38,069 nt of DNA, from positions 1 through 38,069 of IMG/VR virus record IMGVR_UViG_3300044614_000834; one strand, written 5' to 3'. Under the pieces are notes generated by a model. That model was not told the DNA's origin. It made no database searches and saw nothing but the letters and a program-made list of their open reading frames with translations. Positions 1-38,069 of the stretch are shown piece by piece. The position numbers and the translations under genes are program-made. Every line of letters begins with the position of its first letter. The stretch's first letter is position 1. The DNA comes from a virus.

Positions 1-1
1 A

Positions 2-304
2 TATACCGATGATACCGAGACGAGTACCACGTCTTATCCTCTTAGCGGTACAAGTGTAATTCTGACAATTTTCAACGGCGATACGAAATTGGTCGAGAAA
101 TCGACCACGGCAGGAACAGTGACGGTTTCCGGCAACCAAGCGTCGGCTACGCTGACGCCGGCAGATACTCGCCTCATAGGCAACGCCGTCTATGAAGACG
201 GCGTTAAGCCGACTTACGAAGTCGAGTTCCGGCAAGCCGGAATAGAGACTACGTGGCTTTACGGTAAACTTAACTTGAAGGGAGGAGATAACGAAGATGC
301 CTGA
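2..304 (+). CDS. C-terminal part of a BppU-like baseplate/tail protein (5' partial)
   Basis: The frame is open from the window edge, so the start is missing; 100 residues are visible. The pattern of a hydrophobic strand (SVILTIFNG), a KLVEKSTTAG turn, a TLTPADT segment and a final YEVEFRQ...W.YGKLNLKGG strand resembles the immunoglobulin-like N-terminal domain of phage baseplate upper proteins (BppU_N), which links receptor-binding proteins to the baseplate. That assignment is inferred from pattern only. The gene ends in TGA inside the start of the next gene (8-bp overlap), so the two are probably translationally coupled. It opens a run of tail genes. Confidence 0.55.
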   Translation, partial: YTDDTETSTTSYPLSGTSVILTIFNGDTKLVEKSTTAGTVTVSGNQASATLTPADTRLIGNAVYEDGVKPTYEVEFRQAGIETTWLYGKLNLKGGDNEDA

Positions 305-458
305 TGTTATCGTAATTCCTGATACAACTAACGGTCCTGATGTAATTGTCATTGTGCAAGAAGGTCCAGTTGGACCGTCAGGCACGGTGATCACATTCGG
401 CACAGCGGCACCATCGGGCGGTAACGATGGTGATATCTATTTACAGTACACTCCATAA
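297..458 (+). CDS. Small hypothetical tail protein, 53 aa
   Basis: This short gene starts at an ATG overlapping the upstream stop and has a good ribosome binding site (GGAGGAG about ten bases upstream). The product begins MPDVIVIPDT, is rich in Val, Ile, Gly and Pro, contains a collagen-like GPVGPSG stretch and ends in GDIYLQYTP. Short phage proteins with a GPxGP segment followed by a GDIYL-type ending occur beside tail fibres, where the ending resembles fibre tip or joint motifs. The function is not known. It lies exactly between two tail genes with no gaps, which supports it being real. Confidence 0.6.
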   Translation: MPDVIVIPDTTNGPDVIVIVQEGPVGPSGTVITFGTAAPSGGNDGDIYLQYTP

Positions 459-472
459 AAGGATAAAGACGA

Positions 473-892
473 ATGGCAATTCAATTTAATGTTGCAACAC
501 GCAACGCAAGGCTTGACACAATCGAAAGCACGAACGGAACGTCGTGTTCGCTGGAGATTCGAAGTGGTACTGTTCCAGCAAACTGTGCAGCAGCAAGAAC
601 CGGAACAGTGCTGGCGACAATCAACCTTCCATCGGACTGGATGGCAGCAGCCTCTTCGGGTGCGAAAGCTATTGCAGGAACATGGCAAGATTTGTCTGCC
701 GATGCTACTGGTACCGCAGGTCATTTCTGCGTCTACAACTCGCAATCGACAAAGGACGGTACGACTTGCTTTATCCAGGGAACAGTTACAGCAACTAGCG
801 GCGGTGGTGACATGGAAGTCTCTTCAACTTCATTCACCGCAGGTCAATCCTTTACTGTCAACACGTTTACCCTGACAGACGGCAACGCTTAA
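473..892 (+). CDS. Phage tail-region structural protein, 139 aa
   Basis: The product starts MAIQFNVATRNARLD and contains SLEIRSGTVP, LPSDWMAAASSGAKA, GTWQDLSADATGTAGHF and a final SFTVNTFTLT strand. I recognise this as a widespread small virion protein of siphoviruses that has no assigned function and is normally found among tail-fibre or neck genes. The sequence is rich in Ala, Thr, Ser and Gly and predicted to be all beta, with no signal peptide or membrane segment. The start is supported by AAGGA nine bases upstream. It ends two bases before the next gene, so it belongs to the same operon. Confidence 0.65.
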   Translation: MAIQFNVATRNARLDTIESTNGTSCSLEIRSGTVPANCAAARTGTVLATINLPSDWMAAASSGAKAIAGTWQDLSADATGTAGHFCVYNSQSTKDGTTCFIQGTVTATSGGGDMEVSSTSFTAGQSFTVNTFTLTDGNA

Positions 893-894
893 CT

Positions 895-1365
895 ATGGAC
901 ATGGCAGCTATTAAAACAGAGATTGCCAAGCCTGAGTATGACGGCCTAAACGATGCTGCTATTGCCGATTTGCTCAACGCGAAGACAGTAACACGCAATC
1001 GTTTAGTCCCAACGTGGGAAGTCAAAAAGCATGCAATCGAAAACCAGTATTGGTCTGCCATTGTCATGGCTACCGAGCCAGGCAACCCGCTTGCGATACC
1101 TGCCGAGAGTCTCGTCACTGTTCGCGGTCTAGCGATTGCGGCAAGAGATTGGATTGACGATACGTCAGGCAAGATACTGACAATCGATTTTGCTTTAGCT
1201 TCGGTGCAAACGCTTGTGGGTGGTTTAGTGCTGACTGGATTGATGACGCAAGCACAAGCAACATCATTAGCAGCACTAGGAACGGAAACGGTTTCGTTTG
1301 TTTCGATTGTCGGTGCGGTGAAGATTGGTTCTCATCACATAAGCGAGGCACGCAATGCCCAGTAA
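895..1365 (+). CDS. Hypothetical phage tail-region protein, 156 aa
   Basis: The product begins MDMAAIKTEIAKPEYDGLNDAAIADLLNAKTVTRNR. This resembles the N-terminal helical segment of a common phage protein family in which the first residues read L..EL..p.Y.GlsD...A..LN. The remainder is helical, with no catalytic motif or membrane segment visible. The family lies beside tail-fibre genes in many siphoviruses and its role is unknown. The ATG follows the upstream stop by two bases without an obvious Shine-Dalgarno, which suggests translational coupling. A second ATG at 901 is possible. The 3' end overlaps the next gene by 11 bp. Confidence 0.6.
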   Translation: MDMAAIKTEIAKPEYDGLNDAAIADLLNAKTVTRNRLVPTWEVKKHAIENQYWSAIVMATEPGNPLAIPAESLVTVRGLAIAARDWIDDTSGKILTIDFALASVQTLVGGLVLTGLMTQAQATSLAALGTETVSFVSIVGAVKIGSHHISEARNAQ

Positions 1366-1846
1366 AGTTTACAGAGCAGTCGAAACTCCAGTCGTCTTTC
1401 GCGATAGCGGTGGCGATGTTGTTATCACGCTGAACAACCTAGGATTCGGTGCGGGTCGTGTTTCTGCTCGTTATGACCGTGGAGCAGGTAGCCAAGCAGA
1501 ACCACATGAAGTGATTGGAGTCTTTCAGTTTGAAACTGCACCAGCACTTGGTGAAGCTGTCGAGTTGTATTTGTTCCAAAGTGATGGCACCTACATGGAT
1601 GGAACGCTGGGCACTTCGGACGCTGCACTGACAGCGGACAAGAGACGCAACGGAATACTAATCGGTGCTGTGATTGTAGATACCACATCAACAGCGACCG
1701 ATATCATTGCACGTTTCCAGAACGTACCAATCACTAGCCGATACTATTCCATCGGTGTCTGGAACGCATCGGCAGGTGACAACTTAGAGAACACAGCCAA
1801 CGCTTCTAGAGTCATCGTTACTCCAATGCCACCAGAGGCTCAATAA
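1355..1846 (+). CDS. Hypothetical virion protein of the tail-fibre region, 163 aa
   Basis: The product has the layout of a known but uncharacterised phage family: an early LGFGAGRVSARYDRGAGSQ segment, then VELYLFQSDGTYMDGTLGTSDAALTADKRRN, then a late SRYYSIGVWN strand and a final VTPMPPEAQ. The conserved DGT.DG.LGTADAAL-like core makes me confident of the family but not of the function; it is probably a fibre-associated or neck structural protein. It is all-beta in character with no signal peptide. The start overlaps the upstream gene, and the gene ends one base before the glycine-rich adhesin gene, so the three are coupled. Confidence 0.62.
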   Translation: MPSKVYRAVETPVVFRDSGGDVVITLNNLGFGAGRVSARYDRGAGSQAEPHEVIGVFQFETAPALGEAVELYLFQSDGTYMDGTLGTSDAALTADKRRNGILIGAVIVDTTSTATDIIARFQNVPITSRYYSIGVWNASAGDNLENTANASRVIVTPMPPEAQ

Positions 1847-1847
1847 C

Positions 1848-3158
1848 ATGCTGCTGACATCCACCAGCGATAAAATCCGATTGGTCACTTCCGTAGCTGG
1901 TGATGTTCGCGTGCAAGCTAGCTACGTGGACCTCTCTGGTAGTACGGTTACACCTGGACGGCTTAACAGTTCTATCAGCACAGCCGCGACGACCGATATA
2001 GTTGCAAGCCCTGCGAGTAGCACGCAACGAAAAATAAAGTACGTTTCCATTTGGAACGACTCTAGCAGTTCAGCTAATTCGGTTACAGTGCAACACACCG
2101 ACGGGACGACAGTCGTTGATATTTATGTCGTCAGTCTGCCAAGCCAATCAGGATTGGTCTACGTCGATGGGCAAGGCTGGACAGTAACGGGCAATTCTAG
2201 ACCGACAAACATTCAAACCTTTTCCGCAAGTGGCACATGGAACAAGCCGACCAGCTTTAACCCTCGCGTTGTGATGGTTCGCGTCTGGGGTGCAGGTGGC
2301 GGCGGTGGCGGAGGTTCTTCGCTGGCAACTGCGACCGTTACCAAGGGCGGCGGGGGAGGCGGCGGTGGTTGCTTTGTCGAGCGGATTTTCTTGGCCTCGG
2401 ACCTTGCCAATGACGTATCGGTGACCATCGGTGCAGGTGGCTCGGCGGGCACGGGTGCAACGGCTGGTGGATCGGGCGGCGATGGTGGCGTCGGCGGCAA
2501 CACGACATTCGGCTCACTGCTGACCGGCTATGGCGGCGGCGGCGGAAGAGGCGGGCAAAACTCTGCGCTTGCAACTGGCGGCGGGGGTGGTGGCGGCGGG
2601 CACTCTGCCGGTCAAACAGCCACCGCAGCGGTGGGCGGCAACGGGGGGCAGCCAATTTCGTCCGGGCCGGGTTTCGACATTCAAGGCGTCACGGGGGCGG
2701 TTGGCTCGGGTAATAGTTATTACGGTCACTTCGGCGGTGGCGGCGGTGGCGGCTCGACAAATGCTGCCGCTTCAACCTCTGGCGGCGGCTCGCTTTTTGG
2801 CGGCGGTGGCGGCGGTTCGGGCGGTGGAACAAGCGCAGTTCCTGCGGCAACCAGCCCGACGACCGGCGGCGGTTTTAGCTCGTCTGTTGGCGGCGGGGGC
2901 GCGGCGGGCGTCTCAGCGGGCACGAGCGGCCCGGCACCTCTGCCCGGCGATGCGGGCGGGGCCACCAACGGCACAACGGGCGGCGCGGGCGGCGGCGGTG
3001 GTGGCTCGACTGTGCAGGCAAACGCGAGTGGGGCAGCGGGCGGCGCGGGCGGGCTTGGTGGCGGCGGTGGCGGTGGTGGTGGTCGCGGTAGCAACCCGGG
3101 TCTTGGTGGTGCTGGCGGCATTGGTGGCGCTGGATACTGTGTCGTAATCTCTTGGTAA
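1848..3158 (+). CDS. Glycine-rich tail fibre/adhesin-like protein, 436 aa (paralogue 1)
   Basis: The product has a non-repetitive N-terminal domain of about 130 residues (LTSTSDKIR, ASYVDLSGSTVTP, WNDSSSSAN, HTDGTT, a GW segment). A short FSASGTWNKP strand follows, and then a C-terminal half of long Gly runs broken by short Ala, Ser or Thr segments, ending in YCVVISW. Gly-rich domains after a TFxxsGTWtkP strand are typical of phage adhesins. In T-even gp38-type tips such runs form polyglycine II sandwiches; that structure is inference here. The Gly half uses GGC and GGT heavily and is much more GC-rich than its surroundings. A paralogue follows directly, so this is a tandem duplication. Confidence 0.75.
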   Translation: MLLTSTSDKIRLVTSVAGDVRVQASYVDLSGSTVTPGRLNSSISTAATTDIVASPASSTQRKIKYVSIWNDSSSSANSVTVQHTDGTTVVDIYVVSLPSQSGLVYVDGQGWTVTGNSRPTNIQTFSASGTWNKPTSFNPRVVMVRVWGAGGGGGGGSSLATATVTKGGGGGGGGCFVERIFLASDLANDVSVTIGAGGSAGTGATAGGSGGDGGVGGNTTFGSLLTGYGGGGGRGGQNSALATGGGGGGGGHSAGQTATAAVGGNGGQPISSGPGFDIQGVTGAVGSGNSYYGHFGGGGGGGSTNAAASTSGGGSLFGGGGGGSGGGTSAVPAATSPTTGGGFSSSVGGGGAAGVSAGTSGPAPLPGDAGGATNGTTGGAGGGGGGSTVQANASGAAGGAGGLGGGGGGGGGRGSNPGLGGAGGIGGAGYCVVISW

Positions 3159-3164
3159 TAAAAA

Positions 3165-4463
3165 ATGTACCTAACGTCAACCAGCGACAAAATCAGAGTC
3201 ACAACAAGTTCATCGAACAGCGTCCTAGTTCACGCTTCCTATGTGGACCTGTCCGGTAGTACGGTTACACCTGACAGGCTCAACACGAGCATAGCAGCGG
3301 CAACCACAACTGACGTAGTGGGCAGCCCTAGTGGGAGCGATAGCCGAGTCGTAAAGTTTCTATCGGTATGGAACGACCACAATTCAGCGGCTCAGACAAT
3401 TACAGTGCTGCATACGGATGGAACAACGACGGCGGATTTGTGGAGCGGTAGCATTCCTGCCCAGTCAGGATTGATTTTCGACGAAGCAAGCGGGTGGAAG
3501 GTGTCATCTCCGTTCCCTTCGGCGGACATTCAGACTTTTGATGCCCCGGGTGGAACGTGGACCAAGCCGACCGGTCCTCGCACCGGGCTGACCCTTATCC
3601 GGCTGTGGGGCGGTGGAGGCGGCGGCGGAGGCGGCGCGTCTCTGGCAACTGCCGTTGTCGCTAAAGGTGGATCGGGCGGCGGCGGGGGGCTGTGCGCCAG
3701 TCAGATTTTCCCGACCGATTCTCTGCCCGAAAAATTAACTGTCGTGATCGGATTGGGCGGCGGTGGTGGTGGTGGCGGCACGGCTGGCGCAGCGGGCTTG
3801 AATCCGCTTTTTGGATCTCCGTCGTATGTTCGGGCCACGACTTACACGCTACTTTTCGCCTATGGCGGGGCTGCGGGGACTGGCGGTGCGATCAGCGCCG
3901 CGACTTCCAACGGCGGCACCGGGGCGGGCACTCATAGCGCCACCCAGGGAACCATAAGCAGCGCGGGTGCTGCGGGGCAACCAACAAACGGCAGCAATTC
4001 GACTGCGTTTGGTCCCACTTGGGAAGGCGGCGCGGGCGGTGGCGGGTCCAGCAACAGCGCAACCGTGCCCTTGGTGACTGCCGGCGGCACTGCCCGGTGG
4101 GGTGGCGGTGGCGGCGGATCTGGCGGGTGTCACAGCAGCACCCCCGCAACCGTAGACGCATCGGCAGGCGGCGGCACAGGCAACAGCGTTGGCGCTACGG
4201 CGGGCGGGCTGGGTGGCGCAGCGGGCGCAAGCGGCGCATCACCGACCCCAGGCGCGAATGGCGCTGCCACGGACGGCATCGTCGGCGGCACAGGCGGAGG
4301 TGGTGGCGGAACGACTGTCACGGCATCTACTGCGGGCGCAAACGGCGGCAACGGGGGCAAAGGTGGCGGCGGCGGAGGCGGCGGCGGGTGCGGCATGAAC
4401 CCCGGCGTCGGTGGCCGGGGTGGCAACGGAGGCGGCGGCTATGGGATCATAATATCATGGTGA
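3165..4463 (+). CDS. Glycine-rich tail fibre/adhesin-like protein, 432 aa (paralogue 2)
   Basis: This is a full-length paralogue of the preceding gene. The N-terminus again reads LTSTSDKIR and ASYVDLSGSTVTP, followed by WND, HTDGTTTADLW, QSGL and a FDAPGGTWTKP strand, then polyglycine runs and a final YGIIISW. DNA identity is highest over the ASYVDLSGSTVTP segment (near 3237-3275 compared with 1917-1955), while the Gly-rich halves differ in loop content. Such pairs could give alternative receptor specificities or a hetero-oligomeric tip; that is inference. It begins six bases after its twin, and its stop overlaps the next start by seven bases. Confidence 0.75.
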   Translation: MYLTSTSDKIRVTTSSSNSVLVHASYVDLSGSTVTPDRLNTSIAAATTTDVVGSPSGSDSRVVKFLSVWNDHNSAAQTITVLHTDGTTTADLWSGSIPAQSGLIFDEASGWKVSSPFPSADIQTFDAPGGTWTKPTGPRTGLTLIRLWGGGGGGGGGASLATAVVAKGGSGGGGGLCASQIFPTDSLPEKLTVVIGLGGGGGGGGTAGAAGLNPLFGSPSYVRATTYTLLFAYGGAAGTGGAISAATSNGGTGAGTHSATQGTISSAGAAGQPTNGSNSTAFGPTWEGGAGGGGSSNSATVPLVTAGGTARWGGGGGGSGGCHSSTPATVDASAGGGTGNSVGATAGGLGGAAGASGASPTPGANGAATDGIVGGTGGGGGGTTVTASTAGANGGNGGKGGGGGGGGGCGMNPGVGGRGGNGGGGYGIIISW

Positions 4464-4654
4464 CACGTTGGGCGTTACTGACAGCATCAGGTCAAGTCTT
4501 TAACGTGTGTGTTTGGGATGGGATCGAGGCTTGGACTGCACCGGTCCATTTGACTGTTATTGAATGTCCCGATTACGCCGGTCCTGGTTGGCAATACGTC
4601 GATTCGGAGTGGTCTTTGATTCCTCCTCCTGTTGAAGAAGGTGGGGGCGACTAA
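4457..4654 (+). CDS. Small tail-fibre-associated protein, 65 aa
   Basis: The ATG lies inside the last codons of the adhesin gene. The product reads RWALLTASGQVFNVCVWDG, then a PVHLTVIEC strand, GPGWQYVDSEW and a proline-rich end. This is the pattern of a very common small phage protein (a.id..G.VvNvivwDG...w.pp.g...v......G.Gw.y.dG.f..p) encoded next to tail fibres, sometimes fused to them or acting as an assembly factor. The match is by pattern only. The stop codon is immediately followed by the ATG of the next gene, consistent with coupled translation. Confidence 0.65.
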   Translation: MVTRWALLTASGQVFNVCVWDGIEAWTAPVHLTVIECPDYAGPGWQYVDSEWSLIPPPVEEGGGD

Positions 4655-6715
4655 ATGGCGCGGATCGGTGCGTTTGATCGACATCTAGAACCGTTAGCAT
4701 GGTGGGAAGCAGAACTGATTCCTGCGGGCTGGTACGTCGATGAATTGCTCGTCGAGCCAGCTTCAGGTGTAACAGGTACGCTGACCGCGACGCTTGGTAG
4801 TGCAACTCTGTCGGCTACAGGCACCGGACCTAGCACCTTATCCGCGATTGTTATCCCGAGCTCGAACAACCCGAGCTACCGGAGTGGGTTCTATTCACCG
4901 AGACGTGGTGGCACACCAAAGTATGCAAGCCTGTGGGATGGGTGCTTGGGTGCTTGGGCACCTAGTCTTGGTGCGACTGGTGGGAGGCTGTTCGATCATT
5001 CGGTGTACCAGAATCACGGTACGTTGACGAATATGGAGTCGTCGGACTGGTTAGTTAGTCAGGGCAAGCTATGCCTAGACTTCGAGACAGATGACTTCGT
5101 AAACATTCCCATGTCGGATGCAAATGTTTTAGGGGCTATCACTCTGGCAGCATGGGTAAACGTAAAGTCTGTTGCGTTGCATCATTTTTTTGGAAAACAC
5201 GCGGGCAACGGAGCTACTGCGAATCCATTCGACTTTCGCACCGATACCTCTGGCAACGATTTAGCCTTAGTACGTGCGAATGCTGGTGGCTATGTCTTGC
5301 ACACTGGGCCTGTAATTCCAGCAGTAAATACTTGGACACATATTGGGGTGACTTCCACTGGAGTCGCTACAGATGACCCTGTATTTTACGTAAACGGAAT
5401 TCCGACTGTCGGCAGCGTACTTTTAGGCTCTCTCTCTGGCCAAGTGACTGGTTCAGGTGCACCTGTTAGACTTGGTAGACGAGACGATGGGGCAGTGCAA
5501 TTAGCCGGTCTGGGTGACGATTATCGCATTTACAACAGAGTTTTATCGAGTAAAGAAATGCGGCTGCTCGCGAGTCGTCGCGGCATCGCATACGAGCGTG
5601 CAAGTAGAAAGCTGTCTTTATTTTCTGCTCCTGCTCCAACTGGTTCGGTATCAAGCACGTTAGCCAACGCCACCCTTTCCTCGTCGGGCACGTTAGCAAG
5701 TGGGTTGAATGGTACGGTATCGGCAGTGTTAGCCGATGCAACGCTGTCGGCAACTGGCACGTTGACCAACGCTGCCACAGGTAGCTTATCAAGTACGTTA
5801 GCCGATGCAAGTTTGTCCTCGTCGGGCACTGTCGGAAGTGGCTTAACGGCAACAGTATCTGTTACACTAGCAGCGGCAACGCTGTCGGCTTCTGGCACGC
5901 TTGCGGCTGGCCTGAGCGGAACGGTAACACGCACACTCGATAATGCTTCGCTATCTAGTTCTGGTACGCTTGCGGCTGGCTTAACTGGTAGCACGAATAC
6001 TACACTCGCAAACGCAACGCTATCGTCTAGCGGAACAATTGGAAGCGGATTAACAGGTTCGGTTTCATCGACCCTGGCCCAAGTCACTTGCTCATCAACT
6101 GGCACACTTACGGCTGGACTTAGTGGTAGCGTTACCAGAACACTTGCAAACGTCACTTCCTCGGCAACTGGTACACTTGCTGCGGGTGCAAGTGGAACGG
6201 TATCACGCACACTCGATAATACTTCGCTATCGTCCACAGGTGGTGCGGCTGGTTCCGTAACTGGTTCCGTTTCGGCAAGCCTAGCGGCTGTTACCTGCTC
6301 GTCGTCTGCAACGCTTGCGGCTGGACTAAGTGGTACGGTTACAAGGACACTCGCTGACGTTGTTTCGTCAGCAACCGGCACATTAGCTGCCGGTGCATCA
6401 GGTTCGGTAACGCGAACCCTTGCAAGTGCCACTCTAGTATCGACTGGTACATTTAGCCCAGGGCTGACGGCACAAGTCAACCGAGCACTTGATTCGTGCG
6501 TTGTCTCGTCGTCTGCTACAGTTGCAAACGGTGCTACTGGAACTCTATCGGTTCAACTTGCGTCTGCAACTTTGCAGAGTGGTAATGTTGCTCTGGGTGG
6601 CTTCCGGCTGAAGGTTGCGGGTGAATGGAAAGATGCGATGGCTTTTGTAAAAGTAACCGGCACTTGGAAGAGTGCGACACCTTTCGTAAAAGTCAGCGGG
6701 GTTTGGAAACAGTGA
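4655..6715 (+). CDS. Tail spike/fibre with LamG-like domain and 23-residue tandem repeats, 686 aa
   Basis: The N-terminal part contains one early copy of the repeat (about residues 38-62). Residues 88-310 form a LamG/concanavalin-like jelly roll (LGAWAPSLGATGGRLFDHSVYQNHGTL, ITLAAWV, WTHIGVTSTG, DDYRIYNRVLSSKEM), a fold that often binds carbohydrate. Residues about 330-650 are 14 degenerate 23-residue repeats of the type G-[ST]-[VL]-x-x-x-L-A-x-x-[TS]-x-S-x-[TS]-G-T-L. The end (FRLKVAGEWKDAMAFVKV..TWKSATPFVKV..VWKQ) carries the W-K-x-A-x-x-F-V-K-V motif common at phage fibre C-termini. It is probably a surface-binding stalk and head. The stop overlaps the GTG of the small terminase gene. Confidence 0.75.
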   Translation: MARIGAFDRHLEPLAWWEAELIPAGWYVDELLVEPASGVTGTLTATLGSATLSATGTGPSTLSAIVIPSSNNPSYRSGFYSPRRGGTPKYASLWDGCLGAWAPSLGATGGRLFDHSVYQNHGTLTNMESSDWLVSQGKLCLDFETDDFVNIPMSDANVLGAITLAAWVNVKSVALHHFFGKHAGNGATANPFDFRTDTSGNDLALVRANAGGYVLHTGPVIPAVNTWTHIGVTSTGVATDDPVFYVNGIPTVGSVLLGSLSGQVTGSGAPVRLGRRDDGAVQLAGLGDDYRIYNRVLSSKEMRLLASRRGIAYERASRKLSLFSAPAPTGSVSSTLANATLSSSGTLASGLNGTVSAVLADATLSATGTLTNAATGSLSSTLADASLSSSGTVGSGLTATVSVTLAAATLSASGTLAAGLSGTVTRTLDNASLSSSGTLAAGLTGSTNTTLANATLSSSGTIGSGLTGSVSSTLAQVTCSSTGTLTAGLSGSVTRTLANVTSSATGTLAAGASGTVSRTLDNTSLSSTGGAAGSVTGSVSASLAAVTCSSSATLAAGLSGTVTRTLADVVSSATGTLAAGASGSVTRTLASATLVSTGTFSPGLTAQVNRALDSCVVSSSATVANGATGTLSVQLASATLQSGNVALGGFRLKVAGEWKDAMAFVKVTGTWKSATPFVKVSGVWKQ
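5642..6607 (+). repeat. Fourteen tandem 69-bp repeats inside the spike gene
   Basis: Each unit encodes 23 residues of the form GTVSATLADATLSATGTLAAG with variation. Copies alternate between Ser-rich and Thr-Arg-Thr-bearing types (for example SVTRTL and TVSRTLD), and the final copy is truncated. The array is exactly in frame with no stop on the plus strand, and a long antisense reading frame across it is a by-product of the repetition. Such arrays can change copy number by recombination and so alter stalk length. Confidence 0.85.
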
Positions 6716-7437
6716 CTTCTGACGCCGATTTAAGCTGGCAAATATATCGTGCAACGCTAAAGCATGGCGACGAAGCCAAAGTGGCCGAGGAACTCGGCCT
6801 TTCGCCGTTCGCCTTGAAGCAATTGTTAGCTGACGATCCCGTATTGCGGAACGCAATGGATGCTGCCTTAGCAGACAGGCTTCCGGCAGTTCTAAACGAC
6901 CTATCAGACGAGTCCAAAGCAATCTGGGCCAGTTTGTCGGGTCCGGTTACGGACGACGCCAAGCAAGCGGCTATGATTGCTCTGGCAGGAAAAGGAGAAC
7001 GGGAGCGTAAGAAGCTGTTGGCCTGGGCTTTGCTAAACAATAATTTTGATGTAACCGGGGCATGCCGGAATCTGAAAGTCGGTGTGAGAGAATACGAGCG
7101 ATGGATCAAACAAGATCCGGAGTTTGCTGAGATGATTGCCGATATCCAGGCAGCCAAGCGGCATTTTGTCGAAGGCCGGTTGATGGGTTTGGTTTCCGCC
7201 GGCAGTGAGCGTGCTACGCTCTTTGCCGCCGAAAGACTAATGAAAGACGTGTACGGACAGAAAATTGAGCATACAGGTACGGTCAACGTAAACCATGCTT
7301 CCATCGATCTAGGCCGACTGCCGGTGGCGGTCAAGGCGCAAATCTTCGAGTTGCTGGAGTCGTCTGGCGTCATAGACCCCGACGGCTTGCTCGCATACGA
7401 CGCGGTCGATGCAGAAGCCGTGAAACGGCTTACTTAA
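6712..7437 (+). CDS. Putative terminase small subunit (DNA-binding, helix-turn-helix), 241 aa
   Basis: I chose the GTG at 6712 because it overlaps the upstream TGA by four bases (GTGA); the upstream open frame is out of phase within the spike gene. Two helix-turn-helix-like segments are visible: one near residues 15-45 (KVAEELGLSPFALKQLLADDP) and one near 112-140 (DVTGACRNLKVGVREYERWIKQDPEFAEMI). A helical region follows with SERATLFAAERLMKDVYGQKIEHTGTVNVNH. That second half has the N.t.ACr...vs...vyrWlk.Dp.F...........A.....Lk...yg.k.ehtG pattern of phage small terminases, which recognise pac or cos DNA for the large subunit. The large subunit lies 8.4 kb away. Confidence 0.65.
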   Translation: MTSDADLSWQIYRATLKHGDEAKVAEELGLSPFALKQLLADDPVLRNAMDAALADRLPAVLNDLSDESKAIWASLSGPVTDDAKQAAMIALAGKGERERKKLLAWALLNNNFDVTGACRNLKVGVREYERWIKQDPEFAEMIADIQAAKRHFVEGRLMGLVSAGSERATLFAAERLMKDVYGQKIEHTGTVNVNHASIDLGRLPVAVKAQIFELLESSGVIDPDGLLAYDAVDAEAVKRLT

Positions 7438-7775
7438 TCCCCCAAAAGTTTAGCCAGATCGAGCTTTACCGGCACCCGTTGCACGACTTCCTCTTCTCCA
7501 AAAAGCGACGGCGCGTAATGAATCACGGCACCCAGATCCCCATTCGTTACACGAATCCAAGTGCTGTTTTCGTAAATTCGGGGCTCCGCATTGCCGCCAC
7601 TGGCGGTAAATGCAGCCACGGCTTTCTTTAGCTGGTCCGCAGTTAATTGGGTCCCATACGGACTTCCCCCAAATACGTTGATCGTACAATCAATCCCCAC
7701 ATCCCCGATATCCAATGTCTCCAGCTTGTCAGCTAATTCACGTAACTGGACTGCTAGCTTGGTTATTCGTTCCAT
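7434..7775 (-). CDS. Hypothetical protein, 113 aa
   Basis: I place the start at ATG 7775 rather than the upstream TTG at 7793. It follows GGAAAG within a normal distance and overlaps the end of the upstream gene by 13 bp. The product opens with a helix of coiled-coil type (RITKLAVQLRELADKLETL), then has mixed segments (CTINVFGGSPYG, STWIRVTNGDLGAVIHYA) and ends in VKLDLAKLLGD. No family is recognised. It is the last gene of the minus-strand block and overlaps the small terminase gene tail to tail by four bases. Confidence 0.6.
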   Translation of the reverse strand: MERITKLAVQLRELADKLETLDIGDVGIDCTINVFGGSPYGTQLTADQLKKAVAAFTASGGNAEPRIYENSTWIRVTNGDLGAVIHYAPSLFGEEEVVQRVPVKLDLAKLLGD

Positions 7776-8077
7776 TTTTTCAGTTCTTTCCAATTGTTGT
7801 TTTGTCGGCCAAGCCGACGACTATGAAATTCTGCCCGTCTGTTTTGCTTAGTCATAGTAGGGCTATTAGTGACATTCACCAGCACAGTCAGCAAGACAAC
7901 GGCATCGCAGTCGTCTTTCTTGCAGACATAGCTGTACAAGAAATCCCGAACATGGAATTCCTCGTTCGAGTCAACGAGTTGACATAAACGAAAAATTCTC
8001 TCTTCCGGTATTTTGACCTCGCCTTGAACTCTTTGTTCAAGGCGGTCGTATGCATGGTCGCTGATTACGAGATACAT
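7763..8077 (-). CDS. Hypothetical protein, 104 aa
   Basis: The product begins MYLVISDHAYDRLEQRV. This HA.eRl.qR-type opening also occurs in small phage proteins and some toxin-like (RelE or DUF4258-like) families, but the catalytic residues cannot be confirmed. It continues with KIPEERIFRLCQLVD and a strand pair (EEFHVRDFLYSYVC, DAVVLLTVLVNVTN), and has a strongly basic C-terminus (MTKQNRRAEFHSRRLGRQNNNWKELKKW) that could contact nucleic acid. It overlaps both neighbours by 13 bp, so the minus-strand genes are tightly coupled. The function is unknown. Confidence 0.6.
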   Translation of the reverse strand: MYLVISDHAYDRLEQRVQGEVKIPEERIFRLCQLVDSNEEFHVRDFLYSYVCKKDDCDAVVLLTVLVNVTNSPTMTKQNRRAEFHSRRLGRQNNNWKELKKWNE

Positions 8078-8709
8078 TCGGGTTTAAGGGCGTATAAATC
8101 CCCCCAGTCAAGTTCCGGCAGCATCGCGATGGCTTCCGCCATCCCAACCCAACCGTTTAGCCATACATTCGATTCGGCAGCGAAGCGGTACATATACCCA
8201 TCCCCAAGAAGCTGAATAGCTTCCTCGGTAACCCCGGCAAGTGATTGCAATAAGCACTTGCCGCCGTGGTATTCAATGGAAAGCCTATCAGGCTTTATAT
8301 CACCTAAAGACCGGATAACGGCAGGTTCCCCTCCTTCGCAGTCCACCTTGCAGAAGTCAAAAGGCCCGAACACAGACCAAATAGTATCTAAACGAAGGGT
8401 ATCAACTCGCCGGACTTCCACATGCCGGGAGCCCCAGCCGAATGTCTTACCGGCTTCATTGACCCAGGAAGGACTAACGCTACTGAAACGGTCATCTTGG
8501 CCAATGTGGAAAACCACACTGTCCCAGATATCACTTACGGCTACCGGCAGCACGACAGCGGCACCGGCAGCCAATATTGCATTTCTGTGTTCGGCAAGGG
8601 CTTCACAGGCCACTACCGTAGCCCCGGCCTTGGCCGCTTCAGCGGTCCAAGCCCCGGTGTTCGCACCTATGTCACAAACTAACCAACCCGGTTTCAAATC
8701 AATCAGCAT
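8065..8709 (-). CDS. FkbM-type SAM-dependent methyltransferase, 214 aa
   Basis: SAM-binding motif I is clear (VCDIGANTGAWT, residues 11-22), followed by an acidic residue at the end of strand 2 (CEA, residues 35-37). Near residues 99-108 is VRRVDTLRLD, and residues 121-128 read KVDCEGGE, the signature of the FkbM methyltransferase family (usually K.DvEGaE). Members O-methylate sugars or small molecules; the phage substrate is unknown, with capsid, fibre or host glycans as possibilities. The length is normal for a minimal FkbM domain. The start lies just after a micro-ORF on the same strand. Confidence 0.8.
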   Translation of the reverse strand: MLIDLKPGWLVCDIGANTGAWTAEAAKAGATVVACEALAEHRNAILAAGAAVVLPVAVSDIWDSVVFHIGQDDRFSSVSPSWVNEAGKTFGWGSRHVEVRRVDTLRLDTIWSVFGPFDFCKVDCEGGEPAVIRSLGDIKPDRLSIEYHGGKCLLQSLAGVTEEAIQLLGDGYMYRFAAESNVWLNGWVGMAEAIAMLPELDWGDLYALKPECIS

Positions 8710-8710
8710 G

Positions 8711-8776
8711 TTATTTACCCTTTGAGAGCGCCGCGACCAGAAAAGCCCCGACTAGAAGTTCAATAATCAGATCCAT
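8711..8776 (-). CDS. Candidate 21-aa hydrophobic microprotein
   Basis: The frame encodes a 21-residue product starting MDLIIELLVGAF, then LVAAL and a basic SKGK tail. This would be a single short membrane helix with positive C-terminal residues. The ATG is preceded by GGAG with seven bases of spacing, a better ribosome site than that of the methyltransferase gene that starts one base after its stop. It fits exactly between two genes on the same strand. It may be a small membrane protein or only a leader peptide coupling translation to the methyltransferase. There is no homology support. Confidence 0.4.
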   Translation of the reverse strand: MDLIIELLVGAFLVAALSKGK

Positions 8777-8777
8777 G

Positions 8778-9092
8778 TTAAATCTCCGTCAAAAGTTCGT
8801 AAGTAGATTCCGACGCGGCCACAATAGCCGCGTCAATCATCGCATCAAGTGCGATAGTGTCATTGGTCAGGGCAGCAGATGCCGCCGCCCCGTGAGATTG
8901 CACCAAATGCCGTATAATCCAGTCCGGACGCATCCGGCTACTTTTGTGCATGTAAGGCACTAGATGCGGTTCTACCGCATTTTGGAGCCTTTGGGCGGCT
9001 TTGTCTAGACGGTCCTGGGTCACTAGCGGCTTTAGCCGCTCTCTAACCAGGGACTCGTCGGCCATAGTTCGGTCAAATTCAATTGAGTTCAT
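8778..9092 (-). CDS. Hypothetical helical protein, 104 aa
   Basis: The product is almost entirely helical, beginning MNSIEFDRTMADESLVRERLKPLV and rich in Ala, Asp and Arg, with a central PDWIIRHLVQSHG segment. No catalytic motif, signal peptide or membrane segment is visible and no family is recognised. The start is supported by AAGGAGAGG upstream, and the upstream gene ends inside the start codon (ATGA overlap). It is one of the coupled accessory minus-strand genes. Confidence 0.6.
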   Translation of the reverse strand: MNSIEFDRTMADESLVRERLKPLVTQDRLDKAAQRLQNAVEPHLVPYMHKSSRMRPDWIIRHLVQSHGAAASAALTNDTIALDAMIDAAIVAASESTYELLTEI

Positions 9093-9325
9093 TTACGGTA
9101 GGTTCCTCTCCTTGCAATTGGGAAGTAAATCCAAGGCCGGACCTTCATTGCAGTCCGCCAATGCATCAAGCTGACGCAAAAGCAACCCGGTTGCCGGGTA
9201 GGCCAATTGAATTCCTCTAGGTCGTCATCCTTGCAGACATCGCCCCTAGTTCGTTTATATGCCATCAAGGCAGTTTCACCCTCTCGCCGGTATCGTTGAT
9301 ACCGGCATAGATCATCGTTGCTCAT
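9089..9325 (-). CDS. Hypothetical basic protein, 78 aa
   Basis: The product starts MSNDDLCRYQRYRREGETALMAYKRTRGDVCKDDD, is rich in Arg, Trp and Cys, and ends in IYFPIARRGTYRK. Its high positive charge could suit nucleic-acid binding, but no known domain is visible. A GAGGA ribosome site precedes it, and it overlaps the downstream gene by four bases. It contains a 9-bp perfect inverted repeat with a GTT loop at 9286-9306. Confidence 0.5.
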   Translation of the reverse strand: MSNDDLCRYQRYRREGETALMAYKRTRGDVCKDDDLEEFNWPTRQPGCFCVSLMHWRTAMKVRPWIYFPIARRGTYRK

Positions 9326-9327
9326 TT

Positions 9328-9492
9328 TTACATCCTCGCAACGATTCCACCGATCACGAAGCCGACCAAGCCGGCTATCAGTGCGGTGTAGTAGGTTAGA
9401 CGGCGGATGCCGTCTACGGAATACCGGCGTTCGGAAGCGGCGTAGCCGCTTAGGTAGGCCGATTGTTCGATATCATCAATTGGGGTATTCAT
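9328..9492 (-). CDS. Small single-pass membrane protein, 54 aa
   Basis: This gene is shorter than usual ORF cut-offs but fits precisely, with its start inside the upstream stop (ATGA) and its stop two bases before the next ATG. The first 33 residues are polar (MNTPIDDIEQSAYLSGYAAS...). The last 21 form one clear membrane helix (TALIAGLVGFVIGGIVA). A cytosolic N-terminus with a C-terminal anchor is the likely topology. The role is unknown; such proteins in phage accessory regions can act in superinfection exclusion or lysis control. Confidence 0.6.
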   Translation of the reverse strand: MNTPIDDIEQSAYLSGYAASERRYSVDGIRRLTYYTALIAGLVGFVIGGIVARM

Positions 9493-9770
9493 GTAAAGTC
9501 CGCCGCGTAACAGTAGTAATTGAGAATGGCTTTCGACAATCCGCGAATGGATCGTTTATTGGTCACCGCGACCAAACTTTGACCGTTGTATACGGTCCCG
9601 TGAAACTGGGCACAAGCTGACTCTGGCGAATCGGCTTCGACGATCAATACTAGGCTGAAGCGGTTCGCTTCGAAGCTGTTTTTAGGATTCGGGGATGCGG
9701 AACGCATCGATTGGTTGGCGGCATTCCATCCGGTACGGATGACGTAATAAGTTTTGAGTGGTTTCGGCAT
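9489..9770 (-). CDS. Hypothetical protein, 93 aa
   Basis: The product is MPKPLKTYYVIRTGWNAANQS, then a FSLVLIVEADSPESACAQFHGTVYNGQSLVAVTNKRSI core and a helical end. A strand followed by VEADSPEsAc.q is reminiscent of short alpha/beta phage proteins in which A.s.eeA leads a helix, but I cannot assign a family. The end is coupled to the next gene by an ATGA overlap. The ribosome site is weak. Confidence 0.55.
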   Translation of the reverse strand: MPKPLKTYYVIRTGWNAANQSMRSASPNPKNSFEANRFSLVLIVEADSPESACAQFHGTVYNGQSLVAVTNKRSIRGLSKAILNYYCYAADFT

Positions 9771-9773
9771 GGG

Positions 9774-10022
9774 TTAAAACCTAACTTTGTGTAAAGAATC
9801 CAAATTGACTTCAAGCCGTTTGCCGTCAATCTCTTGACGACCGCGAATACCAGCATCGTTCGAGCAATTGCACCCGGCGATACCGCACAAAGTACGCTTG
9901 GCTTTCTTGATTTGGTTGGCGTTAGGATACGCCACGGCAGTATGGTAGATATGGCTGAGGACTTCGCAGCGTAGGTTTACGCTGGTATTGTGGAAATCGT
10001 TGGTAAGGGTTATCAGTCTCAT
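9774..10022 (-). CDS. Hypothetical protein, 82 aa
   Basis: I use the ATG at 10022, which overlaps the upstream stop by four bases; the longer frame upstream is a shadow of the neighbouring gene. The product, MRLITLTNDFHNTSVNLRCE then a HTAVAYPNANQIKKAKRTLCGIAGCNCSND segment, resembles a small phage protein pattern (vtL.NdFH.t...vr......ls..q...a...LCG...C.Cs), possibly with a metal-binding Cys cluster (CGIAGCNC). No function is assigned. Confidence 0.6.
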   Translation of the reverse strand: MRLITLTNDFHNTSVNLRCEVLSHIYHTAVAYPNANQIKKAKRTLCGIAGCNCSNDAGIRGRQEIDGKRLEVNLDSLHKVRF

Positions 10023-10249
10023 GTTGTGATTGCTTTCATTGTGAGTTTTGGCCAATACTTGGCAGGAAGTACGATGGACTTGAATTGAAACCCGCCGCCA
10101 TAGGCTAGCCGGTATTCGTCCACAAGATAGTTTTTCTCTGTTCTGTCTTTTGCGTAGTCGCAATGATCCCAACTAGCGGCACCATATTGACGGCAAAGGA
10201 TCTGGAACTTGTATCCGCTTTGCGGATCGTAAGCTAGCGGTCGAGTCAT
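10019..10249 (-). CDS. Hypothetical protein, 76 aa
   Basis: The start is placed at ATG 10249 because GGAG lies nine bases upstream; a TTG at 10264 would precede that site. The product is MTRPLAYDPQSGYKFQILCRQYGAASWDHCDYAKDRTEKNYLVDEYRLAYGGGFQFKSI..., a compact alpha/beta sequence whose YLVDEYRLAYGGGF...I.LP segment recalls small phage or plasmid host-takeover proteins. I do not recognise a named family. It overlaps the next gene by four bases. Confidence 0.6.
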   Translation of the reverse strand: MTRPLAYDPQSGYKFQILCRQYGAASWDHCDYAKDRTEKNYLVDEYRLAYGGGFQFKSIVLPAKYWPKLTMKAITT

Positions 10250-10294
10250 TTCAATAATCTCCAAAAGGTGGGTAAGGTAAAACGGTAACCGGGA

Positions 10295-10320
10295 CCGGCT
10301 AGCCGGACAGAGCTAGCCGG
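10295..10320 (-). other. Strong intergenic hairpin between two minus-strand genes
   Basis: CCGGCTAGC and its exact complement GCTAGCCGG form a 9-bp stem around an 8-nt loop. It lies 14 bases after the stop of the gene starting at 10598 and upstream of the gene starting at 10249. On the minus strand there is no immediate T-run (TTTT appears 14 bases further on), so it is more likely an RNA-stabilising or processing hairpin than an efficient terminator. Confidence 0.5.
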
Positions 10321-10334
10321 GTATCGGGTATCGT

Positions 10335-10598
10335 CTAGACGGTTGCCGGTTGCTCTACGATTGAATTCGCAAAGCAAAAGACGTATCCTTTTTCAGTTCC
10401 GCCGTATCGCATATCGGTCAAATCCCAAGCCAAATTGTGTTTGGCTACCAATGCCTTGACGGCTTCAAAGTGAACTAGCTCGTGCGAAAGTTCGTGCGGG
10501 TACGAGATCGTCACCGAAAAGCCAGAATCGGTCCAAGCCTTGATGCGAGAGCCCCGTGTATTCGTTGGCGGCAAATACTTTGTCTGAATAGCAATCAT
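10335..10598 (-). CDS. Conserved small phage/plasmid-type protein, 87 aa
   Basis: The start at ATG 10598 follows TTGGAG at a good distance; the longer frame lacks a site. The product begins MIAIQTKYLPPTNTRGSRIKAWTDSGFSVTISYPHEL, continues with a helix (VHFEAVKALVAKHNLAW) and ends in GGTEKGYVFCFANS. I recognise the MIAIQTKYLPaTNtRGsRIkA opening from many phage and plasmid accessory regions, where it is annotated as hypothetical. It appears to be a small alpha/beta protein of unknown role. Confidence 0.65.
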   Translation of the reverse strand: MIAIQTKYLPPTNTRGSRIKAWTDSGFSVTISYPHELSHELVHFEAVKALVAKHNLAWDLTDMRYGGTEKGYVFCFANSIVEQPATV

Positions 10599-10614
10599 TT
10601 TCAATCTCCAAGTG

Positions 10615-10731
10615 TTAGTAGTAAACAGTCCAAAATCCGTTGAAGAAAATATCAACGGATTCAATTCCGTCAAGGTCACTTAAATTAGGCGTGATTTTCC
10701 ATTGTCCGTCAATCCATCCACGGTATAGCAT
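10615..10731 (-). CDS. Candidate small protein, 38 aa
   Basis: The frame encodes MLYRGWIDGQWKITPNLSDLDG followed by IESVDIFFNGFWTVYY. It resembles a small folded fragment with alternating strands and aromatic residues. The ATG is preceded by AAAGGA about nine bases upstream, and the stop lies 16 bases before the next start, matching the compact spacing of the block. No family is recognised. Confidence 0.5.
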   Translation of the reverse strand: MLYRGWIDGQWKITPNLSDLDGIESVDIFFNGFWTVYY

Positions 10732-10783
10732 GATTCGCAATCCTTTGCGGGTTATCTCGTTAAATCGTCAATTTGGGCCATTA

Positions 10784-10838
10784 GACGCGTTCCGCGTCCA
10801 ACTGGTATGGTTATAGCTATTCGGACGCGGAACGCGTC
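10784..10838. repeat. Pair of inverted short hairpins between minus-strand genes
   Basis: Positions 10784-10798 are GACGCG-TTC-CGCGTC, and 10824-10838 are GACGCG-GAA-CGCGTC. The two are reverse complements of each other, so they could also pair together into a longer hairpin. They directly follow the stop codon of the gene at 10838-11092 and precede the 38-aa gene. They belong to the dispersed 3-nt-loop hairpins seen across the window. Confidence 0.6.
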
Positions 10839-11092
10839 TACGGGGCTGTTTTGGAGGTTTGGAGGGCTTTTAAGTCCCCGCACTCGGCAGCATGGCAGAA
10901 ACAATCGGAAAATTGTCGCATTGCGTCGGCTAGATCGGTAGCCGGTAGCGTTTGTAGGCAGTAGTGAACGGCGTAGCCGTTCCGGGATTTGGTGACATAT
11001 AGCCGGATCTCGTCAACACGAAGTAGGATTGTGCCTACAATCTTGACTTCTTGTTGGATGCCTTGCCAATCGCGGTAGTTGTATCGGTACAT
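10838..11092 (-). CDS. Hypothetical protein, 84 aa
   Basis: The start has an excellent ribosome site (AAGGAGATACC then ATG). The product, MYRYNYRDWQGIQQEVKIVGTILLRVDEIRLYVTKSRNGYAVHYCLQTLPATDLADAMRQFSDCFCHAAECG..., appears alpha/beta, with strand-strand-helix and several Cys/His residues near the end (CFCHAAEC) that could bind metal. No known family is recognised. A 7-bp inverted repeat with a GTA loop (10966-10982) lies inside the gene. Confidence 0.6.
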   Translation of the reverse strand: MYRYNYRDWQGIQQEVKIVGTILLRVDEIRLYVTKSRNGYAVHYCLQTLPATDLADAMRQFSDCFCHAAECGDLKALQTSKTAP

Positions 11093-11129
11093 GGTATCTC
11101 CTTAGCGTAAAACGAGTGGGTAGGCAAAA

Positions 11130-11399
11130 CTACACAATCCAATCGGCATATGCGCCAACGCATCCATCCCGCCAACAATAATCGGAGCCCGCCCAACTAT
11201 CGACGGGCATTCCTTGGATTCCAAGGGCTTTCTTGATTCGTCGGCTTACGGTTTTATCGCTTGCGGTTGTAGGCACTACAACCGTGCGACGGCGCACCCA
11301 ACTACAATTGGCTGACCAGCCACATTCATCCCGCCATAGGTCCATGCATTCGGCACGAATGAAGGCAATCGGGGTACTTTGTTCGCAGATCATTATCAT
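11130..11399 (-). CDS. Hypothetical Trp/Cys-rich protein, 89 aa
   Basis: The product is MIMICEQSTPIAFIRAECMDLWRDECGWSANCSWVRRRTVVVPTTASDKTVSRRIKKALGIQGMPVDSWAGSDYCWRDGCVGAYADWIV, shown here by its leading motifs only in meaning: Cys and Trp in the first and last thirds flank a basic middle (TVSRRIKKALGI). No family is recognised. The GGAG ribosome site lies in the palindrome CTCCAATTGGAG (11408-11419), and a strong minus-strand terminator lies just upstream, so expression may be controlled by read-through or by a promoter I cannot locate. It is the first gene of the block. Confidence 0.55.
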   Translation of the reverse strand: MIMICEQSTPIAFIRAECMDLWRDECGWSANCSWVRRRTVVVPTTASDKTVSRRIKKALGIQGMPVDSWAGSDYCWRDGCVGAYADWIV

Positions 11400-11424
11400 G
11401 TTGATTCTCCAATTGGAGGAAACA

Positions 11425-11450
11425 AAAAAGGGAGCCTACGATAGGCTTCC
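11425..11450 (-). terminator. Intrinsic terminator (minus strand) just upstream of the accessory block
   Basis: Read on the minus strand, a 7-bp stem (GGA-GCCT pairing with AGGC-TCC, with one bulged T) is followed by CTTTTTT. This is a classical Rho-independent terminator. It lies only about 25 bases before the ATG of the first accessory gene (11399) and downstream, on this strand, of a long region with no protein gene. That implies either a non-coding transcript ending here or an attenuator for the block. Confidence 0.7.
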
Positions 11451-12340
11451 TTGAAACCGACAATCTAGCATTGCACTAGAAAGGAGCTATCTAGACTGAA
11501 TCAGGTTAACTATTCCTTATCGTCTAGATTCTCGTATCGGTGGGTTTGTTTGTATTTCGTAGTCTCTATTCCTATCGCCCATTCTGGGTTAGCAAACTGC
11601 TAGCAATTCCTAGTTGCTAGCCATTACTTTGTTTGCCGTCATTTCATTCATTCGATAGTTGGAGTCTTTTTCGCGGACTCCACAATATTTCCCCTATAGC
11701 TCTATTATGGTGACATTGCGATAGATATCGGTAGTTCCCTGAGAAGGGTTTGCGTATCTATCGCCCACAATCGCTAACTAGGTTATCCGTTCCCAAAATA
11801 CGGCAGAACGAACAACCGAGAAACTATTGTTTCGCGACTAACGGCATTGGACTACTTTTCAGGGTAATCCTATCGACCATGCCGATAGATTAGACGGTAT
11901 TGCTATCCGTCATTCCCCAACCAGTATATGGGGATTAGTGGCTATCCAAATTGTCAAAGAACGGACGAAATACCTAAAGCAATCTACCCATGAAGGATAT
12001 CGAACTCGCTGGGGGTGTTTCCCATGCAAGGGGCTATCGGTATTTCAAGGAAGGGGGACTAGCCCTATACGGTGCTACCAGTCGAAAGCGACTCCTATAA
12101 CGAGTATCGGTACTATCGGGATCAGGAAACCGCTTCCCGCATCAGACAGCCTTTAGCCTCTTCGGCGTCTCCGACGCCACCGGTTCCCCCTGCCCTAAGG
12201 CCTGGTTTCCCGTCAGCGATTCCTTTCGCCACTACCATCTTAGTTCGGCAACTAGCCAAGACAAGTCCAACTATCTTCCAAAAAACGCCAAGAATTACCA
12301 AAATAGGGCTCTAGACCAACAAAAACGCGGGGAATAAAAC
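11425..12340 (-). ncRNA. Candidate large structured non-coding RNA (limits and strand uncertain)
   Basis: This stretch of about 0.9 kb has no plausible protein gene but is packed with perfect inverted repeats: 11464-11480 (5 bp), 11489-11496 with 11522-11529 (8 bp), 11599-11621 (8 bp), 11660-11682 (7 bp), 11718-11726 with 11756-11764 (9 bp), 11870-11888 (6 bp), 11914-11934 (6 bp), 12031-12036 with 12060-12065 (6 bp) and 12164-12178 (6 bp). It ends, on the minus strand, in the terminator at 11425-11450. Large phage RNAs such as GOLLD and ROOL have similar size and context, but I cannot match their consensus. The 5' end is a guess and no promoter is clear. Confidence 0.4.
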
Positions 12341-12418
12341 TTCTAAGAAAACCAGAAACCGGAAACCAGCTTTCCCCACTGGACACTTAGTTTTTGCGAA
12401 AGGGCTAAGAGGCCGAAA

Positions 12419-12449
12419 TCGTAAGTCCTTATAGCATAAGGACTTACGA
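12419..12449. other. Perfect 14-bp inverted repeat with 3-nt loop
   Basis: TCGTAAGTCCTTAT and its exact complement flank an AGC loop. There is no T-run on either side (AAAA follows on plus, TTTCGG on minus), so an intrinsic terminator is unlikely. A protein-binding dyad, a cruciform or a replication-related structure fits better. It lies between the hairpin-dense region and the iterons. Confidence 0.7.
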
Positions 12450-12487
12450 AAAACGAGAAATAAAATAACCGGTCAAGGGGTAGCCTA

Positions 12488-12630
12488 GGCCTGCCCAGCA
12501 GGCCATAGGCAGCAAGGGCCTGCCCAGCAGGCCATAGGCAGCAAGGGCCTGCCCAGCAGGCCATAGGCAGCAAGGGCCTGCCCAGCAGGCCTAGGCATAG
12601 AGGGCCTGCATAGCAGGCCTAGGCAGCAAG
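12488..12630. repeat. Five tandem 28-29 bp iterons, each with a 7-bp palindrome
   Basis: Units begin at 12488, 12517, 12546, 12575 and 12603. Each contains GGCCTGC-NNN-GCAGGCC (loop CCA in four units, ATA in the last) followed by a taggcagcaag-like spacer. The first three are identical; the last two are 28 bp and diverge mainly in the spacer. The changed loop in the last unit keeps the stem intact. There are no unique spacers, so this is not CRISPR. Tandem palindromic iterons next to AT-rich DNA suggest an origin or partition/packaging site; that is inference. Confidence 0.75.
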
Positions 12631-12754
12631 GGCAGCCGGTAACCGAACATAACAAACATTATCGGACGAAGCCTAGGGAATAGGCGTTAAGGTGCAAGGG
12701 AGTTAGGCAGATGCTGCATTCGTAGGCAAGGGGGGTCACATTAGCCTTGCTACT

Positions 12755-13189
12755 ATCCGGCTTGCCGGATGGGCGGATGGTTCAGACCCCCTAATATTTT
12801 TATCAAAATATTAGAAATACCGGCTTCCGGGACCGCTTCGCGGTCAATGCACCGGAATACCGGCTTTCTGGGACGGCTCCGCCGTCGAGTATCCGGACAT
12901 TTGCGGACATTATCCGGCCACCGGTAATTCGAAAACCCCTGCATTTATAGCCCTACGCCTGAGTATCCGGACATTACCGGACATACTGCGTGGCTCGTCT
13001 GCCATCCACAAACCTATTACCGACTCGTTTGAAGCCGAATACGAGTCACAAATGTCCAGTTTTAGGCTTTACGGTGTAGAGTTTTCCATTATTTTTTATA
13101 TTTATGAAAAATGAAAAGTGCCGAAATTGCAGGGATTATCACTCCCCGCTCCTATGTCCGGTAGCCTTAAAACGCATTCTGCGTTAAGG
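12755..13189. promoter_or_regulatory. Candidate origin/control region: CCGGACAT octamers and hairpins
   Basis: CCGGACAT occurs at 12893, 12967 and 12977, as GCGGACAT at 12903, and inverted at 13154-13161. Two 24-bp direct repeats beginning GAGTATCCGGACATT (12887-12910 and 12961-12984) differ at two positions. The same stretch has an AT-rich perfect hairpin (12791-12814), GC hairpins with TTC or TCC loops (12831-12845, 12872-12886), a CCTT..AACGCA-TTC-TGCGTT..AAGG hairpin (13165-13189), and an AT-rich tract (13081-13115). The combination suits protein-binding sites at an origin or a switch region. Confidence 0.4.
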
Positions 13190-13215
13190 CGAAAAGTACG
13201 CCGTAATTAGAATAC

Positions 13216-13244
13216 TTGCATCAGTCGCCGGCAGTAGTTATCAT
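13216..13244 (+). promoter_or_regulatory. Candidate promoter for a leaderless methyltransferase mRNA
   Basis: TTGCAT (13216-13221), a 17-bp spacer and TATCAT (13239-13244) place the likely transcription start about seven bases later, on or next to the A of the ATG at 13251. No Shine-Dalgarno precedes this gene, consistent with a leaderless transcript. The -35 match is only partial. Confidence 0.4.
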
Positions 13245-13250
13245 AATGCT

Positions 13251-13994
13251 ATGAGCACTTCAATCAGCGACTATACGGCTTTCAAGCAGGCGTGCTTGAC
13301 TGCGGACCTGAATACCTTTAAGCGGCACCCGGATATCGTTCCGATATTCGAGCATACGTCTGCCGAGCAAGGAGAAGCTTATCTGAGGATCATTACGCTC
13401 CAGCATAGCTACCTCCATTTGCATCTACGGTTAGGTAGGTTCACGGCGAATGATGAGATTGGCGGAGCCAATCGCTGTATCACCCTCAAGGATGGCCCTA
13501 GCGTGAGCCCTAGCACGCTCCGATACGTCAAGGTACTAGGAGACTTGATCGGTGCAGGGATGTCGTCAGGAGACGCTATAGTAGAGATTGGAGGGGGTTA
13601 TGGCGGCCAAGCATTGGTAACCCGCACGATGCGATCCTGGCAGAGTTATACCATCTTTGATTTACCAGAAGTTCAATCGCTCCAGGAGCGATACTTGCGA
13701 GAGCACGACTTGACGGTAGAACATGGAGAATTGTTTACCGGCAGCCGGGTTGCCAATTGGGACTTCTGCCTTAGCAACTATGCATTCTCCGAATGCAATA
13801 AGAAGATGCAGGATTGGTACTTGGAGAATGTAATCCTGAAGTCGAAGAAGGGTTACATGACCTGTAACTTCATCAGTAGCCAGTTTGGGGTCGATAGCTA
13901 CTCCCAGGAGGAGCTACTTTCCCTTATCCCGAATTCTTGGCTAGAAGCGGAGAATCCGCTAACGAGCCCCGCTAACGTCGTCATCCGTTGGTAG
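13251..13994 (+). CDS. Putative sugar O-methyltransferase (NanM-like), 247 aa
   Basis: The SAM-binding motif reads VEIGGGYGGQA (residues 111-121), followed by a FDLPEVQSLQERYL segment (136-149) and SNYAFSE (175-181). These are hallmarks of the putative sugar O-methyltransferase family often annotated methyltran_NanM, found in glycan-biosynthesis clusters. The N-terminal 100 residues are helical as in that family. The substrate is unknown: a host surface glycan, or sugars on the virion. No Shine-Dalgarno is visible and the gene may be leaderless. It overlaps the next minus-strand gene tail to tail by 36 bp. Confidence 0.75.
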   Translation: MSTSISDYTAFKQACLTADLNTFKRHPDIVPIFEHTSAEQGEAYLRIITLQHSYLHLHLRLGRFTANDEIGGANRCITLKDGPSVSPSTLRYVKVLGDLIGAGMSSGDAIVEIGGGYGGQALVTRTMRSWQSYTIFDLPEVQSLQERYLREHDLTVEHGELFTGSRVANWDFCLSNYAFSECNKKMQDWYLENVILKSKKGYMTCNFISSQFGVDSYSQEELLSLIPNSWLEAENPLTSPANVVIRW

Positions 13995-14381
13995 AACAAC
14001 CGGTTTGATGGTGTTTCGGTTGATTACCGGCCACTTGAGTTGATCCCTACGTTCAGGATCAACTTGTGTCCAGGATTCCTTCAGCATAGGACTGGTTACC
14101 ACCAGTAGCTTACCGTTGACATGCCATATGACCTCGTAGACGCCCGGTGTACGGGTTCTCGGACGACGGTTAAAGTAGTCTTGATCTTCAACCAATACCC
14201 AGTCCTGTACCCGATACTTGCCGTTACCCGGTATCCTCTCCCAGAAAATCACTTGGTCGTAGACGTGGACGCCCTTGGCGTCATAGTAGTGATTCAGTTC
14301 GACCAAATCGACATTCCGTTGTTCTACGCCTGGGCGTAGACCGGGGACGGAGCAGAATAAGCACAGGAACAGGATTTTCAC
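13959..14381 (-). CDS. Planctomycete-type small secreted protein, 140 aa
   Basis: The N-terminus MKILFLCLFCSVPGLRPG resembles a short signal peptide. The body carries VDLVELNHYYDAKGVHVYDQVIFWE, then YRVQDWVLVEDQDYFNRRP, GVYEVIWHVNGKLLVVTSPMLKESWTQVDPE. I associate this VELNHxYD...FDQ(VL)IFYDW...WRLVK...ETWTQYDPE pattern with short hypothetical proteins common in Planctomycetota genomes, which points to the host lineage. The function is unknown. It is coupled to the upstream gene (its ATG directly follows that gene's stop) and is antisense to the end of the methyltransferase. Confidence 0.65.
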   Translation of the reverse strand: MKILFLCLFCSVPGLRPGVEQRNVDLVELNHYYDAKGVHVYDQVIFWERIPGNGKYRVQDWVLVEDQDYFNRRPRTRTPGVYEVIWHVNGKLLVVTSPMLKESWTQVDPERRDQLKWPVINRNTIKPVVLPTDDDVSGAR

Positions 14382-14726
14382 CTAGTTATTCTCCGGATCA
14401 AAGCCTTCCATAAGTGACGAACGAAGGATAGCCATCATCGTCTCCGACGCTACCTTACCCGTGACGGCCTCGAACTGCTTCGTCAGTTCGATAGCCATCG
14501 TCTCGTATACCAGCTTCCGGGACTCCGATTCACCGAAATCAGGTGAAAAGCACGCAGCAATGAAGCTGGCAGCCACAGTACACATAGCGGCTGCCGCCGC
14601 TCCGGAGCGATTTGGATCGGCTTCCCGTTCGTCAAGACTTTGCATCACCGGAGACACGGATTTAGTCAATTCCGCAGCAAAAGACTCCACCATCTCTTCA
14701 AAAACCTGCTTATCATAATTCGACAT
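14382..14726 (-). CDS. Hypothetical helical protein, 114 aa
   Basis: The product, beginning MSNYDKQVFEEMVESFAAELTKSVSPVMQSLDE, is all helical with a small-residue-rich core (SGAAAAAMCTVAASFIAACF) that could be a buried or weakly membrane-associated helix. It ends in RSSLMEGFDPENN. No family is recognised. It heads a two-gene minus-strand unit diverging from the HU-like gene; the 63-bp gap contains a GCTATAGT element on the minus strand that could be a -10 box. Confidence 0.55.
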   Translation of the reverse strand: MSNYDKQVFEEMVESFAAELTKSVSPVMQSLDEREADPNRSGAAAAAMCTVAASFIAACFSPDFGESESRKLVYETMAIELTKQFEAVTGKVASETMMAILRSSLMEGFDPENN

Positions 14727-14789
14727 GCTATATTCCCTAATAGACTTTGTTCTAAAACCACCCTTACTATAGCGTATTAACTACCAGAG

Positions 14790-15434
14790 ATGGCCGCAAA
14801 AAAAGAAAAATCCGTCACAGTTGAGACTATTTCGACCGCAATCGCCAAAAAGCTAGGCGCGAGCCGCGCCGAAGTGCACATGGTCGTCAAAGAAGTCTTC
14901 CCCGAGCTGTTTGCACAGCTCCAAGAAGTCGGATTAGTAAAAATCCCTCATTTCGGTAAGTTCCGCTTCAAAATTCCCATCAATTCCGGCCATCCTCGCC
15001 CCCTGATTACCTTCCGGCAGAGTCCTACATGGTCAAAATGGGCTAAAGCCACCATGAAAGACCCCAAATATAAGCCTTTCATCGAATTTATCGTCGAAAG
15101 AGATACCGCCGCCCACGATATCATCGAAAATCGCCGTGTACGGCGGGTTGAATGGATCAAAGGCATCCGACAAGCCGCCTGGGATCGTGAGCGAGTTCGC
15201 ATTGCGACCAAGCTCGGAGAAATGCTAGGGCAGACTATCGATCCGAAAACCATCCCCCAAGAGGCGTTGACGCCTCCTCGCATCCGTTACATCCGGCTGC
15301 CGGATCATCCGGTGGGGCTACGTGACATGTTAGTAGCTCACGGAGTGTTGGAGCCGCTTGATCCACCCGCCCCTGTGAATCCAGAAGACGCCACCCAGCA
15401 GAATCTCCAACCAGTTGAAAACCCTCCCGCGTAA
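14790..15434 (+). CDS. HU/IHF-like DNA-binding protein with C-terminal extension, 214 aa
   Basis: Residues 8-70 follow the HU/IHF fold: TVETISTAIAKKLGASRAEVHMVVKEVFPELFAQLQEVGLVKIPHFGKFRFKI, where two helices lead to the V.I..FGkF strand. The product is more than twice the usual HU length. The extension has a basic helical part (ENRRVRRVEWIKGIRQAAWDRERVR) and a proline-rich tail. It may condense or bend phage DNA near packaging or replication sites; that is inference from the fold. The last 200 bp overlap a convergent minus-strand gene, which is unusual. Confidence 0.65.
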   Translation: MAAKKEKSVTVETISTAIAKKLGASRAEVHMVVKEVFPELFAQLQEVGLVKIPHFGKFRFKIPINSGHPRPLITFRQSPTWSKWAKATMKDPKYKPFIEFIVERDTAAHDIIENRRVRRVEWIKGIRQAAWDRERVRIATKLGEMLGQTIDPKTIPQEALTPPRIRYIRLPDHPVGLRDMLVAHGVLEPLDPPAPVNPEDATQQNLQPVENPPA

Positions 15435-15723
15435 CCATCCTGTCCAGTTCCTCGAAAGCCGGGAAGAACTTCACCCAGTCGGTATCCACCGACGCTACTA
15501 TGTTAATCAGATCAAAGGCCAGACGAGCACAACTACCATGCCGGCTCTCTAAAAGCTGGCGAATGGCTAGCATCTCCGCTTCGCGGAGTTCAAGTCGGGT
15601 GTACTGTGTCCGCATACCGGTAATCGGCTTACCTTCCATCTTGTTCAGAAGGGCAGTGGCCCTTCTCTCGATAGATGCCAAATACTTTTCAGTGACTTTC
15701 TGATCCGGAACGAATTTAGCCAT
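15235..15723 (-). CDS. Hypothetical protein, 162 aa
   Basis: I choose ATG 15723, which is preceded by GAGGTG, giving MAKFVPDQKVTEKYLASIERRATALLNKMEGKPITG. The product is helical at first (LELREAEMLAIRQLLESRH), then reads FDLINIVASVDTDWVKFFPAFEELDRMV and GFQLVGDSAGWRLLDSQGR, with a Cys-containing end (CNGCEEAS). No family is recognised. The last 200 bp are antisense to the HU-like gene, so either both are real or the C-terminus here is longer than the functional part. Confidence 0.55.
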   Translation of the reverse strand: MAKFVPDQKVTEKYLASIERRATALLNKMEGKPITGMRTQYTRLELREAEMLAIRQLLESRHGSCARLAFDLINIVASVDTDWVKFFPAFEELDRMVTREGFQLVGDSAGWRLLDSQGRVDQAAPTLRELLTCHVAPPDDPAAGCNGCEEASTPLGGWFSDR

Positions 15724-15738
15724 TATTATGCACCTCAA

Positions 15739-15764
15739 GTTAGATAAGAAAACCTTATCTTAAC
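15739..15764. promoter_or_regulatory. Operator-like dyad between divergent genes
   Basis: AGATAAG (15742-15748) and CTTATCT (15754-15760) flank AAAAC, and outer GTT/AAC bases extend the symmetry with one unpaired base. It lies in the 64-bp gap between the minus-strand gene starting at 15723 and the large terminase starting at 15788, so a regulator bound there could control both directions. No T-run follows. Confidence 0.4.
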
Positions 15765-15787
15765 CAAAGTAGGGGTACTGTTCAACT

Positions 15788-17212
15788 ATGCAAATTGACT
15801 ACTACAAAGAAAAGGCGGACTTATGCCGCCAAAGCTACTTTCACTTTGTGAAAGCATTTTGGCCTTATGTCTCTACCGAGAAGCTACAAGTCAACTGGCA
15901 TATTCCCTACCTTTGCGACGAAATCCAGCGAAATACCGAGCGAATCTTCGAAGGAAAGCCCAAAGAAGCAGATTTAATCTGCAATATCAGCCCAGGAACC
16001 TCAAAATCCTCGATTTTTACGGTCCTCTATGTCCCTTGGGTATGGACCCGGATGCCTGGATTTCGGTACATCGGAACTAGCTTTGCTGAAGATTTAGCCT
16101 TCGAATTGACGGTAAAAAGCCGCCGAATCATCCAATGCCCCCTATATCAGAAGCTATTTCCGGAAATAGTCCTCAGAGAAGACCTAAATAACAAGTCCAT
16201 TTGGTCAAATACCCTCGGCGGCGACAGATACGCCGCCGGTACGGGCGGTAATATCACAGGTCGCCACGCTCACTGTATCGGCATTGACGATCCTATCGAT
16301 CCAAAAGGCGGGTGGTCGAAAGCAAAGCTGCTGGAAGCAGCCAAATACGTCTCAGAAACGCTTCCTAGCCGTAAGGTAGACAAAGCCGTCTCTTGGACGT
16401 ACTTAGTGATGCAGCGAATCTCGATCATGGACCCTACCGAGGTGATGCTAACCAAGTTCCCGAACATCAAGATTATCTGCCTCCCAGGCGAAAAGACCAG
16501 TGCTATCCATCCGCCGGAGCTAGCTGCTTATTATAAGGATGACTTATTTGATCCAGTCAGGTTAAGTAGAAGTGTTCTCAACAGTATCAGGCAGGAATTA
16601 GGGGAATATGGCTACGCCGGTCAGATCTTACAGCAACCGATACCGCCCGGAGGCGGTGCCATCAAGGTAGATAGGATCATCACCGACCATATCGCGGCAC
16701 CGGCAGACCGGGATTTCAAGAAAATCGTCCGAGCATGGGATAGAGCATACCTCACCGAAGGCGGGGATTACACGGTAGGAGTAAAGCTAGGCATCCTAGA
16801 AAACGGCCAAGTATGGATTTTGGATATCAAACGGGGCCAATGGAGCACGGATGAACGAGAAAAGATCATCCTGCTGACGGCACATACGGACGGTAAATCG
16901 TGTCGCATCGGCATGGAGCAAGAGCCCGGCTCCGCCGGGCAAGAAGCCGTAATCCACGCCAGTCGCCGGCTAATGGGCTTCATTGTCAACGTCGAACGGT
17001 CATCCGCTCGCAAGGACATTCGGGCCGATTTATTTGCCACGCAAATAAATCTAGGCAATGTCCACACGGCGATACGCGGGAAAGTGTGGGACGAATACGT
17101 CGAGGAACTAAAGCACTTCCCAGACGGCATCCACGACGACCAAGTCGATGCCAGCTCGCTGGCTTTTCAGATCTTGACCAAGCCTACTGTACGCCTGGGC
17201 GTGCTTAGGTAG
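15788..17212 (+). CDS. terL: Terminase large subunit, 474 aa
   Basis: This is the packaging motor ATPase and headful or cos nuclease. A Walker A-like loop is seen at ISPGTSKSS (residues 67-75) and Walker B at IGIDDPI (164-170), where I expect the catalytic acid. The C-terminal RNase H-like nuclease is marked by AWDRA (316-320), MEQEPGSAGQ (376-385) and HDDQVDA (449-455), supplying the acidic metal-binding residues. Length and motif order match terminases whose C-terminal domain is of the psiM2-ORF9 type. Portal, protease and capsid genes follow. It overlaps a minus-strand gene tail to tail by eight bases. Confidence 0.92.
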   Translation: MQIDYYKEKADLCRQSYFHFVKAFWPYVSTEKLQVNWHIPYLCDEIQRNTERIFEGKPKEADLICNISPGTSKSSIFTVLYVPWVWTRMPGFRYIGTSFAEDLAFELTVKSRRIIQCPLYQKLFPEIVLREDLNNKSIWSNTLGGDRYAAGTGGNITGRHAHCIGIDDPIDPKGGWSKAKLLEAAKYVSETLPSRKVDKAVSWTYLVMQRISIMDPTEVMLTKFPNIKIICLPGEKTSAIHPPELAAYYKDDLFDPVRLSRSVLNSIRQELGEYGYAGQILQQPIPPGGGAIKVDRIITDHIAAPADRDFKKIVRAWDRAYLTEGGDYTVGVKLGILENGQVWILDIKRGQWSTDEREKIILLTAHTDGKSCRIGMEQEPGSAGQEAVIHASRRLMGFIVNVERSSARKDIRADLFATQINLGNVHTAIRGKVWDEYVEELKHFPDGIHDDQVDASSLAFQILTKPTVRLGVLR

Positions 17213-17420
17213 GGTCGTCGGGAGGCGACAGCAACGCCGTTATGATGGCTCCGGCAGCTACCGTAGCCAGTATCGGCCAAGTTAGAGCCATGCAGGCGGC
17301 AACCGTATGCCGCACGGCGGCATTCACCCACGGCTCTCTGCCGGTGACATTAAGCACTCGCTCCAGCCTCAAGTACAGGAATACAACCCCGACCGCGTAA
17401 ACAAAACCAAGTATAAGCAT
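17205..17420 (-). CDS. Two-helix membrane protein, 71 aa
   Basis: The start is ATG 17420, which follows AAAGG at good spacing; the longer frame lacks a ribosome site. Two membrane helices are clear: LILGFVYAVGVVFLYL near the start and ALTWPILATVAAGAIITALL near the end, with a basic loop between (RLERVLNVTGREPWVNAAVRH). Size and topology resemble class II holins, but the gene is isolated between terminase and portal on the opposite strand, so a moron-like superinfection protein is equally possible. A candidate promoter (TTACCA, 17 bp, TATAGT on minus, near 17445-17475) precedes it. Confidence 0.6.
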   Translation of the reverse strand: MLILGFVYAVGVVFLYLRLERVLNVTGREPWVNAAVRHTVAACMALTWPILATVAAGAIITALLSPPDDPT

Positions 17421-17478
17421 AGTGTAATCCTTTCTGCCTACACTATAGCACAGTCGAGGCACCTTGGTAACGGAAAAA

Positions 17479-17507
17479 TTGCACATTAACCCTTGTTCTG
17501 TTACAAT
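17479..17507 (+). promoter_or_regulatory. Sigma-70-type promoter for the portal/capsid operon
   Basis: TTGCAC (17479-17484), an exact 17-bp spacer and TACAAT (17502-17507) lie just upstream of the portal gene, with a predicted start near 17514 and a leader of about 28 nt containing AAGG before the ATG at 17542. This is the best-looking promoter in the window, inferred from the sequence only. Confidence 0.6.
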
Positions 17508-17541
17508 GCAGAATCAGAGTTCCTAATCCAAGGCAGCCGCA

Positions 17542-19035
17542 ATGACACCGACTTTCCAATTCTTAACGAATCTATACGACCGTGCATTGGCAGGCATTCC
17601 CGTCATGGACGGGATTGACGGCACTCGGGATCTAGATAAAGAGTGTGGCTACCAGAACTTCATCAATGACAACGATTACGTGCGTATGTTTCGGCGAGGC
17701 GATGTCGCCTCCCGTGTCGTAACGCTGGAACCGGATGAATGCTGGCAACAATACCCCAAGATTTACGAGACGGAAGAGGAACGAGATACCGAGTTCGAAA
17801 AGGCGGTAGACCGCCTAGAAGCAAAGACCCGGTTTTTCTCCTATCTTCACCGTTTAGACCGCATTAGCGGCATTCTCCGCTACGGCGTGATGCTCATCGG
17901 CATGGACGATGGAGCATCTCTGGAAATACCGGCACCCGGCTACGACGAGCATAAAATGCTCGACGGTCCTGGCACCGACACAAATATTATCTACTACCGA
18001 GTCTTCACAGAGGCTTCCGTCAGCGTATTGGAGTGGGAGACAGATCCTACCAATCCACGGTTCAATCATCCTCTGTATTACAACCTGAACTTCAACGAAG
18101 TTACCAATTCTAGCAACACGTCGTACACGACGGAGAGAGTCCACTGGTCCCGTATCCTCCATGCCGCAGACAATTTAATTGAGTCTGAAATCCTCGGCCA
18201 GCCGAGAATGGAGAATGTCTGGAACCGGTTGATGGACTTACGCAAAGTCGCCGGAGGTTCCGGCGAGATGTTCTGGAAGGGCGGCTTCCCTGGGCTATCG
18301 TTCGAAGTCGATCCAAAACACGGTGAATTCTCTACCGAAGAGCGGGACGCTCTCCGCGAAGACGTCAAGATGTATGCGGAAGGACTTCAGCGGTACATTA
18401 CTATGGTAGGCGTATCGGTCAAGTCAATTGCTCCGCAGATTGCGGACCCGACAAACCATACCCGGAACCTATTGATGCTGATCGCCATGACGAAGGCGAT
18501 CCCTATGCAGACTTTTATGGGCTCCCAACAAGGGCAGCTAGACAGTCCGCAGGATACGATCACATGGCGTGAGCGCATTATGCTCCGCAAAGAGCGATAC
18601 GTGACCCCGTCGCTGATTCGACCATTCATTGATCGATTGATCCAGATAGGCGCATTGCCTACTCCAGTACCTCAAGAAGATCAACCTTTGCCTTATATGG
18701 TCAAGTGGGAGCCGATGGCTCCTCTTAACATCATGGAACAGGCCAAGGTCGCTAAGGACTTCTCCGAAGCCTTAGCCCGGTATGCTACCGCTGGTGCCGA
18801 AGCCATTATTCCGCGAGCGGAATTCTTAGGCAAGGTAATGGGTTACTCTGGTCAACAGGTACAGGCGATAGAGTCGGCTCCGCCGACTGAGCATTCGTTG
18901 GTATTCAAGCAACTTGAGGGCATGACCGGCTCCGCCGGTGGAAATGCCCCTAGCTCTATACCAAAGGTGCCGAAACCTGGAAATCGCAAAGACCCCGGAA
19001 AAACACCTACCAACACCGTACAGAGGGCAAAATGA
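17542..19035 (+). CDS. Portal protein, DUF1073 family, 497 aa
   Basis: The sequence matches the DUF1073-type phage portal: an N-terminal region with YVRMFRRGDVASRVVTLEPDECWQQYPKI, a FFSYLHRLDRISGILRYGVMLIGMDDG segment, then IIYYRVFTEASVSV, ERVHWSRILHAADNLIESEILGQPRM and a long stem helix (MLRKERYVTPSLIRPFIDRLIQIG), with a proline-rich C-terminus. Portals form the dodecameric ring for DNA entry and terminase docking at the capsid vertex. Length is typical. It lies between terminase and the DUF2213 protein, as in many such phages, and overlaps the next gene by ATGA. Confidence 0.88.
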   Translation: MTPTFQFLTNLYDRALAGIPVMDGIDGTRDLDKECGYQNFINDNDYVRMFRRGDVASRVVTLEPDECWQQYPKIYETEEERDTEFEKAVDRLEAKTRFFSYLHRLDRISGILRYGVMLIGMDDGASLEIPAPGYDEHKMLDGPGTDTNIIYYRVFTEASVSVLEWETDPTNPRFNHPLYYNLNFNEVTNSSNTSYTTERVHWSRILHAADNLIESEILGQPRMENVWNRLMDLRKVAGGSGEMFWKGGFPGLSFEVDPKHGEFSTEERDALREDVKMYAEGLQRYITMVGVSVKSIAPQIADPTNHTRNLLMLIAMTKAIPMQTFMGSQQGQLDSPQDTITWRERIMLRKERYVTPSLIRPFIDRLIQIGALPTPVPQEDQPLPYMVKWEPMAPLNIMEQAKVAKDFSEALARYATAGAEAIIPRAEFLGKVMGYSGQQVQAIESAPPTEHSLVFKQLEGMTGSAGGNAPSSIPKVPKPGNRKDPGKTPTNTVQRAK

Positions 19036-19382
19036 AAGACTTCAACACACTAGCCGCATTATCAATGGCAGCCGCTCTCCGTCAAGGGGATCATAGGGAG
19101 GCTCTCGCCTCCGCGTTAGACATCACCGATGACCTCGATGTGGTGAATTCAGGTATTGAGCCTGGGAAAAAGTACAATGATACTGAATTAGCTGACCTTA
19201 TCGAGTCGCACATGCGACAAATCGAGAAGGGCAATGCCAATATGAATTGGGCACTCTATATCCCCACCGTTGTCGGTGCCGTAGCTGCCTGGGTAGAAGA
19301 TATCGCCACTGGAGAATCTGATGGAAAAGCTGATAGCCAACCTTTCGAACAAAGTCCAAGAGAAGACTCTTCAGGGTCGTAG
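19032..19382 (+). CDS. Hypothetical head-region protein, 116 aa
   Basis: The product begins MKDFNTLAALSMAAALRQGDHREALASALDITDDLD, then has a helical middle and a hydrophobic helix (WALYIPTVVGAVAAWVEDIA), and ends in a polar acidic tail. No family is recognised. It overlaps the portal stop by four bases and the following gene by 62 bp, an overlap that includes the ribosome site of that gene. Its position suggests a head assembly or packaging accessory. Confidence 0.6.
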   Translation: MKDFNTLAALSMAAALRQGDHREALASALDITDDLDVVNSGIEPGKKYNDTELADLIESHMRQIEKGNANMNWALYIPTVVGAVAAWVEDIATGESDGKADSQPFEQSPREDSSGS

Positions 19383-20547
19383 CTACCTTGTAGCTCCGGT
19401 TTCGATGTTGGTTGAAGGCGTTTGGCCCGGCTCCGCCGGGCCTGTGCTTTATGAAGAAAAAGACATCACCGCTTCTATTTCTGCTTGGAATGCTCGTCCG
19501 ATTACCATCGGACACCCTGAAGATAATTCAGGTAACAAGGTTTCCGGATGCACGCCCGAGATGCTGGATAGTCGATCTATCGGCATGGTACTTAATACTA
19601 AGTACAACCGGAAAACCAAAAAGCTACAAGCCGAGGCTTGGTTCGATGCCGAGAGACTCAGCAAGGTCAAAGGGGCCGAAATAGTGCATTCGGCACTCTT
19701 GGCCAATACTAAGCTCGAAGTCAGCACCGGATTGTTTGTCGAAGCTCTCATAGCTAACGGCAACCACAACGGTAAAGATTACATCGCCAAGGCCACAGCA
19801 TTCAAGCCGGATCACCTAGCGATCATTCTTGAAGGTGAAGGGGCTTGTTCGCTAAAAGACGGAGCCGGACTACTGGTCAACAAGTCGGCCAAGCCGACTA
19901 GAGCAGACGAAGTGCCTGTTTTAATTGCAAATGCAGTAAATGCCGCTTACGACAAATATGATCCTACCGGCGATTCTACTTGGGCGTATGCCCAAGATAT
20001 CGACCAGAATTCTGTCATTTTCTCGATGGTGGCTAACGGGCAAACAGAATACTTCAAACAAAATTATGAAATTGAAAATGAATCAGTTAAACTAATAGGA
20101 GAAAAGGTCAAGGTGACCCGCAAGGTATCCTATTCCGTTCAGAACCAAAAAGAGAAGATGGAAACACAAGAAACCCCAGCCGCTCCAGCGGCACCTGTCG
20201 CAGAAGCCAAGCCGGTGAAGCTAGTGTGCAATTCGGTTGCAGAGCTACTTGAACATGCCGCACCTTCCGTTAAGATCCAAATCGATGATGCAATAGCAGT
20301 AGTCGCGAAGAGTCGCGAAGAACTGATTAACAAGATCATCGCCAACAGCAAGGACACTTTCACTTCCGACGAACTCGCATCTTTGCCTACAGCACAGTTG
20401 CAAAAGTTCGCAAGTGTTATCAGTTCTGCCGTAGCTCCAGCCGCTCCTGCTAAAGCACCTGTCTATGCAGGTGAAGCATTTGTCGGCAACCAAGCTGCTC
20501 CGGCCAAGGTCGAAGTAAGCCCCCTTGTTCCACTCTCCACATTCTAA
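19321..20547 (+). CDS. DUF2213 capsid maturation protease/scaffold-like protein, 408 aa
   Basis: Residues 18-145 show the DUF2213 core: APVSMLVEGVWPGSAGPVLY, WNARPITIGHPE (56-67), a middle ERLSKVKGAEIVHSALL and LEVSTG (132-137). The family lies between portal and capsid and is thought to be a prohead protease. The second half (after about residue 280) is Ala/Pro-rich then helical, like a scaffold domain, and ends in LVPLSTF; a protease-scaffold fusion is my inference. The start has GGAG seven bases upstream and lies 62 bp inside the previous gene. Confidence 0.8.
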   Translation: MEKLIANLSNKVQEKTLQGRSYLVAPVSMLVEGVWPGSAGPVLYEEKDITASISAWNARPITIGHPEDNSGNKVSGCTPEMLDSRSIGMVLNTKYNRKTKKLQAEAWFDAERLSKVKGAEIVHSALLANTKLEVSTGLFVEALIANGNHNGKDYIAKATAFKPDHLAIILEGEGACSLKDGAGLLVNKSAKPTRADEVPVLIANAVNAAYDKYDPTGDSTWAYAQDIDQNSVIFSMVANGQTEYFKQNYEIENESVKLIGEKVKVTRKVSYSVQNQKEKMETQETPAAPAAPVAEAKPVKLVCNSVAELLEHAAPSVKIQIDDAIAVVAKSREELINKIIANSKDTFTSDELASLPTAQLQKFASVISSAVAPAAPAKAPVYAGEAFVGNQAAPAKVEVSPLVPLSTF

Positions 20548-20577
20548 TTTCCAGAACCAGAGGAATTTGATACTACT

Positions 20578-21042
20578 ATGGCATTAGCATCAGCAAACAC
20601 AATTTTGAAGGATTCGTTCGGTCTGGATGTTCCTGACGTAGAACGACCTATCAGCGCCGGAACGACAACCGCTCCGCTCAAGCCGGGCAATCTTGTCCGA
20701 GTTTTGTCGAACGGGTCGTATGATCTCCAAAACACAGCAATCGGCCAAGCGGCTACGATTTTGTTGTGTGAAGACAAGTTCCAAGGCGACCACACAACCG
20801 GCGGCGGTGTAGATCGAATCTACGCATCCGGAGCACGAGCGAGAGCAGTGCATCCAATGCCCGGTATGCTCGGTTACGTCCGAGTACCTACATCCCAGAC
20901 TGTGAGCGTAGGTAGTGAAATGATGTACAACAACGCAGGTCAGTTGGTCGTAGCCAGCGGTTCTCCGTTGAAGATCGTAGCTATCTCGGAAGAAGCGATC
21001 ACAACCACAGCCGAAGATCTCGTACTCGTTCGCTTCGCGTAA
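20578..21042 (+). CDS. Probable capsid decoration/stabilisation protein, 154 aa
   Basis: The product lies between protease/scaffold and major capsid gene, the usual place of a decoration protein. It is beta-rich: an N-terminal arm (DSFGLDVPDVERPISAGTTTAPLKPGNLVRVLSNGSYDLQNTAIGQAATILLCEDKF), then ARAVHPMPGMLGYVRVPTSQTVSVGSEMMYNNAGQLVVASGSPLKIVAI and a final strand. The pattern fits a beta-barrel cement protein. Function is inferred from position and composition. It is preceded by AGAGGAAT upstream of the ATG. Confidence 0.65.
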   Translation: MALASANTILKDSFGLDVPDVERPISAGTTTAPLKPGNLVRVLSNGSYDLQNTAIGQAATILLCEDKFQGDHTTGGGVDRIYASGARARAVHPMPGMLGYVRVPTSQTVSVGSEMMYNNAGQLVVASGSPLKIVAISEEAITTTAEDLVLVRFA

Positions 21043-21075
21043 CCCACAATCAAGAAAGAACCAAAAACAAGAATC

Positions 21076-22197
21076 ATGGAAACACAAGTTCAAGTTGATA
21101 GCGGATTCTCGGCAACGGACAACGGCTTGATTGCCAACGGTTCCGTCGCACAGAGACTCCTTTCCACAGGCGGTAACTACGACTCCCTTCGCCCATACGT
21201 TGGCGAAGACGGAAAGTCATACATTTCCGTGCATAACGGAAAGTACGACAGCAACGGCAAGCCGTTGTACGAAGCAAAGTTCATCGGCAACCATGGTGCG
21301 GTTCTCTCAAAGAACGAATGGCAATACCTCGATGCCGCCGTTGTTCGCGTAGCGAAGCCTCGGTTGCAGTTGGTAAACTCTATGCGTGCCGCTGGGATGA
21401 CTGAATCTTTCGCGAACGCATACAACTTCGGCGTATATCAATACGAACGAGTAAGCGACATCGACCAAGCGTCGGTTTCGATGAGTCCAAAGAGCCGTGC
21501 GACGATTGATCGTCCTACGACCGATATCGTCAACTTGCCTTTGCCTATTGTCCACAAGGAATTGTCCTTCGAAGCTCGCGAATTGGCTATCAGCCGAAAT
21601 CGCGGTCAAGCAATCAGCACAACCACTTTGGAAATGGCTTCCGAGCGAGTTGCGGAAACCATCGAAAAAATGGCTTTGGGAACTTGGGGCACATACGCAT
21701 ACGGCGGCGGCACTCTCTACGGTTTGACGAACTTCCCAGGTCGTCAAACAGGAGCGTTCTTGAACCCAACAGTTGGCGGATGGACACCTCAGATGTTGTA
21801 CAACAGCGTCATTGAGATGGTCAAGAAGCAACAAGATCAAAACCAGTTCGGTACATACGATTTGTACTTCAGCACTGGCTTGATGCAGTACATGCTTCGC
21901 GATTACTCTGCTAACTATGCAGGAAGCAACTTGCAGAACAAGATTGCCGAACTTTCGGTTATCAACAGCGTTCAACAAATTGACTACCTCACTGGCAATC
22001 AGTTGGTTTTGGTTCGAAGAAGTGCTCAAACTGCTTCTATCCTTGTCGGAATGGACATGCGATTGGTTCAGTGGAACACAGACGGTGGCGAGACACTCAA
22101 CATGCGATTGATGGCTTTGATGGTGCCTTTGATCCGTCAGGATCAATCGGGGCAGTCAGGTATCGTCCATTATACCGGCAACGCAACTACTGTCTAA
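21076..22197 (+). CDS. Major capsid protein, HK97 fold, 373 aa
   Basis: The product shows the layout of HK97-fold capsid proteins: an N-arm, an extended E-loop-like region, then YERVSDIDQASVSMSPKSRATIDRPTTDIVNLPLPIVHKELSFEARELAISRNRG, a spine helix with ERVAETIEKMALGTWG, a YGLTNFPGR segment and a TYDLYFSTGLMQYML region, finishing with IDYLTGNQLVLVRRSAQTASILVGMDMRL. These resemble the LP.i.kd...r.L..sr...l.T stretch shared with encapsulins and related capsids. It would build the icosahedral shell. A strong terminator follows directly, so this is the end of the head operon. Confidence 0.85.
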   Translation: METQVQVDSGFSATDNGLIANGSVAQRLLSTGGNYDSLRPYVGEDGKSYISVHNGKYDSNGKPLYEAKFIGNHGAVLSKNEWQYLDAAVVRVAKPRLQLVNSMRAAGMTESFANAYNFGVYQYERVSDIDQASVSMSPKSRATIDRPTTDIVNLPLPIVHKELSFEARELAISRNRGQAISTTTLEMASERVAETIEKMALGTWGTYAYGGGTLYGLTNFPGRQTGAFLNPTVGGWTPQMLYNSVIEMVKKQQDQNQFGTYDLYFSTGLMQYMLRDYSANYAGSNLQNKIAELSVINSVQQIDYLTGNQLVLVRRSAQTASILVGMDMRLVQWNTDGGETLNMRLMALMVPLIRQDQSGQSGIVHYTGNATTV

Positions 22198-22230
22198 GCA
22201 GTAGTTGAAAGTTGACCAGTTTTCAATCGA

Positions 22231-22270
22231 ACCACTCGGTATGAGTTATAATTGTACCGAGTGGTTTTTT
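22231..22270 (+). terminator. Strong intrinsic terminator after the major capsid gene
   Basis: A 10-bp perfect stem ACCACTCGGT / ACCGAGTGGT (22231-22240, 22256-22265) with a 15-nt loop is followed by a T-run (22265-22270). It separates the capsid operon from the spike gene. The loop contains TATAAT (22247-22252), but no well-spaced -35 box lies upstream, so I do not call a promoter there. Confidence 0.9.
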
Positions 22271-22293
22271 CTTACGTCTACGGGTAATTTCTA

Positions 22294-24000
22294 ATGGCCG
22301 ATACAATTCGAATCAGACGGGGCACCACAAGTGCCTGGAATGCTGCTAATCCAGTGCTCGCCTTGGGCGAGCAAGGGTATGATACGACGACTAAGCAGTA
22401 TAAAGTCGGGGACGGCACGACGGCTTGGACTTCGTTGGCGTATTCTACGCCTGGGCATATCGCTGCGGGTACGGTGCTGGCGAATCCTAGCGGGGTGCTT
22501 GCAAATCCTGTCGGTGTCGATGCGGCTGGGATGAGGACGTTGCTGGGCATCGAAGACGTAAACATTCGACAAGGTATCACCACGGCTTCAGACGCAAGGG
22601 TGTTGTCCGATTTGGTTATCACAAACGGATCTCCAATTGTAACGTCTGCAACTGCTGGTTTTGCAGCATCCGATGTTGGCAAAACAATTTCAGTCGTGGA
22701 TGGTTTAGGTGCTGGCGTAAAAGCGTTGACGACGATTATATCGCGGCAAAGTGCAACGCAAGTGACACTAGCTACAAACATGCTAGCAAGTGGCACGAAG
22801 GCTTGCACGTATGGCACTGACGATGCGCCTGCGATTCAAGCTGCACTCAACACAATGGCTGTGGCAAATACTGGCGTTCTGTCGCTTGCACTGCAAGGGC
22901 ATGTCTTTATCGCTTCTCCGGTGGTAATGAATTTCACGGACAAGATTAACTCTTTGCGGTTGGACCTCAGCGAAGCCGTCTTGCACGTAAGCGTTCCACT
23001 TAATGCCACAGCGTTTACTTTCTCGGTGTTAGATGTGTTTATTATGGAAGGTGGGTCCGTCATGGGTACACCGATGGAAAGCCGTGATGCGTACTGCGTT
23101 TTCCGACTAAAAGAAATGTTGCTTTGCGTTATTCGTGATGTCCATTTTAACGGGCTTGCTGATCACGCTGCCACAGGCGGTGGGACAGCAGCCGGACCAG
23201 GATGCATTGTTTTCGATAGATGCAAAACCGAGATGTCGAATTGCAAATTTTCAAGCTGCATTTACAACTCATCTAACGACGTTTCCACCGTCCAAGTTAT
23301 CAATTGGTGGGGTTTCCGATGTGTCAATTGTTACTGGATTGACTGGGCTAGGTACAACGATAGTCTAACACTTAGCAAACAGTTTGGGCCTCCAAGCCTT
23401 GCCTGGGTGCACGTAAACTACCATTATACTGAAGGCAATCCTCTTTCGTATTACGAGTATGGAAAAGCAATCTTTGAAGATTGTGTATTCGAGGAAGGTG
23501 CGGTTTATGGTGTTTTGGCACGGCCTTACAGCGGTAAGAAAATCGAAGATGTGATTATCAAAAGGTGCTTATCTGCTACAGCCGACTTGGGTAGCGGTAC
23601 TGGAAAAGCGTTTTACTTTTTCGATGTGAACAATGCTATTTTAGAACACTGTAAAACAGGATGGGCCACGCTTGCTAGTGACGCGGTTGCAGCAACTGCC
23701 GTAACGAATCTACAGATAAGTCATTGCTTATTTCGTGATGAGACAAAGACAATTCGATTATCGTCCGTCGATAACTTTTTAATCGAGAACTCTGTCTTTA
23801 CAACTATTGTAGGAACCGCAACAAATAGCCATATCATCCGCAACGGCAAGGGATCTGCGACGTTTACAAAAGCTGGTGCTGTAAGTGATGCGGATTTCCC
23901 TGTAGCTCCATGCGACGGTACGCTGGCAGTTGACATAACAAATGATCGGCTATATTTCCGATCTGGCGGAACGTGGGAATACATCAATAAGAGTTCGTAA
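22294..24000 (+). CDS. Tail spike with Mtd-like N-terminus and beta-helix, 568 aa
   Basis: Residues 4-50 read IRIRRGTTSAWNAANPVLALGEQGYDTTTKQYKVGDGTTAWTSLAY, the pattern of the N-terminal domain of the major tropism determinant (Mtd_N) that many phage fibres share for attachment. After a linker the body contains repeated short beta-strand turns (CVIRDVHFNGLAD, CIVFDRCKTEMSNCKFSSC, IIKRCLSATADL, ISHCLFRD, FLIENSVF) typical of a right-handed beta-helix spike that binds or cuts surface polysaccharide. The C-terminus (GTLAVDITNDRLYFRSGGTWEYI) is a small cap motif. It lies after the head operon terminator, away from the main fibre cluster. Confidence 0.82.
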   Translation: MADTIRIRRGTTSAWNAANPVLALGEQGYDTTTKQYKVGDGTTAWTSLAYSTPGHIAAGTVLANPSGVLANPVGVDAAGMRTLLGIEDVNIRQGITTASDARVLSDLVITNGSPIVTSATAGFAASDVGKTISVVDGLGAGVKALTTIISRQSATQVTLATNMLASGTKACTYGTDDAPAIQAALNTMAVANTGVLSLALQGHVFIASPVVMNFTDKINSLRLDLSEAVLHVSVPLNATAFTFSVLDVFIMEGGSVMGTPMESRDAYCVFRLKEMLLCVIRDVHFNGLADHAATGGGTAAGPGCIVFDRCKTEMSNCKFSSCIYNSSNDVSTVQVINWWGFRCVNCYWIDWARYNDSLTLSKQFGPPSLAWVHVNYHYTEGNPLSYYEYGKAIFEDCVFEEGAVYGVLARPYSGKKIEDVIIKRCLSATADLGSGTGKAFYFFDVNNAILEHCKTGWATLASDAVAATAVTNLQISHCLFRDETKTIRLSSVDNFLIENSVFTTIVGTATNSHIIRNGKGSATFTKAGAVSDADFPVAPCDGTLAVDITNDRLYFRSGGTWEYINKSS

Positions 24001-24040
24001 TATACGTTTCCAATTCATCCTCTAACCCGGTTACAGAATT

Positions 24041-24235
24041 ATGGCAAAAGAAGTAGAAAAAGCCCCGAAGCGAAAGTTTGAACTTCTCGGTGGTTTACAC
24101 CACGTCGGAGATAAAACTTTCAAAGCTCCGGCAGTCGTCGAAAGTGACGACGACCTCGTCAAGATTTTTGGCCCCGAGAAGTTCCGCGAAGCATTCGCAC
24201 CCGTAGCTTCGGAGCCCATAAAGGAACCCAGCTAA
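24041..24235 (+). CDS. Hypothetical small protein, 64 aa
   Basis: The product is MAKEVEKAPKRKFELLGGLHHVGDKTFKAPAVVESDDDLVKIFGPEKFREAF..., with basic N-terminal and acidic central parts. The GGLHHVGDKTFKAP.VVESDdDL..iFG..KF segment recalls small phage head proteins that report a threshold-type 'GGkH......y..GdvveS..dL...F' pattern in planctomycete and other phages. No function is assigned. It overlaps the next gene by one base, in an operon extending to 26688. Confidence 0.6.
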   Translation: MAKEVEKAPKRKFELLGGLHHVGDKTFKAPAVVESDDDLVKIFGPEKFREAFAPVASEPIKEPS

Positions 24236-24510
24236 TGTTTTTCGGTCGCAGAGCCAACAGGCTATCCAATTCCGAGCGCCTCCTAGCAGTTCGCGTAGCA
24301 CGCGAAAAGCTAGCCGCTGCCGGCGGAAATAGCGTCGAATTCGAAAGGCTTGTAAAATCAGATGCTCGGACACAAGCAATTGATCCGGCATTAGTCGCAC
24401 TGTTCATTCAGATAGCGATAGCTGTGTTTAAGTATTACATGAGTCGTAACGCCGCAGCATCGGCTATTGCCGATGAGACAGATGCTCAACTTTTGAAAAA
24501 GGTAGCCTAA
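24235..24510 (+). CDS. Hypothetical protein with one hydrophobic helix, 91 aa
   Basis: The product begins MFFGRRANRLSNSERLLAVRVAREKLAAAGG and has one hydrophobic stretch (PALVALFIQIAIAVFKYYM, about residues 56-74), then an Ala-rich helix ending in LKKVA. A single membrane helix in a small phage gene next to others of the same kind suggests a lysis or membrane-accessory role. It overlaps the previous stop by one base (TAATG). Confidence 0.55.
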   Translation: MFFGRRANRLSNSERLLAVRVAREKLAAAGGNSVEFERLVKSDARTQAIDPALVALFIQIAIAVFKYYMSRNAAASAIADETDAQLLKKVA

Positions 24511-24513
24511 ACT

Positions 24514-24837
24514 ATGGATTATCAACAAATTATTACGTGGGCAGGAGGCTTGCTAATTGGTTCCGGTGTTCTTTGGAGTGGGTGGAAGTTTCTTAAACCG
24601 TTTCTTCCGGCCAACAAGGACCGCGATGCGGTCATCGAAAAACTGATCCAAGGTCTAAACGACCGAATCGTCGGTCCCGAAACCAAAGATGCCGTCTCGG
24701 TCCCTGACCGAGCTACAGCCTTGGCTTACTGCGAAGCAATTCTCCGTCACCTAGAAAAGAAACCTGACCCCAAGAAAGGCGTAGACGCCTTGATTGTTGT
24801 CATGTCCCAAATAGCGGCTCCCGCTCCGAAGGAGTAA
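24514..24837 (+). CDS. N-terminally anchored membrane protein, 107 aa
   Basis: One N-terminal membrane helix (IITWAGGLLIGSGVLWSGWKFL, residues 6-27) is followed by a soluble helical part with DRDAVIEKLIQGLNDRI and AYCEAILRHLEK and a short proline end. Topology resembles small holin- or spanin-like proteins, but no family match is claimed. It starts three bases after the upstream stop. Confidence 0.55.
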   Translation: MDYQQIITWAGGLLIGSGVLWSGWKFLKPFLPANKDRDAVIEKLIQGLNDRIVGPETKDAVSVPDRATALAYCEAILRHLEKKPDPKKGVDALIVVMSQIAAPAPKE

Positions 24838-24842
24838 TTGCC

Positions 24843-25226
24843 GTGAAAGAGTTATTCCTGAAAGGGGCTATGATACTAGGTGGTCTGTTGTTGATAGCGG
24901 CAGGCCGCTTTCCTGCGACGGGGCCTAGTGGTCCCGTAGCTGCATTCAAAGATCAGACGTTGTTTGTGCTCTATGAGAAACAAACACCAACGGTCGATCA
25001 AGTGATTGCTATCCGAGGAGCAAAGGATTTCGTTTCCTCTGCCGGATTTGCTGGTTATTTATTGATCGACGACGATAACACCGCTTTCAGCGGTCTAATT
25101 AACAAAGCCAAGGAAAGAGGCGTAGAGCCTCCATTTTTGGCTGCCGGAAAGCTGGAAGCCGGGAAGATCAAAGAGTTTAAGAAAGTAGTGCCGTGGAAAA
25201 CTGGATTCGAGGATATCCTGAAATGA
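24843..25226 (+). CDS. Signal-anchored hypothetical protein, 127 aa
   Basis: A GTG start follows AAGGAG with eight bases of spacing; the ribosome site overlaps the previous stop region. The N-terminus MKELFLKGAMILGGLLLIAAGRFPA is a signal peptide or anchor. The mature part (FVLYEKQTPTVDQVIAIRGAKDFVSSAGFAGYLLIDDDNTAFSGLINKAKERGVEPPFLAAGKLEAGKIKEFKKV) is alpha/beta, recalling a periplasmic ligand-binding or thioredoxin-like fold without a CxxC motif. The function is unknown. It overlaps the peptidase gene by four bases. Confidence 0.55.
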   Translation: MKELFLKGAMILGGLLLIAAGRFPATGPSGPVAAFKDQTLFVLYEKQTPTVDQVIAIRGAKDFVSSAGFAGYLLIDDDNTAFSGLINKAKERGVEPPFLAAGKLEAGKIKEFKKVVPWKTGFEDILK

Positions 25227-26137
25227 ACGACGAACAAGAACCATTGCAATTGTTCGACGGTGCTGCTGTCGGCACCGGGCTTCTTATGCCCACTGCCGAG
25301 GCTATCAAGGAATCCCTCAAAGCAGAGGAATACCCGGAAGACTGGTTCCTCGAAGATAAGGACATCGAAAAGTCGCTCAAAGGCGACACATACAAGACTT
25401 TTCGCAGGATGCGAAGTGGTTTAATCATTAACCAAGGGTCAATCGGTAAATGCAATGCAAGTGCAGTTGTGGCTGCTATGCATAACACCCGTATGCGAGA
25501 CGGCATGACCGGCACCTTGTTTGCTGATAGCCATCTCTACATGAATATTAACCGAGGCGTAGACGGAGGCTCTCAGTTAGTAGACGCATTGCATTGGTTG
25601 ACATCCAAGGGCGTATCTCCTGTCAATCTCCAGGTCGGCGGACGGACTGTTAAGTTCCCTCTGACGGCGTTTAGCCGTCGCCAAGTCGCTCCAGCGGTCC
25701 TACAAGCAGCGGACTCCGCTGCTCCGACCTTTCAGACCTGGGAGCCGTATCGCGTGCCTGTAAGCTCTTACGAGCGATTTAACAGGGCCGTAGCATCGGC
25801 CTTAGCCAGAGATCACCAAATTATCATCGCGTTACACGCGAGCAATGCCTTTATGTCGTTAGATAGCAAAGGTTACATTCGCCAAGGCCAAGGATACGGG
25901 AACCATGCCCTAGTCGCACATAGTGCGAAGTGGGTAGGTTCCAAGGACGATCTCGTCCATCCCGACATCCAGAACTCTTGGGGTCCGGCAAAGCATCCTG
26001 ATCTAGGCCGCGTCGGCGGCCAAGGATGGGGTGAAGACGGATTCGGAAAAATCACGATGCGCAGCTTGTGGCAATGTGCCAAAACCCACGTATTCTGGGT
26101 CTACACTGGTTCCAAATTCAATCCAGGTGCCGCATGA
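25223..26137 (+). CDS. Papain-like (C1) cysteine peptidase, 304 aa
   Basis: I choose ATG 25223 because of the ATGA overlap. The papain active site is readable: oxyanion Gln and catalytic Cys in NQGSIGKCNASA (Q71, C77), catalytic His in GNHALVAHSAKW (H228) and catalytic Asn in IQNSWG (N251), then GWGEDGFGKITM as in C1 enzymes. The usual Trp after Cys is replaced by Asn. No signal peptide is seen. It sits among small membrane proteins and a lipoprotein, so it may act in lysis, in virion protein processing or on host surface proteins; that is inference. Family assignment is solid, biological role is not. Confidence 0.8.
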   Translation: MNDEQEPLQLFDGAAVGTGLLMPTAEAIKESLKAEEYPEDWFLEDKDIEKSLKGDTYKTFRRMRSGLIINQGSIGKCNASAVVAAMHNTRMRDGMTGTLFADSHLYMNINRGVDGGSQLVDALHWLTSKGVSPVNLQVGGRTVKFPLTAFSRRQVAPAVLQAADSAAPTFQTWEPYRVPVSSYERFNRAVASALARDHQIIIALHASNAFMSLDSKGYIRQGQGYGNHALVAHSAKWVGSKDDLVHPDIQNSWGPAKHPDLGRVGGQGWGEDGFGKITMRSLWQCAKTHVFWVYTGSKFNPGAA

Positions 26138-26688
26138 AATATTTGCTGCTTTTCCTTTGTCTGCTGTCGGTAGGATGCATTCCTGTTGTTGCCGACAACC
26201 CGCTTGTCCTAGACGAGCCTATTGTTCTGACTTCCGATACGCCGGTTGCTCCTGAAGTTACCCCGCAAGTTACCCCGCAAGTGGAGCCGCCTAAATCCAA
26301 AGTAGAGCCGGTAGTCGTCAAGCCTACTTATCGTTGGACGTATCCTGGCGACCTGGGTACACATCTACGAAGTGTACACGGAGTAGATGTAATCGGTATG
26401 TCGCGAAGCGAGATGCTGCAAATGCACGACGATCTCCACAATTCGCAGCTAGCAGTAAAAGCTCCGGTAGCTAAGGCAAATGTCGTAATTCAGTATACAA
26501 TAGACTCTTGTAGTTGGTGCAAGTACGACGAGAAGAATATCTTCCCTAAATGGGCAGCTCAGGGATGGAATTTCCAAAAAGTCGATGAAACAGCTAACCC
26601 GCGCGGTGTTTATCCTCGCTATGAGATCCGGTGGGCGGGCGGTAAGACAGCGACACACTCAGGCTCTTTAAGCACCTGGAAGAACTAA
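26134..26688 (+). CDS. Lipoprotein with thioredoxin-like CxxC domain, 184 aa
   Basis: Start ATG 26134 overlaps the peptidase stop. The N-terminus has a lipobox-like signal (LLSVGC, Cys15). A Pro/Val-rich linker (APEVTPQVTPQVEPPKSKVEP) leads to a YRWTYPGDLGTHLRSVHGVDVIGMSRSEMLQMHDDLHN domain and then a thioredoxin-like end with C126-S-W-C129 (TIDSCSWCKYDEKNIFPKW...W.FQKVDE). I infer an outer-face oxidoreductase or glutaredoxin-like protein. The WT.PGDL..HL..vHGV...S..EM..lHD.LHN segment is one I link with planctomycetes and their phages. It is coupled to the following connector gene by one base. Confidence 0.72.
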   Translation: MKYLLLFLCLLSVGCIPVVADNPLVLDEPIVLTSDTPVAPEVTPQVTPQVEPPKSKVEPVVVKPTYRWTYPGDLGTHLRSVHGVDVIGMSRSEMLQMHDDLHNSQLAVKAPVAKANVVIQYTIDSCSWCKYDEKNIFPKWAAQGWNFQKVDETANPRGVYPRYEIRWAGGKTATHSGSLSTWKN

Positions 26689-27080
26689 TGCCAGCGACGA
26701 CAACCGAAGAAGCAGTACAAAGAATCATCCAATACGATGCTTCCATCATCCCTGATGTACAGCCGTTTATTGATGATGCTATTTTGATTGTGAATGCGGT
26801 TATCGGCACAAGTTCATCGCTGTCGGATGCCCAGTTGGAATTGGTAGTTCGCTACATTGCGGCCCACCTTATGGCGGTTACCGACGTTCGGGTATCGATG
26901 GAACAGGTCAAGAGTCTGATGGTGCGGTACAACCAGCACCTAGACAAAGGCTTAGGGATCACGACTTACGGCACTACGGCAATGTTGCTGGATACTACCG
27001 GCAAGCTAGCAGCTTGGAATAACCGAGTTATTACAGGCGGGGGCATGAAGCAATTCTTCTGGGCAGGAGAGGCATCATAG
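26688..27080 (+). CDS. Head-tail connector protein, 130 aa
   Basis: The product follows the connector pattern: a helical start (EEAVQRIIQYDASIIPDVQPFIDDAILIVNAVI), LELVVRYIAAHLMAVTD, and a C-terminal LGITTYGTTAMLLDTTGKLAAWN. The YG..a..lD.TG.La motif is typical of gp6-like connectors below the portal. Next genes are the closure and tail-completion proteins, as expected for a siphovirus. The start lies in the upstream stop (TAATG). Confidence 0.75.
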   Translation: MPATTTEEAVQRIIQYDASIIPDVQPFIDDAILIVNAVIGTSSSLSDAQLELVVRYIAAHLMAVTDVRVSMEQVKSLMVRYNQHLDKGLGITTYGTTAMLLDTTGKLAAWNNRVITGGGMKQFFWAGEAS

Positions 27081-27548
27081 ATGCAAATTATCAAAACAGT
27101 CCAAAAGGATAGTCTTGTCTATTGGCCGTATGCCGGTGCCGATATGTACGGGCAACCGATCTACGGCGCTCCGGTCGTCATCAAATGCCGATGGGACGAA
27201 TGCTTGAAACAAGTATTCGACGCTGACGGTTCCCCGGTATTCTCTAAGATCGAACTTATAACCCAGATTCGGTTAGCACCGAAAGGGTTAATCAAGAAGG
27301 GCAAAACGATTCCGGTAGACGATTCCGGCTACAACGGTGAAACCCCCAGCTCCGTCATGGACGGAGACGTGTTAGACGGAGGCGGCCCTGGCGACCCGTC
27401 TACTGCTACTTATGATGGCGGAGAGCCGGATACCATCGTCTATGCATACAATCCCCGAAATCATCCCGATGTTTTCGAGATCATAGCAGTGGACGTTACG
27501 CCAATGCTACGACGCCGAAACGTAACATTATTTGAGGCATACGCATGA
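27081..27548 (+). CDS. Head closure/neck protein with Asp-Gly-Gly insertion, 155 aa
   Basis: The position after the connector and the beta-rich pattern (DSLVYWPYAGADMYGQPIYGAPVVIKCRWDE..., LAPKGLIKKGKTIP, HPDVFEIIAVDVTPMLRRRNVTLFEAY) suit a head-closure (stopper) protein. An unusual stretch in the middle (residues about 91-115, with MDGDVLDGGGPGDPS and TYDGGEPD) looks like a low-complexity insertion and recurs in the distal tail protein at 34288-37101. It abuts the previous stop, and overlaps the next gene by ATGA. Confidence 0.65.
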   Translation: MQIIKTVQKDSLVYWPYAGADMYGQPIYGAPVVIKCRWDECLKQVFDADGSPVFSKIELITQIRLAPKGLIKKGKTIPVDDSGYNGETPSSVMDGDVLDGGGPGDPSTATYDGGEPDTIVYAYNPRNHPDVFEIIAVDVTPMLRRRNVTLFEAYA

Positions 27549-28204
27549 CATGGCTAAATCAACTAAAAGGATGCGACGATCTCAAAGCGTTTCTACATCA
27601 CATGCAGGTTTGTGTGATCGTATCGAAGCCCGGCGGAGCTATTTTGTGGGTAAACAAGGCTTTCGAAGAATGGAGTGGTTATTCTTCAGATGAATTAGAG
27701 AAAGCAGGTTGGAGGCAAATAGTTATACCCGGTGCCGATTTTGACCGAGATCCTGATTGCCCAGAACAATGGGAAGCGTATTCCCCGATATATAATATCC
27801 GGACCCGATACAACCGCAAAAACGCATCACCTTGCTGGGGAACCTTAACCGCTATGCGGTTCCCTCCGATAGGTGACATTGAGTTTTGTGTGTGTACGTG
27901 GATTCCTCATCAAGAAACAACCAATGCGGCGTTAGACACCGCTTTGGCCGCCATCCAGAAATCAGAGAAAGCCACCAAAGAACTAAGTGATTCATTCGCC
28001 GCCTACTCGCAAATAAGCACGGAGCAACGATTTATCGTGACCGCAACAGAACTAGCTAAGAAGTACCCGAAAGTTACGTGGGCTATCATAGCTTTCGGTT
28101 TCGGATTGTTTGGGTTGAACAATGCTCTAGAGATCCTCAAAACCATCCATTTAGTGCCGCCCGTCGTCACTTTGACGGCACCGGCCAATCCACAAAACCC
28201 ATGA
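27545..28204 (+). CDS. PAS-domain membrane protein, 219 aa
   Basis: Residues about 12-125 form a PAS fold: MQVCVIVSKPGGAILWVNKAFEEWSGYSSDELEKAGWRQIVIPGAD is the classical PAS core (I....G.I.wvN.AFe.ltGYs.eEl.G......), with a YNIRTRYNRKNASPCWGTLTAMRF strand pair and a final IEFCVCTWIP strand. A helical linker (130-165) leads to a membrane helix (about 177-198) and a short Pro-rich end. No kinase, cyclase or effector domain is attached. PAS domains sense small molecules, redox or light. The gene is inserted between head-closure and tail-completion genes and coupled by ATGA to both neighbours, so it is expressed with virion genes. Confidence 0.75.
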   Translation: MTWLNQLKGCDDLKAFLHHMQVCVIVSKPGGAILWVNKAFEEWSGYSSDELEKAGWRQIVIPGADFDRDPDCPEQWEAYSPIYNIRTRYNRKNASPCWGTLTAMRFPPIGDIEFCVCTWIPHQETTNAALDTALAAIQKSEKATKELSDSFAAYSQISTEQRFIVTATELAKKYPKVTWAIIAFGFGLFGLNNALEILKTIHLVPPVVTLTAPANPQNP

Positions 28205-28590
28205 AAATAAAAGCCAAGGTCGAGGGTATAAAGGAGCTGCGAGCAGCTCTGGCAAAATACAACAAAGACTCGGCTAAGGCATACCGGGAAGGGCTAGCTA
28301 TCGTAGCTAGGGAATTGCTCCGCAATGCCCAGTTCAATACTCCAGTGGATACCGGAGCCCTCAAGGCGTCCGGGCAGTGGTGGATTATGGGTTCTGGGTG
28401 GAATTCAGTAGCCGTCGTCGGCTTCGGTAACCCAGTAACTGGCTTTGTGAAGAATGGACGCCCCCGCGTCCCTGCGGACTATGCGGTTTTCCAGCACGAT
28501 CTCCCGTATGAGCGAAAATATCTAGAAGAGGCCGTAAACGACATCGAAGACAGAGCAACCACCCTTTTCTGGCAAATTCTAGCAGTATGA
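28201..28590 (+). CDS. HK97 gp10-like tail completion/neck protein, 129 aa
   Basis: The start is ATG 28201 (ATGA overlap); the longer frame is a shadow. The product shows the HK97 gp10 family layout: MKIKAKVEGIKELRAALAKYN, AYREGLAIVARELLRNAQFNTPVDTGALKASGQW (the A...tPvdTGaLr.S motif) and VGFGNPVTGFVKNGRPRVPADYAVFQH, then LEEAVND. These proteins join head and tail or complete the tail. It precedes the tail terminator gene as usual. Confidence 0.8.
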   Translation: MKIKAKVEGIKELRAALAKYNKDSAKAYREGLAIVARELLRNAQFNTPVDTGALKASGQWWIMGSGWNSVAVVGFGNPVTGFVKNGRPRVPADYAVFQHDLPYERKYLEEAVNDIEDRATTLFWQILAV

Positions 28591-28982
28591 CAATTCGCAC
28601 CCCAGCGGAAGTATTCCGCTCCGTAATTCTGACTAGAGCCACCCAATTGGGATATACGGTTTACGTCAATCATATGCAGGATGCCCCCGACAAAGCCATT
28701 GTCGTCGTAGACGAAAGAGGGCTCCTCGACCAACGCACTCTCAGAGACACACAAACGGCCCAGGATCGCGTTGAAGTCCAGGTACGTGCCCAGAGCCACA
28801 TTGACGCCGGGAACGTGTTACCGACGCTCTGGGAAGACGTATTGAGGCATGTTTCCGCCACGTCTACTTATGGCGGAATCGTGCAATGTATCACGAAAGC
28901 TAATACAATGGGATGCATGGGGCAAGAGCCGCAAACTCGCCGTTGGCGATTCAATCAAGCGTTTTTCATGGTGATATCTTAG
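28587..28982 (+). CDS. Tail terminator-like protein, 131 aa
   Basis: The product begins with a helix (TPAEVFRSVILTRATQLGYTVYVNHMQDAPDKAIVVVDERG), then QDRVEVQVRAQSHIDAGNVLPTLWEDVLRH and a WRFNQAFFMVI end. A helix, then 'P..aI.v.dt.G', then r.qv.vR......A...a..i...L is the tail-terminator (minor capsid) pattern. It lies between tail completion and tail tube genes. Overlap with the upstream gene is four bases. Confidence 0.7.
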   Translation: MTIRTPAEVFRSVILTRATQLGYTVYVNHMQDAPDKAIVVVDERGLLDQRTLRDTQTAQDRVEVQVRAQSHIDAGNVLPTLWEDVLRHVSATSTYGGIVQCITKANTMGCMGQEPQTRRWRFNQAFFMVIS

Positions 28983-28983
28983 T

Positions 28984-29439
28984 ATGTCGAACACAATCCT
29001 TCGTAACGGCCATCGTACCTTAATCGAAATCGTCGGTTTGACTGCCCGATTCGAAGAAGTTTCGCTCAACCCATTCGGGATTGAAGCGGACGATTCGGTC
29101 GAACAGACCAACATGAGGACGAACAACTGGCGAGGTTTCCTCGGCGGTGCTCTTTTGACTGCGACCGAAATGTCGGTCAAGGTGCATTATGCACCCGGTG
29201 CTATCGAGCAAATTATCCCAATTCTTCGCACAAATCGTGCGATCAAGGTGCACTTTCCAGACGGTGCCAACGTGCTTGTTTATGCCATCGTCCAATCGTT
29301 CGTCCCAGACGAACACACAACCAACGAAAAGCCAACGGCTACGTTGACCTTACGTCCGTCCAACCTCACAACCAGCAACCCACCTGCCGAAATTGGACCT
29401 GTTTACGCTACCGGAACTACAACTACTGTAGCTCCGTAA
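28984..29439 (+). CDS. Major tail tube protein, 151 aa
   Basis: Position (after tail terminator and before the frameshifted chaperones) and beta-rich sequence (RTLIEIVGLTARFEEVSLNPFGIEADDSVEQTNMRTNNWRGFLGGALLTATEMSVKVHYAPGAIEQIIPILRTNRAIKVHFPDGANVLVYAIVQSFVPDEHTTNEKPTATLTLRPSN, cited by its features: GIEAD, TEMSVKVHY, YAIVQSFVPDE, ATLTLRPSN) suit a tail tube subunit. The C-terminus ends in TGTTTTVAP, echoing the Thr/Pro linkers of the distal tail genes. Assignment is by context more than by motif. Confidence 0.65.
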   Translation: MSNTILRNGHRTLIEIVGLTARFEEVSLNPFGIEADDSVEQTNMRTNNWRGFLGGALLTATEMSVKVHYAPGAIEQIIPILRTNRAIKVHFPDGANVLVYAIVQSFVPDEHTTNEKPTATLTLRPSNLTTSNPPAEIGPVYATGTTTTVAP

Positions 29440-29463
29440 TCTTTTCTCTTTACGGACAGTGTG

Positions 29464-29820
29464 ATGTTAAAGTTTAGTGCTAAGACCAAGTTTGAGGAAG
29501 TAACCTTGGAGAGTGACGCTGGCGAAGTGGTTTACACCATTCACCAGCTTACCGGAGCCCAAGCTGACGACTACAGAGCCGCCCAGGCGGCTAAGTTGAA
29601 GTTAGACGGTGCCGGTAACGTGATCGAAATCACCGATTTCAAGGGTCAGTTCACAGAGCTTCTCAAGCGATGCGTCAAGGGGCCGGATGGCAAGTTAGTC
29701 GAGTTCTCGACTCTCGGCGGATGGCCTGATGAGACGCTTCAAGGGCTACACAAGATAGCTCTTGATATCAACAAGATGAATCAGGACAAAGACGAGGAAG
29801 TTGACCCAAAAAAGTCCTAA
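29464..29820 (+). CDS. Tail assembly chaperone, gpG-like, 118 aa
   Basis: The product (MLKFSAKTKFEEVTLESDAGEVVYTIHQLTGAQADDYRAAQAAKLKLDGAG..., FKGQFTELLKRCVKGPDGKLV, LPeTLqGLHKIALDINKMNQ as in tail chaperones) ends with an acidic DKDEEVDPKKS. The last codons overlap a slippery A AAA AAG, and the next frame is open, so most ribosomes stop at 29820 while some continue to a G-T fusion. G and GT chaperones bind the tape measure during tail assembly. A GTG at 29461 is an alternative start. A GGA-type site is weak. Confidence 0.78.
   Translation: MLKFSAKTKFEEVTLESDAGEVVYTIHQLTGAQADDYRAAQAAKLKLDGAGNVIEITDFKGQFTELLKRCVKGPDGKLVEFSTLGGWPDETLQGLHKIALDINKMNQDKDEEVDPKKS
29808..29814 (+). promoter_or_regulatory. 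Programmed -1 ribosomal frameshift site (A AAA AAG)
   Basis: In the zero frame the codons are CCA AAA AAG TCC TAA. The heptamer A AAA AAG is a classical -1 slippery sequence. After slippage translation continues with GTC CTA AGT into the open frame to 30128. A short perfect hairpin AGTACC-TTT-GGTACT lies downstream at 29830-29844 (about 15 nt beyond), and may or may not stimulate. Confidence 0.85.
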
Positions 29821-30128
29821 GTGACTCAGAGTACCTTTGGTACTACGTGGCACACGAAACAGGCTGTCCAAGTGTCCAAATCCTCAAAGAGTATCTTACT
29901 TATGAGGATCTGGAAAAATGGATGGCCTATTTTTATAGACGGAAGCAGGAGCGCGAAAAGCAGGACTGGTACTTGGCGTCTATTGCTCACATAGTGGCAT
30001 GTACGATGGGTCAGAGTAAAACGAAGATCGAAGACCACTTACTGAAATTCAGCAATGAAACTCCAGCCCCTAACCCTGACGCCTCTAAGGCGATGTGGTT
30101 GAAGGCTCTAGGGATTAAAGAAATATGA
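29814..30128 (+). CDS. Tail assembly chaperone extension, gpT-like (made by -1 frameshift)
   Basis: This reading frame has no convincing start of its own (a GTG at 29847 lacks a ribosome site). Entered by the -1 shift, it adds 104 residues (VLSDSEYLWYYVAHETGCPSVQ..., LTYEDLEKWMAYFYRRKQEREKQDWYLASIAHIVACTMG) to the gpG-like protein, giving a fusion of 221 residues. The eylw.f......e.g....e......s.se...w.ay...... pattern is typical of gpT-type C-termini. It overlaps the tape measure start by four bases. Confidence 0.8.
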   Translation, partial: VLSDSEYLWYYVAHETGCPSVQILKEYLTYEDLEKWMAYFYRRKQEREKQDWYLASIAHIVACTMGQSKTKIEDHLLKFSNETPAPNPDASKAMWLKALGIKEI

Positions 30129-32866
30129 GCGGCCCATCTCGCGAACTACCTCCATTAGTCGTAAAGATTACTGCGGACTCGTCTAAGCTGAAAAAAGGTT
30201 TAGAGGACGCGGTTAAGGCTGCCAAAGAAGCTGCGGATTCGATCACTAAGAATTTCGGCAAAGCTAATCTCGATCAAATCAAACAGCGTCGAGAGACGCT
30301 TCGGCGTCTAGGTTCTATTGATAAAGCATACGCTAAACAGAGAATAGCCGAGGACAAAGAATCGGCTTCTAAGAAGAAAGAGATCCATAAGGATACTCTA
30401 GACTGGATGCGCAAGGCCAATAAGAAATACGCCGATCAGACGCGTTCCGATGCCGTTAAGAATTTTGGTAGATTGACTTCTACGTTCAAAGGCTTGAAAA
30501 GCAGCAAGGCCGCCAAAGACGGCATGGATCTAAACGGACTTGTAGCCAGCGGAGAGAAAGAACTTGCCGCCGCTAAGACTAGAGCCAAGAAAGCCGCGAA
30601 TACTATTCGAGGTATTTGGGAAGATCGCCGCAACGAGACAAACCGACGAAACAAGCAAGTAGATAAAGCCTACAAAAACCAACGCATCGCCGAGGATAAA
30701 CGGGCCGCCGAAGACACAGCGAGAGCGAAGCGGGCAGCCGCTTCTATCCGCCGATACCGAGCGCAGCGAGAAGAGGCCCAGGCCGCTGACGAACAAAGAG
30801 TTCTTCGCCGCTCCCGTCTCAGGCAAGTAAGGACGGGCCGAGCCCGTCAGGAAGCATGGCAAACCTCTTGGCGTAACCCCACTACGTGGGGTGGACGCAT
30901 GAGTAGAGGGTTAGAAGCTGGCGGCGGCAACATGATGGGCGCTCGCGCTGATATGTACATGCACCGACAATCCCTGATGAGCATGGTCGGGAGTGCCGCT
31001 AGTTTCGTTAAGCCATTGGCGGAGTTCCAGAACTACGCAGTCGGCATTAGGCAGTTCACAGGTTCCGCCGAAGAAGCGAAACAAGTCTTGAATGACTTAC
31101 AAGACTTCGCTTTGCTGTCGCCGTACACCATGTCTTCCGTGATGGAGGGCACGACGCTTATGATGCGGTACGGCATGGAGGCTGAAGATGCTGTAGACAC
31201 TACTAGGATGCTAGGCGACGTAGCTGGCGGTAATGCGGAAAAGCTGCGACTATTAGCATTAGCGGTAGGTCAGACTACTTCTATAGGCAGACTTCAAGGC
31301 CAAGAACTCCGTCAAATGACGGAGCACGGCTTTAATCCGCTGCAAATCGCTGCTGAGCACATGCTCGGCCCCAATGCCTCTAAGCAGGACATCAAAGCCA
31401 AAGTCTACGAATTTTCTAAAGCAATGCGAGCAGGTCGCATAGACGCAGAATTCGTTGTCAAGGCATTGGAAGTAGGAACCGCCGAAGGCGGCAAGTACGC
31501 CGGGCAGATGGCGGCCTACAACAAGACCATCGACGGTATGACCAACCAGATTTTAGAAACCATGACTCTGGTTAAGAAAGAGATTGCCGCTATTTTCGAG
31601 AAAGATATCGAGAAGTTACTTGCTCAAGTATTACGGTATACCAATGCCTTGGTTTTATATCTCAAAGATGCTAAGAATGCAGATACTATTAAATCTTACG
31701 CTTTGCTGGCAGCTAAGGTTTTCGGTGCTGTAGCGGCGTTTCACGCCTTTGGTATGGCGGTAGCTTACTCTAAGTGGATGCTAGGTTCGTTAGCTATAGT
31801 GCTAGGCACTATCTGGAAGCTGTTGCTGCCGTTTCGGTGGCTGCTGGGGCAACTAGCATGGTTGTTCGTTCGGTTGGGTATTAGCGCAGTGACAGCATTG
31901 GCTCCCGTCATTGGATCTATAACAATGATGCAACTGGGATTCGCCGCTGCTGCTTTAGGCATAGTCGCTTTCGGCGTAGTGTTAGCCACGACTATGTATA
32001 ATGCTAACAAAGACGTCATTAAATACAACGAAGAGCTGAAAAAGGCTAACGAACTACAAGACGAACTAAATGGGATCAACAATCGACGACATCGAGAAGA
32101 GATGGATAAGATTATGGCCGAGCAAGACCCCGCCAAACGCAAGCAAATGGCAACTGACTTAATGGCTCGGTATGAAACGGAACTACAGGGCAAGAATACT
32201 AATATCGAGACACAGAAGGCTTTGATTGCTGCTTATGAACCACAAGCCAACCGAGCTTTTCAGAGTGCCCAGCTACCTCTAACCAAACAGGACTACGAAC
32301 AGGGAATGCGAGTGGGTCGCGTAGTCGGCAGGGCGGAGTGGGTAAATGAAAGTGAGAATTTGAAGATACTAGAAAACGACAGACGGACGCTGAAAAGTAA
32401 TATAGAAGCGCTGAAGGACCAAACTGGTGTCATAGGTAAAGATACCGGAGCCGGAGGTCTATTTGATCCGAAGTCTTGGCTAAAGGGACTAGAGCCGTAT
32501 CTGAAGGATCTAAAGGAAATAGAGACTAAGAAACTCGACGGCCCTGTGAATTTCGACACAATGGTCCGGCCTGAAGACCCTGAAGAAGTCAAAGCCGCGA
32601 AGCGGCGAGCTAAAGGAATCTCTAATGCCCCTGCCGATCTACCGATGCCGACGCTCGCGGGCACGTCAACTCACGCCGAACGCTTGTATCGATACGACCA
32701 GATGATGAAAGGCGATAAAGTAGGAACTCCAGCAGAACAAAAGCAAATTACTTTACTGGAGCGTATCGCAAAGAATACCCAATTTATGAATACAGCAGGC
32801 GGAGTCCCTAATATGAAACAACCTACGCCGCAAATGGCTTCCTTCGTATCAGGACCGACTAACTAA
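30125..32866 (+). CDS. Tail tape measure protein, 913 aa
   Basis: The longest tail gene downstream of the chaperones is the tape measure, setting tail length. The N-terminal 250 residues are helical and Lys/Arg/Ala-rich coiled coil. Residues about 270-470 form a tape-measure N-terminal type domain (RQFTGSAEEAKQVLNDLQDFALLSPYTMSSVMEGTTLMMRYGMEAEDAVDTTRMLGDVAGGNAEKLRLLALAVGQ, with QGQELRQMTEHGFNPL). Residues about 522-628 contain several membrane helices (LAIVLGTIWKLLLPF, ALGIVAFGVVLATTM), consistent with insertion into the host membrane at DNA ejection. The rest is helical. ATGA overlap with the chaperone gene. Confidence 0.88.
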   Translation: MSGPSRELPPLVVKITADSSKLKKGLEDAVKAAKEAADSITKNFGKANLDQIKQRRETLRRLGSIDKAYAKQRIAEDKESASKKKEIHKDTLDWMRKANKKYADQTRSDAVKNFGRLTSTFKGLKSSKAAKDGMDLNGLVASGEKELAAAKTRAKKAANTIRGIWEDRRNETNRRNKQVDKAYKNQRIAEDKRAAEDTARAKRAAASIRRYRAQREEAQAADEQRVLRRSRLRQVRTGRARQEAWQTSWRNPTTWGGRMSRGLEAGGGNMMGARADMYMHRQSLMSMVGSAASFVKPLAEFQNYAVGIRQFTGSAEEAKQVLNDLQDFALLSPYTMSSVMEGTTLMMRYGMEAEDAVDTTRMLGDVAGGNAEKLRLLALAVGQTTSIGRLQGQELRQMTEHGFNPLQIAAEHMLGPNASKQDIKAKVYEFSKAMRAGRIDAEFVVKALEVGTAEGGKYAGQMAAYNKTIDGMTNQILETMTLVKKEIAAIFEKDIEKLLAQVLRYTNALVLYLKDAKNADTIKSYALLAAKVFGAVAAFHAFGMAVAYSKWMLGSLAIVLGTIWKLLLPFRWLLGQLAWLFVRLGISAVTALAPVIGSITMMQLGFAAAALGIVAFGVVLATTMYNANKDVIKYNEELKKANELQDELNGINNRRHREEMDKIMAEQDPAKRKQMATDLMARYETELQGKNTNIETQKALIAAYEPQANRAFQSAQLPLTKQDYEQGMRVGRVVGRAEWVNESENLKILENDRRTLKSNIEALKDQTGVIGKDTGAGGLFDPKSWLKGLEPYLKDLKEIETKKLDGPVNFDTMVRPEDPEEVKAAKRRAKGISNAPADLPMPTLAGTSTHAERLYRYDQMMKGDKVGTPAEQKQITLLERIAKNTQFMNTAGGVPNMKQPTPQMASFVSGPTN

Positions 32867-32868
32867 CC

Positions 32869-33831
32869 ATGCCAACATCCAGAGTAGTAGGACCGTTAGC
32901 CACTCGCTTCCAGCGAGATTTAGAAGGTCATCGTACCTATGAGGTCGATTGGCATATCGAGACTAGCGACTACAATCACAATATCGCTTACATATTAGCC
33001 GATTGGCCGTTATTCGCAGTAGGACAGCCTTACAACCTTTCTGCCCTTTGGCCGGAAAGCAATGGCGTAGATGCCTGGGCGTTTTCTACGCCTGAGCTTA
33101 ATATCGCCCCTCATCCGAATGCAGGCGAATACGCTAAGTGCCGTAACTGGGTAATCACTCAGACTTGGTCTACGAAGCACTCTTGGCGATGCAATACTTT
33201 CCCAGTGGAGAATCCACTCCTAGAGCCGGTACACTTGTCTGGAGACTTCGTGCATGAGACACGCGAAGTTAAGATGGACAAGGATGATAAGCCGCTCTTG
33301 TTCCCTAATTTCGAGCCGATCACCGGCCCGTTGACCGAAACCCGGCTATCGTATCCTACTTTGAACATTACGTTCAATTCTGCTGGTTTGCCGATTTCTA
33401 CTTATGTGCTTCTCATCAACAAGGTGAACGATGCTGAGTTGTGGGGGCTACCGCCAAGATGCGTCAGGTTCGTGGATGCTCGGTGGGAGCGTAAGGTATA
33501 CGGTTCCTGTAGCTACTACTTCACGATTACCTACACATTTGAAATCAAGGAAACGACTTTCGATAACGACATCCCAGCAGAAGGTACACGGGAGCTGATT
33601 GCTTTCGATGCCGATCCCCTGAATCCAAATAACTGGAAGAACTGTAAGACTCCTGACGGCGAAAACACGGTGAAACCGTTAGATTCGTCAGGCCGCTCGC
33701 TGGTCAAAACAGGCACAGATGGAGACGGAAATCCAATCTACCAGTTTCCACAAGCTATAATCACACCGAAGATTTACAAAGAAGGCAATCTCCTTCTCCT
33801 CGGAATCCCTTCAGACATTTCTAGCCTATAA
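32869..33831 (+). CDS. Distal tail-region protein, 320 aa
   Basis: The product follows the tape measure, where distal tail (Dit-like) or minor tail genes lie. It is rich in Trp, Pro and aromatic residues (WHIETSDYNHNIAYILADWPLFAVGQPYNLSALWPESN, RNWVITQTWSTKHSW), with a central FVHETREVKMDKDDKPLLFPNFEP segment and a C-terminal strand-rich region (YYFTITYTFEIKETTFDNDIPAEGTRELI). No known family is recognised. It may form the tail tip base. Gap to tape measure is two bases; next gene overlaps by one. Confidence 0.6.
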   Translation: MPTSRVVGPLATRFQRDLEGHRTYEVDWHIETSDYNHNIAYILADWPLFAVGQPYNLSALWPESNGVDAWAFSTPELNIAPHPNAGEYAKCRNWVITQTWSTKHSWRCNTFPVENPLLEPVHLSGDFVHETREVKMDKDDKPLLFPNFEPITGPLTETRLSYPTLNITFNSAGLPISTYVLLINKVNDAELWGLPPRCVRFVDARWERKVYGSCSYYFTITYTFEIKETTFDNDIPAEGTRELIAFDADPLNPNNWKNCKTPDGENTVKPLDSSGRSLVKTGTDGDGNPIYQFPQAIITPKIYKEGNLLLLGIPSDISSL

Positions 33832-34310
33832 TGAAAAACCACGAAACAATCAATACGTCGAAAATGGCGGATTACGGCGACCGGGCTACGTTCATCATCA
33901 AGGCTGTCTACCAGGAATACGCCACCTCGCAGGCATATGCGGCGTCTCACGCCTACGACTTCCTAAACATGGGCTTAGAGTCTGCTTGGCAGACTATCCA
34001 AAAGATAAGCCCGTCCAAAGAACAACCGATCAATTTAGGACATCTGGAAGGGACTTATCCTATACTGGTACTCTCCCATGATTTACCGAAGCTCGCTCCA
34101 AACTCTCCTGATGTGCTCAAAAACGCACAGGAAGCCAACGCTATTGTCCTCACCAACGCCGATGGCGTTGTTGTCGGACTGCTGAGAGCGAAGCGAGCAA
34201 TGGTAGTAGAATACCCATTTCCAGTATTCGCCAAAGCGACAACGGCGACTACCCTTTTAAGCATTACTGCGATCCCGGTGCCGCCACATGAAATCGTATC
34301 ATCTAAGTAG
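33831..34310 (+). CDS. Hypothetical tail-tip protein, 159 aa
   Basis: The product begins MKNHETINTSKMADYGDRATFIIKAVYQEYATSQAYAASHAYDFL, then WQTIQKISPSKEQPINLGHLEGTYPILVLSHDLPKL, VLTNADGVVVGLLRAKRAMVV and VPPHEIVSSK. No family match is claimed; by position it belongs to the tail tip. It shares 23 bp with the next gene's start. Confidence 0.55.
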   Translation: MKNHETINTSKMADYGDRATFIIKAVYQEYATSQAYAASHAYDFLNMGLESAWQTIQKISPSKEQPINLGHLEGTYPILVLSHDLPKLAPNSPDVLKNAQEANAIVLTNADGVVVGLLRAKRAMVVEYPFPVFAKATTATTLLSITAIPVPPHEIVSSK

Positions 34311-37101
34311 GGCCGACCGAGATCTAGTCGCAAAAGCCGTCCGACAGACTATGTCGGAGCAGGCGAAGCGACCTCGTATCGAGACACGACCTACTCCGGC
34401 AGTTGACGGTAATGAATACTGGGCAGAGCCTCCTGCGGGTTCCGGTTTCCCTGCGGCTACTGTCGATGCCGAAGGCATCATATCGCCGTCGGGTGTCTAT
34501 TGCCGGGTATTCGCTAGGGGCGATGACGATAAGCTAGTCGAGCTTAAATACAACGACGGCAGGCCCGTTCTACGGGCGGTATTCAACTACACGAAACACA
34601 GCCTCGCTGGTCGGGCCAGGATTAGCCAGCATCGCGATGGAACCTGGGTAGTCGGCAATACGCCGACTGAGGCAGGCGGCGGTCCTGACTGCGGTTGTGT
34701 CGGATACGGCGTCTGGGTAGCAGATTCTAATTTGATCTGGCAATGGCCTACTGGGCAGTGCGGCACTAACACATTAACCGGCACAACTACACCAGCTCCT
34801 ACTACCACTTCAGGAGCAAGCACTACTTCCACCCCGACCACTACGTTTAATGTCCCGACTTCCTCGACTCAGCCGCCAGTAACCCAGCCGACTACACCGT
34901 CTCCACGGTGCCGAGATCATCGATGCATGCTGGTTTGCGGAACATCAGGTCCGGCGCCTACTACGGGTCCAGGAACTACAGGCGGCCCGGCGACTACGTT
35001 TGCCCCGCGATTGGTTTATCAATTGGCAGGAGGAACGCCTTGTCCGACAGGCTGTAGTTGTTTCGGTCTGGGCGATCCGTGTTGGTATGAAGACGGTGAG
35101 GTGGTTTCGGTGTGTATGGGTGCTGATAGCACCGCCACAACCACTACCTGGAATCCCGGCGGACTACTTGATATTGCTGCCTGGGCAGTTGCCGCTATTG
35201 GTACAATTCCGCCGCTCACGCGGAGATATGCAAAGAGGACCGGAACTGACGACGCTTGGGTATTGTGCGGTCCTCCATTGGATGACGACGAGACTGATGG
35301 CTTCGATGTGGTTCTTCATCGAGCAGAACTATATCCATTAGGATTAGATCCCAATGGATACAAGCAGCACGATAAGATGGCGTATGTGTCCATCTACGAA
35401 ACTCCATATCTCAGAATGGCGTCCCAGGGACCGTGGGATGACCCGGACATCGACGTAGGTACAGGTAGTTCTAAAGTCATGCACGCCATGACATATAAGC
35501 AGCAATTGCTGTATTGGCAAGAACGAGACTTTCTAGGCGCAGTTACCTATCGCAGTCCTGCGATTCAGACTATTGGAACCTATCCTACTGGTTTCTACCG
35601 CGTCTATTGGGAATCTACGGGCGACACGCAACCTATGAAATCGGGAGTGGATTTAACTCCTCCTGTCTGGCTTCCGATGCAGATGGACATCTGGATGGAC
35701 GACAACGAAATGGAAGCGTTGAAGCCTCGCAATCCTGCCGTAGATGACGTTCCTCGTCTATACGAAAGGTTCCTATGGGAAGCCAATATCAGGGGTGTGT
35801 GGAAGGACTTAGCATTTGGTTCCAGTGCTTTCGCTGATAGAAACGATTTTATCTTAGAGCATGTGGCGTATAGAAATCAAACAGGCCCAGACGGAGAAGG
35901 CAACCTACTCTACGATCTAGAAGCCAAACCTATTCCTCGCGGATTTCTACACACCCCCGTACTCACCAAACCCCAGGAATCAGCAGCAGCAACATATCCT
36001 ACAGCCGAGCCTGAGCCCCTACCTAGCTTGCAGGAAGCAGGTAGTTGCGGTTTCGTCCGCCCCGACTTCTGCCCTACAGAAGTCGGTGAATGCTGGGTTG
36101 GCCCCTGCGACCCTGATGCCGATCACCTACGCCCTACAGACCAAATCTGTTTCCCAGATAAATGGCCCCGAGGCACTACTACCGGAGGTCCCTATACGAA
36201 CCCCTGCGTTGACGTAGACGGTTCTATCTGCAACTGCCCTTCTACCTCCCCGCCTCTCACTTCGGCGTGTCCGCCGACTACTTCCCTCGGGCCGGTGCCG
36301 TGTGCCGGTGTTTGCGAATTCTACAGCGACGGTATCCGTTGGCATCTGAAAGAATTTGGATGCTCTGCGGAATTGGACTACTGTGCTTGTCCTCCTCCGT
36401 CGTGTGACGTAGGGGAAGTGAACTCTAGAACATATACACTTTGCTACAACAAACAAGTACAGACTACCTCCGCCCCGACGTGCAAATGTTGCACGCCGAC
36501 AACCACTATCGGTCCAACCTGCTCCCATTCGCTGTGCCATTATAAGGTAACGGCAGGTAAATGGGAATTAGTAACGGCTAAAGGCACCTGTCCGCCTGAA
36601 TGCCCTTGCCCTGAACCGGAAACCCTGTTACCGCCGATCCACTCCTGTAGCAAACTGAAGCTACGGTGCGGAGCCGCACCTGACTACCGAGAAATCAAAG
36701 TCGATTTCATCGACTGGATAGAGGAAACTGATGCTAAGTCGCCTTTCTTCGGTAAGAAGAAAGCACGCGGGACCGTATTCTGGGCAACCAATGTCAAGTT
36801 GCTAGGCAAGACAGTAACCATGTACGACCATTGGTGTATCCTAGATTTACCTAGTGACGATTTAACTAATTTCAGAATGATTGCATCGTGGGGAGTCACC
36901 GAATCTACAGCGTGTAACGCTGCCCCTGGCGATCCGACTCCGTTTCACTGGTCGCTAACTGACCGATGCTGTGACGCATCGCCGGAAGCAGCGGCGACAT
37001 ATGATGGAGGAAGTCCTGGTGACTCTATGATCGCCGGCCCAGACGGCGGTGCTCCTGATTCCGCTATGGACGGAGATAATATCGACGGGGGAAGCCCATG
37101 A
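34288..37101 (+). CDS. Large Cys-rich, Thr/Pro-linked distal tail protein, 937 aa
   Basis: Residues 1-160 form a folded domain (YWAEPPAGSGFPAATVDAEGIISPSGVYCRVFARGDD, YTKHSLAGRARISQHRDG). Residues about 164-206 and others are Thr/Pro linkers (TTTPAPTTTSG). A large central domain spans about 290-600 (WVLCGPPLDDDETDGFDVVLHRAELY, YVSIYETPYLRM). The C-terminal third has Cys modules of the form C-x3/4-C-x8-W-x6/8-C-x3/6-C-x-C (about residues 671-706 and 744-777). The end is Asp-Gly-Gly repeated (TYDGGSPGD, PDGGAPD, MDGDNIDGGSP). It is likely a tail-tip or receptor-binding component, by context. No enzyme motif is visible. It overlaps both neighbours. Confidence 0.65.
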   Translation: MKSYHLSRADRDLVAKAVRQTMSEQAKRPRIETRPTPAVDGNEYWAEPPAGSGFPAATVDAEGIISPSGVYCRVFARGDDDKLVELKYNDGRPVLRAVFNYTKHSLAGRARISQHRDGTWVVGNTPTEAGGGPDCGCVGYGVWVADSNLIWQWPTGQCGTNTLTGTTTPAPTTTSGASTTSTPTTTFNVPTSSTQPPVTQPTTPSPRCRDHRCMLVCGTSGPAPTTGPGTTGGPATTFAPRLVYQLAGGTPCPTGCSCFGLGDPCWYEDGEVVSVCMGADSTATTTTWNPGGLLDIAAWAVAAIGTIPPLTRRYAKRTGTDDAWVLCGPPLDDDETDGFDVVLHRAELYPLGLDPNGYKQHDKMAYVSIYETPYLRMASQGPWDDPDIDVGTGSSKVMHAMTYKQQLLYWQERDFLGAVTYRSPAIQTIGTYPTGFYRVYWESTGDTQPMKSGVDLTPPVWLPMQMDIWMDDNEMEALKPRNPAVDDVPRLYERFLWEANIRGVWKDLAFGSSAFADRNDFILEHVAYRNQTGPDGEGNLLYDLEAKPIPRGFLHTPVLTKPQESAAATYPTAEPEPLPSLQEAGSCGFVRPDFCPTEVGECWVGPCDPDADHLRPTDQICFPDKWPRGTTTGGPYTNPCVDVDGSICNCPSTSPPLTSACPPTTSLGPVPCAGVCEFYSDGIRWHLKEFGCSAELDYCACPPPSCDVGEVNSRTYTLCYNKQVQTTSAPTCKCCTPTTTIGPTCSHSLCHYKVTAGKWELVTAKGTCPPECPCPEPETLLPPIHSCSKLKLRCGAAPDYREIKVDFIDWIEETDAKSPFFGKKKARGTVFWATNVKLLGKTVTMYDHWCILDLPSDDLTNFRMIASWGVTESTACNAAPGDPTPFHWSLTDRCCDASPEAAATYDGGSPGDSMIAGPDGGAPDSAMDGDNIDGGSP

Positions 37102-37691
37102 GCACGAAGCGATGTTGCTGTGAATGCCCTCTAATAGCTAAACCGTGGAGACGGGCCAGCCTCAACTTTTTAGGGATGGATTTCGAAGTTGAATTCCCTG
37201 AAGAACCGAACGAGGCTTGCTGCCAGCAAGAGATTAGCGTTTGTAAAGATATCGGGCCGATGTTCATCGGCGATTGTTATTCGGGGCTAGATAGCGTACA
37301 CGGCTATTGGTATGAAAATCTAGACGGTCTTCTCTACCCCGGTACTGATCCTTTCGATAGAGCATTTTGTGACTGGAGATTGATTACGGTTCCGGCTACG
37401 GCAGTCGATTCCTGCTGCGGGTCTTGGAGTTGGAGAGCCCAGGAGTATTGGCGATGGCGGATTCGGTTTTGGGTATGGATTCAGGCTAGAGTTAAGTTCA
37501 TTATTTGCTACTGCCGCACAGAAGACGGGAAACCAGGCTATCGAATGCGCATTGAGATCGATTGGAAAATGATACGGATAACCAACCGTTCTGAGCTACA
37601 GAAGTTAAGATGGCGTAAGTATACTCGCGTTTGTTGCGAAGAATCCGGTGGCGGTGGCGGCACCACTACCGAAGCTCCTCCCCCTCCATAA
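37098..37691 (+). CDS. Cys/Trp-rich distal tail protein, 197 aa
   Basis: The product starts MSTKRCCCECPLIAKPWRRASLNFLGMDFEVEFPEEPNEACCQQE, has many Cys and Trp residues (WRLITVPATAVDSCCGSWSWRAQEYWRWRIRFWVWIQARVKF) and ends in GGGGTTTEAPPPP, an echo of the Thr/Pro linkers around it. It could be a disulfide or metal-stabilised virion piece. No family is recognised. The start overlaps the previous stop (ATGA). Confidence 0.6.
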   Translation: MSTKRCCCECPLIAKPWRRASLNFLGMDFEVEFPEEPNEACCQQEISVCKDIGPMFIGDCYSGLDSVHGYWYENLDGLLYPGTDPFDRAFCDWRLITVPATAVDSCCGSWSWRAQEYWRWRIRFWVWIQARVKFIICYCRTEDGKPGYRMRIEIDWKMIRITNRSELQKLRWRKYTRVCCEESGGGGGTTTEAPPPP

Positions 37692-37708
37692 AGCATAGCA
37701 GAGTATTT

Positions 37709-38069
37709 ATGAGCTGTAGTGGTAATTGCCTTGCATATTGGGACGGTGTCGGGTGGTCGATAGAGCTAGGCACTGAATGCGATAGTCTCTGCCAGTGTTT
37801 TCCCTCCGGCACGCCGGAGATCGGCACCTATAGTTTTCCTTGTCTGAGCACAGAGACGACTACACCGGCTCCTACGACGACGCCGGAGGCGACGACTACA
37901 CCGGCTCCTACTACGACGCCGGAGGCGACGACTACACCGGCTCCCACTACGACGCCGGAGGCGACGACTACTGAGACTCCCACTACGACGCCGGAGGCGA
38001 CGACTACTGAGACACCCACGACGACGCCGGAGGCGACGACTACTGAGACTCCCACTACGACGCCGGAGG
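37709..38069 (+). CDS. Cys-module protein with TTTPAP repeats (3' partial)
   Basis: The gene starts at ATG 37709 and runs off the window. Residues 3-31 (MSCSGNCLAYWDGVGWSIELGTECDSLCQC, key residues C3, C7, W16, C24, C28, C30) repeat the Cys module of the large distal tail protein. The rest is a Thr-Pro-Glu stalk of 12-residue units (ATTTPAPTTTPE, later ATTTETPTTTPE). This mucin-like stalk would be extended. It is probably another tail-tip component; its C-terminal domain is outside the window. The ribosome site is weak. Confidence 0.65.
   Translation, partial: MSCSGNCLAYWDGVGWSIELGTECDSLCQCFPSGTPEIGTYSFPCLSTETTTPAPTTTPEATTTPAPTTTPEATTTPAPTTTPEATTTETPTTTPEATTTETPTTTPEATTTETPTTTPE
37856..38069 (+). 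repeat. In-frame 36-bp repeats encoding TTTPAP/TTTPET stalk
   Basis: One partial 33-bp unit (37856-37888) is followed by five 36-bp units starting at 37889, 37925, 37961, 37997 and 38033 that encode ATTTPAPTTTPE or ATTTETPTTTPE. The array continues beyond the window. Repeat number could vary by recombination. Confidence 0.9.

Follow-up and report, generated by a model that had tools for sequence, protein, structure and literature searches.

GOLLD and ROOL are phage RNAs that form cages made of RNA, a homo-14-mer in GOLLD and a homo-octamer in ROOL, and a neighbourhood of tRNAs is frequent for GOLLD, not obligatory. GOLLD is longer than 800 nt and combines a conserved 3' region with a less conserved 5' region (PMC12286853). 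The lytic phage ICP1, which is devoid of tRNAs, has an ORF-less gap of ~1 kb, and a noncoding RNA of ~800 nt is its most abundant phage transcript (PMC7567579). In mycobacteriophages L5 and D29, the right-end RNA is a very abundant noncoding RNA of ~500 nt belonging to the early region (PMC5712189).

Large phage RNAs that are rare and not represented in Rfam can escape notice. The DNA analyzed here (the window) is the IMG/VR virus record IMGVR_UViG_3300044614_000834, with a length of 38,069 bases. Comparison with its relatives indicates that positions 11425-12470 of the minus strand very probably encode a structured noncoding RNA with an intrinsic terminator at its 3' end, and that this RNA appears to represent a new class of stand-alone large 'ornate' phage RNA.

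Genomic Setting

The source virus is a tailed phage of ~70 kb, recorded from environmental DNA alone. The window encodes a terminase (15788-17212), a portal (17542-19035), an Mtd_N-domain tail protein (22294-24000), a tape measure (30125-32866) and tail-fibre proteins, and the 64- and 69-kb relatives add a family A DNA polymerase, a clamp, a clamp loader, a 5'-3' exonuclease and a RecA-like protein. Isolated phages are distant, the best terminase match having 36.5% identity and the portal ~34%, and neither isolated phages nor plasmids gave a match at the nucleotide level. With ARAGORN, tRNA genes were found neither in the window nor in the relatives of 64 and 69 kb. The region 11400-13250 sits between leftward small ORFs and rightward late genes.

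Several other elements were recorded in the window. An 81-aa protein at 10019-10264 (-) has its sole isolated-phage relatives in Bacillus and Brevibacillus phages (~51-57% identity). An 18-bp perfect inverted repeat, TAGACGCGTTCCGCGTCC, is located at 10782-10840, with 23 nt between its arms, where the ORF 10838-11092 ends, and small GC-rich hairpins resembling it are scattered through the phage. In each relative, the last 215 bases of the window (37855-38069) align at several positions offset from one another, which marks them as a short region of tandem repeats within an ORF.

Homologues and Coding Potential

Relatives were gathered by terminase and neighbour-gene searches, and pattern scans contributed one more contig. 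The core region is held by four contigs (3300042880_000321, 3300044613_001789, 3300034106_002949 and 3300044644_000902) with a DNA identity of 80-84%, against 95-98% in the rightward flank. As the leftward genes have also diverged (82-96%), part of this contrast may come from mosaic exchange and not from a higher rate of change in the RNA. Three contigs, referred to as the L013 type, differ by at most one base over the core, and consequently the comparison set consists of three distinct near-full-length haplotypes and one partial homologue, most helices resting on few events.

The partial homologue (L052; 3300020195_001194) was obtained by a terminase-alignment scan and its terminase is 70% identical. 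At the end of this contig lies the 5' half of the RNA, without the 3' domain, including a 40-nt stretch with 92.5% identity to the RNA. L052 is matched colinearly by nhmmer (E = 1.8e-8 with L014 and 1.7e-6 with L012), and was aligned by local and nhmmer alignments, because global MAFFT misaligned a contig without the 3' domain. This homology may be taken as a sign of the antiquity of the RNA. The L052 portion folds at z = -14.3, partly owing to a tandem array. Concerning further homologues, two scans for patterns of invariant 18-nt stretches returned just the same four contigs and a chance match in a coding gene (L020), and two additional pattern scans returned the same four contigs and one unrelated contig. 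A loop-centred pattern led to 14 extra contigs, which were rejected as nhmmer found no homology, while a terminase-based scan of bacterial genomes gave one weak match and no RNA.

The absence of a plausible protein gene, on which the original prediction relied, was borne out. Three ORFs lie inside the core (11938-12156 +, 12072-12314 + and 12122-12301 -), and each is broken in every relative by 1-5 internal stops, often with frameshifts as well. A reading frame conserved across relatives, named by that prediction as contrary evidence, was looked for and is absent. Core indels between relatives are mostly not multiples of three.

Consensus Fold and Strand

Covariation across the collected homologous regions, one of the checks that had been proposed, is strong on the minus strand. 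The consensus fold (alignment A3) comprises 45 helices and 317 pairs, with 95.8% of the cells paired. Derived from the same alignment on which the pairs were counted, it has 29 pairs changed on both sides vs 15.1 ± 2.6 in shuffles, and none of 500 shuffles reaches either its paired-cell share or its doubly changed pair count. Sliding the partners by 1-3 columns leaves just 2-5 doubly changed pairs. RNAalifold on the minus strand also gave a dense fold, with 33 such pairs. Windowed alignments compared with column-shuffled ones presented fold z-scores down to -8.8 on the minus and -6.1 on the plus strand, and single-sequence folding gave -4.5 and -3.5, respectively; a significant signal on the plus strand is expected of any hairpin-rich sequence.

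Independently of the consensus, each haplotype was folded alone and the differences of the other haplotypes were scored at its Watson-Crick pairs. These counts represent non-independent events: 71 single changes formed G-U and 34 formed A-C, while 76 double changes restored a Watson-Crick pair and 25 did not. Restricted to consensus pairs, the ratios become 33:7 and 66:4. Some of the G-U/A-C asymmetry is background, since unpaired columns have 27 C/T vs 18 G/A differences. The G-U excess together with the terminator favours the minus strand, so the strand, which had been left uncertain, now appears largely settled, whereas the 5' end, uncertain as well, is only bracketed between 12470 and ~13090. 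The fold of the 5' domain is uncertain, several of its helices being 75-90% paired. No pseudoknot between conserved unpaired segments was found under the criteria used and no covarying self-complementary loop was seen; two invariant self-complementary loop sequences, CGCG and CTAG, are present in the loops at 11667-11675 and 11607-11613.

The stems that had first drawn attention to the region are among the consensus helices. Those of 8 bp at 11489-11529 and 11599-11621 are present as described, and the one at 11718-11764 exists with 10 bp instead of the claimed 9 bp; the three stems and the terminator correspond to helices 33, 41, 38 and 44 of the consensus fold. The expectation of fewer than one such stem by chance was also correct, as the 916-nt region contains three vs 0.34 ± 0.54 in dinucleotide shuffles (maximum 3 in 200). 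The whole hairpin-rich stretch at 8.7-13.3 kb and a few other bins likewise reach three, and because this neighbouring stretch scores equally, the stem excess is weak on its own; with the single-strand fold z-score alone it would not establish an RNA.

Domains and Extent of the RNA

The structured core is read from 12470 down to the terminator (11428-12470, minus strand, as are the core elements below). The terminator stem is formed by 11452-11442 and 11438-11428 and is followed by a T run. This element (11425-11452), the putative 3' end of the RNA, had been placed at 11425-11450 and is real, and in relatives the stem is kept by a compensatory change from CCTATCGTAGG to CCAATTGTTGG. The 3' domain (11428-12046) is conserved, mostly with 85-100% identity between haplotypes and with nearly all helices 95-100% paired. 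Within it, a closed subdomain of 149 nt (11682-11830) has 54 pairs with 99.4% of the cells paired and was used as covariance model R1. It harbors a 12-bp helix (11718-11764, listed as helix 5) which includes the 9-bp stem of the original prediction and has five compensatory pair changes, GATAGATA/TATCTATC being replaced by GATATCGTA/TTACGATATG in the L013 type.

The 5' domain (12047-12470) is variable, with 55-94% identity and the conserved islands AAGTGTCCA and TTATAGGAGTCGCTTTCGA. Specifically, the hairpin at 12163-12182 differs in sequence in each haplotype of the alignment and keeps its pairing in all (GGCGTC-GGA-GACGCC, GGCGC-TGGAA-GCGCC and GTCGCC-TTTA-GGCGAC). In L052 the stem of the 14-bp hairpin at 12419-12449 is different, and six pairs of this hairpin are changed on both sides once L052 is included. 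Beyond the core, a tandem hairpin array at 12479-12640 has a period of 28-29 nt, the unit GGCCTGCNNNGCAGGCC and a variable copy number. At the equivalent position, ~570-720, L052 carries an array of an unrelated palindrome, also of variable copy number, and the two arrays may represent an architecture kept without sequence. Further upstream on the minus strand, a 31-nt element, CGTCCGATAATGTTTGTTATGTTCGGTTACC (12638-12668), has one substitution in L052 and is absent from L013, a near-invariant block closed by GGGGGTC...GACCCCCC (12728-12791) may be part of the transcript, and two small hairpins, GACCGC-GAA-GCGGTC and GACGGC-GGA-GCCGTC (12831-12886), have C/G pairs swapped in L013.

The upstream limit first given for the region, 12340, was too short, as homology continues to ~12886 and conserved noncoding sequence to 13250. 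With L052, the conserved unit reaches upstream as far as 12668 or beyond. Synteny in the relatives breaks just beyond the terminator and near 12886-12994, and these breaks at both sides would support a self-contained unit. The locus probably reaches further upstream than the core, to 12,650-13,090. A weak promoter-like candidate, TTTTCA-18-AATAAT, is located at 13088-13117 (-) at the same place in three haplotypes and is a possible start, the number of promoter-like matches in the region being at chance level. With a 5' end between 12470 and ~13090, the RNA would be about 1.05-1.65 kb long.

The Wider Phage Group

Distant phages with terminases 39-48% identical often have a noncoding gap of 0.6-1.5 kb between the leftward genes and the rightward late operon. 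Such a gap lies upstream of the terminase in L056, L061, L064, L069, L081, L084, L089, L097, L106, L113, L118 and L123. Some gaps fold better than shuffles and others do not; those of L061, L081, L084, L097 and L113 have, on one strand or both, z-scores of -4 to -10 and are candidates for further RNAs. None of the distant gaps matches the window RNA, and a search of 38 phage records from the wider group with model R1 returned nothing. The 1.5-kb noncoding gap of L009 was ruled out as a homologue by nhmmer and by its fold z-score.

Small ribozyme-like elements were also recorded in this group. At 3391-3463 (-) of L009, whose terminase is 38% identical, a type-P3 twister ribozyme scores above the Rfam threshold. 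Hammerhead type II-like elements are located on the minus strand of L064 (8547-8603 and 8294-8353) and L069 (7933-7988, 8404-8459 and 6979-7035). Their core CUGAUGA/GAAAC is intact and all score 4-8 bits below the Rfam gathering score; the stem I sequences differ between copies and the pairing is kept.

Possible Function and Alternative Explanations

We propose that the RNA gene is transcribed leftward during infection from the intergenic region where the leftward small genes and the rightward late operon diverge, with a transcript that would end at the intrinsic terminator at 11425. The RNA would consist of the conserved multi-helix 3' domain of ~620 nt and the faster-changing 5' domain of ~420 nt, and the 5' array of tandem hairpins is probably part of it. 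We consider it likely that such an RNA acts in trans, as an RNA-only assembly or an RNP scaffold of the kind suspected for GOLLD and ROOL, and not as the leader of the next gene. Self-assembly into a multimer would be a considerably more doubtful step.

It is improbable that the region is a very long 5' leader for control of the leftward early genes, its terminator serving as an attenuator or antitermination target. The ORF 11130-11399 (-) does start just 26 nt beyond the terminator, and 11 nt at 12043-12053 are perfectly complementary to the 5' arm of the terminator (11446-11456), forming a possible antiterminator. However, this complementarity is missing in both other haplotypes, and with the candidate pairing not conserved the attenuator hypothesis was rejected. 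The relatives also have ~250-390 nt of other sequence between the terminator and the next shared ORF, which argues against a fixed link between the RNA and one downstream gene. To our knowledge, more than 1 kb with 45 helices far exceeds known leaders. Even less probable is a palindrome-rich element acting as DNA, such as a replication origin, a packaging or a recombination site. The location in a divergent intergenic region, the tandem hairpin array and other palindromes, and the large noncoding gap that other phages of the group keep in the same place would suit such an element, but the long-range helices, the compensated terminator and the excess of G-U over A-C fit an RNA of one strand, and the paired segments are mostly multi-helix domains, not palindromes.

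It is similarly hard to believe that the locus is a GOLLD or ROOL member diverged past recognition by the Rfam models. The length, the phage setting and the conserved 3' and variable 5' parts, the latter described for GOLLD (PMC12286853), are similar, yet three haplotypes gave no match to either family at E up to 10, and tRNAs are absent nearby and throughout the two longest relatives. Least credible of all is an origin from a retroelement, an intron or a diversity-generating system, as its remnant or template RNA. The Mtd_N-domain tail protein is a point in its favour, but no reverse transcriptase was detected in the window or in the two long relatives, in searches whose controls worked, Rfam gave no group I or II intron match, and no inside ORF is conserved. 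A structured RNA, likely acting in trans, is our preferred reading.

Comparison With Known RNAs

As had also been proposed, all 4227 families of Rfam 15 were compared by cmscan with the window and two further sequences (L017 and L016), covering three haplotypes, and nothing credible was found. No family, GOLLD and ROOL included, matched at the gathering threshold, and at E ≤ 10 there were just chance matches to unrelated families, far below thresholds. In the absence of a credible match on any haplotype, the RNA is not a recognisable GOLLD, ROOL or OLE RNA. Along with the covarying fold and the missing reading frame, this supports the suggestion of the original prediction that the region could hold a new class. 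No description of this RNA was found in the literature searched, which is not proof of absence. Of the features of large structured phage noncoding RNAs in general, a length above 500 nt with covariation-supported helices and the lack of a conserved reading frame are both present here.

Concerning the individual systems, the ICP1 noncoding transcript is alike in the size of its ORF-less gap and in belonging to a phage without tRNAs. It was rejected as a homologue, since nhmmer found no similarity and its match to model R1 was not beyond chance. The L5/D29 right-end RNA, compared by literature alone, is likewise noncoding and phage-borne and is shorter (~500 nt). Like ROOL, the window RNA is large, ornate and phage-borne and lacks a gene for a protein partner (PMC12286853), but it is longer, has no model match, is not near tRNAs, and its 5' and 3' domains diverge separately.

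A new, unrelated RNA class would offer an independent case in which the fold can be tested, the 3' end is defined and four divergent haplotypes are available. It is tempting, if rather speculative, to imagine a third, unrelated phage RNA that self-assembles into a symmetric multimer, either a cage or a ring, in which the conserved 3' domain would form the shell and the 5' domain with its array a replaceable cap or cargo handle. Unlike GOLLD, the window RNA lacks a covariance-model match and nearby tRNAs, and it is known here from its sequence alone. The description of GOLLD is nevertheless the closest resemblance: both are phage-encoded RNAs of at least 0.8 kb with an elaborate multi-helix fold that code for no protein (PMC12286853), and the conserved 3' (mostly 85-100% identity) and divergent 5' (55-94%) parts of the window RNA repeat a feature described for GOLLD.
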